A stretch of 37,427 nt of DNA, taken from an uncultured Intestinimonas sp. GTDB lineage: Bacteria; Bacillota; Clostridia; Oscillospirales; Oscillospiraceae. The DNA lies in the NCBI RefSeq assembly GCF_944387245.1, contig NZ_CALXEE010000011.1, positions 1-37,427 of the forward strand. Reading direction: 5' to 3'. Below are positions 1 to 37,427 of this stretch, in pieces; within the stretch, counting starts at the first letter, position 1, and each line of letters opens with the position of its first letter. Under the pieces are notes generated by a model. It saw nothing but the letters and a program-made list of their open reading frames with translations, made no database searches and had not been told where the DNA came from. Made by a program: the position numbers and the translations under genes.

Positions 1-125
1 CATGGTCCCGCGGCGCTTTTTTTATTCCTTAGGCAGATCGGCACAGGTCCCCGTTTCCCTCTTGTACCAGATCAGACAGCAGGAAATATACGTTTTACAG
101 ACAGGCGCTCCTTTCTCCTGTTCCG

Positions 126-779
126 TCAGGCCGCCTTTTCGTCAATAACAGCCCGAAGCGGTTCGTCCAGCAGGTCGGTGAAGGGCCGGTCCACGTACCA
201 CTGCCCCCGCAGCCAGTCCCCGTCCGGCGTGGAGATGCTCCAGCTGTTCCGACTCAGGTAGAAGTCCGCATCCCGTCCGTCGGAGAAGCTTACATGGAGG
301 GTGGTGATCTCCTCCGCCGGCTCCCCGTCGAACCACCAGTAGTTCCGCAGCTCCACGGCGCTCAGCTTTTTCAAAAAGTCCTTCGCCCCGCCACCATAAA
401 CCGTGACGGGTTCCCCCTCCGCCTTCACCTGCCAGCCTCCGTCGGGGTCCCATCGGAGGTCCGTAATGCCGTTCTCCCCCTCCACCCAGGAAGAGACGCC
501 GGAGATGGAGGACACCGGGTCCCAGCCGGGCAGCTCCTCCACCCGCAGGGTACGGAAATCGAAGAGCAGGAAGAGGACCAGCGCCGCCGCACACCCGGCG
601 GCGACGATTCCCTTCCACCTCCGGCACTGCCGGGCGGCCAGGCCGGCCGCCCCGAAGAGGAGCAGCAGCACGGCGATCAGGCACACGCCCACCGTCCGCC
701 GGGGCGGCGTCTTGCTGTCCCATGTATACAAATACCTGATGACCTCAAATACCAGCAGGAGCAGACACACATCCCCCAT
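126..779 (-). CDS. Hypothetical membrane protein
   Basis: I do not recognise the family. The N-terminal third is hydrophobic, with about three membrane segments (roughly residues 3-20, 27-47 and 56-73). A soluble, probably extracellular C-terminal domain of about 130 residues follows, rich in Trp, Asp and Gly, with beta-type patterning. The start at 779 is chosen because AAGGAG lies 9 bases upstream of it; an in-frame ATG at 809 would add ten residues but has only a weak ribosome-binding site. The next minus-strand gene (885-1454) is upstream, so the two may be co-transcribed. No catalytic motif is visible. Confidence is high that it is coding (long frame, TM pattern, good SD) and nil on function. 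Confidence 0.7.
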   Translation of the reverse strand: MGDVCLLLLVFEVIRYLYTWDSKTPPRRTVGVCLIAVLLLLFGAAGLAARQCRRWKGIVAAGCAAALVLFLLFDFRTLRVEELPGWDPVSSISGVSSWVEGENGITDLRWDPDGGWQVKAEGEPVTVYGGGAKDFLKKLSAVELRNYWWFDGEPAEEITTLHVSFSDGRDADFYLSRNSWSISTPDGDWLRGQWYVDRPFTDLLDEPLRAVIDEKAA

Positions 780-884
780 CCGGGAGGGCTCCTTCCACAT
801 TGCCCGCATGTTTTCTCGCCCCTCTCCCTCTTTTGTGCCTCCATTCTATCACGGCAAAGGGACCGGGGCAACGGCTTTCCGCCC

Positions 885-1454
885 TTAGAGCTCCTCCAGC
901 AGACGCCGGACCGTCTGGGCGCTCTCCCGGCTCTCCGCCGCCAGGTCCAGCCACAGATTGGCCAGATCGCCGTCCTCCGCCCGTGCGGCAGCGGACCGGC
1001 ATCCCTCCTCACTGCGCCGCTCGGCCAGATACCGCTCCCGGAGCCCCCCCATCACCGTGCTCTCCCGGCGCTCCCCTCCTGGGTTCTGGGGCAGATACCA
1101 CACCCCGTCCAGCAGGAAGCAGGCCACCGCCAGCCGCTTGCTCCTCCGCCGGGCAGAGGCGGCCAGGCCCCGGAGCTGCCGCCCCGCCGGCCGGTTCCCC
1201 ATCCGCCGGGCCAGGGCCTCGTAGGCCGCCGCCCCCGCCAGAGCCTCCCCCAGCGCCGCCCGCAGCTCCCCACACCGGCGCTCCATCCGCTCACCCGCGT
1301 CCGGCGCCGCCAGCGCCCGCTCCGGCGCCTGTGCCGGCAGCACCTCGATGGGGCTCTCCCCTCCGCCGCTCTCGGTCACCCGCTGCCACACCTGCCGAAA
1401 GAGCTCCCGCTCCTCCTGCGCCGCACCGCCCTGGGGCTTCTGCATCTCTTCCAT
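885..1454 (-). CDS. Hypothetical helical protein, possibly ferritin-like fold
   Basis: This 189-residue protein is almost entirely alpha-helical and very rich in Ala, Glu and Arg. Four long amphipathic helices can be traced (about residues 12-30, 55-90, 98-116 and 135-189). The size and helix layout recall rubrerythrin/ferritin-like four-helix bundles, but the ExxH metal-ligand pairs of those enzymes are not evident, so that is only a fold guess. AGGAGG (1463-1468) lies 8 bases before the ATG, fixing the start. It precedes the membrane protein at 126-779 on the same strand and is divergent from the Fe-S operon. No function can be assigned. Confidence 0.7.
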   Translation of the reverse strand: MEEMQKPQGGAAQEERELFRQVWQRVTESGGGESPIEVLPAQAPERALAAPDAGERMERRCGELRAALGEALAGAAAYEALARRMGNRPAGRQLRGLAASARRRSKRLAVACFLLDGVWYLPQNPGGERRESTVMGGLRERYLAERRSEEGCRSAAARAEDGDLANLWLDLAAESRESAQTVRRLLEEL

Positions 1455-1546
1455 GGATCACGCCTCCTAAATTCCCGTCTTTCGGTCCATACTATGCCCG
1501 TGGCCCTACGGCGTTTCCTCGAAGTTTAGGTCAGTGAAAGAAATAC

Positions 1547-1575
1547 TTGTAAATCAATCGGAATTATGGTAAAAT
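1547..1575 (+). promoter_or_regulatory. Sigma-A promoter of the Fe-S operon
   Basis: TTGTAA (1547-1552), a 17-base spacer and TAAAAT (1570-1575), with an extended TGG just before the -10. It lies in the gap between the divergent minus-strand gene and sufC, and predicts a leader of about 65 bases containing a short GC-rich hairpin around 1600-1622. Confidence 0.75.
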
Positions 1576-1648
1576 ACTGCCGTATCGGCGGCAAGTGCCC
1601 CAAAACCGCCGCCGGCGGTTTACAGAGAAACACAAAGGAGTCCTTCAC

Positions 1649-2380
1649 ATGCTGGAGATCAGGCATTTATCTTATCAGGTGTCCGACGAGTCCGGCGAGG
1701 AGCTGGGCATCCTCAACGATGTCTCCCTCACCATCGGCGAGCACAAGTTCGTGGTCATCACCGGCCCCAACGGCGGCGGCAAGACCACCCTGGCCAAGGC
1801 CATCATGGGCCTGGTCACCCCCACCGGCGGGCAGATCCTGTGGAACGGTGAGGACATCACTTCCCTCAATATCACCCAGCGGGCCCAGAAGGGCATCAGC
1901 TACAGCTTTCAGCAGCCCCCCCGCTTCAAGGGCCTGAGGGTCCGGGACCTGCTGGAGCTCGCCTCCGGCCGGGAGGGCCTCACCCACGACGAGGAGTGCC
2001 AGTACCTCACCCGGGTGGGCCTGTGCGCCGCCGACTATATCGACCGCGAGGTGGACACCTCCCTCTCCGGCGGCGAGGTCAAGCGCATCGAGATCGCCAC
2101 CATCCTGGCCCGCAACTCCGGCCTTATGATCTTTGACGAGCCCGAGGCCGGCATCGACCTGTGGTCCTTCGCCCGGCTCACCGACACCTTCCGCCAGCTC
2201 CACGACGAGCAGAAGGCCACCCTGATCGTCATCTCCCACCAGGAGCGCATCATCGACCTGGCCGACGAGATCGTCATGGTGGACCACGGCGTCATCACCC
2301 AGCACGGCGCCAAGGATGAGATCTTCCCCAAGATCCTGGCCAACACCGTGTCGGGCTGCAGCTATATGCACGGGGCCTGA
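1649..2380 (+). CDS. sufC: Fe-S cluster assembly ATPase SufC (SmsC type)
   Basis: Soluble ABC ATPase that powers Fe-S cluster assembly on a SufB/D scaffold; it has no membrane partner. In the 243 residues, Walker A GPNGGGKTT is at 39-47, the Q-loop around 88-89, the signature LSGGE at 139-143, Walker B with the SufC-typical DEPEAGID at 163-170, and the H-loop His at 197. The start is the ATG 8 bases after AAAGGAG (1634-1640); an upstream in-frame extension is discarded because it covers the promoter leader. It is followed by a single SufB/D gene. No sufS, sufU or sufD is adjacent, which is the arrangement described as the SUF-like minimal system (SMS) of anaerobes and archaea. Confidence 0.93.
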   Translation: MLEIRHLSYQVSDESGEELGILNDVSLTIGEHKFVVITGPNGGGKTTLAKAIMGLVTPTGGQILWNGEDITSLNITQRAQKGISYSFQQPPRFKGLRVRDLLELASGREGLTHDEECQYLTRVGLCAADYIDREVDTSLSGGEVKRIEIATILARNSGLMIFDEPEAGIDLWSFARLTDTFRQLHDEQKATLIVISHQERIIDLADEIVMVDHGVITQHGAKDEIFPKILANTVSGCSYMHGA

Positions 2381-2452
2381 AGGTTCGCCCCGTTTTCACA
2401 GACGGCCGCTCCACACCACATCCCCGCGGCCGAGAAAGGAAGCATTTGAGCC

Positions 2453-3370
2453 ATGGACAAACTGGAAGCCAAGCTCCTCAAAGAGATCGCCGATCTGGAC
2501 GGTCTCCCGGTAGGGGCCTACAATATCCGCAAGAACGGACAGTCTGACGGCCGCGTCAGCACCGCTCACATCGTCATCGACACCAAAACCGACAAGTCCG
2601 GCATCGACATCCACATCGCCCCCGGCACCAAGAAGGAGTCGGTCCACATTCCCGTGGTCCTCACCGAGACCGGCCTTACCGAGACGGTCTACAACGACTT
2701 CTTCATCGGCGAGGACTGCGACGTGGACATCATCGCCGGCTGCGGCATCCACAACTCCGGCTGCGACACCACCCAGCACGACGGCATCCACACCTTCTAC
2801 GTGGGCAAGAACTCCAAGGTCCGCTACTATGAGAAGCACTACGGCGAAGGTGAGGGCACCGGCGAGCGTATCTTCAACCCCCAGACCATCGTCTACCTGG
2901 AGGAGGGCGCCTCCATCAACATGGAGACCACCCAGATCCGGGGCGTGGACTCCACCAAGCGCTACACCAAGATTGTAGTGGGCGCCGGCGGCGAGGCCGT
3001 CATCACCGAAAAGCTCCTCACCCACGGCAAGCAGACCGCTGAGTCCGAGATGGACATCGTCCTGGCCGGCGAGGATGCCACCGGCCGGGTCATCTCCCGC
3101 TCCGTGGCCCAGGACCAGTCCCAGCAGGTCTTCTACCCCCGCATGACCGGCGAGGCCAAGTGCTTCGGCCACGTCCAGTGTGACTCCATCATCATGGGTC
3201 AGGCGAAGATCAAGTCCATCCCCGCCATCGCCGCTGAGCACCCCGACGCCCAGCTTATCCACGAGGCCGCCATCGGGCGCATCGCCGGCGATCAGATCCT
3301 GAAGCTCATGACCCTGGGTCTCACCGAGGAAGAAGCAGAGGAGCGGATTCTCAATGGATTCCTGCAGTAA
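2453..3370 (+). CDS. sufB: SufB/SufD-family Fe-S scaffold (SmsB type)
   Basis: Scaffold protein expected to pair with SufC and build nascent Fe-S clusters. At 305 residues it is much shorter than SufB of the full SUF system (about 470-495) and keeps mainly the beta-helix core and the C-terminal helical domain. Residues matching functional ones of E. coli SufB are visible: Cys243 in VQCDSI (equivalent to Cys405) and the His270-Glu271 pair in LIHEAAIGRI (equivalent to His433-Glu434). A further Cys cluster at 89, 97 and 104 is specific to this short form. The ATG is preceded by GAAAGGAAGC. The 72-base gap from sufC implies one transcript. The last 17 bases overlap the next gene. Confidence 0.9.
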   Translation: MDKLEAKLLKEIADLDGLPVGAYNIRKNGQSDGRVSTAHIVIDTKTDKSGIDIHIAPGTKKESVHIPVVLTETGLTETVYNDFFIGEDCDVDIIAGCGIHNSGCDTTQHDGIHTFYVGKNSKVRYYEKHYGEGEGTGERIFNPQTIVYLEEGASINMETTQIRGVDSTKRYTKIVVGAGGEAVITEKLLTHGKQTAESEMDIVLAGEDATGRVISRSVAQDQSQQVFYPRMTGEAKCFGHVQCDSIIMGQAKIKSIPAIAAEHPDAQLIHEAAIGRIAGDQILKLMTLGLTEEEAEERILNGFLQ

Positions 3371-3812
3371 GCCTATCCCTATTCCTGAGGACTATTTCCT
3401 GTTCCAGGACCCCTTTTCCATTTACAACCACATCAAGATTACCGGTCTCTTTGAGGATGGCACCTCCGAGGGGGAACTTACCATCCATCCGGACAGTCTT
3501 AATCCCTACGGCATCGTCCATGGGGGCTGTCTGGCCACCCTGGCCGATACGGTGGGGGGCACCGGGGTCTTTGCCGCCACCGGCAAGCCCTGCGTCACGG
3601 TGAACTACGCCTTCAGCTTTCTCCGTCCCGCTCTGGGCTCCAACAAGAAGCTCTACTGCCGAGCCGTACCTGAGAAGCTGGGACACCGTCTGTGCGTCTA
3701 CCGCCAGACCATTACCGACGACAACGGCGTAGAGGTGGCCAACGGCAACTTTACCTTCTATCTCTTGGACCACCCCATGAAGGACAAGTCCTCTCAGCCG
3801 GCGGAGTCCTGA
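3354..3812 (+). CDS. PaaI-like hotdog-fold acyl-CoA thioesterase
   Basis: A 152-residue hotdog thioesterase of the PaaI/4HBT group. The typical N-terminal segment leads to the N-x(n)-VHGG motif: His56-Gly57-Gly58 followed by Asp65, the active-site region at the start of the central helix. The strands after residue 80 follow the hotdog pattern. The family hydrolyses aromatic or aliphatic acyl-CoA; the substrate here is unknown. The start overlaps the end of sufB by 17 bases in another frame, so translation is probably coupled, and a perfect palindrome directly downstream ends the transcript. The link to Fe-S assembly may be purely transcriptional. Confidence 0.85.
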   Translation: MDSCSKPIPIPEDYFLFQDPFSIYNHIKITGLFEDGTSEGELTIHPDSLNPYGIVHGGCLATLADTVGGTGVFAATGKPCVTVNYAFSFLRPALGSNKKLYCRAVPEKLGHRLCVYRQTITDDNGVEVANGNFTFYLLDHPMKDKSSQPAES

Positions 3813-3821
3813 CCAAAACGC

Positions 3822-3851
3822 AAAATGGCCGCCCGTACGGGCGGCCATTTT
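3822..3851. terminator. Perfect 30-base palindromic bidirectional terminator
   Basis: AAAATGGCCGCCCGT is followed directly by its exact reverse complement, giving a 15-bp stem with A4/T4 flanks on both sides. It serves the sufCB-thioesterase operon and the convergent small gene at 3905-4096. Confidence 0.85.
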
Positions 3852-3904
3852 CCTGCGTATGCCGCGCTCTGCACAGAGAGCGCATCGTCATTCCTGTGTA
3901 CGCC

Positions 3905-4096
3905 TTACTCGTCCCAGTCGGCGTAGTCGTCAAACTCGGAGGGGTGGCAGCAGCAGGCTCCCTTCTCCGAAACCATGTCCTTCAGGCCGCACACAGCGCT
4001 GGTGATCTTATCCCAGTAGGCCACGACGCAGCAAATGGCAGCGGCCAGCGCCAGGGACCAGCCTACGATCTTCAGTACAAAACGGGCGACTTTCAT
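3905..4096 (-). CDS. Small Cys-rich single-pass membrane protein
   Basis: A 63-residue protein with a short basic N-terminus (MKVARF), one membrane segment at about residues 8-28, a short amphipathic stretch, and a tail carrying CCCHP followed by an acidic end (EFDDYADWDE). The start at 4096 is supported by GGAGGT at 4105-4110, 8 bases upstream; a longer frame starting at 4114 would begin inside that SD. The CCCH cluster could bind a metal or form disulfides, but that is speculative. It ends towards the palindromic terminator and is divergent from asp23. Short proteins with one TM segment and a Cys/acidic tail recur in clostridial genomes without assigned function. Confidence 0.7.
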   Translation of the reverse strand: MKVARFVLKIVGWSLALAAAICCVVAYWDKITSAVCGLKDMVSEKGACCCHPSEFDDYADWDE

Positions 4097-4180
4097 CCCA
4101 TCACACCTCCACATCTGAGTGTTATCCTTAGTCTACACGATTTTCGTGGAAATTACAATCATTCACCGCAACTTTTTCCC

Positions 4181-4209
4181 TTGTATTTATGGGAAAAATA
4201 GAATACAAT
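4181..4209 (+). promoter_or_regulatory. Sigma-A promoter of asp23-yloV operon
   Basis: TTGTAT (4181-4186), a 17-base spacer and TACAAT (4204-4209), in an AT-rich island (4115-4260) that contrasts with the GC-rich surroundings. The ATG of asp23 is about 45 bases after the predicted start. Confidence 0.75.
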
Positions 4210-4261
4210 AAATAGACCATAATTGGTGTATTCTGTCCTAGTGCTCCAAAGGAGGTACCAT

Positions 4262-4612
4262 ATGAGACTGGAAACAGAGAGGGGCGCCATCACCATCAGC
4301 CCCGATGTCTTCACCAACATCACCGGCGCCGCCGCCACCAACTGCTACGGCGTCAAGGGCATGGCGGTGCGCTCCAAGACCGACGGACTGGTCCATCTCC
4401 TGCGCCGGGAGTCCATGGCCAAGGGAGTCAAGGTCCGGTTCAATGACGATGATACCGTCTCCATCGAGCTCCACATCATTGTGGACAACGGCGTCAATCT
4501 CAACGCCGTCAGCCACTCTATCATGAGCGAGGTGCGCTATATCGTAGAGAAGGTCACCGGCGTCAAGGTCAAAAACGTGGACGTGTGCGTGGATTCCATG
4601 GTCATCGGCTGA
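4262..4612 (+). CDS. Asp23/Gls24 family envelope stress protein
   Basis: A 116-residue member of the Asp23 (DUF322) family. The family hallmarks are an N-terminal strand followed by I-x-PDVFTNITGAAA and, later, the segment reading SHSIMSEVRYIVEKVTG, then a short strand with V-x-VDVCVDSM. In Firmicutes, Asp23-type proteins sit under the membrane and are tied to the cell envelope stress response, and they are commonly encoded just before yloV/fakA, as here. GGAGGT at 4251-4256 fixes the start; the frame open upstream of it overlaps the promoter. A 40-base gap separates it from the next gene, so they form one operon. Confidence 0.9.
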   Translation: MRLETERGAITISPDVFTNITGAAATNCYGVKGMAVRSKTDGLVHLLRRESMAKGVKVRFNDDDTVSIELHIIVDNGVNLNAVSHSIMSEVRYIVEKVTGVKVKNVDVCVDSMVIG

Positions 4613-4652
4613 AGTCCGGCGGCCCATTCCGTCATAGAAAGGAACATTTGAC

Positions 4653-6329
4653 ATGAGAGGAACCATTGACGGGGCGCTGCTGGCGCGGATGGTCATCCAC
4701 GCAGCGGCCTCCATCAATTCCCAGAAGCAGCAGATCAACGAGCTCAACGTCTTCCCCGTGCCCGACGGCGACACCGGCACCAACATGGGCATGACCATTG
4801 CCACCGCCGCCGCCGAGCTGAAGAAGAAGGCTCCCGGCAACGTGGGCGCCGTGGCCCAGGTCAACGCCAACGCCCTCCTTCGGGGCGCCCGTGGCAACTC
4901 CGGCGTCATTCTCTCCCTTCTCTTCCGTGGCTTTGCCAAGGCCCTGAAGGACAAGGATACCGCCGACGGCGCCGACTTCGCCATCGCCCTGGACTACGGC
5001 GTGGCCACCGCCTACAAGGCGGTCATGAAGCCCGCCGAGGGCACCATCCTCACCGTCTCCCGCCTGGCCGCCCGCCGGGCCGCCGAGGCCGCCCGGGAGG
5101 ACCGCTCCCTGGAGTTCGTGCTGGACGAGGCCATCAAGGAGGGCCTCATCGCCCTGGATGACACGGTGAATCAGAACCCCGTCCTCAAGAAGGCCGGCGT
5201 GGTGGACGCCGGCGGCAAGGGCTTTCTGGTCATCCTCCAGGGCATGCTGGATGAGCTCCGGGGCGAGCCCATGCCCGAGGACACCGAGGAGGGCTCTGCC
5301 GGCGAGCAGAAAACCGACTACGCCGCCATCGCCGCCGAGGAGATCACCTTCACCTTCGACACCGTCTTTATCGTCCGCAAGGACGAGCACTACAACGGTC
5401 TGGAGGCCTTCCAGGCCTACCTCAACAGCGTGGGCGACAGCCTGGTCATCGGTGAGAGCGACGACGCCTTCAAGGTCCACGTCCACACCGACATCCCCGG
5501 CGCCGTGCTCAGCGAGGCTCAGAAGTACGGCACCCTGGAGCTGGCCAAGATCGAAAACATGCGCACCCAGGCCGACGACCTGGCCGCCGGCCGCCACATC
5601 CAGAGCACCGACGACCTGGAGGAGGACGACCACGGCCACTGTGCCGCCCCCGCCTCCGCCGCCCCGGAGAAGAAGTACGGCTTTGTCTCCGTCTGCGCCG
5701 GCGACGGCATCGCCGACGTCTTCCGGGACCTGGGCGTGGATCGGGTGGTCTCCGGAGGCCAGACCATGAACCCCTCCACCCAGGACATCCTCAAGGAGAT
5801 TGAGGCCACCCCCGCCGAGGTGGTCTACGTCCTCCCCAACAACAAGAACATCATCATGGCCGCCGAGCAGTGCATCCCCCTGGCCCGGGGCAAGACGGTG
5901 GTGGTCCTGCCCACCAAGACCATCCCCCAGGGCGTCTCCGCCATGCTCTCCTTTGACCCCGACGCCATCCAGGAGGACAACACCGACGCCATGACCCAGG
6001 CCATCCAGAACGTCCACACCGCCCAGATCACCTACGCCGCCCGGAACTCCGATTTTGACGGCTTCGATATCAAGGAGGGTGACTACCTGGCCCTGGCCGA
6101 GAACCAGCTCTTCGGCACCGACCGGGACCTCTCCGCTCTGCTCAAGCGCCTGGCCGAGGCCGAGCCCCAGCAGAACGCCGAGTTCATCACCATCTACTAC
6201 GGCGAGGACGTCACCGAGGAGCAGGCCCAGGGCGCTCTGGAGATCTTCACCGCCGCCTGCCCCAGCGCCGAGATCACCCTTCTCTCCGGCGGGCAGCCCG
6301 TCTACTACTACCTCATCTCCGCGGAATGA
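4653..6329 (+). CDS. DAK2 domain protein, YloV/FakA-like fatty acid kinase
   Basis: A 558-residue protein with the YloV/FakA layout: an N-terminal DAK2 (DhaL) ATP-binding domain, a middle domain, and a C-terminal DegV-like/DAK1-like part. The metal/ATP motif PDGDTGTNM (residues 37-45, with Asp38, Asp40 and Asn44) and the phosphate-binding stretch RGARGNSGV (about 78-86) are intact. An Asp/His/Ala/Pro-rich linker around residues 325-345 separates the halves. FakA phosphorylates fatty acids bound by FakB (DegV) proteins for phospholipid synthesis; no fakB is in this window, so whether this copy does that is inferred from the family. It is co-transcribed with asp23. Confidence 0.87.
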   Translation: MRGTIDGALLARMVIHAAASINSQKQQINELNVFPVPDGDTGTNMGMTIATAAAELKKKAPGNVGAVAQVNANALLRGARGNSGVILSLLFRGFAKALKDKDTADGADFAIALDYGVATAYKAVMKPAEGTILTVSRLAARRAAEAAREDRSLEFVLDEAIKEGLIALDDTVNQNPVLKKAGVVDAGGKGFLVILQGMLDELRGEPMPEDTEEGSAGEQKTDYAAIAAEEITFTFDTVFIVRKDEHYNGLEAFQAYLNSVGDSLVIGESDDAFKVHVHTDIPGAVLSEAQKYGTLELAKIENMRTQADDLAAGRHIQSTDDLEEDDHGHCAAPASAAPEKKYGFVSVCAGDGIADVFRDLGVDRVVSGGQTMNPSTQDILKEIEATPAEVVYVLPNNKNIIMAAEQCIPLARGKTVVVLPTKTIPQGVSAMLSFDPDAIQEDNTDAMTQAIQNVHTAQITYAARNSDFDGFDIKEGDYLALAENQLFGTDRDLSALLKRLAEAEPQQNAEFITIYYGEDVTEEQAQGALEIFTAACPSAEITLLSGGQPVYYYLISAE

Positions 6330-6352
6330 TCCCCGCTCCATAATAATGTATC

Positions 6353-6379
6353 AAGGGCGGCCGGAATGGCCGCCCTTTT
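6353..6379 (+). terminator. Intrinsic terminator after yloV
   Basis: AAGGGCGGCC, a 5-base loop, GGCCGCCCTT and further T residues. It follows the yloV stop by 23 bases and separates it from the aminotransferase-fold gene. Confidence 0.85.
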
Positions 6380-6415
6380 CCCTTTCAGAAAGAGAGAACA
6401 GGAGGTTTATTTCCC

Positions 6416-7609
6416 ATGTCCACCTATGACTTTACCACCCTTCGCTCCCGGCTCCATATGGGGGCTTCCAAATGGGGCCCCATGGAGAAGGCCGGCGTCA
6501 CCGATCCCGACGTGATTCCCTTCTCCGTGGCCGATATGGACCTGCTGGTGGCCCCTGAGATCGTCTCCGCCCTCCAGGAGGCCGCCGCCTTCGGCGTCTA
6601 CGGCTACACCGGCATGGACGAAGCCTTCCGCGCCGCCCTCATCGGCTGGATGGAGCGCCGCCACGGCTGGACCGTAGACCCCGGCTGGTTGGTGAGCAAC
6701 TTTGGCGTGGTCCACGCCGCCGGTCAGGCCGTCCAGGCCTTCACCAAACCCGGCGAGGCCATCGTCACCCAGACCCCCGCCTATCCCCCCTTCAAACGCA
6801 TCGCCGAGGCCACCGGCCGTCTCTTCTATGCAGATCCCCTCCGCCGCACCGACCACGGCTACGAGCTGGACCTGGACCACCTGGAGGACCTGTGTCGCCG
6901 CCCCGAGACCAAGCTCCTGCTCCTCTGCTCCCCCCACAACCCCACCGGCCGGGTGTGGACCCGTGAGGAGCTGGCGGCCATCGCCGACATTTGCCGCCGC
7001 CACGACGTGCTCATCTTCTCCGACGAGATCCACTGCGACTTCATCGCCCCCGGCCACACCCACACCGTCCTGGCCACCCTGGACGAGGAGACCGCCCACC
7101 GCTGCATCATGGGCACCTCCGCCAGCAAGACCTTCAACCTGGCCGGGCTGGCCACCTCCACCACCATCATCCCCGACCAGGAGCTGCGCCGGCAGTTCCG
7201 CGCCAAGACCGACGGCTACACCGGCGGCTTCAATGGCTACTTCGGCCTCACCGCCACCCGGGTGGCCTACGAGCAGGGCGAGCCCTGGCTGAGCGCCCTC
7301 ATGGAGCACCTGAAGGGCAACTTTGAGCTGTGCAAGACTTTCCTGGCCGACCGCTTCCCCTCGGTGTGGACGGCCCCCTGGGAGGGCACCTACCTGCTGT
7401 GGGCCGACTTCTCCTCTCTGGGTCTGGACCCCGAGGCCCAGATGCGCTTCATGCGGGACGAGGCCGGGCTGTGGCTGGACGAGGGCACCATGTTCGGGCC
7501 CGAGGGGACCGGCTTTGAGCGCTTCGTCCTGGCCTGCCCCCGCCACCACCTGGAAAAGGCCCTGGAGCGCCTGGACGACGCCGCCCGGCGGCGAGGGCTC
7601 CCCCGTTGA
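6416..7609 (+). CDS. PatB/MalY-type PLP-dependent cysteine-S-conjugate beta-lyase
   Basis: A 397-residue fold-type I PLP enzyme of the MalY/PatB group, which cleaves the C-S bond of cystathionine and related cysteine conjugates. Seen in the sequence: the N-terminal signature RLHMGASKWGP, PFSVADMDL, the Tyr-rich YGYTG, SPHNPTGRVW, the PLP-phenol Asp in FSDEIHCDF, the PLP lysine Lys238 in GTSASKTFNLAGL, and an Arg in the C-terminal domain for the substrate carboxylate. GGAGGT (6401-6406) precedes the start. The stop overlaps the start of the EamA permease (TTGA), so the two are translationally coupled; export of a thiol or amino acid by the permease is a plausible link but is inference. Confidence 0.9.
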   Translation: MSTYDFTTLRSRLHMGASKWGPMEKAGVTDPDVIPFSVADMDLLVAPEIVSALQEAAAFGVYGYTGMDEAFRAALIGWMERRHGWTVDPGWLVSNFGVVHAAGQAVQAFTKPGEAIVTQTPAYPPFKRIAEATGRLFYADPLRRTDHGYELDLDHLEDLCRRPETKLLLLCSPHNPTGRVWTREELAAIADICRRHDVLIFSDEIHCDFIAPGHTHTVLATLDEETAHRCIMGTSASKTFNLAGLATSTTIIPDQELRRQFRAKTDGYTGGFNGYFGLTATRVAYEQGEPWLSALMEHLKGNFELCKTFLADRFPSVWTAPWEGTYLLWADFSSLGLDPEAQMRFMRDEAGLWLDEGTMFGPEGTGFERFVLACPRHHLEKALERLDDAARRRGLPR

Positions 7610-8481
7610 GCCGCCTCACAGCGGACCCCCGGCTGGTCCTCTTCTTAGGCGTGCTGGGTGCCTCCTTCTCCTCCATCTTCGTCCGCTGGTCGGTGGCTCC
7701 CTCCCTGGTGACGGCCACCGGTCGCTTGGGTTGGACCGTCCTCCTGCTGCTGCCGGCTGTACTCCGGTCCCACCGGGCCGAGCTCCTGTCCTCCACAAAG
7801 CGGGACCTTCTGATGTGCGCCCTCAGCGGCGCCTGTCTGGCCCTCCACTTCTCCACCTGGTTCGAGTCCCTCAAGTGGACCTCCATCGCCTCCTCCACCG
7901 TGCTGGTATCCACCGAGGTCATCTTCTCCGCCCTGGGCTTTACCCTCTTCCTCCACGGCCGCATCCCCCGACTGGGGGTGGCCGCCATCGCTGTGGCCTT
8001 TGCCGGCAGCGTGGTGCTGGCTCTCTCCGACGCCGGAGGGTCCGGCGCCCTGGCGGGAGACCTGCTGGCGGTGCTGGCCGCTGTGGCTGTGGCCGCCTAT
8101 ACCCTCATCGGCCAGGTCCAGCGGGCCCGGCAGTCCACCACCGTCTACACCTTTCTCACCTACGCCTCCTGCCTCATCGTCCTGCTGGTGCTGGACGGTG
8201 CCACCGGCACCCCGGTGCTGGGCTGGGGCCTCCGTGAGGTGGGGGTGGGCCTGCTGCTGGCCGTTTTCTGCACCCTGCTGGGCCACTCCCTCTTCTCCTG
8301 GAGCCTGAAGTGGCTCTCCCCCGCCTACGTCTCTGCCGCCAAGCTGTGCGAACCCATTTTCGCCTCCGTACTAGGCCTGATTCTTTTCGGCGAAGGCATC
8401 GGACTCCTTCAGGCCGTTGGTGCCGTGGCCGTCCTGGCCGGCGTCCTCCTCTATACCAAGGCCGAGGGCCAGCATACATGA
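7606..8481 (+). CDS. EamA/DMT-family permease
   Basis: A 291-residue protein with ten predicted hydrophobic segments in two repeats of five (EamA fold), for example the pairs around residues 6-24, 32-50, 66-85, 92-110 and 117-135, repeated in the second half, which ends with a long hydrophobic segment and a charged tail. DMT-family members export amino acids, metabolites or nucleotide precursors. The start is a TTG that overlaps the stop of the upstream lyase gene (TTGA), with a purine-rich GGCGAGGG ahead of it; the next in-frame Met lies far into the protein. Substrate unknown. Confidence 0.85.
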   Translation: MSRLTADPRLVLFLGVLGASFSSIFVRWSVAPSLVTATGRLGWTVLLLLPAVLRSHRAELLSSTKRDLLMCALSGACLALHFSTWFESLKWTSIASSTVLVSTEVIFSALGFTLFLHGRIPRLGVAAIAVAFAGSVVLALSDAGGSGALAGDLLAVLAAVAVAAYTLIGQVQRARQSTTVYTFLTYASCLIVLLVLDGATGTPVLGWGLREVGVGLLLAVFCTLLGHSLFSWSLKWLSPAYVSAAKLCEPIFASVLGLILFGEGIGLLQAVGAVAVLAGVLLYTKAEGQHT

Positions 8482-8527
8482 AAAACATGCCCCGTGTTCG
8501 GAAGCTGCCGGACATGGGACATGTTTT
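8482..8527 (+). terminator. Long hairpin terminator after the EamA gene
   Basis: AAAACATG pairs with CATGTTTT, CCC with GGG, and GTGTTCGG with CCGGACAT, around a 6-base loop with one small bulge. The stem begins directly after the stop codon and runs into CTAAAAAGTTTTT. Confidence 0.75.
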
Positions 8528-8583
8528 CTAAAAAGTTTTTACTTTCCCTTTTGTATTTTTTACTTTACCGTGCCAAATCACTC

Positions 8584-8612
8584 TTGCATTTTTTTGCTGA
8601 CGGGTGTAAAAT
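8584..8612 (+). promoter_or_regulatory. Sigma-A promoter of the aromatic operon leader
   Basis: TTGCAT (8584-8589), a 17-base spacer and TAAAAT (8607-8612). It is the best match in the 8528-8644 AT-rich stretch and predicts initiation near 8619, about 25 bases before the leader-peptide ATG. Confidence 0.7.
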
Positions 8613-8638
8613 ACCTCCAACCATTGCAAGTGAGGTAT
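8611..8638 (+). promoter_or_regulatory. Inverted repeat over the -10/+1 region and leader RBS
   Basis: ATACCTC (8611-8617) and GAGGTAT (8632-8638) are exact reverse complements 14 bases apart. The left arm overlaps the -10 and the right arm contains the GAGGT Shine-Dalgarno of the leader ORF. As DNA it could be a repressor operator. As RNA it could only mask the SD if transcription starts further upstream than the promoter I favour. Confidence 0.4.
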
Positions 8639-8644
8639 CTCTTC

Positions 8645-8749
8645 ATGGACCATCGCCGCCTCACAACTGAATCCCGCTCCTTTACCTATTTTGGCTGGGC
8701 TCGATTTACGGGCACCGGCTTTTTTGGCATGGGTAAAATAGCGGGATAA
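8645..8749 (+). CDS. Aromatic-rich leader peptide (attenuator, 34 aa)
   Basis: A 34-codon ORF with GAGGT 8 bases upstream of its ATG. Seven of 34 residues are aromatic, with Phe, Tyr and Trp all present and five packed into SFTYFGWARF (residues 12-21), plus Phe26-Phe27. All five Phe codons are TTT and the Tyr codon is TAT, whereas the neighbouring enzymes overwhelmingly use TTC and TAC. It ends 48 bases before an intrinsic terminator and heads the operon that makes the precursors of exactly these three amino acids. This is the architecture of ribosome-mediated attenuation (trpL/pheL type). No alignment was possible, so conservation is untested. Confidence 0.65.
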   Translation: MDHRRLTTESRSFTYFGWARFTGTGFFGMGKIAG

Positions 8750-8806
8750 AGTGAATGGGCCGGCCCTTTTGACAGGGTCGTTGTATCGTTGAACCGTGCG
8801 CTCATT
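8710..8806 (+). promoter_or_regulatory. Predicted anti-antiterminator and antiterminator pairings
   Basis: Segment 1 (8710-8719, GGGC and CGGC with AC bulged) can pair with segment 2 (8759-8766, GCCGGCCC), giving 8 bp. Segment 2' (8754-8760, AATGGGC) can pair with segment 3 (8800-8806, GCTCATT), giving 7 bp with one G-U. Segment 3 is also the left arm of the terminator at 8798-8834. The 1:2 and 2':3 pairings share 8759-8760, and 2':3 and the terminator share segment 3, so they are mutually exclusive. A ribosome on the leader stop codon would cover segment 2'. Confidence 0.5.
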
Positions 8807-8834
8807 GATTTTATCGTCAATGGGCGCCTTTTTT
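8798..8834 (+). terminator. Attenuator terminator upstream of aroF
   Basis: GCGCTCATTGA (8798-8808), an 8-base loop and TCAATGGGCGC (8817-8827), 11 bp with one G-U, followed by six T residues (8829-8834). It lies between the leader ORF and aroF, inside the transcription unit rather than at the end of a gene. Confidence 0.85.
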
Positions 8835-8871
8835 ATTGCCGCGCCCTTGGCGGAAGAAGGAGAAGATCACT

Positions 8872-9891
8872 ATGGTAATCATTATGAAACCCGGCACGAA
8901 AAATGAGGATATTGAAGCCCTGGCCGACACCTTCCGTGCCCAGGGTCTGGACGTGGGCATCACCCACGGCATCGGCTGCACCATCCTGGGTCTGGTGGGC
9001 GACACCACTGAGCTGGACATGGACAAGATCTCCATGGAGGACAACGTGGAGCGGGTCATGCGGGTCCAGGAGCCCTACAAGAAGGCCAACCGGAAGTTCC
9101 ACCCCGAGGACACCGTGGTCACCGTGGGCAAGGCCCGGATCGGCGGCGGCAACTTCTCCGTCATCGCCGGGCCCTGCTCGGTGGAGAGTGAGGAGCAGAT
9201 CTGCGCCGTGGCCCAGGATGTGAAGCTCTCCGGCGCGGCCATGCTCCGCGGCGGCGCCTTCAAGCCCCGCACCTCCCCCTACTCCTTCCAGGGCATGGGC
9301 ACCCCCGGCCTGGACCTGCTGGTGGAGGCCCGCGCCCAGACCGGTCTGCCCATCGTCACCGAGATCATGGACCCCCGGATGGCCGAGCTCTTCGAGGAGC
9401 GGGTGGACGTGGTCCAGGTGGGCGCCCGGAACATGCAGAACTTCGAGCTTCTGAAGGAGGTTGGCAAGATGAGCAAGCCCATCCTCCTCAAGCGTGGCCT
9501 CTCCAACACCTACGAGGAGTGGATCATGTCGGCCGAGTACATCATGGCCGCCGGCAATGAGAACGTGATCCTCTGCGAGCGGGGCATCCGCACCTTTGAG
9601 ACCTACACCCGCAACACCCTGGACGTATCCGCCATCCCCGCCATCAAGCAGATGAGCCACCTGCCCGTCATCGTGGACCCCTCCCACGCCGCCGGCATGT
9701 ACTGGATGGTGGAGCCCCTGGCCATGGCGGCCATCGCCGCCGGCGCCGACGGCCTCATCATTGAGGTCCACAACGATCCCCCCCACGCCAAGTGCGACGG
9801 CCAGCAGTCCCTCACCCCCAAGAAGTTCGACGAGCTCATGAAGAAGGTGAAGGTCCTGGTCCCCATGATGGGCAAGACCATGATGCCCTGA
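8872..9891 (+). CDS. aroF: 3-deoxy-7-phosphoheptulonate synthase (type I-beta DAHPS)
   Basis: Condenses phosphoenolpyruvate and erythrose 4-phosphate to DAHP, the first step to chorismate. The 339 residues match the Thermotoga-type enzyme: an N-terminal ferredoxin-like (ACT-like) regulatory domain of about 70 residues, then the barrel with GPCSVES (100-106), KPRTSPYSFQG, the LLKRGLS region and DPSHAAGM. In this subfamily the N-terminal domain confers feedback inhibition by aromatic amino acids, so control here is probably both allosteric and at the leader. The start is the ATG 9 bases after AAGGAG (8857-8862); an in-frame TTG at 8836 abuts the terminator and is rejected. Confidence 0.95.
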   Translation: MVIIMKPGTKNEDIEALADTFRAQGLDVGITHGIGCTILGLVGDTTELDMDKISMEDNVERVMRVQEPYKKANRKFHPEDTVVTVGKARIGGGNFSVIAGPCSVESEEQICAVAQDVKLSGAAMLRGGAFKPRTSPYSFQGMGTPGLDLLVEARAQTGLPIVTEIMDPRMAELFEERVDVVQVGARNMQNFELLKEVGKMSKPILLKRGLSNTYEEWIMSAEYIMAAGNENVILCERGIRTFETYTRNTLDVSAIPAIKQMSHLPVIVDPSHAAGMYWMVEPLAMAAIAAGADGLIIEVHNDPPHAKCDGQQSLTPKKFDELMKKVKVLVPMMGKTMMP

Positions 9892-9910
9892 AGCGGAAGG
9901 AAGTGAACGC

Positions 9911-11005
9911 ATGAAGACCCTCTCCGTGACCCTGCCCGGCCGGAGCTACGATATCCTCATCGGCTCCGGCCTTCTCTCCCAGGCAGCTGAGCACCTGCAC
10001 CGGGTGCTCCCCCGGGCCAAAAAGCTCTTTGTGGTCACCGACTCCAACGTGGCCCCCATCTATCTCTCCGCCCTGATCCCCGGGCTGGAGCGCTCCGGCT
10101 TTGAGACCGCCTGCCGGGAGATTCCCGCCGGGGAGGGCTCCAAATCCGCCGCCATGCTCAGCGCCCTCTGGGAGGACATGATGGACTTCGGCCTCACCCG
10201 CACCGACGCCGTGGTGGCTCTGGGCGGCGGCGTGGTGGGGGACCTGGCCGGTTTCGCCGCCGCCACCATCCTCCGGGGGGTGGATTTTGTCCAGATCCCC
10301 ACCACCCTCCTCTCCCAGGTGGACTCTTCCGTGGGCGGCAAGGTGGCCATCGACCTCGCCCACGGCAAGAACCTGGCCGGGGCCTTCTGGCAGCCCAAGA
10401 TTGTCCTCATGGACCCCGACACCCTGGACACCCTCGATGATCTCACCTTCGCCGACGGTATGGCCGAGGTCATCAAGTACGGCTGCATCCTGGACAAATC
10501 CTTCTTCGACTTTCTCTCTCTCCGGCCCAGCCGGGGTGAGATCATGGAACAGATCGAACACGTTTTGTATACCTGCTGTGATTTAAAACGAATGGTAGTG
10601 GAGGAGGACGAGCGGGACACCGGCCGTCGGATGCTCCTCAACTTCGGCCACACCGTGGGCCACGCCTTTGAGAAGATGGGCAACTATGAGACCTGGACCC
10701 ACGGCCAGGCGGTGGCGGCCGGCATGTGCGTGGCCGCCCGGCTGGGTCTGGCCCTGGGCACCGGCGGAACGGAGGCCGACCTCCAGGCCCTCACCAAGTT
10801 GCTCCAGGCCTTCGACCTGCCCGTCCACATCCCCTGCTCCGACACCGACTGGCCCGTCGTGGCAGAGACCATCGGTCTGGACAAGAAGGGCGCCGGGGAC
10901 AGCATCAGCCTCATTCTCCTGGAGGAGATGGGCAAGGCCAAGGCCGTGAAGCTGAAAAAGACAGAGGTGCTCTCCCAGCTCTCTGCCCTCTACGGGAGGG
11001 TCTGA
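9911..11005 (+). CDS. aroB: 3-dehydroquinate synthase
   Basis: Second shikimate-pathway enzyme, converting DAHP to 3-dehydroquinate with NAD+ and a divalent metal. The 364-residue length is normal. The NAD-binding stretch GGGVVGDLAGFAAA (about 104-117), PTTLLSQVDSSVGGK, the metal-ligand Glu in DGMAEVIKYG and the metal-ligand histidines in LNFGHTVGHAFE and WTHGQAVAAGM are all present. It starts 19 bases after aroF behind GGAAGGAAG and ends 2 bases before aroA, so it belongs to the same operon. Confidence 0.96.
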   Translation: MKTLSVTLPGRSYDILIGSGLLSQAAEHLHRVLPRAKKLFVVTDSNVAPIYLSALIPGLERSGFETACREIPAGEGSKSAAMLSALWEDMMDFGLTRTDAVVALGGGVVGDLAGFAAATILRGVDFVQIPTTLLSQVDSSVGGKVAIDLAHGKNLAGAFWQPKIVLMDPDTLDTLDDLTFADGMAEVIKYGCILDKSFFDFLSLRPSRGEIMEQIEHVLYTCCDLKRMVVEEDERDTGRRMLLNFGHTVGHAFEKMGNYETWTHGQAVAAGMCVAARLGLALGTGGTEADLQALTKLLQAFDLPVHIPCSDTDWPVVAETIGLDKKGAGDSISLILLEEMGKAKAVKLKKTEVLSQLSALYGRV

Positions 11006-11007
11006 CT

Positions 11008-12246
11008 ATGGACATCACCATCACACCTGGCCTGCTCGGCGGGTCCATCACGCCGCCCCCTTCCAAAAGTCAAGCCCACCGGGCCCTCATTGCCGCCGCC
11101 CTGGCGGAGGGCGTGAGCATGCTCAAAAACGTAGCTCTCTCCCAGGACATCCAGGCCACCATCCGCTGTCTGGAGACCCTGGGCGCCTCCTTCCGATGGG
11201 AGGGCGACACCCTGGCGGTCACCGGTCTGGCCGGAAAACCGGCACCCCAGGGGGAACTCCCCCTGCTGGACTGCGGCGAGTCCGGCTCCACCCTGCGTTT
11301 CCTCATTCCCATCTCCCTGGCCGTCCTGGGCGGCGGCCGCTTCACCGGCCACGGCCGGCTCATGGAGCGGCCCCAGGGCCCCTACTTCGACCTTTTTCGG
11401 GAGAAGGGCATTTTCTGCGAACAGAAGGACAGCGTACTCACCGTAAGCGGCAGGCTGGAGTCGGGAATATTCTCCCTGCCCGGCAACGTGTCCAGCCAGT
11501 TCATCACCGGCCCCCTCTACACCCTCCCTCTGCTGTCCGGGGACAGCGAGATCCTCCTCATCACCCCCCTGGAGAGCCGGGGCTATGTGGACATGACCCT
11601 GGACGTGCTGGAGAAATTCGGCGTCCGGGTGGAGAACCGGGACTACGCCTCCCTCCGGGTCCCCGGAAATCAGGCCTTCCAGGCCCGGGACCTGACGGTG
11701 GAGGCCGACTGGTCCAACGCCGCCTTCTGGTATGCCGCCGCCCTGCTGGAGAGCGACGTGGACATCCAAGGCCTGGATACCCACTCCACCCAGGGGGACG
11801 CCGCCATCGCCGGCCACTACTGGACCCTGGCCCGGCCCGCCGACGCCCAGATCGACGTGTCCGGCTGTCCCGACCTGGTGCCCCCCCTGGCCGCCATGGC
11901 CGCCCTCCGGGGGGAGGGGCTCACCACCCGGCTGGTCAACGCCGCCCGGCTGCGGATGAAGGAGAGCGACCGGCTCTCCACGGTGACCGAGGTGCTCAAC
12001 GCACTGGGGGCGGACGTGGAGGAGCACGACGACTATCTGGTGATCCGCGGGAAGGACACCCTCCCCGGCGGCGTTACCGTCTCCGGCCACAACGACCACC
12101 GCATCGCCATGATGGCCGCCATTGCCGCCACCAACTGTGACGCCCCCGTCACCATCACCGGGGCGGAGTGCGTCAAAAAGTCCTACCCCAATTTCTGGGA
12201 GGACTACGAGGCCCTGGGCGGCGTCATCGCCCGGGCCCAGGCTTAA
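11008..12246 (+). CDS. aroA: 3-phosphoshikimate 1-carboxyvinyltransferase (EPSP synthase)
   Basis: Transfers enolpyruvyl from PEP to shikimate 3-phosphate. In 412 residues, the PPSKSQAHRAL motif (N-terminal Lys/Ser pair for both substrates), the LDCGESGSTLRFL loop, GNVSSQFITG, the catalytic Asp region of the C-terminal half, RMKESDRL and GHNDHRIAMMAA are intact, so the enzyme should be active. The true start is the ATG at 11008, two bases after the aroB stop, with GGGAGGG ahead inside aroB; the much longer open frame upstream is aroB read in another frame. Confidence 0.96.
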   Translation: MDITITPGLLGGSITPPPSKSQAHRALIAAALAEGVSMLKNVALSQDIQATIRCLETLGASFRWEGDTLAVTGLAGKPAPQGELPLLDCGESGSTLRFLIPISLAVLGGGRFTGHGRLMERPQGPYFDLFREKGIFCEQKDSVLTVSGRLESGIFSLPGNVSSQFITGPLYTLPLLSGDSEILLITPLESRGYVDMTLDVLEKFGVRVENRDYASLRVPGNQAFQARDLTVEADWSNAAFWYAAALLESDVDIQGLDTHSTQGDAAIAGHYWTLARPADAQIDVSGCPDLVPPLAAMAALRGEGLTTRLVNAARLRMKESDRLSTVTEVLNALGADVEEHDDYLVIRGKDTLPGGVTVSGHNDHRIAMMAAIAATNCDAPVTITGAECVKKSYPNFWEDYEALGGVIARAQA

Positions 12247-12258
12247 GGAGGCGTCCCC

Positions 12259-13236
12259 ATGAAATACATCATCTTCGGCGAGTCCCACGGCCCCGCCATC
12301 GGGGTGACCCTGGAGGGGGTTCCCGCCGGTATAGAGCTGGACATGGACTTCATCCGCAGCGAGATGGCCCGCCGGGCCCCCGGCCAGAACGCCATGACCA
12401 CCGCCCGCAAGGAGAAGGACGAGCCCGAGATCCTCTCCGGCGTCTTTGAGGGCAAAACCACCGGCACCCCCCTGTGTGCCGTCATCTTCAACACCGACAC
12501 CCGCTCCAAGGACTACGCCAAGCTCAAAAACCTGCCCCGGCCCGGCCACGCCGACTACGCCGGCTTCGTCCGCTACCACGGCTGCAACGACTACCGGGGC
12601 GGCGGCCACTTCTCCGGCCGCCTCACCGCCCCCCTGGTCTTTGCCGGGGCCATCGCCAAGCTCGTCCTGAAGGAGAAGGGCGTCACCGTCGCCGCCCGCA
12701 TCACCAACGTGGCCGGCATCGCCGACCCCACCCCCGAGGAGATGGAGGCGGCCATCCTGGCCGCCAAGGCCGATCTGGACTCGGTGGGCGGGCGCATCGC
12801 CTGCGCCGTCACCGGCCTCCCCGCCGGGCTGGGCGCCCCCGACTTCGGCTGCAACGTGGAGGGCATTTTCTCCCAGTACCTCTTCGCCGTCCCCGCCGTG
12901 AAGGCGGTGGGCTTCGGCCTGGGGACCGCCTTCGCCGACCTCCGGGGCAGCCAGGCCAACGACCCCTTCTACATGGACGGCGACACCGTCAAGACCCGCA
13001 CCAACCACACCGGCGGCGTCAACGGCGGCATTACCAACGGCATGCCGGTGGAGTTTGAGGTCACCATCCGGCCCACCCCCTCCATCGCCCGGGAGCAGGA
13101 CACGGTGGACCTCTCCAGCCACACCGACGCCAAGCTGGCCATCACCGGCCGCCACGACCCCTGCATCGTGCCCCGGGCGGTGCCCGTCATTGAGTCCGCC
13201 GCCGCCCTGGCCGCCTGCCAGCTGCTGGGCATCTGA
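12259..13236 (+). CDS. aroC: Chorismate synthase
   Basis: Converts EPSP to chorismate using reduced FMN. At 325 residues it is shorter than the common 350-390 because surface loops in the middle are trimmed, but the core motifs are complete: GESHGPAIG (His10 region), the Arg-Lys-rich TTARKEKDEPEILSG, RPGHADYAG, YRGGGHFSGRLTA and the C-terminal RHDPCIVPRAVPV. AAGGAGG begins within the aroA stop codon and is followed 8 bases later by the ATG, so translation is tightly coupled to aroA. Confidence 0.95.
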   Translation: MKYIIFGESHGPAIGVTLEGVPAGIELDMDFIRSEMARRAPGQNAMTTARKEKDEPEILSGVFEGKTTGTPLCAVIFNTDTRSKDYAKLKNLPRPGHADYAGFVRYHGCNDYRGGGHFSGRLTAPLVFAGAIAKLVLKEKGVTVAARITNVAGIADPTPEEMEAAILAAKADLDSVGGRIACAVTGLPAGLGAPDFGCNVEGIFSQYLFAVPAVKAVGFGLGTAFADLRGSQANDPFYMDGDTVKTRTNHTGGVNGGITNGMPVEFEVTIRPTPSIAREQDTVDLSSHTDAKLAITGRHDPCIVPRAVPVIESAAALAACQLLGI

Positions 13237-13260
13237 GTCTACACAAAGAGGTGTATTCCT

Positions 13261-14415
13261 ATGAGTCAACTGGATGAGCTTCGGGGGCAGATCGACGACA
13301 TCGACGCCCAGCTCACCGCCCTCTTCCTCCGGCGCATGGAGGTGACGGAGCAGGTGGGCCGCTGGAAGCAGGCCAACGGCATCCCTGTGCTGGACACCGC
13401 CCGGGAGCACGAGGTGCTGGCCAAAAAAGCCGCCCTCACCGACGACCCTGCCCGTAAGGATGACGTCACCGCCCTCTATGAGGCCATCATGGGCATCTCC
13501 CGCCGGCAGCAGCGCAAACTCCTCACCGAGGCGGGCAACGAGGACTATGTCCGCATCCAGTCCGCCCTCCGGGCCGTCCGGGCCCCCCTCACCGACCCCA
13601 GGGTCCTCTACCAGGGGGAACCGGGGGCCTATTCCGACGAGGCCGCCGGCCGCTTCTTCGGGGAGACCGTCGCCCGGTCCCACGTGGCCACCTGGGAGGA
13701 GGTCTTTCTGGCCCTGAAGGAGGGCCGGGCCGACTACGGCGTACTGCCCATCGAAAACAGCTCCACCGGCTCCATCAGTCAGGTCTACGACCTGCTGGCC
13801 CAGTACGGCGCCTACATCGTGGGGGAGCAGACCGTGAAGGTGGACCACTGTCTGGCCGCCCCCGCCGGGGCCACCCTGGACACCATCACCGCCGTCTACT
13901 CCCACGAGCAGGGACTCCTCCAGTGCGCCGACTTCCTCAAGGGCCGGAACTGGACCCGGGTACCTCGGCTCAACACCGCCGAGAGCGCCCAGTTCGTGGC
14001 CAAAAGTGGGACGCCCGACCGGGCCGCCATCTGCTCCCCCCACGCCGCCCGGCTCTACGGCTTGGAGATCCTGGCCCAGCACATCAACGCCAACGACCAC
14101 AACTACACCCGCTTCGTCATCGTCTCCCCGGTACCGGAGCACCGGCCGGGCAGCGACAAAGTGAGCGCCCTCTTCACCCTGCCCCACCGCACCGGCTCCC
14201 TCCACCAGCTCATGACTATCTTCGCCGTCAACGGCCTCAACCTCATGAAGCTGGAGTCCCGCCCCATTGTGGGCCGGAGCTGGGAGTACCTCTTCTTCGC
14301 CGACTTCATCGCCGACCTCGCCGCCCCCGGCATGGACGGGGTGCTCCTGGAGCTCACCCAGACCGCTGAGGGCTTCCGGGTGCTGGGGAACTACCCCGCC
14401 GCCAAGGAGGGCTGA
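13261..14415 (+). CDS. pheA: Bifunctional chorismate mutase / prephenate dehydratase (P-protein)
   Basis: Fuses an AroQ-type chorismate mutase (about residues 1-88, including the Arg and Lys of QVGRWKQANG), a prephenate dehydratase (about 110-290, with EPGAYSDEAA, PIENSSTGSI and the NYTRFVIV segment carrying the catalytic Thr-Arg-Phe) and a C-terminal ACT domain (about 300-384) with the GSLHQL and KLESRP Phe-binding motifs. It channels chorismate to phenylpyruvate and should be inhibited by Phe through the ACT domain. It sits within the aro operon, 24 bases after aroC, ahead of aroK. No tyrA or trp gene is in the window. Confidence 0.95.
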   Translation: MSQLDELRGQIDDIDAQLTALFLRRMEVTEQVGRWKQANGIPVLDTAREHEVLAKKAALTDDPARKDDVTALYEAIMGISRRQQRKLLTEAGNEDYVRIQSALRAVRAPLTDPRVLYQGEPGAYSDEAAGRFFGETVARSHVATWEEVFLALKEGRADYGVLPIENSSTGSISQVYDLLAQYGAYIVGEQTVKVDHCLAAPAGATLDTITAVYSHEQGLLQCADFLKGRNWTRVPRLNTAESAQFVAKSGTPDRAAICSPHAARLYGLEILAQHINANDHNYTRFVIVSPVPEHRPGSDKVSALFTLPHRTGSLHQLMTIFAVNGLNLMKLESRPIVGRSWEYLFFADFIADLAAPGMDGVLLELTQTAEGFRVLGNYPAAKEG

Positions 14416-14418
14416 GCC

Positions 14419-14919
14419 GTGGATGAGCGCAACATCGTCCTCATCGGCATGATGGCCTCGGGCAAGACCACGGTGGGCGGCCTCCTGGCCGCCGCCCTGG
14501 GCCGTCCCTTGGTGGACACCGACGCCCTCATTGAGGAAAAAGAAGGCCGGACCATCCCCGCCATTTTCGCAAGCGACGGGGAGGGCTACTTCCGGGACCG
14601 GGAGCGGGAGGCGGCGGAGGACCTCGCCCGGAAAACCGGTCTGGTCATCGCTTGCGGCGGCGGCCTCCCCCTGCGGCCCGACGCCATGGCCCCCCTGAAG
14701 CATACGGGGTTGGTCTTCTGGCTTTGCCGGGACCCTGGGGAAACCTACGACTCCGGCGTGCTGGGGGACCGGCCCCTGGCCCAGGACGGCCGGGCGGCCT
14801 TCCTGGACCGCTTCGCCCAGCGGGAGCCGGTCTACCGCGCATGGGCCGACCACATCATTACCGACCTGACCTCCCCGGAGGCCGGTCTCAACGCCATTTT
14901 GGAGGTGCTCAGAGCATGA
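14419..14919 (+). CDS. aroK: Shikimate kinase
   Basis: ATP-dependent phosphorylation of shikimate. In 166 residues, the P-loop GMMASGKTTVG (about 9-19), the DTD motif (shikimate-binding Asp), the Arg of YFRDRE, ACGGGLPL and the LID-region DRPLAQ are visible. The start is GTG, overlapping nothing but only 3 bases after the pheA stop, with AAGGAGG at 14404-14410 inside pheA. Its stop overlaps the aroQ start as ATGA, so pheA, aroK and aroQ are translationally coupled. Confidence 0.94.
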   Translation: MDERNIVLIGMMASGKTTVGGLLAAALGRPLVDTDALIEEKEGRTIPAIFASDGEGYFRDREREAAEDLARKTGLVIACGGGLPLRPDAMAPLKHTGLVFWLCRDPGETYDSGVLGDRPLAQDGRAAFLDRFAQREPVYRAWADHIITDLTSPEAGLNAILEVLRA

Positions 14920-15365
14920 AATTTCTGGTCATCAACGGGCCCAATCTCAATCTGCTGGGCCAGCGGGAGCCGGGCATCTACGGCTCGGAGAACTACGAGA
15001 GCCTGTGCGCCCATTTGAAAGAGTTTGCCGCCGCCCACGACGCCTCGGTGGACTGCTTCCAGTCCAACCACGAGGGGGCCATTGTGGACGCCATCCAGGG
15101 CGCCAACGGGGTATACGACGCCATCGTCATGAATCCCGGGGCCTACACCCACTACTCCGTGGCCATTCTGGACGCTCTCAAGGCCGTCTCCGTGCCCTGC
15201 ATCGAGGTCCACATCTCCAACATCCACCAGCGGGAGGAGTTCCGCCACAAGAGCGTCACAGCCCCCGCCTGCGTGGGCCAGATCTGCGGCCTGGGCCTCT
15301 ACGGCTACGAGGCCGCCCTTGGTTACTTTCTCTCGAGAGCGAAAGTAACCAAAGAGAGCTTTTAG
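14916..15365 (+). CDS. aroQ: 3-dehydroquinate dehydratase, type II
   Basis: Dehydrates 3-dehydroquinate to 3-dehydroshikimate. The type II fold is clear in 149 residues: NGPNLNLLGQREPGIYG with the catalytic Tyr and Arg loop, the QSNHEGAIVD segment, NPGAYTHYS and the catalytic-His strand EVHISN. The start overlaps the aroK stop (ATGA). The C-terminus is odd: the natural end of this family comes near YGYEAAL, and the last residues here (GYFLSRAKVTKESF) are encoded by a palindromic repeat (15321-15350), so the tail looks like an acquired extension. The tail is outside the active site and should be tolerated. Confidence 0.93.
   Translation: MKFLVINGPNLNLLGQREPGIYGSENYESLCAHLKEFAAAHDASVDCFQSNHEGAIVDAIQGANGVYDAIVMNPGAYTHYSVAILDALKAVSVPCIEVHISNIHQREEFRHKSVTAPACVGQICGLGLYGYEAALGYFLSRAKVTKESF
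15321..15350. repeat. Palindromic repeat element read through by the aroQ 3' end
   Basis: GGTTACTTTC and GAAAGTAACC are exact reverse complements around TCTCGAGAGC, itself centred on a palindromic CTCTCGAGAG, and AAAGAGAGC follows. It looks like a small dispersed REP/MITE-like element rather than a terminator: there is no T tract and it is inside coding sequence. Only one copy is present in this window, so its repetitive nature is inferred from its form. Confidence 0.5.
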
Positions 15366-15540
15366 CCACCCTTCGTGGATTACTCTTAGGACAACTGGAA
15401 AGTCGTGCATCCCCATAGACATGTGCAGACTGTGGAAGAATGGACGGAATCAGCATCCTTTCAGCCGTGGAAACTGCTTTTATGCCGCTATATTTTCCAC
15501 ACCACCCGCCCAAACTGTGTAAAACCAAAGGATATCCGCC
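15366..15540 (+). other. Intergenic gap between aroQ and aroE
   Basis: 175 bases without a convincing gene, terminator or promoter. A small CCAC/GTGG hairpin lies just after the aroQ stop and a TATATT (15489-15494) has no good -35. aroE could be the last gene of the operon or have its own weak promoter here. Confidence 0.4.
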
Positions 15541-16398
15541 ATGCAGGTCGAGCTGAACAACACCACCAAAAAGCTGTGCGTCATCGGGGACCCGGTACTC
15601 CACTCCAAGTCCCCCCTGATCCAGAACACCATGATCCAGACCCTGGGGCTGGATTACATCTACCTCTGCCAGCCCGTCAAGGCCGGGGAGGCCGCCCGGT
15701 GGCTGGAGTGTGCCAAATTCGCTGGCTACGCCGGCTTCAACGCCACCATGCCCCACAAGGAGGACCTCCTCTCCCTCATGGACGAGCTGGACGAGGACGC
15801 CAAGCTCTATGGCTCGGTGAATACGGTCTGTATCAAAGAGGACAAAATATACGGATTCAACACGGATGGGCGGGGCTTTTTCCAGGCCCTGCTGGACGCC
15901 GGGTTCAATCCGCGGGGCCGCCGGGTGGTGCTGCTGGGGGCGGGCGGCGCCGCCAAGGCGGTGGCCCTGAAGCTGGCCCAGCAGGGGGCGGCCTCGGTGA
16001 CCATCTGCAACCGGACCGTAGAGAAGGCCCAGGCCCTCTGTGACAAGGCGCCAAAAATCCTCTCCCCCGCTGGCTTTGACATCGACACCCTCCTGGCCCA
16101 GGCCGCCAACGCCGACCTGCTGGTCAACTGCACCTCCCTGGGCATGACGGGGGCCAAGGGTCAGTTCGAGGACCTCTCCTTCCTGGAGGCCCTGCCCGCC
16201 GGCGTACCGGTGTGCGACCTCATCTACGCCCCCCTGGAGACCGCCCTTTTGGCCCGGACCCGGGAGCTGGGACACCCCACCCTCAACGGCCTGAGCATGC
16301 TCCTCTACCAGGCCATCTTTGCCCTGGAGCACTTCACCGGCGCCGCCATCGACGCCCCCGCCATGGCCCGGCGCCTGGCCCCCCTGCTGGGAGCCTAG
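15541..16398 (+). CDS. aroE: Shikimate dehydrogenase (NADP+)
   Basis: Reduces 3-dehydroshikimate to shikimate. The 285 residues show the substrate-binding HSKSPLIQNT (Ser22, Ser24), the catalytic Lys73 in NATMPHKED, Asp109 in FNTDGRGF, the glycine-rich GAGGAAKA (133-140) and the NRTxEKA cofactor loop typical of NADP+ specificity. The SD is modest (AAAGGAT, 11 bases ahead). It completes the DAHP-to-chorismate set when added to aroF, B, Q, K, A and C. It is separated from aroQ by 175 bases, unlike the tightly packed genes before it. Confidence 0.94.
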   Translation: MQVELNNTTKKLCVIGDPVLHSKSPLIQNTMIQTLGLDYIYLCQPVKAGEAARWLECAKFAGYAGFNATMPHKEDLLSLMDELDEDAKLYGSVNTVCIKEDKIYGFNTDGRGFFQALLDAGFNPRGRRVVLLGAGGAAKAVALKLAQQGAASVTICNRTVEKAQALCDKAPKILSPAGFDIDTLLAQAANADLLVNCTSLGMTGAKGQFEDLSFLEALPAGVPVCDLIYAPLETALLARTRELGHPTLNGLSMLLYQAIFALEHFTGAAIDAPAMARRLAPLLGA

Positions 16399-16469
16399 GC
16401 CCGTTCTGTTCCCCTTTCTCCGCGCATATACATCCCACAGTGGAAACCACGATGGGGAGTGTTGTATGT

Positions 16470-16730
16470 GTGAAAGGGAACATCGAGGAGCGGGCCTGCC
16501 GGCTGGCCCTTTACATCATCGAGAACAAGGCGACGGTACGGGCTGCCGCCCAGCGTTTCGGCATCAGCAAATCCACCGTCCACAAGGACATCCAGGACCG
16601 TTTGAGCGCCTTCAACCGCCCCCTCTACCTCCAGGTAAAGGCGGTGCTGGACGAGAACAAGGCCCAGCGGCACATCCGGGGCGGCATCGCCACCCGGCGG
16701 AAATACAAGGGCGAGGATGCCGTCTCCTGA
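16470..16730 (+). CDS. spoIIID: Sporulation transcription factor SpoIIID
   Basis: Mother-cell DNA-binding protein that represses and activates sigma-E-regulon genes during sporulation. The 86 residues align along their length with the known family: IEERACRLALYIIENKATVRAAA, then the helix-turn-helix QRFGISKSTVHKDI and the basic C-terminal region AQRHIRGGIATRRKYKG. I choose the GTG at 16470 because GGGGAG ends 10 bases before it and the family starts at this point; the ATG at 16452 would add six residues and has no SD. A CATATACAT at about 16427, upstream, resembles a sigma-E -10 but its -35 is poor. Confidence 0.93.
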   Translation: MKGNIEERACRLALYIIENKATVRAAAQRFGISKSTVHKDIQDRLSAFNRPLYLQVKAVLDENKAQRHIRGGIATRRKYKGEDAVS

Positions 16731-16746
16731 CGATGGCTGAAAACAG

Positions 16747-16784
16747 AAAAAACGGCGCAGACCACATGGTCTGCGCCGTTTTTT
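16747..16784. terminator. Bidirectional terminator between spoIIID and prfC
   Basis: A6-CGGCGCAGACCA and its exact reverse complement ending in T6, with a 2-base loop, giving an 18-bp stem. It serves both convergent genes. Confidence 0.92.
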
Positions 16785-16795
16785 GTACTCTGAAA

Positions 16796-18397
16796 TCAGT
16801 CTCTGGCTCCGCCAAACTCGCTCATGATGAGGTTCTTGTTCTTCTCCTGGACCCAGTTGATGGACCACTGGGAGGCGAACAGGAGGAGCTGATGGCCCTT
16901 GTAGTCCTCCACCAGCTTCACGTCGGTACCCAGGATGAGGTCGTCCTCCTTGAAAGGCTCCCCGGTGTCGTTCTCGATCCACCGCAGATACTCGTAGGGC
17001 AGGCCCTCCATGTAGAGGTCCACGTTGTACTCGTTTTTGAGGCGGTACTCCAGCACGTCGAACTGGAGGGTGCCCACCACGCCCACGATGACCTCCTCCA
17101 TGCCGGTGTAGGGGGTCTTGAAGATCTGGATGGCGCCCTCCTGGGCGATCTGTTCCATGCCCTTCAAGAACTGCTTGCGCTTCATGGTGTCCAGGGGCCG
17201 CACCCGGCGGAAGTGCTCCGGGGCGAAGGTGGGGATGGGGTCGAACTTGAACTTCTTCCCCGGGGCGCACAGGGTGTCGCCGATGGAGAAGATGCCCGGA
17301 TCAAAGACGCCGATGATGTCGCCGGCGTAGGCCTCCTCGATGATCTCCCGCTCGGCGGCCATAAGCTGCTGAGGCCGGGAGAGTTTAATTTTTTTGCCGC
17401 CTTGGACGTGGTAGACCTCCTTGTCGGCGTCAAACCGGCCGGAGACCACCCGCAGGAAGGCGATACGGTCCCGGTGGGCCTTGTTCATGTTGGCCTGGAT
17501 CTTAAAGACGAAGCCGGAGAAGTCGTCGTCCATGGAGTCGATGATCTCGTCCCCGGCCTTCCGGGGCAGGGGGGGCGTGGTCATACGGAGGAAGTGCTCC
17601 AGGAAGGGCTCCACGCCGAAGTTGGTGAGGGCGGAGCCGAAGAACACCGGGGAGAGCTTGCCGTGGCGGACCCGGTCCAGGTCGAACTCGGCGGCGGCGC
17701 CGTCCAAGAGCTCGATCTCATCGCTGAGCTGCCGGTGAAGCGCGGCGCCGATGAGGTCGTCCAGGTTGGGGTCGCCCAGCTCCACCTCGGTGGCGGTGGC
17801 CGCCTTGGACCCGCCGTTGCTGGTGAAGTGGATGATCTTCTTGCTGCCCCGGTCGTAGACGCCCTTAAAGTCCTTGCCGCAGCCGATGGGCCAGTTTACC
17901 GGGTAGGTCTCGATGCCCAGCTCCTTCTCCAGCTCCTCCAGGAGCTCAAAGGAGTCCCGGGCCTCCCGGTCCATCTTGTTGATGAAGGTGAAGATGGGGA
18001 TGTCCCGCATGGCGCAGACCTTGAAGAGCTTCCGGGTCTGGGCCTCCACGCCCTTGGCCGCGTCGATGACCATGACGGCGGAGTCCGCCGCCATCAGGGT
18101 GCGGTAGGTGTCCTCGGAGAAGTCCTGGTGGCCCGGGGTATCCAGGATGTTGATGCAGTAGCCCTCGTACTGGAACTGCATGACCGAGGACGTGACAGAG
18201 ATGCCGCGCTGCTTCTCGATCTCCATCCAGTCGGAGGTGGCGGCGCGGCTGTTCTTCTTGCCCTTGACCACGCCGGCCTGGGCAATGGCTCCGCCGTAGA
18301 GAAGGAATTTTTCGGTCAGGGTGGTTTTGCCGGCGTCGGGGTGTGAAATGATGGCAAAGGTGCGGCGCCGGGCGATCTCGCTTTCGTATTTAGACAA
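16796..18397 (-). CDS. prfC: Peptide chain release factor 3
   Basis: GTPase that recycles RF1/RF2 after peptide release. The motifs are G1 SHPDAGKTT (18-26), the Thr-containing QRGISVTSSVM switch, G3 DTPGH and G4 NKMD, followed by the RF3 domains II and III; the length (533) matches E. coli RF3 (529). I favour a TTG start at 18397: GGAGGG lies 7 bases upstream and the product would begin at the SKYESEIARRRTF segment that aligns with the E. coli N-terminus. An ATG at 18421 would add eight residues but has no SD and would place the strong SD inside the gene. Confidence 0.93.
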   Translation of the reverse strand: MSKYESEIARRRTFAIISHPDAGKTTLTEKFLLYGGAIAQAGVVKGKKNSRAATSDWMEIEKQRGISVTSSVMQFQYEGYCINILDTPGHQDFSEDTYRTLMAADSAVMVIDAAKGVEAQTRKLFKVCAMRDIPIFTFINKMDREARDSFELLEELEKELGIETYPVNWPIGCGKDFKGVYDRGSKKIIHFTSNGGSKAATATEVELGDPNLDDLIGAALHRQLSDEIELLDGAAAEFDLDRVRHGKLSPVFFGSALTNFGVEPFLEHFLRMTTPPLPRKAGDEIIDSMDDDFSGFVFKIQANMNKAHRDRIAFLRVVSGRFDADKEVYHVQGGKKIKLSRPQQLMAAEREIIEEAYAGDIIGVFDPGIFSIGDTLCAPGKKFKFDPIPTFAPEHFRRVRPLDTMKRKQFLKGMEQIAQEGAIQIFKTPYTGMEEVIVGVVGTLQFDVLEYRLKNEYNVDLYMEGLPYEYLRWIENDTGEPFKEDDLILGTDVKLVEDYKGHQLLLFASQWSINWVQEKNKNLIMSEFGGARD

Positions 18398-18521
18398 AGG
18401 TATTCCCTCCAAAAGATCCATGATGGGGAGTCCGGCCCGTCCCTCCGGGTCCGGCATTTTTGTCTTTTTTACATGGGATAGACCCTCCCAGCGTCATAAT
18501 TGGTACCGATGATGGCAAAAA

Positions 18522-18550
18522 ATTATATCACAAGCGGAAAAAAATTGCAA
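18522..18550 (-). promoter_or_regulatory. Sigma-A promoter of prfC
   Basis: On the minus strand: TTGCAA (18550-18545), a 17-base spacer, and TATAAT (18527-18522) with an extended TGA before it. It is a near-consensus promoter and gives a leader of about 115 bases. Confidence 0.8.
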
Positions 18551-18572
18551 GCGGAGCCCTGGGACGTACAAC
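18545..18572 (+). promoter_or_regulatory. Possible divergent promoter for the amidase gene
   Basis: The same palindromic TTGCAA (18545-18550) read on the plus strand, a 16-base spacer and TACAAC (18567-18572). It is weaker than the prfC promoter. The 18573-18658 leader holds two GC-rich hairpins (GGCC/GGCC around 18604-18618 and CGCGCC/GGCGCG around 18632-18646). Confidence 0.4.
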
Positions 18573-18658
18573 AAAAGACCCTCGCGCGCATAGAAATGAG
18601 AGGAGGCCTTTCGGCCTTCCCCTCGAATTTTCGCGCCGCAGGCGCGGGGAGGTTTTCT

Positions 18659-19441
18659 ATGGAACTCACCCAACACATTCTCACCCAGAGCGGCTGCTAC
18701 AAGTCGGGCCGGACCATCGTGCCCAAGGGTATCATGGTCCACTCCACCGGCGTGGCCCAGCCCGACCCGGCCGTCTTTCTCAAGCTCTGGGACCAGCCGG
18801 GGGCGGACGCCTGCGTCCACGCCCTGGTCCACCAGGGGGGCGTGATCCAGACCCTGCCCTGGAACCACAGGGCCTGGCACGCCGGCAGCCCCAGGAACGG
18901 CGGACTGTCCGCCAACAACACTCACATCGCCTTTGAGATCCTGGAGCCCAAAGGCCACACCTACCAGGGCGGCACCATGGTTGGCTACGATGTGAAGGCC
19001 AACGCCGCCTACTTTAACGCCGTCTACAGGAACGCGGTGGAGCTGACCGCCTGGCTGTGCCGGCAGTTCTCCCTGGACCCCATGACCCAGGTGGTGGACC
19101 ACCAGGAGGGCTGCAAGCTGGACATCGCCAGCAACCACGCCGACGTGATGCACTGGTTCCCCAAGCACGGCAAGAGTATGGACACCTTCCGGGCCGACGT
19201 GGCGGCCCTGCTGAAGGGAGAGGAGGAGGATACCATGGATCAGGACACCTTTGACACCATGCTGACCGAGGCCCTGGCCCGCCGGGCCGCCGCTCAGGAG
19301 TCCAAGCCCGTCAGCGACTGGGCCAAGGAGGCCTGGGAGGCGGCGGTGGCCGCCGGGGTCTTTGACGGCACCAAGCCCCAGGCCCCCCTGACACGGGAGC
19401 AGGCCGCCGCCGTCCTGGATCGGCTGGGCAAACTGAACTAA
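18659..19441 (+). CDS. N-acetylmuramoyl-L-alanine amidase (Amidase_2 fold)
   Basis: A 260-residue peptidoglycan amidase. The zinc-site region begins with His28 in GIMVHSTGV, and the second part of the site is expected in VVDHQEGCKLDIASNHADVMHWF. This is the form found in many clostridial and phage-like amidases that lack a signal peptide, and none is seen here. After residue 200 come an acidic linker and a small helical module of about 45 residues ending in TREQAAAVLDRLG, which resembles a single S-layer-homology-like or cell-wall-attachment unit. GGGGAGG (18646-18652) fixes the start; the upstream open frame runs through the prfC promoter. It stands alone between divergent and convergent neighbours. 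Confidence 0.85.
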   Translation: MELTQHILTQSGCYKSGRTIVPKGIMVHSTGVAQPDPAVFLKLWDQPGADACVHALVHQGGVIQTLPWNHRAWHAGSPRNGGLSANNTHIAFEILEPKGHTYQGGTMVGYDVKANAAYFNAVYRNAVELTAWLCRQFSLDPMTQVVDHQEGCKLDIASNHADVMHWFPKHGKSMDTFRADVAALLKGEEEDTMDQDTFDTMLTEALARRAAAQESKPVSDWAKEAWEAAVAAGVFDGTKPQAPLTREQAAAVLDRLGKLN

Positions 19442-19451
19442 CCCCCATTGC

Positions 19452-19490
19452 AAGGAGGCCGTCCGGCAGACGCCGGGCGGCCTCCTTTTT

Positions 19491-19491
<1 letters not shown>
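19452..19491. terminator. Terminator between the amidase and the collagen-like gene
   Basis: AAGGAGGCCG and CGGCCTCCTT (10-bp stem) around a 16-base loop that is itself partly paired, followed by T6 on the plus strand. The stop codon of the convergent gene starts in the last base of the T run. Confidence 0.85.
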
Positions 19492-20345
<854 letters not shown>

Positions 20346-20347
20346 GC

Positions 20348-20387
20348 AAAAGACCTCCCGGGCCATTCTATGCCCGGAAGGTCTTTT
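20348..20387 (-). terminator. Terminator of the MBOAT-DHHW operon overlapping the collagen-gene RBS
   Basis: On the minus strand, AAAAGACCTTCCGGGC, an 8-base loop and GCCCGGGAGGTCTTTT form a 15-of-16 bp stem ending in T4. The 3' arm contains GGGAGGT, the SD of the next gene, whose ATG starts only two bases after the stem. Confidence 0.8.
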
Positions 20388-20400
20388 GGGTTTTCTTCTG

Positions 20401-21555
20401 TTATTTACTCAGGATGAAGAGGTTGCCGTCGCTGACAAAATTGGAGACGCTGTACAGGACCAGCACCTGGTCGATACCGTTCTCCGCCACATACTGGCTC
20501 ACCGGGGTCTTGTTGTACCGCGGATCGAAGAGGTGGACCTCGGAGAAGTCCGCCGTCAGGAAGGGAGCCAGGCTGTCCGAGTAGGAGTCCCGGATGACCA
20601 GCAGCTTGGGGCCGGCCGTATTCTGGCCCTTCACCACCGCCAGGGGCTTGTTGCCCCCCAGGAAGAAGGAGTACTTGTCCTTGACCTCCAGCTTGCTCCA
20701 GTCGTAGAGGACCCCGGCCTCGGGCTGGGTGCCGTTCCAGGCGGTGACAGTGATGCCCTCCTCGGGCACATAGATGTCGATGGAATCGGGGGCCATCCAC
20801 CGGACGCCGGAGCTGGAGTAGGTAGTGCCATTGAAGTCGGTGGAGACGGTGGTCTTTTCATAGTCGCTCAGGGGAGTGACCTCCAGCCCCATGACCTCCA
20901 TGAGGGCGGCATAGCCGTAGTAGGCCCCCAGGCTGGTCCAGTGGTGGTCCAGCCGGTAGTAGATGTCCTCGTCCTTATGGGCCTCCATGGCGGAGGCAAT
21001 GTCCACCCAGTGGGCCTGGGTGGTGGTCTGGGCCTGGGTCAGGATGTCCCCCTCGCTGGCATTGGGGGCTCCCTCCGGCAGCCGGTCCGCCCACACGGAC
21101 ACCTTGCCGGGGATGAGGGAGAAGTACACCGGCACATCCACATTTTCCACCAGTTTGTTCACATAATCCAGATTATTGGTCACCTTGGTGGAGTCGGGCC
21201 GGTCGAACCGGGGGATGAGGGTGTCCTTGTCGCAGAGATAGACCCCGTTGTTCTCCCCCTTGCCCGCCAGGCGCTCGGCCATAGCCTTAGCGGCGATCCA
21301 CTCGTCCCGGAAGACGAACTGGTCGGTGAGGTAGCTCTCGAAGTCCGACATGAACTTGCCGGTGAAGAAGTCCCCGCTCTCGTCCAGAGGGAGCTTTAAG
21401 GCAAAGTCACTGGCATCCAGCTCAGGTTTTTGGGACAGGTAGCGGTTCTCGTCCTGGGAGAAGTCCCGGTCGGGGGAGATTAGATTGGCGGCGAAAAAGA
21501 CGGCCAGGAAGCCGCAGAACAGAATGGTGAGGAAAAAGGCGTAGCGTTTTGACAT
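20401..21555 (-). CDS. DHHW-motif membrane-anchored SGNH-like acyl-transfer protein
   Basis: A 384-residue protein of the DHHW family (AlgJ/AlgX/DltD-like role) that works with an MBOAT protein to acetylate or acylate a surface polymer. It has an N-terminal membrane anchor (residues 5-23) and an extracytoplasmic domain with the name-giving [10 protein letters not shown] (about 200-209) and a Ser-containing [12 protein letters not shown] near residue 335; together these supply the Asp/His/Ser set used by the family. AAAGGAGG precedes the ATG. It lies 13 bases after the MBOAT gene and ends just before a terminator. Target polymer unknown. Confidence 0.85.
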
Positions 21556-21568
21556 GTCCGGGCCTCCT

Positions 21569-22972
21569 TTAGAAGCGGAAATAGAGGAAGGGGTTGTAGG
21601 TGGCGTCCACCAGGTAGGCGGTGCAGAGGAGGAGCCCCGCCAGCAGGACCACCGGCAGGAGGACCTGCTCCGCCCGCTTGGGGAGACGCCGCCACAGGGA
21701 GGCCATCAGGGGGGTGGAGGCCACGCAGGCGGCCAGGAGGGAGGGGCCGTAGGAGCCCAGGTAGTAGCCAAAAGCGCCGTCGGCCAGACCGGCGCCGGAC
21801 AGACCGAACATGGCGGAGAGATAGCCGCCCAGCTGGCCAAAGTCCTCCACGGCGAAGATGGCCCAGCTCACCAGCACCAGGAAGAGGGTGTAGATATGCT
21901 GGAGCACCCTGGGCCAGCGGTCGATCCACTTTTTGAGCCACAGCTTCTCCACCATGAGGAGGACGCCGAAGTAGAGGCCCCAGAGGAGGAAGTTCCAGCT
22001 GGCGCCGTGCCAGATACCGGTGATGCCCCACACCACCAGTAGGTTGAAGCACAGCCGTCCCCGGGAGACCCGGTTGCCCCCCATGGGGATATAGACGTAC
22101 TCCCGGAACCAGGAGCCCAGGGAGATGTGCCACCGCCGCCAGAACTCGGTGATGGAGCGGGAGATATAGGGGTAGTCGAAGTTCTTCAGAAACTCAAAGC
22201 CCAGCATCCGGCCCAGGCCGATGGCCATGTCGGAGTAGCCGGAGAAGTCGAAGTAGAGCTGGAGGGAGAAGGCCACCACCCCCAGCCAGGCCCCCAGGAC
22301 GGTGAGCTCAGAGGTGGGAAGGACCTTGTAGGCGTCCCAGAACTGCCCTAAATTGTTGGCCAGGAGGACCTTTTTGGCCAGACCGATGACGAAGATCTCC
22401 ACGCCGCTGGCAAAGCGCTCGGCGGTGTGGTCCCGGTGGTCCAGCTGCTCCCCCAGGTCCTTATATTTGATGATGGGCCCGGCGATGAGCTGGGGGAAGA
22501 GGGTGACAAAGGTGCCGAAGCTGATGATGTTCCGCTGGACCCTGGCGTCCCCCCGGTAGACGTCGATGGTGTAGCTCATGGTCTGGAAGGTGTAAAAGGA
22601 GATGCCGATGGGGAGGCTCACCCCCAGGACGGGCATGAAGTGAAGCCCCAGGGCGGCCAGGCTGCCGGCCAGGAAGTCCCAGTACTTGAAGAAGAACAGC
22701 AGGGCCAGGTTGAAGATCACCGACGAGGCCACCGCCATCCGGGCTCCACGGTCGTTCCCCTTCTTCTTGCACTTGTCCACCAGCATGCCGTGGGTGTAGT
22801 CAATGGCGATGGAGGCGAACATGATGACGATATAGACCGGCTCGCCCCAGCCGTAGAAGATCAGGTTAAAGATCAGCAGCACGCCGTTGCGCCACTTCAG
22901 GGGCGAGAGATAGTAGATCAGAAGCACGATGGGCAGATAGGTGAAGAGAAAGAGCAGGCTGGAGAAAACCAA
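21569..22972 (-). CDS. MBOAT family O-acyltransferase (AlgI/DltB-like)
   Basis: A polytopic acyltransferase of 467 residues with ten or more membrane segments. It shows the AlgI/PatA-type core: YFDFSGYSDMAIGLGRMLG, the SITEFWRRWHISLGSWFREYVYIPMGG block and the catalytic-His segment GIWHGASWNFLLWG. It passes an acyl group across the membrane to the DHHW protein encoded 13 bases downstream. Both in-frame starts are TTG; I prefer the one at 22972, which lies 7 bases after GAGGTG and begins VFSSLLFLF as the family usually does, over 22978, which lies one base after that SD. Confidence 0.9.
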   Translation of the reverse strand: MVFSSLLFLFTYLPIVLLIYYLSPLKWRNGVLLIFNLIFYGWGEPVYIVIMFASIAIDYTHGMLVDKCKKKGNDRGARMAVASSVIFNLALLFFFKYWDFLAGSLAALGLHFMPVLGVSLPIGISFYTFQTMSYTIDVYRGDARVQRNIISFGTFVTLFPQLIAGPIIKYKDLGEQLDHRDHTAERFASGVEIFVIGLAKKVLLANNLGQFWDAYKVLPTSELTVLGAWLGVVAFSLQLYFDFSGYSDMAIGLGRMLGFEFLKNFDYPYISRSITEFWRRWHISLGSWFREYVYIPMGGNRVSRGRLCFNLLVVWGITGIWHGASWNFLLWGLYFGVLLMVEKLWLKKWIDRWPRVLQHIYTLFLVLVSWAIFAVEDFGQLGGYLSAMFGLSGAGLADGAFGYYLGSYGPSLLAACVASTPLMASLWRRLPKRAEQVLLPVVLLAGLLLCTAYLVDATYNPFLYFRF

Positions 22973-23091
22973 GCGCAAACACCTCAGTTCGATTCAATAG
23001 TCTCGGGGATAGTATGCCGCAGAAATGGAGAAAAGCGGCGCAGCTTTTTCCTTTGACGCAGGTGGGAGGGGAAAAGTTCCATATCATGTCA

Positions 23092-23121
23092 GAAAAAGTC
23101 CCCGCGCCGGGCGCGGGGACT
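23092..23121 (-). terminator. Terminator of udk
   Basis: On the minus strand, AGTCCCCGCGC, a 3-base loop and GCGCGGGGACT followed by TTTTT (23096-23092). It begins 10 bases after the udk stop. Confidence 0.9.
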
Positions 23122-23131
23122 CTCTGCTTTT

Positions 23132-23746
23132 TCAGCCGGCCACGTGGGCGCGGATGCGGCCGATGATCATGTCCAGGGCCACCAGGTTGTGGCCGCCCTC
23201 CAGCACCACGATGTCGGCATACCGCTTGGAGGGCTCCACGAACTGCTCGTGCATGGGCTTGACGGTGGTGAGGTACTGCTTGACCACCGAGTCCAGGCTC
23301 CGGCCCCGCTTCTTCACGTCCCGCATGATCCGCCGCAGGATGCGCACGTCGGCGTCGGTGTCCACGAAGATCTTGATGTCCATCAGATCCCGGAGGGCCT
23401 GGTTCTCAAAGATGAGGATGCCCTCCACGATGATGACCTTGGTGGGACGCACCTCCACCGTCTCCCCGGAGCGGTCGTGGATGGTGTAGTCGTAGACGGG
23501 ACAGTGCACCGTCTCCCCCCGGCGGAGGGCCTGGATGTCCCGGATCATCAGATCGGTGTCGAAGGCGTCGGGGTGGTCGTAGTTGAGCTTGGTCCGCTCC
23601 TCATAGGGCATCTCGCTGTGGGATTTGTAGTAGTTGTCGTGGTAGAGGACGCTCACGTCCTCCCCGAACTCCGCCTTGAGCTTCTCCGTGAGCGTGGTCT
23701 TGCCGGAGCCGGTGCCACCGGCGATGCCGATGATCATGGTATCCAT
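23132..23746 (-). CDS. udk: Uridine kinase
   Basis: Phosphorylates uridine (and cytidine) in pyrimidine salvage. The 204 residues carry the P-loop GGTGSGKTT (10-18), the YHDNYYK nucleoside-binding segment, NYDHPDAFDTDL, PVYDYTIHDR, the IIVEGILIF strand and the DTDADVRILRRIMRD lid arginines, all typical of bacterial Udk. The start at 23746 follows GGTGGAG by 7 bases; a longer frame beginning at 23836 overlaps the promoter and is rejected. Confidence 0.94.
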   Translation of the reverse strand: MDTMIIGIAGGTGSGKTTLTEKLKAEFGEDVSVLYHDNYYKSHSEMPYEERTKLNYDHPDAFDTDLMIRDIQALRRGETVHCPVYDYTIHDRSGETVEVRPTKVIIVEGILIFENQALRDLMDIKIFVDTDADVRILRRIMRDVKKRGRSLDSVVKQYLTTVKPMHEQFVEPSKRYADIVVLEGGHNLVALDMIIGRIRAHVAG

Positions 23747-23807
23747 GTGGCTGCTCCACCGTCCTTCCTTTTCTTTCCTCCTTCGGAGGATCGTTCTCTC
23801 AGTGACC

Positions 23808-23836
23808 ATTATAATGCCTCCGGGACAAAGCCGCAA
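23808..23836 (-). promoter_or_regulatory. Sigma-A promoter of udk
   Basis: On the minus strand: TTGCGG (23836-23831), a 17-base spacer, TATAAT (23813-23808). It is divergent from the regulator promoter 53 bases away. Confidence 0.75.
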
Positions 23837-23888
23837 GCCTTGAAAATCAAGGCCCGGGGCTTTCTTCCGGCTCCGCCCGCCCCGCCTC

Positions 23889-23917
23889 TTGCGTTCCTGC
23901 TGTCGGAAGGCTATAAT
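23889..23917 (+). promoter_or_regulatory. Sigma-A promoter of the sigma-54 activator gene
   Basis: TTGCGT (23889-23894), a 17-base spacer, TATAAT (23912-23917). The regulator itself is therefore expected to be made constitutively by the housekeeping sigma factor. Confidence 0.75.
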
Positions 23918-23968
23918 CTAGGTGCTCAGCCGCAGCCGCGGCTGTCTTTGACAGGAAGGGTGTATTCC

Positions 23969-25327
23969 ATGGAGCTCAACCCCGCCGCCCGCGCCGCTTT
24001 CGATGCCATGAGCGAGGGCATCACCATCATCGATACCGACGGGATCATCGTCTTCGGCAACCGGGCCTACCGGGATTTCCTCAACAAGGAGGCCGGCGGC
24101 GACATCGGCCCCATCGAGGGCTACCGCCTCCGGGACCTGCGGCCCGGCGCCCGTCTCCCCGAGGTGCTGGAGACCGGCAAGCCCCACCTCCACATCACCC
24201 GCCAGGAGATCCAGGACTTTTACTTCGTCAACATGTACCCCATTTACGAAAACGGCGCCCTCATCGGCGGCATCTCGGTGGTCACCTTCCTGGAGGACGC
24301 CTACCGCACCCGCCAGGAGCTGGACGCCATGGAGGCCAAGAGCCAGCGGGTCCTCCGCCGTCTGAACAGGGCCAACGGCGCCCGCTATACCTTTGACGAC
24401 ATCGTGGCGGTCTCCCCTCCGGTGGCAGCGGTGAAGGCCCTGGCCGAAAAGATTGCGGCCACCGACGCCACCGTGCTGCTGGAGTCGGAGAGCGGCACCG
24501 GCAAGGAGCTCTACGCCCAGGCCATCCACAACGCCAGCCCCCGCCGGGACGGGGTCTTTGTGGCCATCAACTGCTCCAACTTCAACGCCGACCTGCTGGA
24601 GTCCGAGCTCTTCGGCTACGCCGAGGGCGCCTTCACCGGCGCCAAAAAGGGCGGCAAGCTGGGCCTCTTTGAGGCCGCCGCCGGCGGCACCCTTTTCCTG
24701 GACGAGATCTCCGAGATGGACATCGGCCTCCAGGCCAAGCTCCTCCGGGTCCTCCAGGAGCACCGGGTCCGCCCCGTGGGCGGGCTCAAGGAGATCGACG
24801 TGGACGTGCGGGTCATCGCCGCCTGCAACGCCGACCTGCCCCAGTATGTGCGGGACGGCAAGTTCCGAAAGGACCTCTATTACCGCCTGAGCACCTTCCC
24901 CCTCCACATCCCGCCCCTCCGGGAGCGGCCCGCCGACATCTCCCCCCTGGCCAACTCCATCCTCAACGAGCTCTCCCACAAGCTCCGCCGGCCCTTTACC
25001 CTCACCGTGGACGCCGCCGAGCGCCTCCGCTCCCACGACTGGCCCGGCAACGTCCGGGAGCTGCGGAACGTGCTGGAGTTCTCCGCCTACCTCACCCCCT
25101 CCGGCATCATCACCGCCGACGCCCTCCCCGGCGACCTGGGCCGCCCCAAGGGAGACCCCCAGCCCGACGCCACCCTGGCCCAGCGGGTCCGTGCCTTTGA
25201 ACAGCGGGAGATCCGCAAGGCCATGGAGAAATACGGCTCCTCCCTGGAGGGCAAGAAAAAGGCCGCCGCCGAGCTGGGCATCTCTCTGTCCAGCCTCTAC
25301 AATAAGCTGGGCTCCTCCCCCTCCTGA
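23969..25327 (+). CDS. PAS-domain sigma-54-dependent transcriptional activator
   Basis: A 452-residue bacterial enhancer-binding protein. An N-terminal PAS domain (about residues 8-110) is the likely sensor; there is no receiver domain. The AAA+ domain (about 140-370) has Walker A ESESGTGKE (172-180), GAFTGA for sigma-54 contact (220-225), the Walker B LFLDEIS and a sensor-type Arg-rich FRKDLYYRLSTFPLHIPPLRERP. The C-terminal Fis-type helix-turn-helix is about 410-450 (KKKAAAELGISLSSLYNKLG). AGGAAGGG precedes the ATG. Directly downstream are candidate binding sites and a sigma-54 promoter, so this is almost certainly the local regulator of the transporter/AtuA operon. The ligand of the PAS domain is unknown. 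Confidence 0.93.
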   Translation: MELNPAARAAFDAMSEGITIIDTDGIIVFGNRAYRDFLNKEAGGDIGPIEGYRLRDLRPGARLPEVLETGKPHLHITRQEIQDFYFVNMYPIYENGALIGGISVVTFLEDAYRTRQELDAMEAKSQRVLRRLNRANGARYTFDDIVAVSPPVAAVKALAEKIAATDATVLLESESGTGKELYAQAIHNASPRRDGVFVAINCSNFNADLLESELFGYAEGAFTGAKKGGKLGLFEAAAGGTLFLDEISEMDIGLQAKLLRVLQEHRVRPVGGLKEIDVDVRVIAACNADLPQYVRDGKFRKDLYYRLSTFPLHIPPLRERPADISPLANSILNELSHKLRRPFTLTVDAAERLRSHDWPGNVRELRNVLEFSAYLTPSGIITADALPGDLGRPKGDPQPDATLAQRVRAFEQREIRKAMEKYGSSLEGKKKAAAELGISLSSLYNKLGSSPS

Positions 25328-25330
25328 CCG

Positions 25331-25373
25331 GAGTTCCAGGATTTTAGAATCTGCTTCTAAAATCCTGGAACTC
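25331..25373 (+). promoter_or_regulatory. Candidate upstream activator site: perfect 19-bp inverted repeat
   Basis: The 19-base arm 25331-25349 (centre CCAGGATTTTAGAA) is repeated as an exact reverse complement at 25355-25373 with a 5-base loop. It starts just after the regulator stop codon but has no T tract behind it, and the same sequence recurs at 25427. The centre is about 208 bases upstream of the predicted sigma-54 start, a normal enhancer distance. Confidence 0.6.
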
Positions 25374-25426
25374 CCGCTTGAACCCTGGGTTTGGTGTTTT
25401 GGTCCTACCAATTTTTCCGGATGCGT

Positions 25427-25443
25427 TTCCAGAATTTTAGAAT
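25427..25443 (+). promoter_or_regulatory. Third copy of the activator-site motif
   Basis: TTCCAGAATTTTAGAAT matches 25334-25350 (TTCCAGGATTTTAGAAT) at 16 of 17 positions. It is centred about 125 bases upstream of the predicted start. Confidence 0.5.
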
Positions 25444-25470
25444 TTTTTCTCTTCTCTCCGCCTCTTTCTG

Positions 25471-25515
25471 AAAAAGTCCGGAGCCCTTTTATTTCAAGGG
25501 TTTCCGGACTTTTTT
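25471..25515 (+). terminator. Terminator of the sigma-54 activator gene
   Basis: AAAAAGTCCGGA and TCCGGACTTTTT form the outer stem, with CCCTT/AAGGG as an inner stem, and a T run at the end. It insulates the downstream sigma-54 promoter from read-through. Confidence 0.85.
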
Positions 25516-25532
25516 CGCACTTGTAACCGGTT

Positions 25533-25549
25533 TTGGCACAGCGTTTGCT
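25533..25549 (+). promoter_or_regulatory. Sigma-54 (-24/-12) promoter
   Basis: TTGGCACAGCGTTTGCT: GG at 25535-25536, exactly ten bases, then GC at 25547-25548. It matches the consensus TGGCAC-N5-TTGCW closely. The predicted start is near 25560, about 70 bases before the transporter ATG. A gene for a sigma-54 activator ends about 200 bases upstream. Confidence 0.88.
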
Positions 25550-25629
25550 TTTTAAACAAGTGCAATCGAAAAGAGAGGATTGCATCTCTGAAACGGGCTG
25601 CGGCCCGAAAAGAAAGAGGAGGTAAATCC

Positions 25630-27018
25630 ATGTTAGCAGCACTCGGTTTCATCACGGTCATTGTCATGCTCGTCCTGATTATGACCAAGAAGGCCTCGCC
25701 GCTGGTGGCGCTGATCGCGGTCCCCGTGGTCACCGGCATCATCTCCTGCGCCTTCATCGCAGTCGTTCCTGAAGGGGCGCCCGAAGGCACCGCCGGTGTG
25801 GTGGACTTCGTGGCCAACTTCAAGAGCCTGGGCGGCATGATCACCGGTTCCAAGGGCATCGGCTCCGTTGCCGCCACCGGCGTCATGTTCATCTTCTCCA
25901 TCCTGTTCTTCGGCATCCTCACCGACGCCGGCACCTTCCGCCCCATCATCAAGGGCATCCTGAACATGGTGGGCACCGATCCCGTGAAGATCGGCATCGG
26001 CACCGCCATCCTGGCCGCCATCGTCCACCTGGACGGCTCCGGCGCTGTCACCTTCCTGATCTGCGTGCCCGCCCTGCTGCCCCTGTATGACGCGCTGGGC
26101 ATGCGCCGTACCACCCTGGCCACCATCGTGGCTCTCTCCGCCGGTACCATGAACATCCTGCCCTGGGGCGGCCCCACCATCCGTGCCCACACCGCCCTCG
26201 CCACCATGGAGGGCACTGAGGCCACTGTCACTGAGTTCTTCATGCCTGTCCTGCCCGCCGTCCTGGTCGGTCTGGTGTGCGTGCTGGTCATCGCCGCCTT
26301 CCTGGGCAGCCGTGAGAAGAAGCGCATCGGCAATGTGGCCCTGGAGTCCGTGGGCCACACCGAGGCCGAGCTCACCGACGAGCAGAAGGCCCTCCTGCGT
26401 CCCCACCTCTTTGTCGTGAACATCATCCTCATCATCGCCGCCATCGTCTCCCTGCTCTTCTCCGGCTTTGCTCCCGCCGTGGTCTTCATGGTCTTCTACG
26501 TGCTGGCCACCGTCATCAACTACCCCAGCGTCAAGGAGTCCAAGGCCCGGGTGGACGCCCACGCCAAGGAGTGCCTGATGATGTGCTCCGTCCTCTTCGC
26601 CGCCGGCTGCTTCACCGGCATCATGCAGGGCACCGGCATGATCTCCGAGATGTCCAACGCCCTGGTCTCCGTCATCCCCAACTCCCTGGGCCAGTTCTTC
26701 CCCCTGGTCATCGGTATCATCGGCATGCCCGCCTCCCTGCTCTTTGACCCCGACTCCTTCTACTACGGCGTGCTGCCCGTGCTGGCCGAGACCGCTCAGG
26801 GCTTCGGCATTGTGGGCGCCGATGTGGGCCGCGCCGCCATCCTGGGCCAGATGACCATCGGCTTCCCCGTCTCCCCCCTGACCGCCTCCACCTTCCTGCT
26901 GGTGGGCCTGTCCGGCGTGGACCTGGGCGAGCACCAGAAGAAGACCATTCCTCTGGCCTGGCTGGTCTCCCTGATCACGGTCGTGGTGGCCATCATCATC
27001 GGCGGTATCGCCATCTGA
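25630..27018 (+). CDS. CitMHS-family carboxylate transporter
   Basis: A 462-residue, 11-12 segment permease that resembles B. subtilis CitM/CitH: LIMTKKASPLVALI near the N-terminus, the ILFFGILTDAGTF segment, VHLDGSGAVTFLI and the hallmark NILPWGGPTIRA. The family imports citrate (often as a metal complex) or related carboxylates with protons; the substrate here is not known. AGAGGAGG precedes the ATG. It is the first gene after the sigma-54 promoter and is followed by the AtuA pair, so it most likely brings in their substrate. Codon use is strongly biased (Arg CGC/CGT, Leu CTG), pointing to high expression when induced. Confidence 0.88.
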   Translation: MLAALGFITVIVMLVLIMTKKASPLVALIAVPVVTGIISCAFIAVVPEGAPEGTAGVVDFVANFKSLGGMITGSKGIGSVAATGVMFIFSILFFGILTDAGTFRPIIKGILNMVGTDPVKIGIGTAILAAIVHLDGSGAVTFLICVPALLPLYDALGMRRTTLATIVALSAGTMNILPWGGPTIRAHTALATMEGTEATVTEFFMPVLPAVLVGLVCVLVIAAFLGSREKKRIGNVALESVGHTEAELTDEQKALLRPHLFVVNIILIIAAIVSLLFSGFAPAVVFMVFYVLATVINYPSVKESKARVDAHAKECLMMCSVLFAAGCFTGIMQGTGMISEMSNALVSVIPNSLGQFFPLVIGIIGMPASLLFDPDSFYYGVLPVLAETAQGFGIVGADVGRAAILGQMTIGFPVSPLTASTFLLVGLSGVDLGEHQKKTIPLAWLVSLITVVVAIIIGGIAI

Positions 27019-27065
27019 TCCTGTCATAACATCCATTCTGAATCATTGGAAAGGAAGCTAATGCC

Positions 27066-28412
27066 ATGAAAACCATCCGTATCGGCAGCGGCGCCGGCTA
27101 CGCCGGCGATCGCCTGGAGCCCTCCCTGGAGCTCATTGAAAAGGGCAACCTGGACTACATCAGCTACGAGTGCCTGGCCGAGCGCACCATCGCCATCGGC
27201 CAGCAGGCCAAGCTGAAGGACCCCACCAAGGGCTACAACGGCCTGCTGGAGCACCGCATGGAGAAGGCCCTGCCCCTGTGCTGGAAGCACAAGGTCAAGC
27301 TCATCACCAATATGGGCTCCGCCAACCCCCAGGCCGCCGCGCAGAAGTGCGTGGAGATCGCCCGCAAGCACGGCCTCACCGGCATGAAGATCGCCTGCGT
27401 CACCGGCGACGACCTGCTGCCCGTCATCGACAAGTACATGGACACCGAGGTGTGGGAGACCCACGAGCCCCTGTCCAAGCTGCCCGGCGAAATCGTCTCC
27501 GCCAACGCCTACATGGGCGTGGAGGGCATCCTGAAGGCCCTGGATCAGGGCGCCGACGTGGTCATCACCGGCCGTGTGGCCGACCCCGCCATCTTCATGG
27601 CCCCCGCCATCCACGAGTTCGGCTGGTCCCTGGAGGACTGGGACAAGCTGGGCAAGGGCACCATGATGGGCCACCTGCTGGAGTGCGGCGGCCAGGTCAC
27701 CGGCGGCTACTTTGCCGAGCCCGGCAAGAAGGACGTGCCCGGCGTGGGCCACCTGGGCTTCCCCATCGTGGAGATCTCCGAGGACGGCTCCTTCTTCGTC
27801 ACCAAGGTCCCCGAGGCCGGCGGCAAGGTCACCGTGGAGACCTGCTCCGAGCAGATCGTCTACGAGATCCACGACCCCGAGAACTACCTGACCCCCGACG
27901 TGGTGGCCAACTTCAAGCAGGTCAAATTCACTGAGGTGGAGAAGGACAAGGTCCAGGTGGAGGGCGCCACCGGCAAGCCCAAGACCGAGACCTTCAAGTG
28001 CTCCATCGGCTACCGCGACTGCTACATCGGCGACGGCGAGATCAGCTACGGCGGCCCCGGCTGCGTGGCCCGCGGCAAGCTGGCCATCGACATCATCAAG
28101 GAGCGCCTGGCTCTGGTGGCCCCCAACACCTTCGACGAGCTCAAGTTCGACCTCATCGGCTGCAACAGCCTCTACTGGAACCCCGACTACAAGTACAACG
28201 AGGAGCCCAGCGAGGTCCGCGTCCGCGTGGCCGGCCGCGCCAAGACCAAGGCCGACGCCGACATCATCGGCAACGAGGTCGAGGCCCTCTACACCAATGG
28301 CCCTGCCGGCGGCTGCGGCGCCGTGAAGCGCACCCGCGACATCGTCTCCGTGGCCTCCATCCTGGTCAGCCGCTACGACGTAAAGCCCGCGGTCGAGATC
28401 TTTGAAGTCTGA
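27066..28412 (+). CDS. AtuA family protein (DUF1446), main domain
   Basis: A 448-residue protein recognised as the AtuA/DUF1446 family (acyclic terpene utilisation AtuA) from its opening KTIRIGSGAGYAGDRLEP, the LDYISYECLAERTIA segment, the GADVVITGRVADPA block and the C-terminal GNEVEALYTNGPAGGCGAVK. The biochemical activity of this family is not established; the name comes from Pseudomonas terpene catabolism, which is not implied here. In many organisms one polypeptide holds this domain plus a C-terminal AtuA-like domain; here that part is the next gene. It sits 47 bases after the transporter behind GGAAAGGAAG. Arg codons are nearly all CGC with no CGG, suggesting very high expression. Confidence 0.88.
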   Translation: MKTIRIGSGAGYAGDRLEPSLELIEKGNLDYISYECLAERTIAIGQQAKLKDPTKGYNGLLEHRMEKALPLCWKHKVKLITNMGSANPQAAAQKCVEIARKHGLTGMKIACVTGDDLLPVIDKYMDTEVWETHEPLSKLPGEIVSANAYMGVEGILKALDQGADVVITGRVADPAIFMAPAIHEFGWSLEDWDKLGKGTMMGHLLECGGQVTGGYFAEPGKKDVPGVGHLGFPIVEISEDGSFFVTKVPEAGGKVTVETCSEQIVYEIHDPENYLTPDVVANFKQVKFTEVEKDKVQVEGATGKPKTETFKCSIGYRDCYIGDGEISYGGPGCVARGKLAIDIIKERLALVAPNTFDELKFDLIGCNSLYWNPDYKYNEEPSEVRVRVAGRAKTKADADIIGNEVEALYTNGPAGGCGAVKRTRDIVSVASILVSRYDVKPAVEIFEV

Positions 28413-28438
28413 TTTCGTTAGAAAGGAAGCATAGAGCT

Positions 28439-28738
28439 ATGAAACTCTGGGATATCGCGCACTCCCGTACCGGCGACAAGGGCAACATCTCCAACATCTC
28501 CCTCATCGCCTATGACCCCAAGGACTTTGAGCTCCTCAAGGAGAAGGTCACCGCCGAGAAGGTGAAGGAGCACTTCAAGGGCATGGTCAAGGGTGAAGTG
28601 GTCCGCTATGAGCTGCCCAACATCCACGCCCTCAACTTCGTGATGTATGCCGCTCTGGGCGGCGGCGTCACCCGCTCCCTGTCCGTGGACATGCACGGCA
28701 AGGGCCTGAGCTCCTATCTGCTGGACATGGAGATCTGA
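28439..28738 (+). CDS. AtuA-related small protein (AtuA C-terminal domain, stand-alone)
   Basis: A 99-residue protein that corresponds to the C-terminal ferredoxin-fold-like domain of longer AtuA proteins: a start reading LWDIAHSRTGDKGNISNISL and an end reading ALGGGVTRSLSVDMHGKGLSS. The family has no proven function. It begins 26 bases after the AtuA main-domain gene behind GAAAGGAAGC, so the two should be made in equal amounts and assemble together. The transcript ends at the terminator 28801-28833. Confidence 0.85.
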   Translation: MKLWDIAHSRTGDKGNISNISLIAYDPKDFELLKEKVTAEKVKEHFKGMVKGEVVRYELPNIHALNFVMYAALGGGVTRSLSVDMHGKGLSSYLLDMEI

Positions 28739-28800
28739 TCTCCGTTCCAAATATACGTTTCCCACTCTCCCCAACACATTACACCGTTCTTTCGGTGGGG

Positions 28801-28833
28801 CGGCGCGCGGCCCTGCGGCTGCGCGCCGTTTTT
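28801..28833 (+). terminator. Terminator of the sigma-54 operon
   Basis: CGGCGCGCGGCC, a 4-base loop, GGCTGCGCGCCG (one G-U), then T5. Confidence 0.88.
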
Positions 28834-28874
28834 ATCCCCACTTTGAGGAAACATCGTGCTAGGAGGTCCATGAA

Positions 28875-30971
28875 ATGATGAAAAATCAGCTCCTGTCCGC
28901 CCTGCTGGCAGGCGCCCTCTCCATGTCCCTGGCCGTTCCGGCCCTGGGCGCCGAGGCGGAGCCCGCCGCCGCCCCCAGCTACCCCGTCCTCACCCAGGAC
29001 GGCACCCAGTACGTCCCCCTCCGCTCCATCGCCGAGGACCTGGGCCTCTCCGTGGCCTGGGACCAGACCACCCTCACCGCCACCCTGTCCAACGGCATCT
29101 GGTCCATCCAGCTCCAGCCCATGGCCGGCACCGCCGACGTGAGCTACGTGGAGGGCGCCGTGGAGGCCCCCATCCTGCTCCAGGATGACCGCATCTACAT
29201 CGACCCCGATTTTCTGGCCCAGTACGCCGACACGGTGGTGACCGTGGACGGCGAGAGTGCCACCGCTGCCGCCGACGCTATGGCCGGCACCCGGAACGCC
29301 ATCCGCGCCAACGACTACGGCGTGAAGCAGTCCTATGAGTATGAGCGCTATGAGGTCATGGTGCCCATGGACGACGGCGTGAAGCTGCGCACCATCGTCT
29401 ATAAGCCTGTGGGCGAGGGTCCCTGGCCCACCGCCTTCACCCGCGGACCCTACCCCGAGCAGGAGGCCACCAAAGACGCCCTGGGCGAGGAGTACGCCAG
29501 CCGGGGCTTCGCCTACGTCTACCAGTACTGCCGCGGCAAGGGCGGCTCTGAAGGTGTGTACGTGGCCAACGTGGACGAGCGGGCCGACGGCATCGCCAGC
29601 CTGAACTGGCTCAACGACCAGGACTGGGTGGAGAGCATCGGCATGCACGGCCACTCCTACCTGGCTCTCACCACCTGGATCGTGAGCGACGCCCTGCCTG
29701 AGAAGGTCAAGGCCCTCCACGCCCAGTGCTACGGCGTGCTCCGGAACCTCTCCGTGAGCCACTCCGGCCTGGTGGCGGCCGACAACATCATCGCCTGGAC
29801 CATGCAGAACTGCACCGACGTCTATGACTATGACGCCTATCTGGAGTCCGCCCAGTACCTGCCCGGCATCAAGGCCGATGACGACCTGTGGGGCGGCAAC
29901 GTGGAAGGCTACGACGACTGGATCAACCACCCCGACTTCACCGACCCCTACTGGGATGAGGGCTGCTGGGGCGATCTGAAGAACGCCATCCCCGAGATCG
30001 ACGTGCCCGTGGCCATTTTCGGCGGCTACTACGACCACCACTACGAGGGCACCATCGAGGCCTGGAACATGCTCAGCGAGGAGACCCGCGCCCAGAGCCA
30101 CATGGTCCTGGGTCCCTGGAACCACAGCTTCGGCTTCGCCACGGCCTGGAAGGGCGGCGAGAACTACACCTACGATGTGAACACCGACACCTTTAACTGG
30201 TTCTACAGCATCATGGTCAATGATACCGTTCCCGCCACCGGCGTGGACGCCTACGTGGTGGGCGACGACGAGTGGGTCCACCTGGACTCCTTCCCCATGG
30301 AGAGCGACGGTGCGCTCACCTACTACCTGACCACCGAGCCCACCGAGTCCGACGGCACCGCCTACCTCCTCTCCAGCGAACCCGCCGCCGAGGCCGACAC
30401 CATCAGCTACGTCTATGATCCCACCGATCCCAAGCTCACCGAGGGCGGCGAGTGCCTGCTCACCACCGGCGAGCTCCGGGGCAGCAACGAGCTTTCCCCC
30501 GCCGGCTACCGGGACGACGTGATCAGCTTCGTCTGCGACCCCGTGGCCCAGGACACCACCCTGGCCGGCAACCTGGTGGCCGACCTCTTCGTCAGCACCG
30601 ACGTGGAGGACACCGCCTTCACCTACACCATCAGTGAGGTGGACGCCAACGGCGTGGCCCACAACATCCGCAACGGCCTGCTGACCCTGGCCTACCGCAA
30701 CGACCGCTACGCCCCCGCCGTGTACGACTATGTTCCCGGCGAGGTGGTGGAGATGAAGATCGAGTCCCTGCCCATCGTGTGGACCGTCTCCGCCGGCAAC
30801 CGCATCCGCATCGATATCTCCTCCTCTGACTTCCCCGAGTTCACCAGCCACACCAACACCGTGGGCAACTGGGCCGAGCAGACCGAGACCAAGATCGCCA
30901 ACCAGACCATCCACCTGGGCGGCGACTATCCCAGCTCCGTGACCCTGCCCACCCTCTCTGTGGCGGGCTGA
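28875..30971 (+). CDS. Secreted CocE/NonD-family alpha/beta hydrolase with stalk-like domain
   Basis: A 698-residue exported protein. A signal peptide (about 1-26, cut near ALGA-EAEP) is followed by a short copper-amine-oxidase-N-like (stalk) domain (about 34-130, with QYVPLRSIAEDLGLSVAWD), then the CocE/NonD (peptidase S15-like) hydrolase with Ser261 in HGHSYLAL, Asp387 in GGYYDHHYEG and His417 in GPWNHSFG, then the C-terminal jelly-roll domain. The Ser motif is GHSY, not the usual GxSYxG. Family members hydrolyse esters, amides or X-Pro peptides; the substrate is unknown. AGGAGGT is 7 bases before the first of two adjacent Met codons. It follows the AtuA operon across a terminator, so co-regulation is uncertain. 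Confidence 0.85.
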   Translation: MMKNQLLSALLAGALSMSLAVPALGAEAEPAAAPSYPVLTQDGTQYVPLRSIAEDLGLSVAWDQTTLTATLSNGIWSIQLQPMAGTADVSYVEGAVEAPILLQDDRIYIDPDFLAQYADTVVTVDGESATAAADAMAGTRNAIRANDYGVKQSYEYERYEVMVPMDDGVKLRTIVYKPVGEGPWPTAFTRGPYPEQEATKDALGEEYASRGFAYVYQYCRGKGGSEGVYVANVDERADGIASLNWLNDQDWVESIGMHGHSYLALTTWIVSDALPEKVKALHAQCYGVLRNLSVSHSGLVAADNIIAWTMQNCTDVYDYDAYLESAQYLPGIKADDDLWGGNVEGYDDWINHPDFTDPYWDEGCWGDLKNAIPEIDVPVAIFGGYYDHHYEGTIEAWNMLSEETRAQSHMVLGPWNHSFGFATAWKGGENYTYDVNTDTFNWFYSIMVNDTVPATGVDAYVVGDDEWVHLDSFPMESDGALTYYLTTEPTESDGTAYLLSSEPAAEADTISYVYDPTDPKLTEGGECLLTTGELRGSNELSPAGYRDDVISFVCDPVAQDTTLAGNLVADLFVSTDVEDTAFTYTISEVDANGVAHNIRNGLLTLAYRNDRYAPAVYDYVPGEVVEMKIESLPIVWTVSAGNRIRIDISSSDFPEFTSHTNTVGNWAEQTETKIANQTIHLGGDYPSSVTLPTLSVAG

Positions 30972-30995
30972 GCATTCTGTTTCCCACCTTTCTAG

Positions 30996-31037
30996 AGGCC
31001 GAAGGCCGCAGGCATTGCCCGCGGCCTTCGGCCTTTT
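30996..31037 (+). terminator. Terminator of the hydrolase gene
   Basis: AGGCCGAAGGCCGC and GCGGCCTTCGGCCT form a 14-bp perfect stem around an 11-base loop, followed by T residues. Confidence 0.9.
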
Positions 31038-31048
31038 CTCGCTCCCTC

Positions 31049-31076
31049 TTGACAATAGATAGATCACCGATATAAT
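31049..31076 (+). promoter_or_regulatory. Sigma-A promoter of the padR operon
   Basis: TTGACA (31049-31054), a 16-base spacer, TATAAT (31071-31076): both hexamers match the consensus perfectly. Confidence 0.9.
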
Positions 31077-31099
31077 AATAGATAGATAATCTATCTATT
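31054..31099 (+). promoter_or_regulatory. PadR operator: three copies of AATAGATAGAT
   Basis: AATAGATAGAT occurs at 31054-31064 (between -35 and -10), again at 31077-31087 (directly after the -10), and as its exact reverse complement ATCTATCTATT at 31089-31099, ending just before the SD. The last two form an 11+1+11 palindrome. The placement over a consensus promoter of a PadR gene indicates autorepression. Confidence 0.8.
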
Positions 31100-31112
31100 A
31101 GGAGGTCTTGCC

Positions 31113-31460
31113 ATGGCACGGGAAAAGCGGGAAAAGAATGTCCCCGGGGGAACCGGGATGCTCCTCCTCTCCCTCCTCTCCCGGCAGGAGATGTACGGCT
31201 ATCAGATGATCGCCGCCCTGCGGGAGCGGTCCAACCACGTCTTTGACCTGAAGGCGGGGACCCTCTACCCCCTCCTCCACACCCTGGAGGCCCAGGGCTA
31301 CGTCACCTCCCGGGACGGAGAGGTTGGCGGCCGGGTACGGCGGTACTACGCCATCACCCCGGCGGGCCGGGGAGCCCTGGCGGAACAGGCGGATCAGTGG
31401 CGGACCTACGCCGACGGGGTCCGAGGCGTGCTGGAAGGGGGCGTGTTCTGTGGCGCGTGA
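31113..31460 (+). CDS. PadR family transcriptional regulator
   Basis: A 115-residue winged-helix repressor of the short PadR-s2 type: a basic N-terminus, LLSLLSRQEMYGYQMIAALRERS (helices 1-2), GTLYPLLHTLEAQGYVTS (recognition helix and start of the wing), RRYYAITPAGRGALAEQA, and a short C-terminal dimer helix. AGGAGGT precedes the ATG and the operator repeats lie over its promoter. The next gene starts inside its last 11 bases, and in Firmicutes this pairing with a permease-prefix/HAAS-type membrane protein is common. The inducing signal is not evident. Confidence 0.93.
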   Translation: MAREKREKNVPGGTGMLLLSLLSRQEMYGYQMIAALRERSNHVFDLKAGTLYPLLHTLEAQGYVTSRDGEVGGRVRRYYAITPAGRGALAEQADQWRTYADGVRGVLEGGVFCGA

Positions 31461-32796
31461 AGTTCTGGCGGATTACCTCACTGCCGTGGGCGCCCAGATC
31501 CGGTGGCGGCGGGCCCGAGAACCCCTGCTGCGAGAGCTCTCCGACCACATCGCCGACCAGGCCGCCGACTACCGGGCCGATGGTCTGGAGGAGGCGGACG
31601 CTCTGAACAAGGCGGTGGCCGAGATGGGGGACCCGGAGGAGGTGGGCCGGGACCTGGACCGGCTCCACCGGCCCAAAAACCGCTGGGGTCTGGCCCTGGC
31701 CGTCCTCCTTCTGACCCTGGCAGGCCTTTTCCTCCAATACAGGACCTATGAGGCCAGCGAACAGGGGATGATGGATCTCTACGCCCGTCAGGCCGTATGG
31801 GTGCCCATCGCCCTTGCTCTCTTGTGCGGGGTGTGGTTCTCCGACTGCACCCTGCTCCTCCGCCGCCGGTGGGCGGCCGGGCTGACCGTGGCCGCCGTCG
31901 CATGGGCCGTTCTGAACACCAACGGCACCTATCGCCCCATAGCCCTCTATGTGACCCTCCTCCTGCCCGTCCTCTATGCCGCCCTGCTGTGCAGGCGGCG
32001 GGATGGAGGGCCCGTCACAGCCCTCCTCTGGGGGCTGGCCGCCTGGGTCCTCCCGCTCCCCGCCATGCTGATCCCCTCTGCCTCCGCCTATCTGCTCTCC
32101 GGCTCCGCCATGACCCTGATCCTCCTGGCGGCAGCGGGGCTGGGCTGGTTTAAGGGGGGGCGGTGGAAAAATCTCCTTCTGAGCCTCCTTCCCACCCTCC
32201 TCGGATTGGGCGTGCCGCTCCTCTCCGGCCTGCGAAAGGGCTATCTCTCCCGGCGGCTGGCCGGCTTTCTCCACCCGGAGCTGGACCCCAACGGCGTCGG
32301 GTACCTCTACCTCCATCTGCGCCAGGGCCCGGACCCAGACTTTTTCGGCAACGTCCTGGGCAGCACCGACCTGATGCTGGCCTTTCTGGCCCAACAGGCG
32401 GGACGGTGGGTCTTTCCCCTCACCGCCGCCCTCCTGGCCCTGGCCGCCCTTCTGCTGCTGCGGCGGGTGTGGAAGCTGCGGAGCCGGACAGGAAAGCTCC
32501 TGGCCCTCTCTGCCCTCCTCCCCCTTCTCCTGCAAGCCGTACTTTACCTGTTCTTCAACCTGGGCTATTCTCCCCTGGGGCCCCTTTCCCTTCCCTTTCT
32601 CTCCTTTGGCGTGGGCTATCTGCTGCTCAACTGTCTCCTGGTGGGCTTCCTCCTCTCCGTCTTCCGCATGGACGCCCTCCTGCGGGACGGCCTCGCCAAC
32701 CAGCCGCCCCGCCCCCTCCCCTTTCCAAACCAGCTGGACCTCCACCTGCCCTTCGGGAAGGGGAATCTGCTGATTCAATACCGTAAAATACCATAA
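31450..32796 (+). CDS. Permease-prefix/HAAS-domain multispanning membrane protein
   Basis: A 448-residue protein. The N-terminal 80 residues form the helical prefix domain seen in PadR-linked membrane proteins (LRELSDHIADQAADYRADGL followed by AVAEMGDPEEVGRDLDRLH). After Arg-rich HRPKNRW come about ten to eleven hydrophobic segments with little between them. The start is GTG at 31450, overlapping padR by 11 bases, with GAAGGGGG upstream; the longer open frame is PadR read in another frame. No transport motif is recognised. Function unknown; the operon link suggests that it is the effector or sensor partner of the PadR regulator. Confidence 0.8.
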   Translation: MAREVLADYLTAVGAQIRWRRAREPLLRELSDHIADQAADYRADGLEEADALNKAVAEMGDPEEVGRDLDRLHRPKNRWGLALAVLLLTLAGLFLQYRTYEASEQGMMDLYARQAVWVPIALALLCGVWFSDCTLLLRRRWAAGLTVAAVAWAVLNTNGTYRPIALYVTLLLPVLYAALLCRRRDGGPVTALLWGLAAWVLPLPAMLIPSASAYLLSGSAMTLILLAAAGLGWFKGGRWKNLLLSLLPTLLGLGVPLLSGLRKGYLSRRLAGFLHPELDPNGVGYLYLHLRQGPDPDFFGNVLGSTDLMLAFLAQQAGRWVFPLTAALLALAALLLLRRVWKLRSRTGKLLALSALLPLLLQAVLYLFFNLGYSPLGPLSLPFLSFGVGYLLLNCLLVGFLLSVFRMDALLRDGLANQPPRPLPFPNQLDLHLPFGKGNLLIQYRKIP

Positions 32797-32802
32797 ACAC
32801 AG

Positions 32803-32831
32803 TAGACCCCTCCCCGCCATGATGATATAAT
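32803..32831 (+). promoter_or_regulatory. Promoter before the second membrane protein
   Basis: TAGACC (32803-32808), a 17-base spacer, TATAAT (32826-32831). Confidence 0.6.
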
Positions 32832-32868
32832 GAGGTATTCTAATATCCTGGAGGGTGAGTCGGAAGCG

Positions 32869-33957
32869 ATGTTTTTGTGGGATCTGTTGGGCTGCGTGGT
32901 GGCCAGCGGCGCGGGAAAGGGCGGCGCCGTCGTCGTAGGTGTTGCGGCGGTGATGGCCCAGCTGATCCTCTCCCTTTACGGAGAGGTCCGTTTTCTCTTC
33001 GCCACCATGGGAAACCGCTCCCTGACAGTAAAGGTGATGGTCTCCGCCATCCCCTTCCTGGTCATCGGCGTCTACGCCATGGTATCCGCCATCGCCTTCG
33101 GTCCCTTCCTCTTCTCCCCCATCGAACCCTACCTGGCCGATCTCATGCGCTCCCTCACCCTGACGGTGAACGGGGTGCTGACCATCCTGGTCCTGGCGGC
33201 CCTTCTCCCCATCCTGGCCCTCCCTTACTGCCTTCTGACCCGCACAACGCCCCTGCGGGCCCTGGCCACCTTCGGAGTGGAGGGAGTGGCGGCCGTCACC
33301 CTCCTGTTCCTCTACGGTGCGCTTTTCTTCAGCCCCTTCTCCTTCAGTATCCTCACCGTGGGCCCCGGCACCGTCAAGTGGGTGGTCTACGGCATCTTCA
33401 TCGTGGCCTTCAAGGACTTTCTCCTGGTCGCCTCCCTCATCCTGGGGCTCCTGCTCCGTATCCCGGAACGCAAGGAGCCGGAGGATGCCCCCTATGTGGA
33501 CCGGCCAGCCTATTATCGCCGCCAGGTCCAGCGGTATCTGGTCCAGGACAACCTGACCATCGGAATCGCCCTGCTCTTTTTCGGCCCCGGTACCTCGGCT
33601 TTTCTCTGGTATCTGGTCCGGGATGAGTTCGAAGGCCCGCTCTCCCTGAACGACATGGGGGGCGCCATCCTTCTGGCTGGCTTTTTGCTCCTGCTCCTGC
33701 TGGGCTTTGGCGGGCTGGGGCTTCTGCTGGTGTACCGCCGACTGCGGCCTCAAACCGCTCCGGCCTACCGCAAACTGCTCACCATGGGCGACATCGCCGA
33801 GATGGAGGCCCTCTTCTATCAGGAGATGGTGGCCGGCAAGCCCAGCCAGCGCCATGTGGGCTTCAACCAGGTGGAGCTGCGCTCCCCCCACTTCTGCCTG
33901 CTGCGCTCCGGCATCCAGACCAAGCTTTCCTGGATGGGACCATCCCACACGACATAA
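32869..33957 (+). CDS. Hypothetical multispanning membrane protein
   Basis: A 362-residue protein with about eight hydrophobic segments: two near the N-terminus, pairs around residues 62-85, 97-121, 136-158 and 165-190, and two more around 230-250 and 265-292. Hydrophilic stretches lie between them and at the C-terminus (about 70 residues, cytoplasmic by the positive charges). I do not recognise the family. The ATG at 32869 is chosen because the upstream in-frame ATG at 32830 overlaps the -10 box; the SD is weak (GGAAG, 4 bases before) with a better GGAGGG 14 bases away. It is followed after 15 bases by a lipoprotein gene, so both are likely one operon. Confidence 0.75.
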   Translation: MFLWDLLGCVVASGAGKGGAVVVGVAAVMAQLILSLYGEVRFLFATMGNRSLTVKVMVSAIPFLVIGVYAMVSAIAFGPFLFSPIEPYLADLMRSLTLTVNGVLTILVLAALLPILALPYCLLTRTTPLRALATFGVEGVAAVTLLFLYGALFFSPFSFSILTVGPGTVKWVVYGIFIVAFKDFLLVASLILGLLLRIPERKEPEDAPYVDRPAYYRRQVQRYLVQDNLTIGIALLFFGPGTSAFLWYLVRDEFEGPLSLNDMGGAILLAGFLLLLLLGFGGLGLLLVYRRLRPQTAPAYRKLLTMGDIAEMEALFYQEMVAGKPSQRHVGFNQVELRSPHFCLLRSGIQTKLSWMGPSHTT

Positions 33958-33972
33958 AAGGAGAGAGAAACC

Positions 33973-34638
33973 ATGAACATCCGCGCCCGCACCCTGGCCG
34001 CGCTGTCGGCGGCCGCTCTGCTCACGGCCCTGACCGCCTGCGGACAGCTGGAGGAGACTCTGGCCTCCGCCAACCCCACCCCCGTCCCCGCCTCCACCGC
34101 TCCGGCGGAGCCCTCCGACACCCCCACCCCCATCGTCGAAAGCGAGGACCCAGCGGCACCGGAGGAGGAAACCCAGGTGGTGGGCACCGAGGCGCTGGGC
34201 TATGTGACCATCCCGGCCAGCTGGGTCAGCTTCCAGGATGTGGACGGGGCCACCGCCCTCCAGTACTCCAATGGCGCCGGCACCATCATCAGCCTGGATA
34301 CCTTCCGTGACGAGGGCCTCACCGAGGAGCAGAAGGCTCAGATCACCGCCGAGACGGCGGCGTACAGCGTGTGGTACAACCTGGAGCAAAACGGCGTCAC
34401 CGACATCGTGGGGGCCCAGGTGGACCTGAACGGCATCGACTCCTACCAGGTCTACGGGGCCTATGTCAGTGAGGATTACGGCTCTGCCAGCATCATTGTC
34501 TGCTGGATCTTCGCCGACGCGGACGGCGGCATGCATTACGTATCGGCCGAGGGGCCGACGGACTCCATTACCGACGCGGTGGGCTATGTGGAGGACAGCT
34601 ACACCCTCACCCCGCCGGAGGACCTGGAGGTCTCCTAA
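33973..34638 (+). CDS. Hypothetical lipoprotein
   Basis: A 221-residue exported lipoprotein. The signal peptide (residues 1-22) ends in the lipobox LTAC with Cys23 as the lipidation site. A Pro/Thr/Ser/Glu-rich linker (about 30-70) leads to a compact alpha/beta domain of about 150 residues (GYVTIPASWVSFQD to the C-terminus), reminiscent of the PsbP-like or DUF-type globular domains of Firmicute lipoproteins; no active-site motif is seen. AAAAGGAGAG precedes the ATG. It is placed with the preceding membrane protein and just before the ABC transporter, which hints at an envelope role. Confidence 0.82.
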   Translation: MNIRARTLAALSAAALLTALTACGQLEETLASANPTPVPASTAPAEPSDTPTPIVESEDPAAPEEETQVVGTEALGYVTIPASWVSFQDVDGATALQYSNGAGTIISLDTFRDEGLTEEQKAQITAETAAYSVWYNLEQNGVTDIVGAQVDLNGIDSYQVYGAYVSEDYGSASIIVCWIFADADGGMHYVSAEGPTDSITDAVGYVEDSYTLTPPEDLEVS

Positions 34639-34689
34639 ATCCTGTCAGAAAAACTTTATCTTTTCTTCACTCCTTCTCAAGAGACCCTT

Positions 34690-34728
34690 ACCTCCTTCGT
34701 GATAGCATGAAAGCATCACGAAGGAGGT
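34690..34728 (+). promoter_or_regulatory. 14-bp perfect inverted repeat covering the ABC-transporter RBS
   Basis: ACCTCCTTCGTGAT (34690-34703) and ATCACGAAGGAGGT (34715-34728) with an 11-base loop. The right arm is the SD (AAGGAGGT) of the ATPase gene, whose ATG is at 34739. It may be a response-regulator or repressor operator, or an RNA hairpin that hides the SD. No clear promoter is visible in 34639-34690. Confidence 0.65.
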
Positions 34729-34738
34729 CGTCTTTTCT

Positions 34739-35506
34739 ATGGAACCCATACTGACTGTATCCCACCTGCAAAAGGTTTACGGCGCCAAGGGCAGCCGTAC
34801 CCAGGCCCTCAGCGACCTGAGCTTTACGGTGGAGGAGGGGGAGTTCACCGGCATCATGGGGGCCTCCGGCTCCGGCAAAACCACCCTCTTGAACTGCATC
34901 TCCACCATCGACCGGCCCACCGGCGGCACCATCACCGTGGACGGCACCGACCTCACCGCCCTGAAGGGCAAGGCCCTCTCCGGGTTCCGCCGGGAACGGC
35001 TGGGCTTCATTTTCCAGGACTGCAACCTGCTGGACACCCTCACCGGCTTTGAGAACATGGCCCTGGCCCTCACCATCCTGGGCACCGCCCCCAAGGCCAT
35101 CGAGGGCCGGGTGCGGGAGGCCGCCAAGCTGCTGGGCCTGGAGGGGGTGCTGGACAAGTACCCCTACCAGATGTCCGGCGGTGAGCAGCAGCGGGTGGCT
35201 GCCGCCCGGGCCATCCTCACCCGGCCCGCCCTGGTGCTGGCCGACGAGCCCACCGGCGCCCTGGACTCCAAGTCGGCAGGGCAGCTGCTGCGGCAGCTCT
35301 CCGCCCTCAATCAGGAGGAGGGGACCACCATCCTCATGGTCACCCACGACGCCTTCACCGCCTCCTGGTGCCGGCGCATCCTCTTTATCAAGGACGGCGT
35401 TCTCTATCGGGAGCTCCGCCGGGGGGACCTGGACCGGAAGGCCTTTTTTGCCCAGATCCTGGGCGTGGTGAGCCTGCTGGGAGGTGACAGCGCCGATGTT
35501 CTGTAA
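34739..35506 (+). CDS. BceA/MacB-type ABC transporter ATPase
   Basis: A 255-residue ATPase of the group paired with FtsX/BceB-like permeases. Walker [10 protein letters not shown] is at 41-49, followed by the Q-loop [10 protein letters not shown], the signature [14 protein letters not shown], Walker B with [14 protein letters not shown] and the H-loop THD. After the H-loop comes the [14 protein letters not shown] segment typical of BceA-like proteins. The family moves or removes lipid-targeting peptides such as bacitracin, usually under a two-component system; no histidine kinase or response regulator is present here, though the window ends 80 bases after the permease. The stop overlaps the permease start by 11 bases. 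Confidence 0.92.
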
Positions 35507-37346
35507 GCTGGCGCTCCGCAACGTCACCCGGAGCCTGAAGGACTACGCCGTCTACTTCCTCACCCTCACCTTCGGCGTGTGCATCTTCTACATCTTCAAC
35601 TCCCTGGAGAGCCAGTGGTGCATGCAGATGCTCGCCCGCTCGTCCCACTACATCGTGGACACCATTCTCATCTTCATGGACGTGTTCTCCGTCTTCGTGT
35701 CGGTGGTGCTGGCCTGCCTCATCCTCTACGCCAACACTTTTCTCATGAAGCGGCGGAAACGGGAGCTGGCCACCTACTTCCTGCTGGGCCTGCCCACGGG
35801 GAAGGTCTCATTGCTGCTGGTGCTGGAGACCCTGCTCATCGGCCTTTTCTCCCTGGCCGCCGGTCTGTTGCTGGGCGTCCTCCTCTCCCACAGCCTGGCC
35901 CTCCTCACCATGGCCATGTTCGCCTCCTACCCCACCGATGAGTCCTTCGGCTTCATCCTGTCGGGGAAGGCCATCGTCAAGACCATCCTCTACTTCGGCG
36001 TCATCTTCCTGGTGGTCATGGGCTTCACCGGCCTCTCCGTCTCCCGGGCCAAACTCATCGACCTCATCCAGGGTGGCCGGAAAAACGAGGAGATGCGGGA
36101 GCGTCCCCTGTGGCGGAGCGTGCTCACCTTCCTCCTGGGGGTGGTGCTGCTGCTCATCGCCTACGCCATGCTGCTCATCCGGGGCATCAACCGCATCGAC
36201 TCCCTCTTCTTCCTCATGCTGGCCCTGGGCACCCTGGGGACCCTCCTCTTCTTCCGCTCCCTCTCCGGCTTCCTGCTGCGGCTGGTGAAGGGCCACAAAA
36301 AGCTCTACTACAAGGACCTCAACATGTTCGTTCTGCGGCAGTTCAACAGCCGCATCCACACCACCTATGTGTCCATGACGGTGATCTGCCTGCTCCTGCT
36401 GCTGGCCATCGGCGTCACCGCCTGCTGCGTGGGCCTCAACAACACCATCGGCGCCATGACGGACGCCTCCGCCCCCTACGACTTTACCATCCAGAATTAC
36501 AGCGGGGACGTCTCTCCCACCGACATCCCCAGCCTTCTCGCGGAAAACGGCTTTGACCCTGATGCCCAGCTGAAGGACGCCTGGTTCTGCAATTTCTACT
36601 ACAACGACCCCGACCTCTCCGTCCCCGGTCAGGGCTCCTCGGACACCGTCCTCTCCCTCACCGACTACAACGCCCTCATGGCCCTCCAGGGGAAGTCCGG
36701 CCTCACGGAGGCCGAGCTGCCCCAGCTGCGGACGGAGACCCTGGTCACCGGCTTCTCCGGCATCGGCGCCTATCTGGTGGTGGACGACGCCATGGCCTCC
36801 ACCCTCTCCGTCCGGCGGCAGATCTTTGTGGGCAACTACGCCGGGGACCCCCAGGCCGCCGAGGCCGCCCTCACCGCCGCTCTGGACTCCCCCGACTTTT
36901 ATAATACCGGCTCCTATAACACCAACACCAAGCTCCAGATCTACCTGGAGAACATGGGCACCAAGATCCTGGTCCTCTTCATGGGCCTATACCTGGGCCT
37001 GGTGTTCCTGGTCACTGCCGCGGCGGTACTGGCCCTTCAGCAGCTCTCCCAGGCCGCCGACAACCAGCCCCGGTACGCCATTCTGGCCCGGCTGGGGGCC
37101 CCGGAGAACATGCGCAGCCGGGCCCTCTTCACCCAGGTCTTTCTCTCCTTCTTCCTGCCCCTGGCCCTGGCCGTGGTCCACTCCATCGTGGGCATGACAG
37201 CGGCCAACGCCGTCATCTCTGCGGTGGGCAGGGTGGACTCCGTCCAGAGCTCCCTGGTCACCGCCGCCCTCCTCCTGGTCATCTACGGGGCCTACTTCCT
37301 GGCCACCTACTTCGGCGCCCGGACCGTAGTCCGGGGGAACGGATAA
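35496..37346 (+). CDS. BceB/FtsX-family ABC transporter permease
   Basis: A 616-residue permease. The N-terminal LALRNVTRSLKDYAVYFLTLTFGV is typical of BceB-like proteins. About seven membrane segments fall in the first 320 residues, then an extracellular domain of roughly 150-170 residues (about 325-490), then three segments near the C-terminus, giving the ten-segment BceB layout. The extracellular loop is shorter than in classical BceB (about 200 or more). The ATG at 35496 lies inside the end of the ATPase gene, 9 bases after GGGAGGTG; the GTG at 35484 overlaps that SD. It pairs with the ATPase; the transported peptide or lipid is unknown. Confidence 0.9.
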   Translation: MFCKLALRNVTRSLKDYAVYFLTLTFGVCIFYIFNSLESQWCMQMLARSSHYIVDTILIFMDVFSVFVSVVLACLILYANTFLMKRRKRELATYFLLGLPTGKVSLLLVLETLLIGLFSLAAGLLLGVLLSHSLALLTMAMFASYPTDESFGFILSGKAIVKTILYFGVIFLVVMGFTGLSVSRAKLIDLIQGGRKNEEMRERPLWRSVLTFLLGVVLLLIAYAMLLIRGINRIDSLFFLMLALGTLGTLLFFRSLSGFLLRLVKGHKKLYYKDLNMFVLRQFNSRIHTTYVSMTVICLLLLLAIGVTACCVGLNNTIGAMTDASAPYDFTIQNYSGDVSPTDIPSLLAENGFDPDAQLKDAWFCNFYYNDPDLSVPGQGSSDTVLSLTDYNALMALQGKSGLTEAELPQLRTETLVTGFSGIGAYLVVDDAMASTLSVRRQIFVGNYAGDPQAAEAALTAALDSPDFYNTGSYNTNTKLQIYLENMGTKILVLFMGLYLGLVFLVTAAAVLALQQLSQAADNQPRYAILARLGAPENMRSRALFTQVFLSFFLPLALAVVHSIVGMTAANAVISAVGRVDSVQSSLVTAALLLVIYGAYFLATYFGARTVVRGNG

Positions 37347-37349
37347 GCA

Positions 37350-37386
37350 AAAATGCCTGCCGCGTTTTCTTCGCGGCAGGCATTTT
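37350..37386 (+). terminator. Terminator of the ABC transporter operon
   Basis: AAAATGCCTGCCGCG, a 7-base loop, CGCGGCAGGCATTTT: 15-bp perfect stem ending in T4, three bases after the stop codon. Confidence 0.92.
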
Positions 37387-37427
37387 CATATTCCCTCAAA
37401 AAAGTCCTCGTATTGTACTTTATAAAT

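Follow-up and report, generated by a model that had tools for sequence, protein, structure and literature searches.

How does a member of the Clostridia govern the first step of the common aromatic pathway? The customary division assigns leader-peptide attenuation to the proteobacteria and T-box or TRAP control to the Firmicutes. In the window considered here (the whole stretch of 37,427 nucleotides that was analysed, from an uncultured Intestinimonas sp.), a short ORF rich in aromatic codons lies before an operon that begins with aroF, and we consider it highly probable that this aro-pheA operon is under ribosome-mediated transcription attenuation. The genome is a draft (G000: 2.31 Mb in 136 contigs, 82.1% complete); its AroF is 95% identical to the AroF of a Candidatus Intestinimonas (L032). 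The genes are as follows.

7606-8481, EamA-type transporter gene, the upstream neighbour of the aro promoter
8872..9891, + strand, aroF, 3-deoxy-7-phosphoheptulonate synthase (DAHP synthase), ATG at 8872 (NF006421, 507 bits; TIGR01361, 404 bits)
9911..11005, + strand, aroB, 3-dehydroquinate synthase (TIGR01357)
11002..12246, + strand, aroA, 3-phosphoshikimate 1-carboxyvinyltransferase (TIGR01356; start estimated inside ORF 10726-12246)
12259..13236, + strand, aroC, chorismate synthase (TIGR00033)
13261..14415, + strand, pheA, chorismate mutase / prephenate dehydratase (PF00800 and PF01817 above cut-off, NCBIfam below cut-offs)
14419..14919, + strand, aroK, shikimate kinase (PF01202 above cut-off, NCBIfam below cut-offs)
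14913..15365, + strand, aroQ, type II 3-dehydroquinate dehydratase (TIGR01088; start estimated)
15541..16398, + strand, aroE, shikimate dehydrogenase (TIGR00507)

The operon provides all seven shikimate steps, with chorismate mutase and prephenate dehydratase in addition. The stretch that separates the transporter gene from the aro promoter contains an inverted repeat (8482-8527) with 23-nt arms, 83% complementary and without a gap, where a terminator scan places terminator-like sites on both strands.

Anatomy of the leader and its alternative folds

The region upstream of aroF contains these elements.

8584..8612, + strand, promoter-like sequence: -35 TTGCAT (8584-8589), 17 nt, -10 TAAAAT (8607-8612)
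8632..8636, + strand, Shine-Dalgarno sequence GAGGT of the leader ORF
8645..8749, + strand, leader peptide ORF MDHRRLTTESRSFTYFGWARFTGTGFFGMGKIAG, 34 codons, 7 of them aromatic; stop codon 8747-8749
8666..8689, + strand, 5' arm (strand 1) of the outer leader stem, pairing with 8729-8752; inverted repeat, 79% complementary, in the minimum-energy fold
8694..8719, + strand, hairpin inside the ORF, GCTGGGCTCG-ATTTA-CGGGC(A)CCGGC; 10 pairs, loop AUUUA, one bulge; folds
8720..8731, + strand, U6 (8720-8725), then GGCAUG
8729..8752, + strand, 3' arm (strand 2) of the outer leader stem; inverted repeat, shares 8745-8752 with the antiterminator
8745..8760, + strand, antiterminator 5' arm GATAAAGTGAATGGGC, straddling the leader stop codon; 15 of 16 positions pair with 8800-8815
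8798..8834, + strand, intrinsic terminator; stem 8798-8827 of 12 pairs with G-U, tail CTTTTTT

A rereading of the sequence confirms what the earlier note had claimed of the first three: a promoter, a Shine-Dalgarno sequence and a 34-codon ORF with seven aromatic codons (Phe five times, Tyr and Trp once each). The -35 hexamer has only 3 of 6 consensus matches, and the promoter is absent from the list of a generic scan; of 55 related leaders, however, 53 have a TTGCA-N(15-19)-TATAAT-like pattern ahead of the ATG (shuffles: mean 1.1, maximum 4; reverse complements 4/55). Relatives also have a Shine-Dalgarno-like sequence before the leader ATG. A short, presumably translated ORF with its own ribosome-binding site, start and stop lies between promoter and first gene, it is enriched in codons for the end product of the operon, and an intrinsic terminator follows before aroF. 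The earlier note describes the region accurately; for the terminator it gave 11 bp and T6, where there are 12 pairs, G-U included, and then CTTTTTT. The antiterminator, the conservation and the hairpin inside the ORF were absent from that note. RNA 8618-8842 folds at z = -5.0.

Segment 8800-8815 does double duty, as part of the terminator stem and as the 3' arm of the antiterminator, and in the model the two folds are mutually exclusive. The ribosome was represented by taking RNA as free from 14 nt past the first base of the A-site codon. With the RNA ending at 8815 and a ribosome at each of the seven aromatic codons in turn, the probability of the antiterminator is 0.97-0.99; a ribosome modelled at the leader stop codon covers 8745-8760, and the antiterminator is impossible. 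With no ribosome it is still likely (0.78 at RNA end 8815, 0.84 at 8818), since its overlap with the outer stem is limited to 8745-8752; the leader stem, as modelled, competes with it only in part. Once the RNA is complete (to 8830), the terminator is favoured at equilibrium in all modelled states (0.71-0.99), and the switch must therefore be kinetic, read-through depending on kinetic trapping. Attenuators in general are held to be kinetic switches.

Stalling at the regulatory codons is thus predicted to free an antiterminator that excludes the terminator, a prediction that is weaker in the relatives: the duplex there has a mean z of -0.96 against shuffles and reaches p≤0.05 individually in 10 of 55 only. 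The terminator is more uniform. In a permissive search a hairpin with a T-rich tail follows 55/55 leaders; at one of these (L065) the search chose a poor hairpin (-4.3 kcal/mol), and the usual terminator is visible by eye. Many relatives have a stem like GCTCATTG...CAATGGGC, and the core common among them is GCTCATTGA...TCAATGGGC.

The proposed course of events is as follows: RNA polymerase would start near 8619, and a ribosome would load on the leader ORF; the hairpin at 8694-8719 and the U-rich stretch probably hold the polymerase for the ribosome's arrival; given ample charged Phe-, Tyr- and Trp-tRNA, translation would run on to the stop codon at 8747-8749, the ribosome there would cover 8745-8760, and the terminator at 8798-8827 would form. 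When aromatic tRNA is short, the ribosome would stall within codons 13-27 and leave 8745-8760 free; this segment would pair with 8800-8815, sequestering the 5' arm of the terminator, and the aro-pheA operon would be transcribed.

Conservation in close relatives is extensive. At AroF identity of at least 70%, 68 loci were found; merging of identical upstream regions and removal of L011 (7 nt upstream) left 60 distinct regions, with L064, cut by a contig end, counted among them. A leader score (an ORF behind an SD, with five or more of 12 residues aromatic) picks out 50 of the 60; of the reverse complements 2/60 pass, and of shuffled regions 2.0 on average and 4 at most. Six of the other ten have the leader by motif only (L012, L013, L014, L024, L053 and L067), for a total of 56/60; 55 leaders are recognized by motif, and L018 and L069 by score. 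The typical peptide, from 55 distinct related ORFs before aroF, is LTTASFxFxFGWARFxGxGFFGMEK. Do relatives keep the terminator without an aromatic-rich ORF? They do not, apart from L057, where the terminator is kept and the leader ORF is absent; in the upstream regions of L052 and L061 neither leader nor terminator was seen. Together with the competing antiterminator, this supports the proposal, made in the earlier note, of leader-peptide attenuation before the shikimate operon. As the relatives keep the same leader design, the cell probably senses shortage by ribosome stalling there.

A covariance model of 84 positions has one match each in 58 of 300 family genomes, spread over 27 of the 106 genera (threshold E≤0.01, with 13 of the 58 lying between E 4e-5 and 0.01), and the best 30 of the 58 are all upstream of aroF. 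Among 197 genomes of the order, 11 match: nine from the same family and two from outside it (E 0.0025 and 0.0053). One could suppose that nothing is regulated here, a constitutive terminator standing upstream beside a chance ORF, or a small protein working in trans. Such a reading has to accommodate a leader conserved as a unit with aroF, at one match per genome, with controls at 2/60; we regard it as extremely improbable.

Known leader classes were also considered. A T-box at the aroF locus is rejected: RF00230 is unmatched here, though it matches 13 places elsewhere in G000, 6 of them over cut-off. T-boxes were recorded at these loci.

L119, G000:C6:25383-25631, minus strand, T-box directly before trpE (RF00230)
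L117, T-box before a substrate-binding-protein gene resembling TrpX (TrpX model below cut-off)
L115, T-box upstream of tyrS, with another ORF between (RF00230)
L120, T-box upstream of pheS, with another ORF between (RF00230)

Those at L115 and L120 presumably share a transcript with tyrS and pheS. T-boxes read uncharged tRNA without translation. T-box leaders and the aro leader alike would place amino acid genes under the control of tRNA charging; the T-box needs no translation, whereas the design in the window is ORF-based. A T-box-like pattern occurs in nine regions (L084, L085, L201, L207, L216, L252, L254, L260 and L272), none of which scores for a leader; an Rfam scan of 20 loci found a T-box in one, L084, the only one of the nine that it included. 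The known Rfam leader families (Trp, Phe and others) are rejected as well, with no match at gathering score in the window; in 8480-8880 Rfam gives just two chance-level matches, to unrelated families (E 1.4 and 2.3). A TRAP leader is an array of (G/U)AG triplets at 2-3 nt spacing; 8618-8871 holds only three such triplets, 107 and 121 nt apart, and TRAP control is rejected.

The hairpin inside the reading frame

Counts out of 52 come from an alignment of leaders (52 rows, 51 distinct; L023, L072 and L025 left out), and codon counts out of 55 from a table in which L010, L023 and L072 are anchored at another Arg. Across the 52 aligned leaders CG.TTT in the loop region is invariant. Codon -2 (Trp18 here) faces codon +4 in the hairpin. 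It encodes Trp in 44 leaders; of the other eight, 4 have Tyr there, 3 Phe and 1 Cys, so that the residue is aromatic in 51 of 52 despite the two base changes between TGG and TAT or TTT. The facing codons are GCC, ACC, TTC, TCC or GCT for TGG (44 leaders), ATG (3) or TAC (1) for TAT, TAC for TTT (3) and AAC for TGC (1). Aromatic coding is a second constraint, given what is kept at codon -2.

The pairing itself covaries with codon choice. A count that allows two registers keeps 9.54 of 10 pairs, against 9.01 with partners shuffled (maximum 9.21 in 1000), with kinship ignored. The percentage paired, the number of cells changed on both sides and the covariation score were each reached by 0 of 500 shuffles; two other covariation measures were reached by 121 and 102 of 500. 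Shifting the pairing by one column raises the covariation score (0.177 vs 0.103) and lowers the share of cells paired (64.1% vs 75.5%); the score rises because the inner five pairs occur in two registers. The inner hairpin is also more stable than synonymous recodings of it (mean z -1.25; below -1 in 35/55); for the stem of the whole ORF the same comparison gave no overall stability signal (mean z -0.35; 10/55 below -1). Since the inner hairpin covaries with the codons and outdoes synonymous recodings, conservation of the peptide is at least partly conservation of RNA, and conservation purely at the peptide level is rejected as the sole cause. Pairs that must also spell aromatic codons make a clear case of overlap between RNA and coding constraint. 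Codon usage in the leaders is likewise distinctive: TTT:TTC is 219:54 for Phe, vs 121:357 in AroF, and TAT:TAC is 55:17 for Tyr, vs 108:239.

These findings bear on the idea that the nascent peptide GWARFxGxGFF itself stalls the ribosome, with or without a bound aromatic amino acid. Nascent TnaC is a known peptide of this kind. The strong conservation of the peptide, with RF present in 52/52 aligned leaders, is what such an arrest would predict, as is an Arg codon that is the rare CGA in 51 of 52, vs 22 of 845 Arg codons in AroF genes. Yet the conservation lies largely in paired nucleotides and shifts with the pairing, and the aromatic-rich leaders that precede aroF in other genera differ in sequence; arrest by the peptide seems to us improbable. 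The CGA, codon 20 of the leader (8702-8704), could be kept owing to the loop sequence, to slow decoding or to both.

Could the hairpin instead be a terminator? Its ten pairs (-14.5 kcal/mol) are followed directly by UUUUUU, and six U are found in 26 of the 52 aligned leaders; attenuation would then have two steps, with an early stop when the leader goes untranslated. In the remaining 26 the U run is broken (TATTTT in 15), and TG is kept at the position of 8730-8731 in 46/52. A pause therefore fits better than a terminator, and the early stop is an unlikely reading. U8730-G8731 starts 11 nt past the hairpin, a spacing that looks pause-like and that we take to resemble the his and trp pause sites; the element at 8694-8719 would then serve as a pause hairpin.

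Which aromatic amino acids are read

The mixture of Phe, Tyr and Trp was the basis on which the earlier note had the leader reading all three. All three residues do occur in 35 of 55 leaders before the first aroF copy (W in 47, Y in 43); summed sensing is another matter and is unproven. Phe dominates: these leaders average 4.96 F, 1.31 Y and 0.93 W, and 273 of their 396 aromatic residues are Phe. In the Corynebacterium glutamicum aroF operon, moreover, the AroR leader (Phe-Tyr-Phe) answers to limitation of Phe and not of Tyr, according to the passage of PMC11802643 that treats it, where the attenuator is credited to Neshat 2014. Sensing of three amino acids is for these two reasons plausible, short of proof: the leader very likely reads Phe, and plausibly Tyr and Trp.

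The AroR precedent and the Phe count also fit an attenuator that reads Phe alone, its Tyr and Trp codons being carried along by the RNA hairpin or by drift between Phe and Tyr; so do the presence of pheA in the operon and of a separate T-box at trpE. Passengers are harder to reconcile with codon -2, which stays aromatic by way of three different amino acids, and with codons -4 and +6, where F and Y interchange. Leaders linked to tyrA are Tyr-rich, so that Tyr codons track function there. We treat reading of Phe alone as a serious possibility, at somewhat under an even chance.

The tyrA-linked leaders come from a second aroF copy.

L125 (G000:C125), 1261-3313, minus strand, aroF2, second DAHP synthase, then tyrA; 68% identity to the first copy

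The leader of this aroF2 is MKRFQGHVYGYSYRCRYAGNGALSCPGSGPL, Tyr-rich and with its own terminator; the tyrA after it falls below the cut-offs of the NCBIfam models. In the 41 upstream regions L125-L165, the next gene is tyrA in 36 and aroB in 2; for leaders of the first copy it is aroB at each of the 53 loci, of 61, where it could be resolved. Tyr-rich leaders are also seen in relatives among L126-L143. By eye, the aroF2 leader at L133 (G009:C150) appears to stand apart from its gene by about 200 extra nt with inverted repeats; L028 looks similar.

Composition follows the operon: leaders are Phe-rich before aroF-aroB...pheA and Tyr-rich before aroF2-tyrA. A leader was found at 18 of 19 aroF2-tyrA loci, with means of 1.61 F, 5.06 Y and 0.22 W; the genomes of 18 of the 19 loci yielded the first copy too, and in G003 only the aroF2 copy was found. 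At aroF-tyrA loci of other genera (15 of 17 with a leader) the means are 4.67 F, 3.73 Y and 0.07 W. An automatic rule chose the leaders in these counts by aromatic content (4 of 12 residues sufficed), which biases them toward aromatic-rich frames. With W at 0.93 vs 0.22 vs 0.07, Trp codons are found mostly before the operon whose chorismate serves all three amino acids. E. coli has amino-acid-specific DAHP synthase isoenzymes; a pair of DAHP synthase genes whose leaders differ in composition offers a parallel to these and allows an evolutionary test of codon tuning.

The fullest reading, for which we see roughly equal grounds for belief and doubt, joins three elements: that the leader sums shortage of Phe, Tyr and Trp, that its pause hairpin coevolves with the codons, and that leaders of this general type controlled DAHP synthase ancestrally in Clostridia and were re-tuned as codons were exchanged. 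If so, one leader would set flux into the common pathway, with trpE left to a T-box of its own and further T-boxes lying upstream of tyrS and of pheS; the regulatory codons would be folded into a conserved pause hairpin in which pairing and aromatic coding evolve together; and re-tuning would account for Phe-rich leaders before pheA operons and Tyr-rich ones before tyrA. In many Clostridia the first gene of the shikimate pathway has a leader peptide, and the genome considered here uses T-boxes as well. One tRNA is what a T-box reads, and a leader ORF can read several; a mixed leader may therefore explain the choice made for the common pathway.

Known attenuators and the spread in Clostridia

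The trpL and pheL attenuators of the proteobacteria have one dominant amino acid each. They share with the window a leader ORF, a leader stem, antiterminator and terminator as alternatives, and a place before biosynthetic genes; the window differs in mixing Phe, Tyr and Trp, in belonging to the Clostridia and in standing before the common pathway. Both are named in PMC11802643. AroR, as that review describes it, likewise combines an aromatic leader peptide with an attenuated operon containing aroF; it differs in coming from the Actinobacteria, in having no Trp among the residues that the review names, and in responding to Phe without Tyr. In Acholeplasma, uORFC-13-1 is a candidate uORF before aroF from a survey of 26 genomes (PMC8632094), alike in coding Phe and in having a terminator before aroF. 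By its description there, with which the comparison was made, it has 24 representatives, in Acholeplasma and environmental sequences only, and a U run that encodes one Phe or more. A subsequent survey, covering 50 genomes, gives eight uORF candidates; 12 of 14 passages on them mention no aro leader. Other Firmicute cases also involve ribosome-mediated attenuation, for other amino acids and operons: His attenuators predicted in some Firmicutes (PMC9413887) and a Leu attenuator peptide in Staphylococcus aureus (PMC5794164). For synthetase genes of Firmicutes, the passage of an Actinobacteria survey that deals with them reports T-boxes and no classical attenuation. Searches of open-access literature turned up no earlier account of such aromatic leaders in the Clostridia, though an earlier prediction may exist. 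The mechanism is of a known kind; what sets this case apart is the mixed input, the hairpin that encodes codons, the versions tuned to their operons and the spread in Clostridia.

The earlier note had called such attenuation uncommon in Firmicutes. At aroF in Clostridia leaders seem not to be rare: in the class-level set, made up of the better matches listed, 31 of 67 aroF upstream regions score (reverse complements 2/67). Here 69 regions were taken, as the better matches of a longer list, and two dropped (L247, because its match begins after residue 1, and L262, with 142 nt only); the set holds one genome of the window's own family, and its scoring allowed TTG starts, as that of the other sets did not. 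Among more distant orthologues, 22 of 41 distinct upstream regions reach the leader score (reverse complements 2/41); within the family, 31 of 41 regions before aroF2 or a single aroF copy do so (3/41), as do 14 of 34 order-level and extra-copy regions (0/34). These sets and that of the close orthologues overlap slightly, some genomes being in two, and the counts are kept separate.

The aromatic-rich leaders of other genera can be simpler. That of L220 reads SFTYFFGKAY, and TTTACC...GGTAAG closes directly over its aromatic codons; by eye, the leader of the window looks like a stem of this kind with the GWARFxGxGFF hairpin inserted in its loop. Stretches resembling FFxWGYFxxAGY can also be seen by eye before aroF in L076, L081, L082, L098 and L107 (Clostridium, Negativicutes and Pelosinus contigs), and the terminators of L081, L098, L103 and L107 have an ACTCATT or GCTCATT arm like that of the window. 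These shared stretches and arms suggest an old common element.
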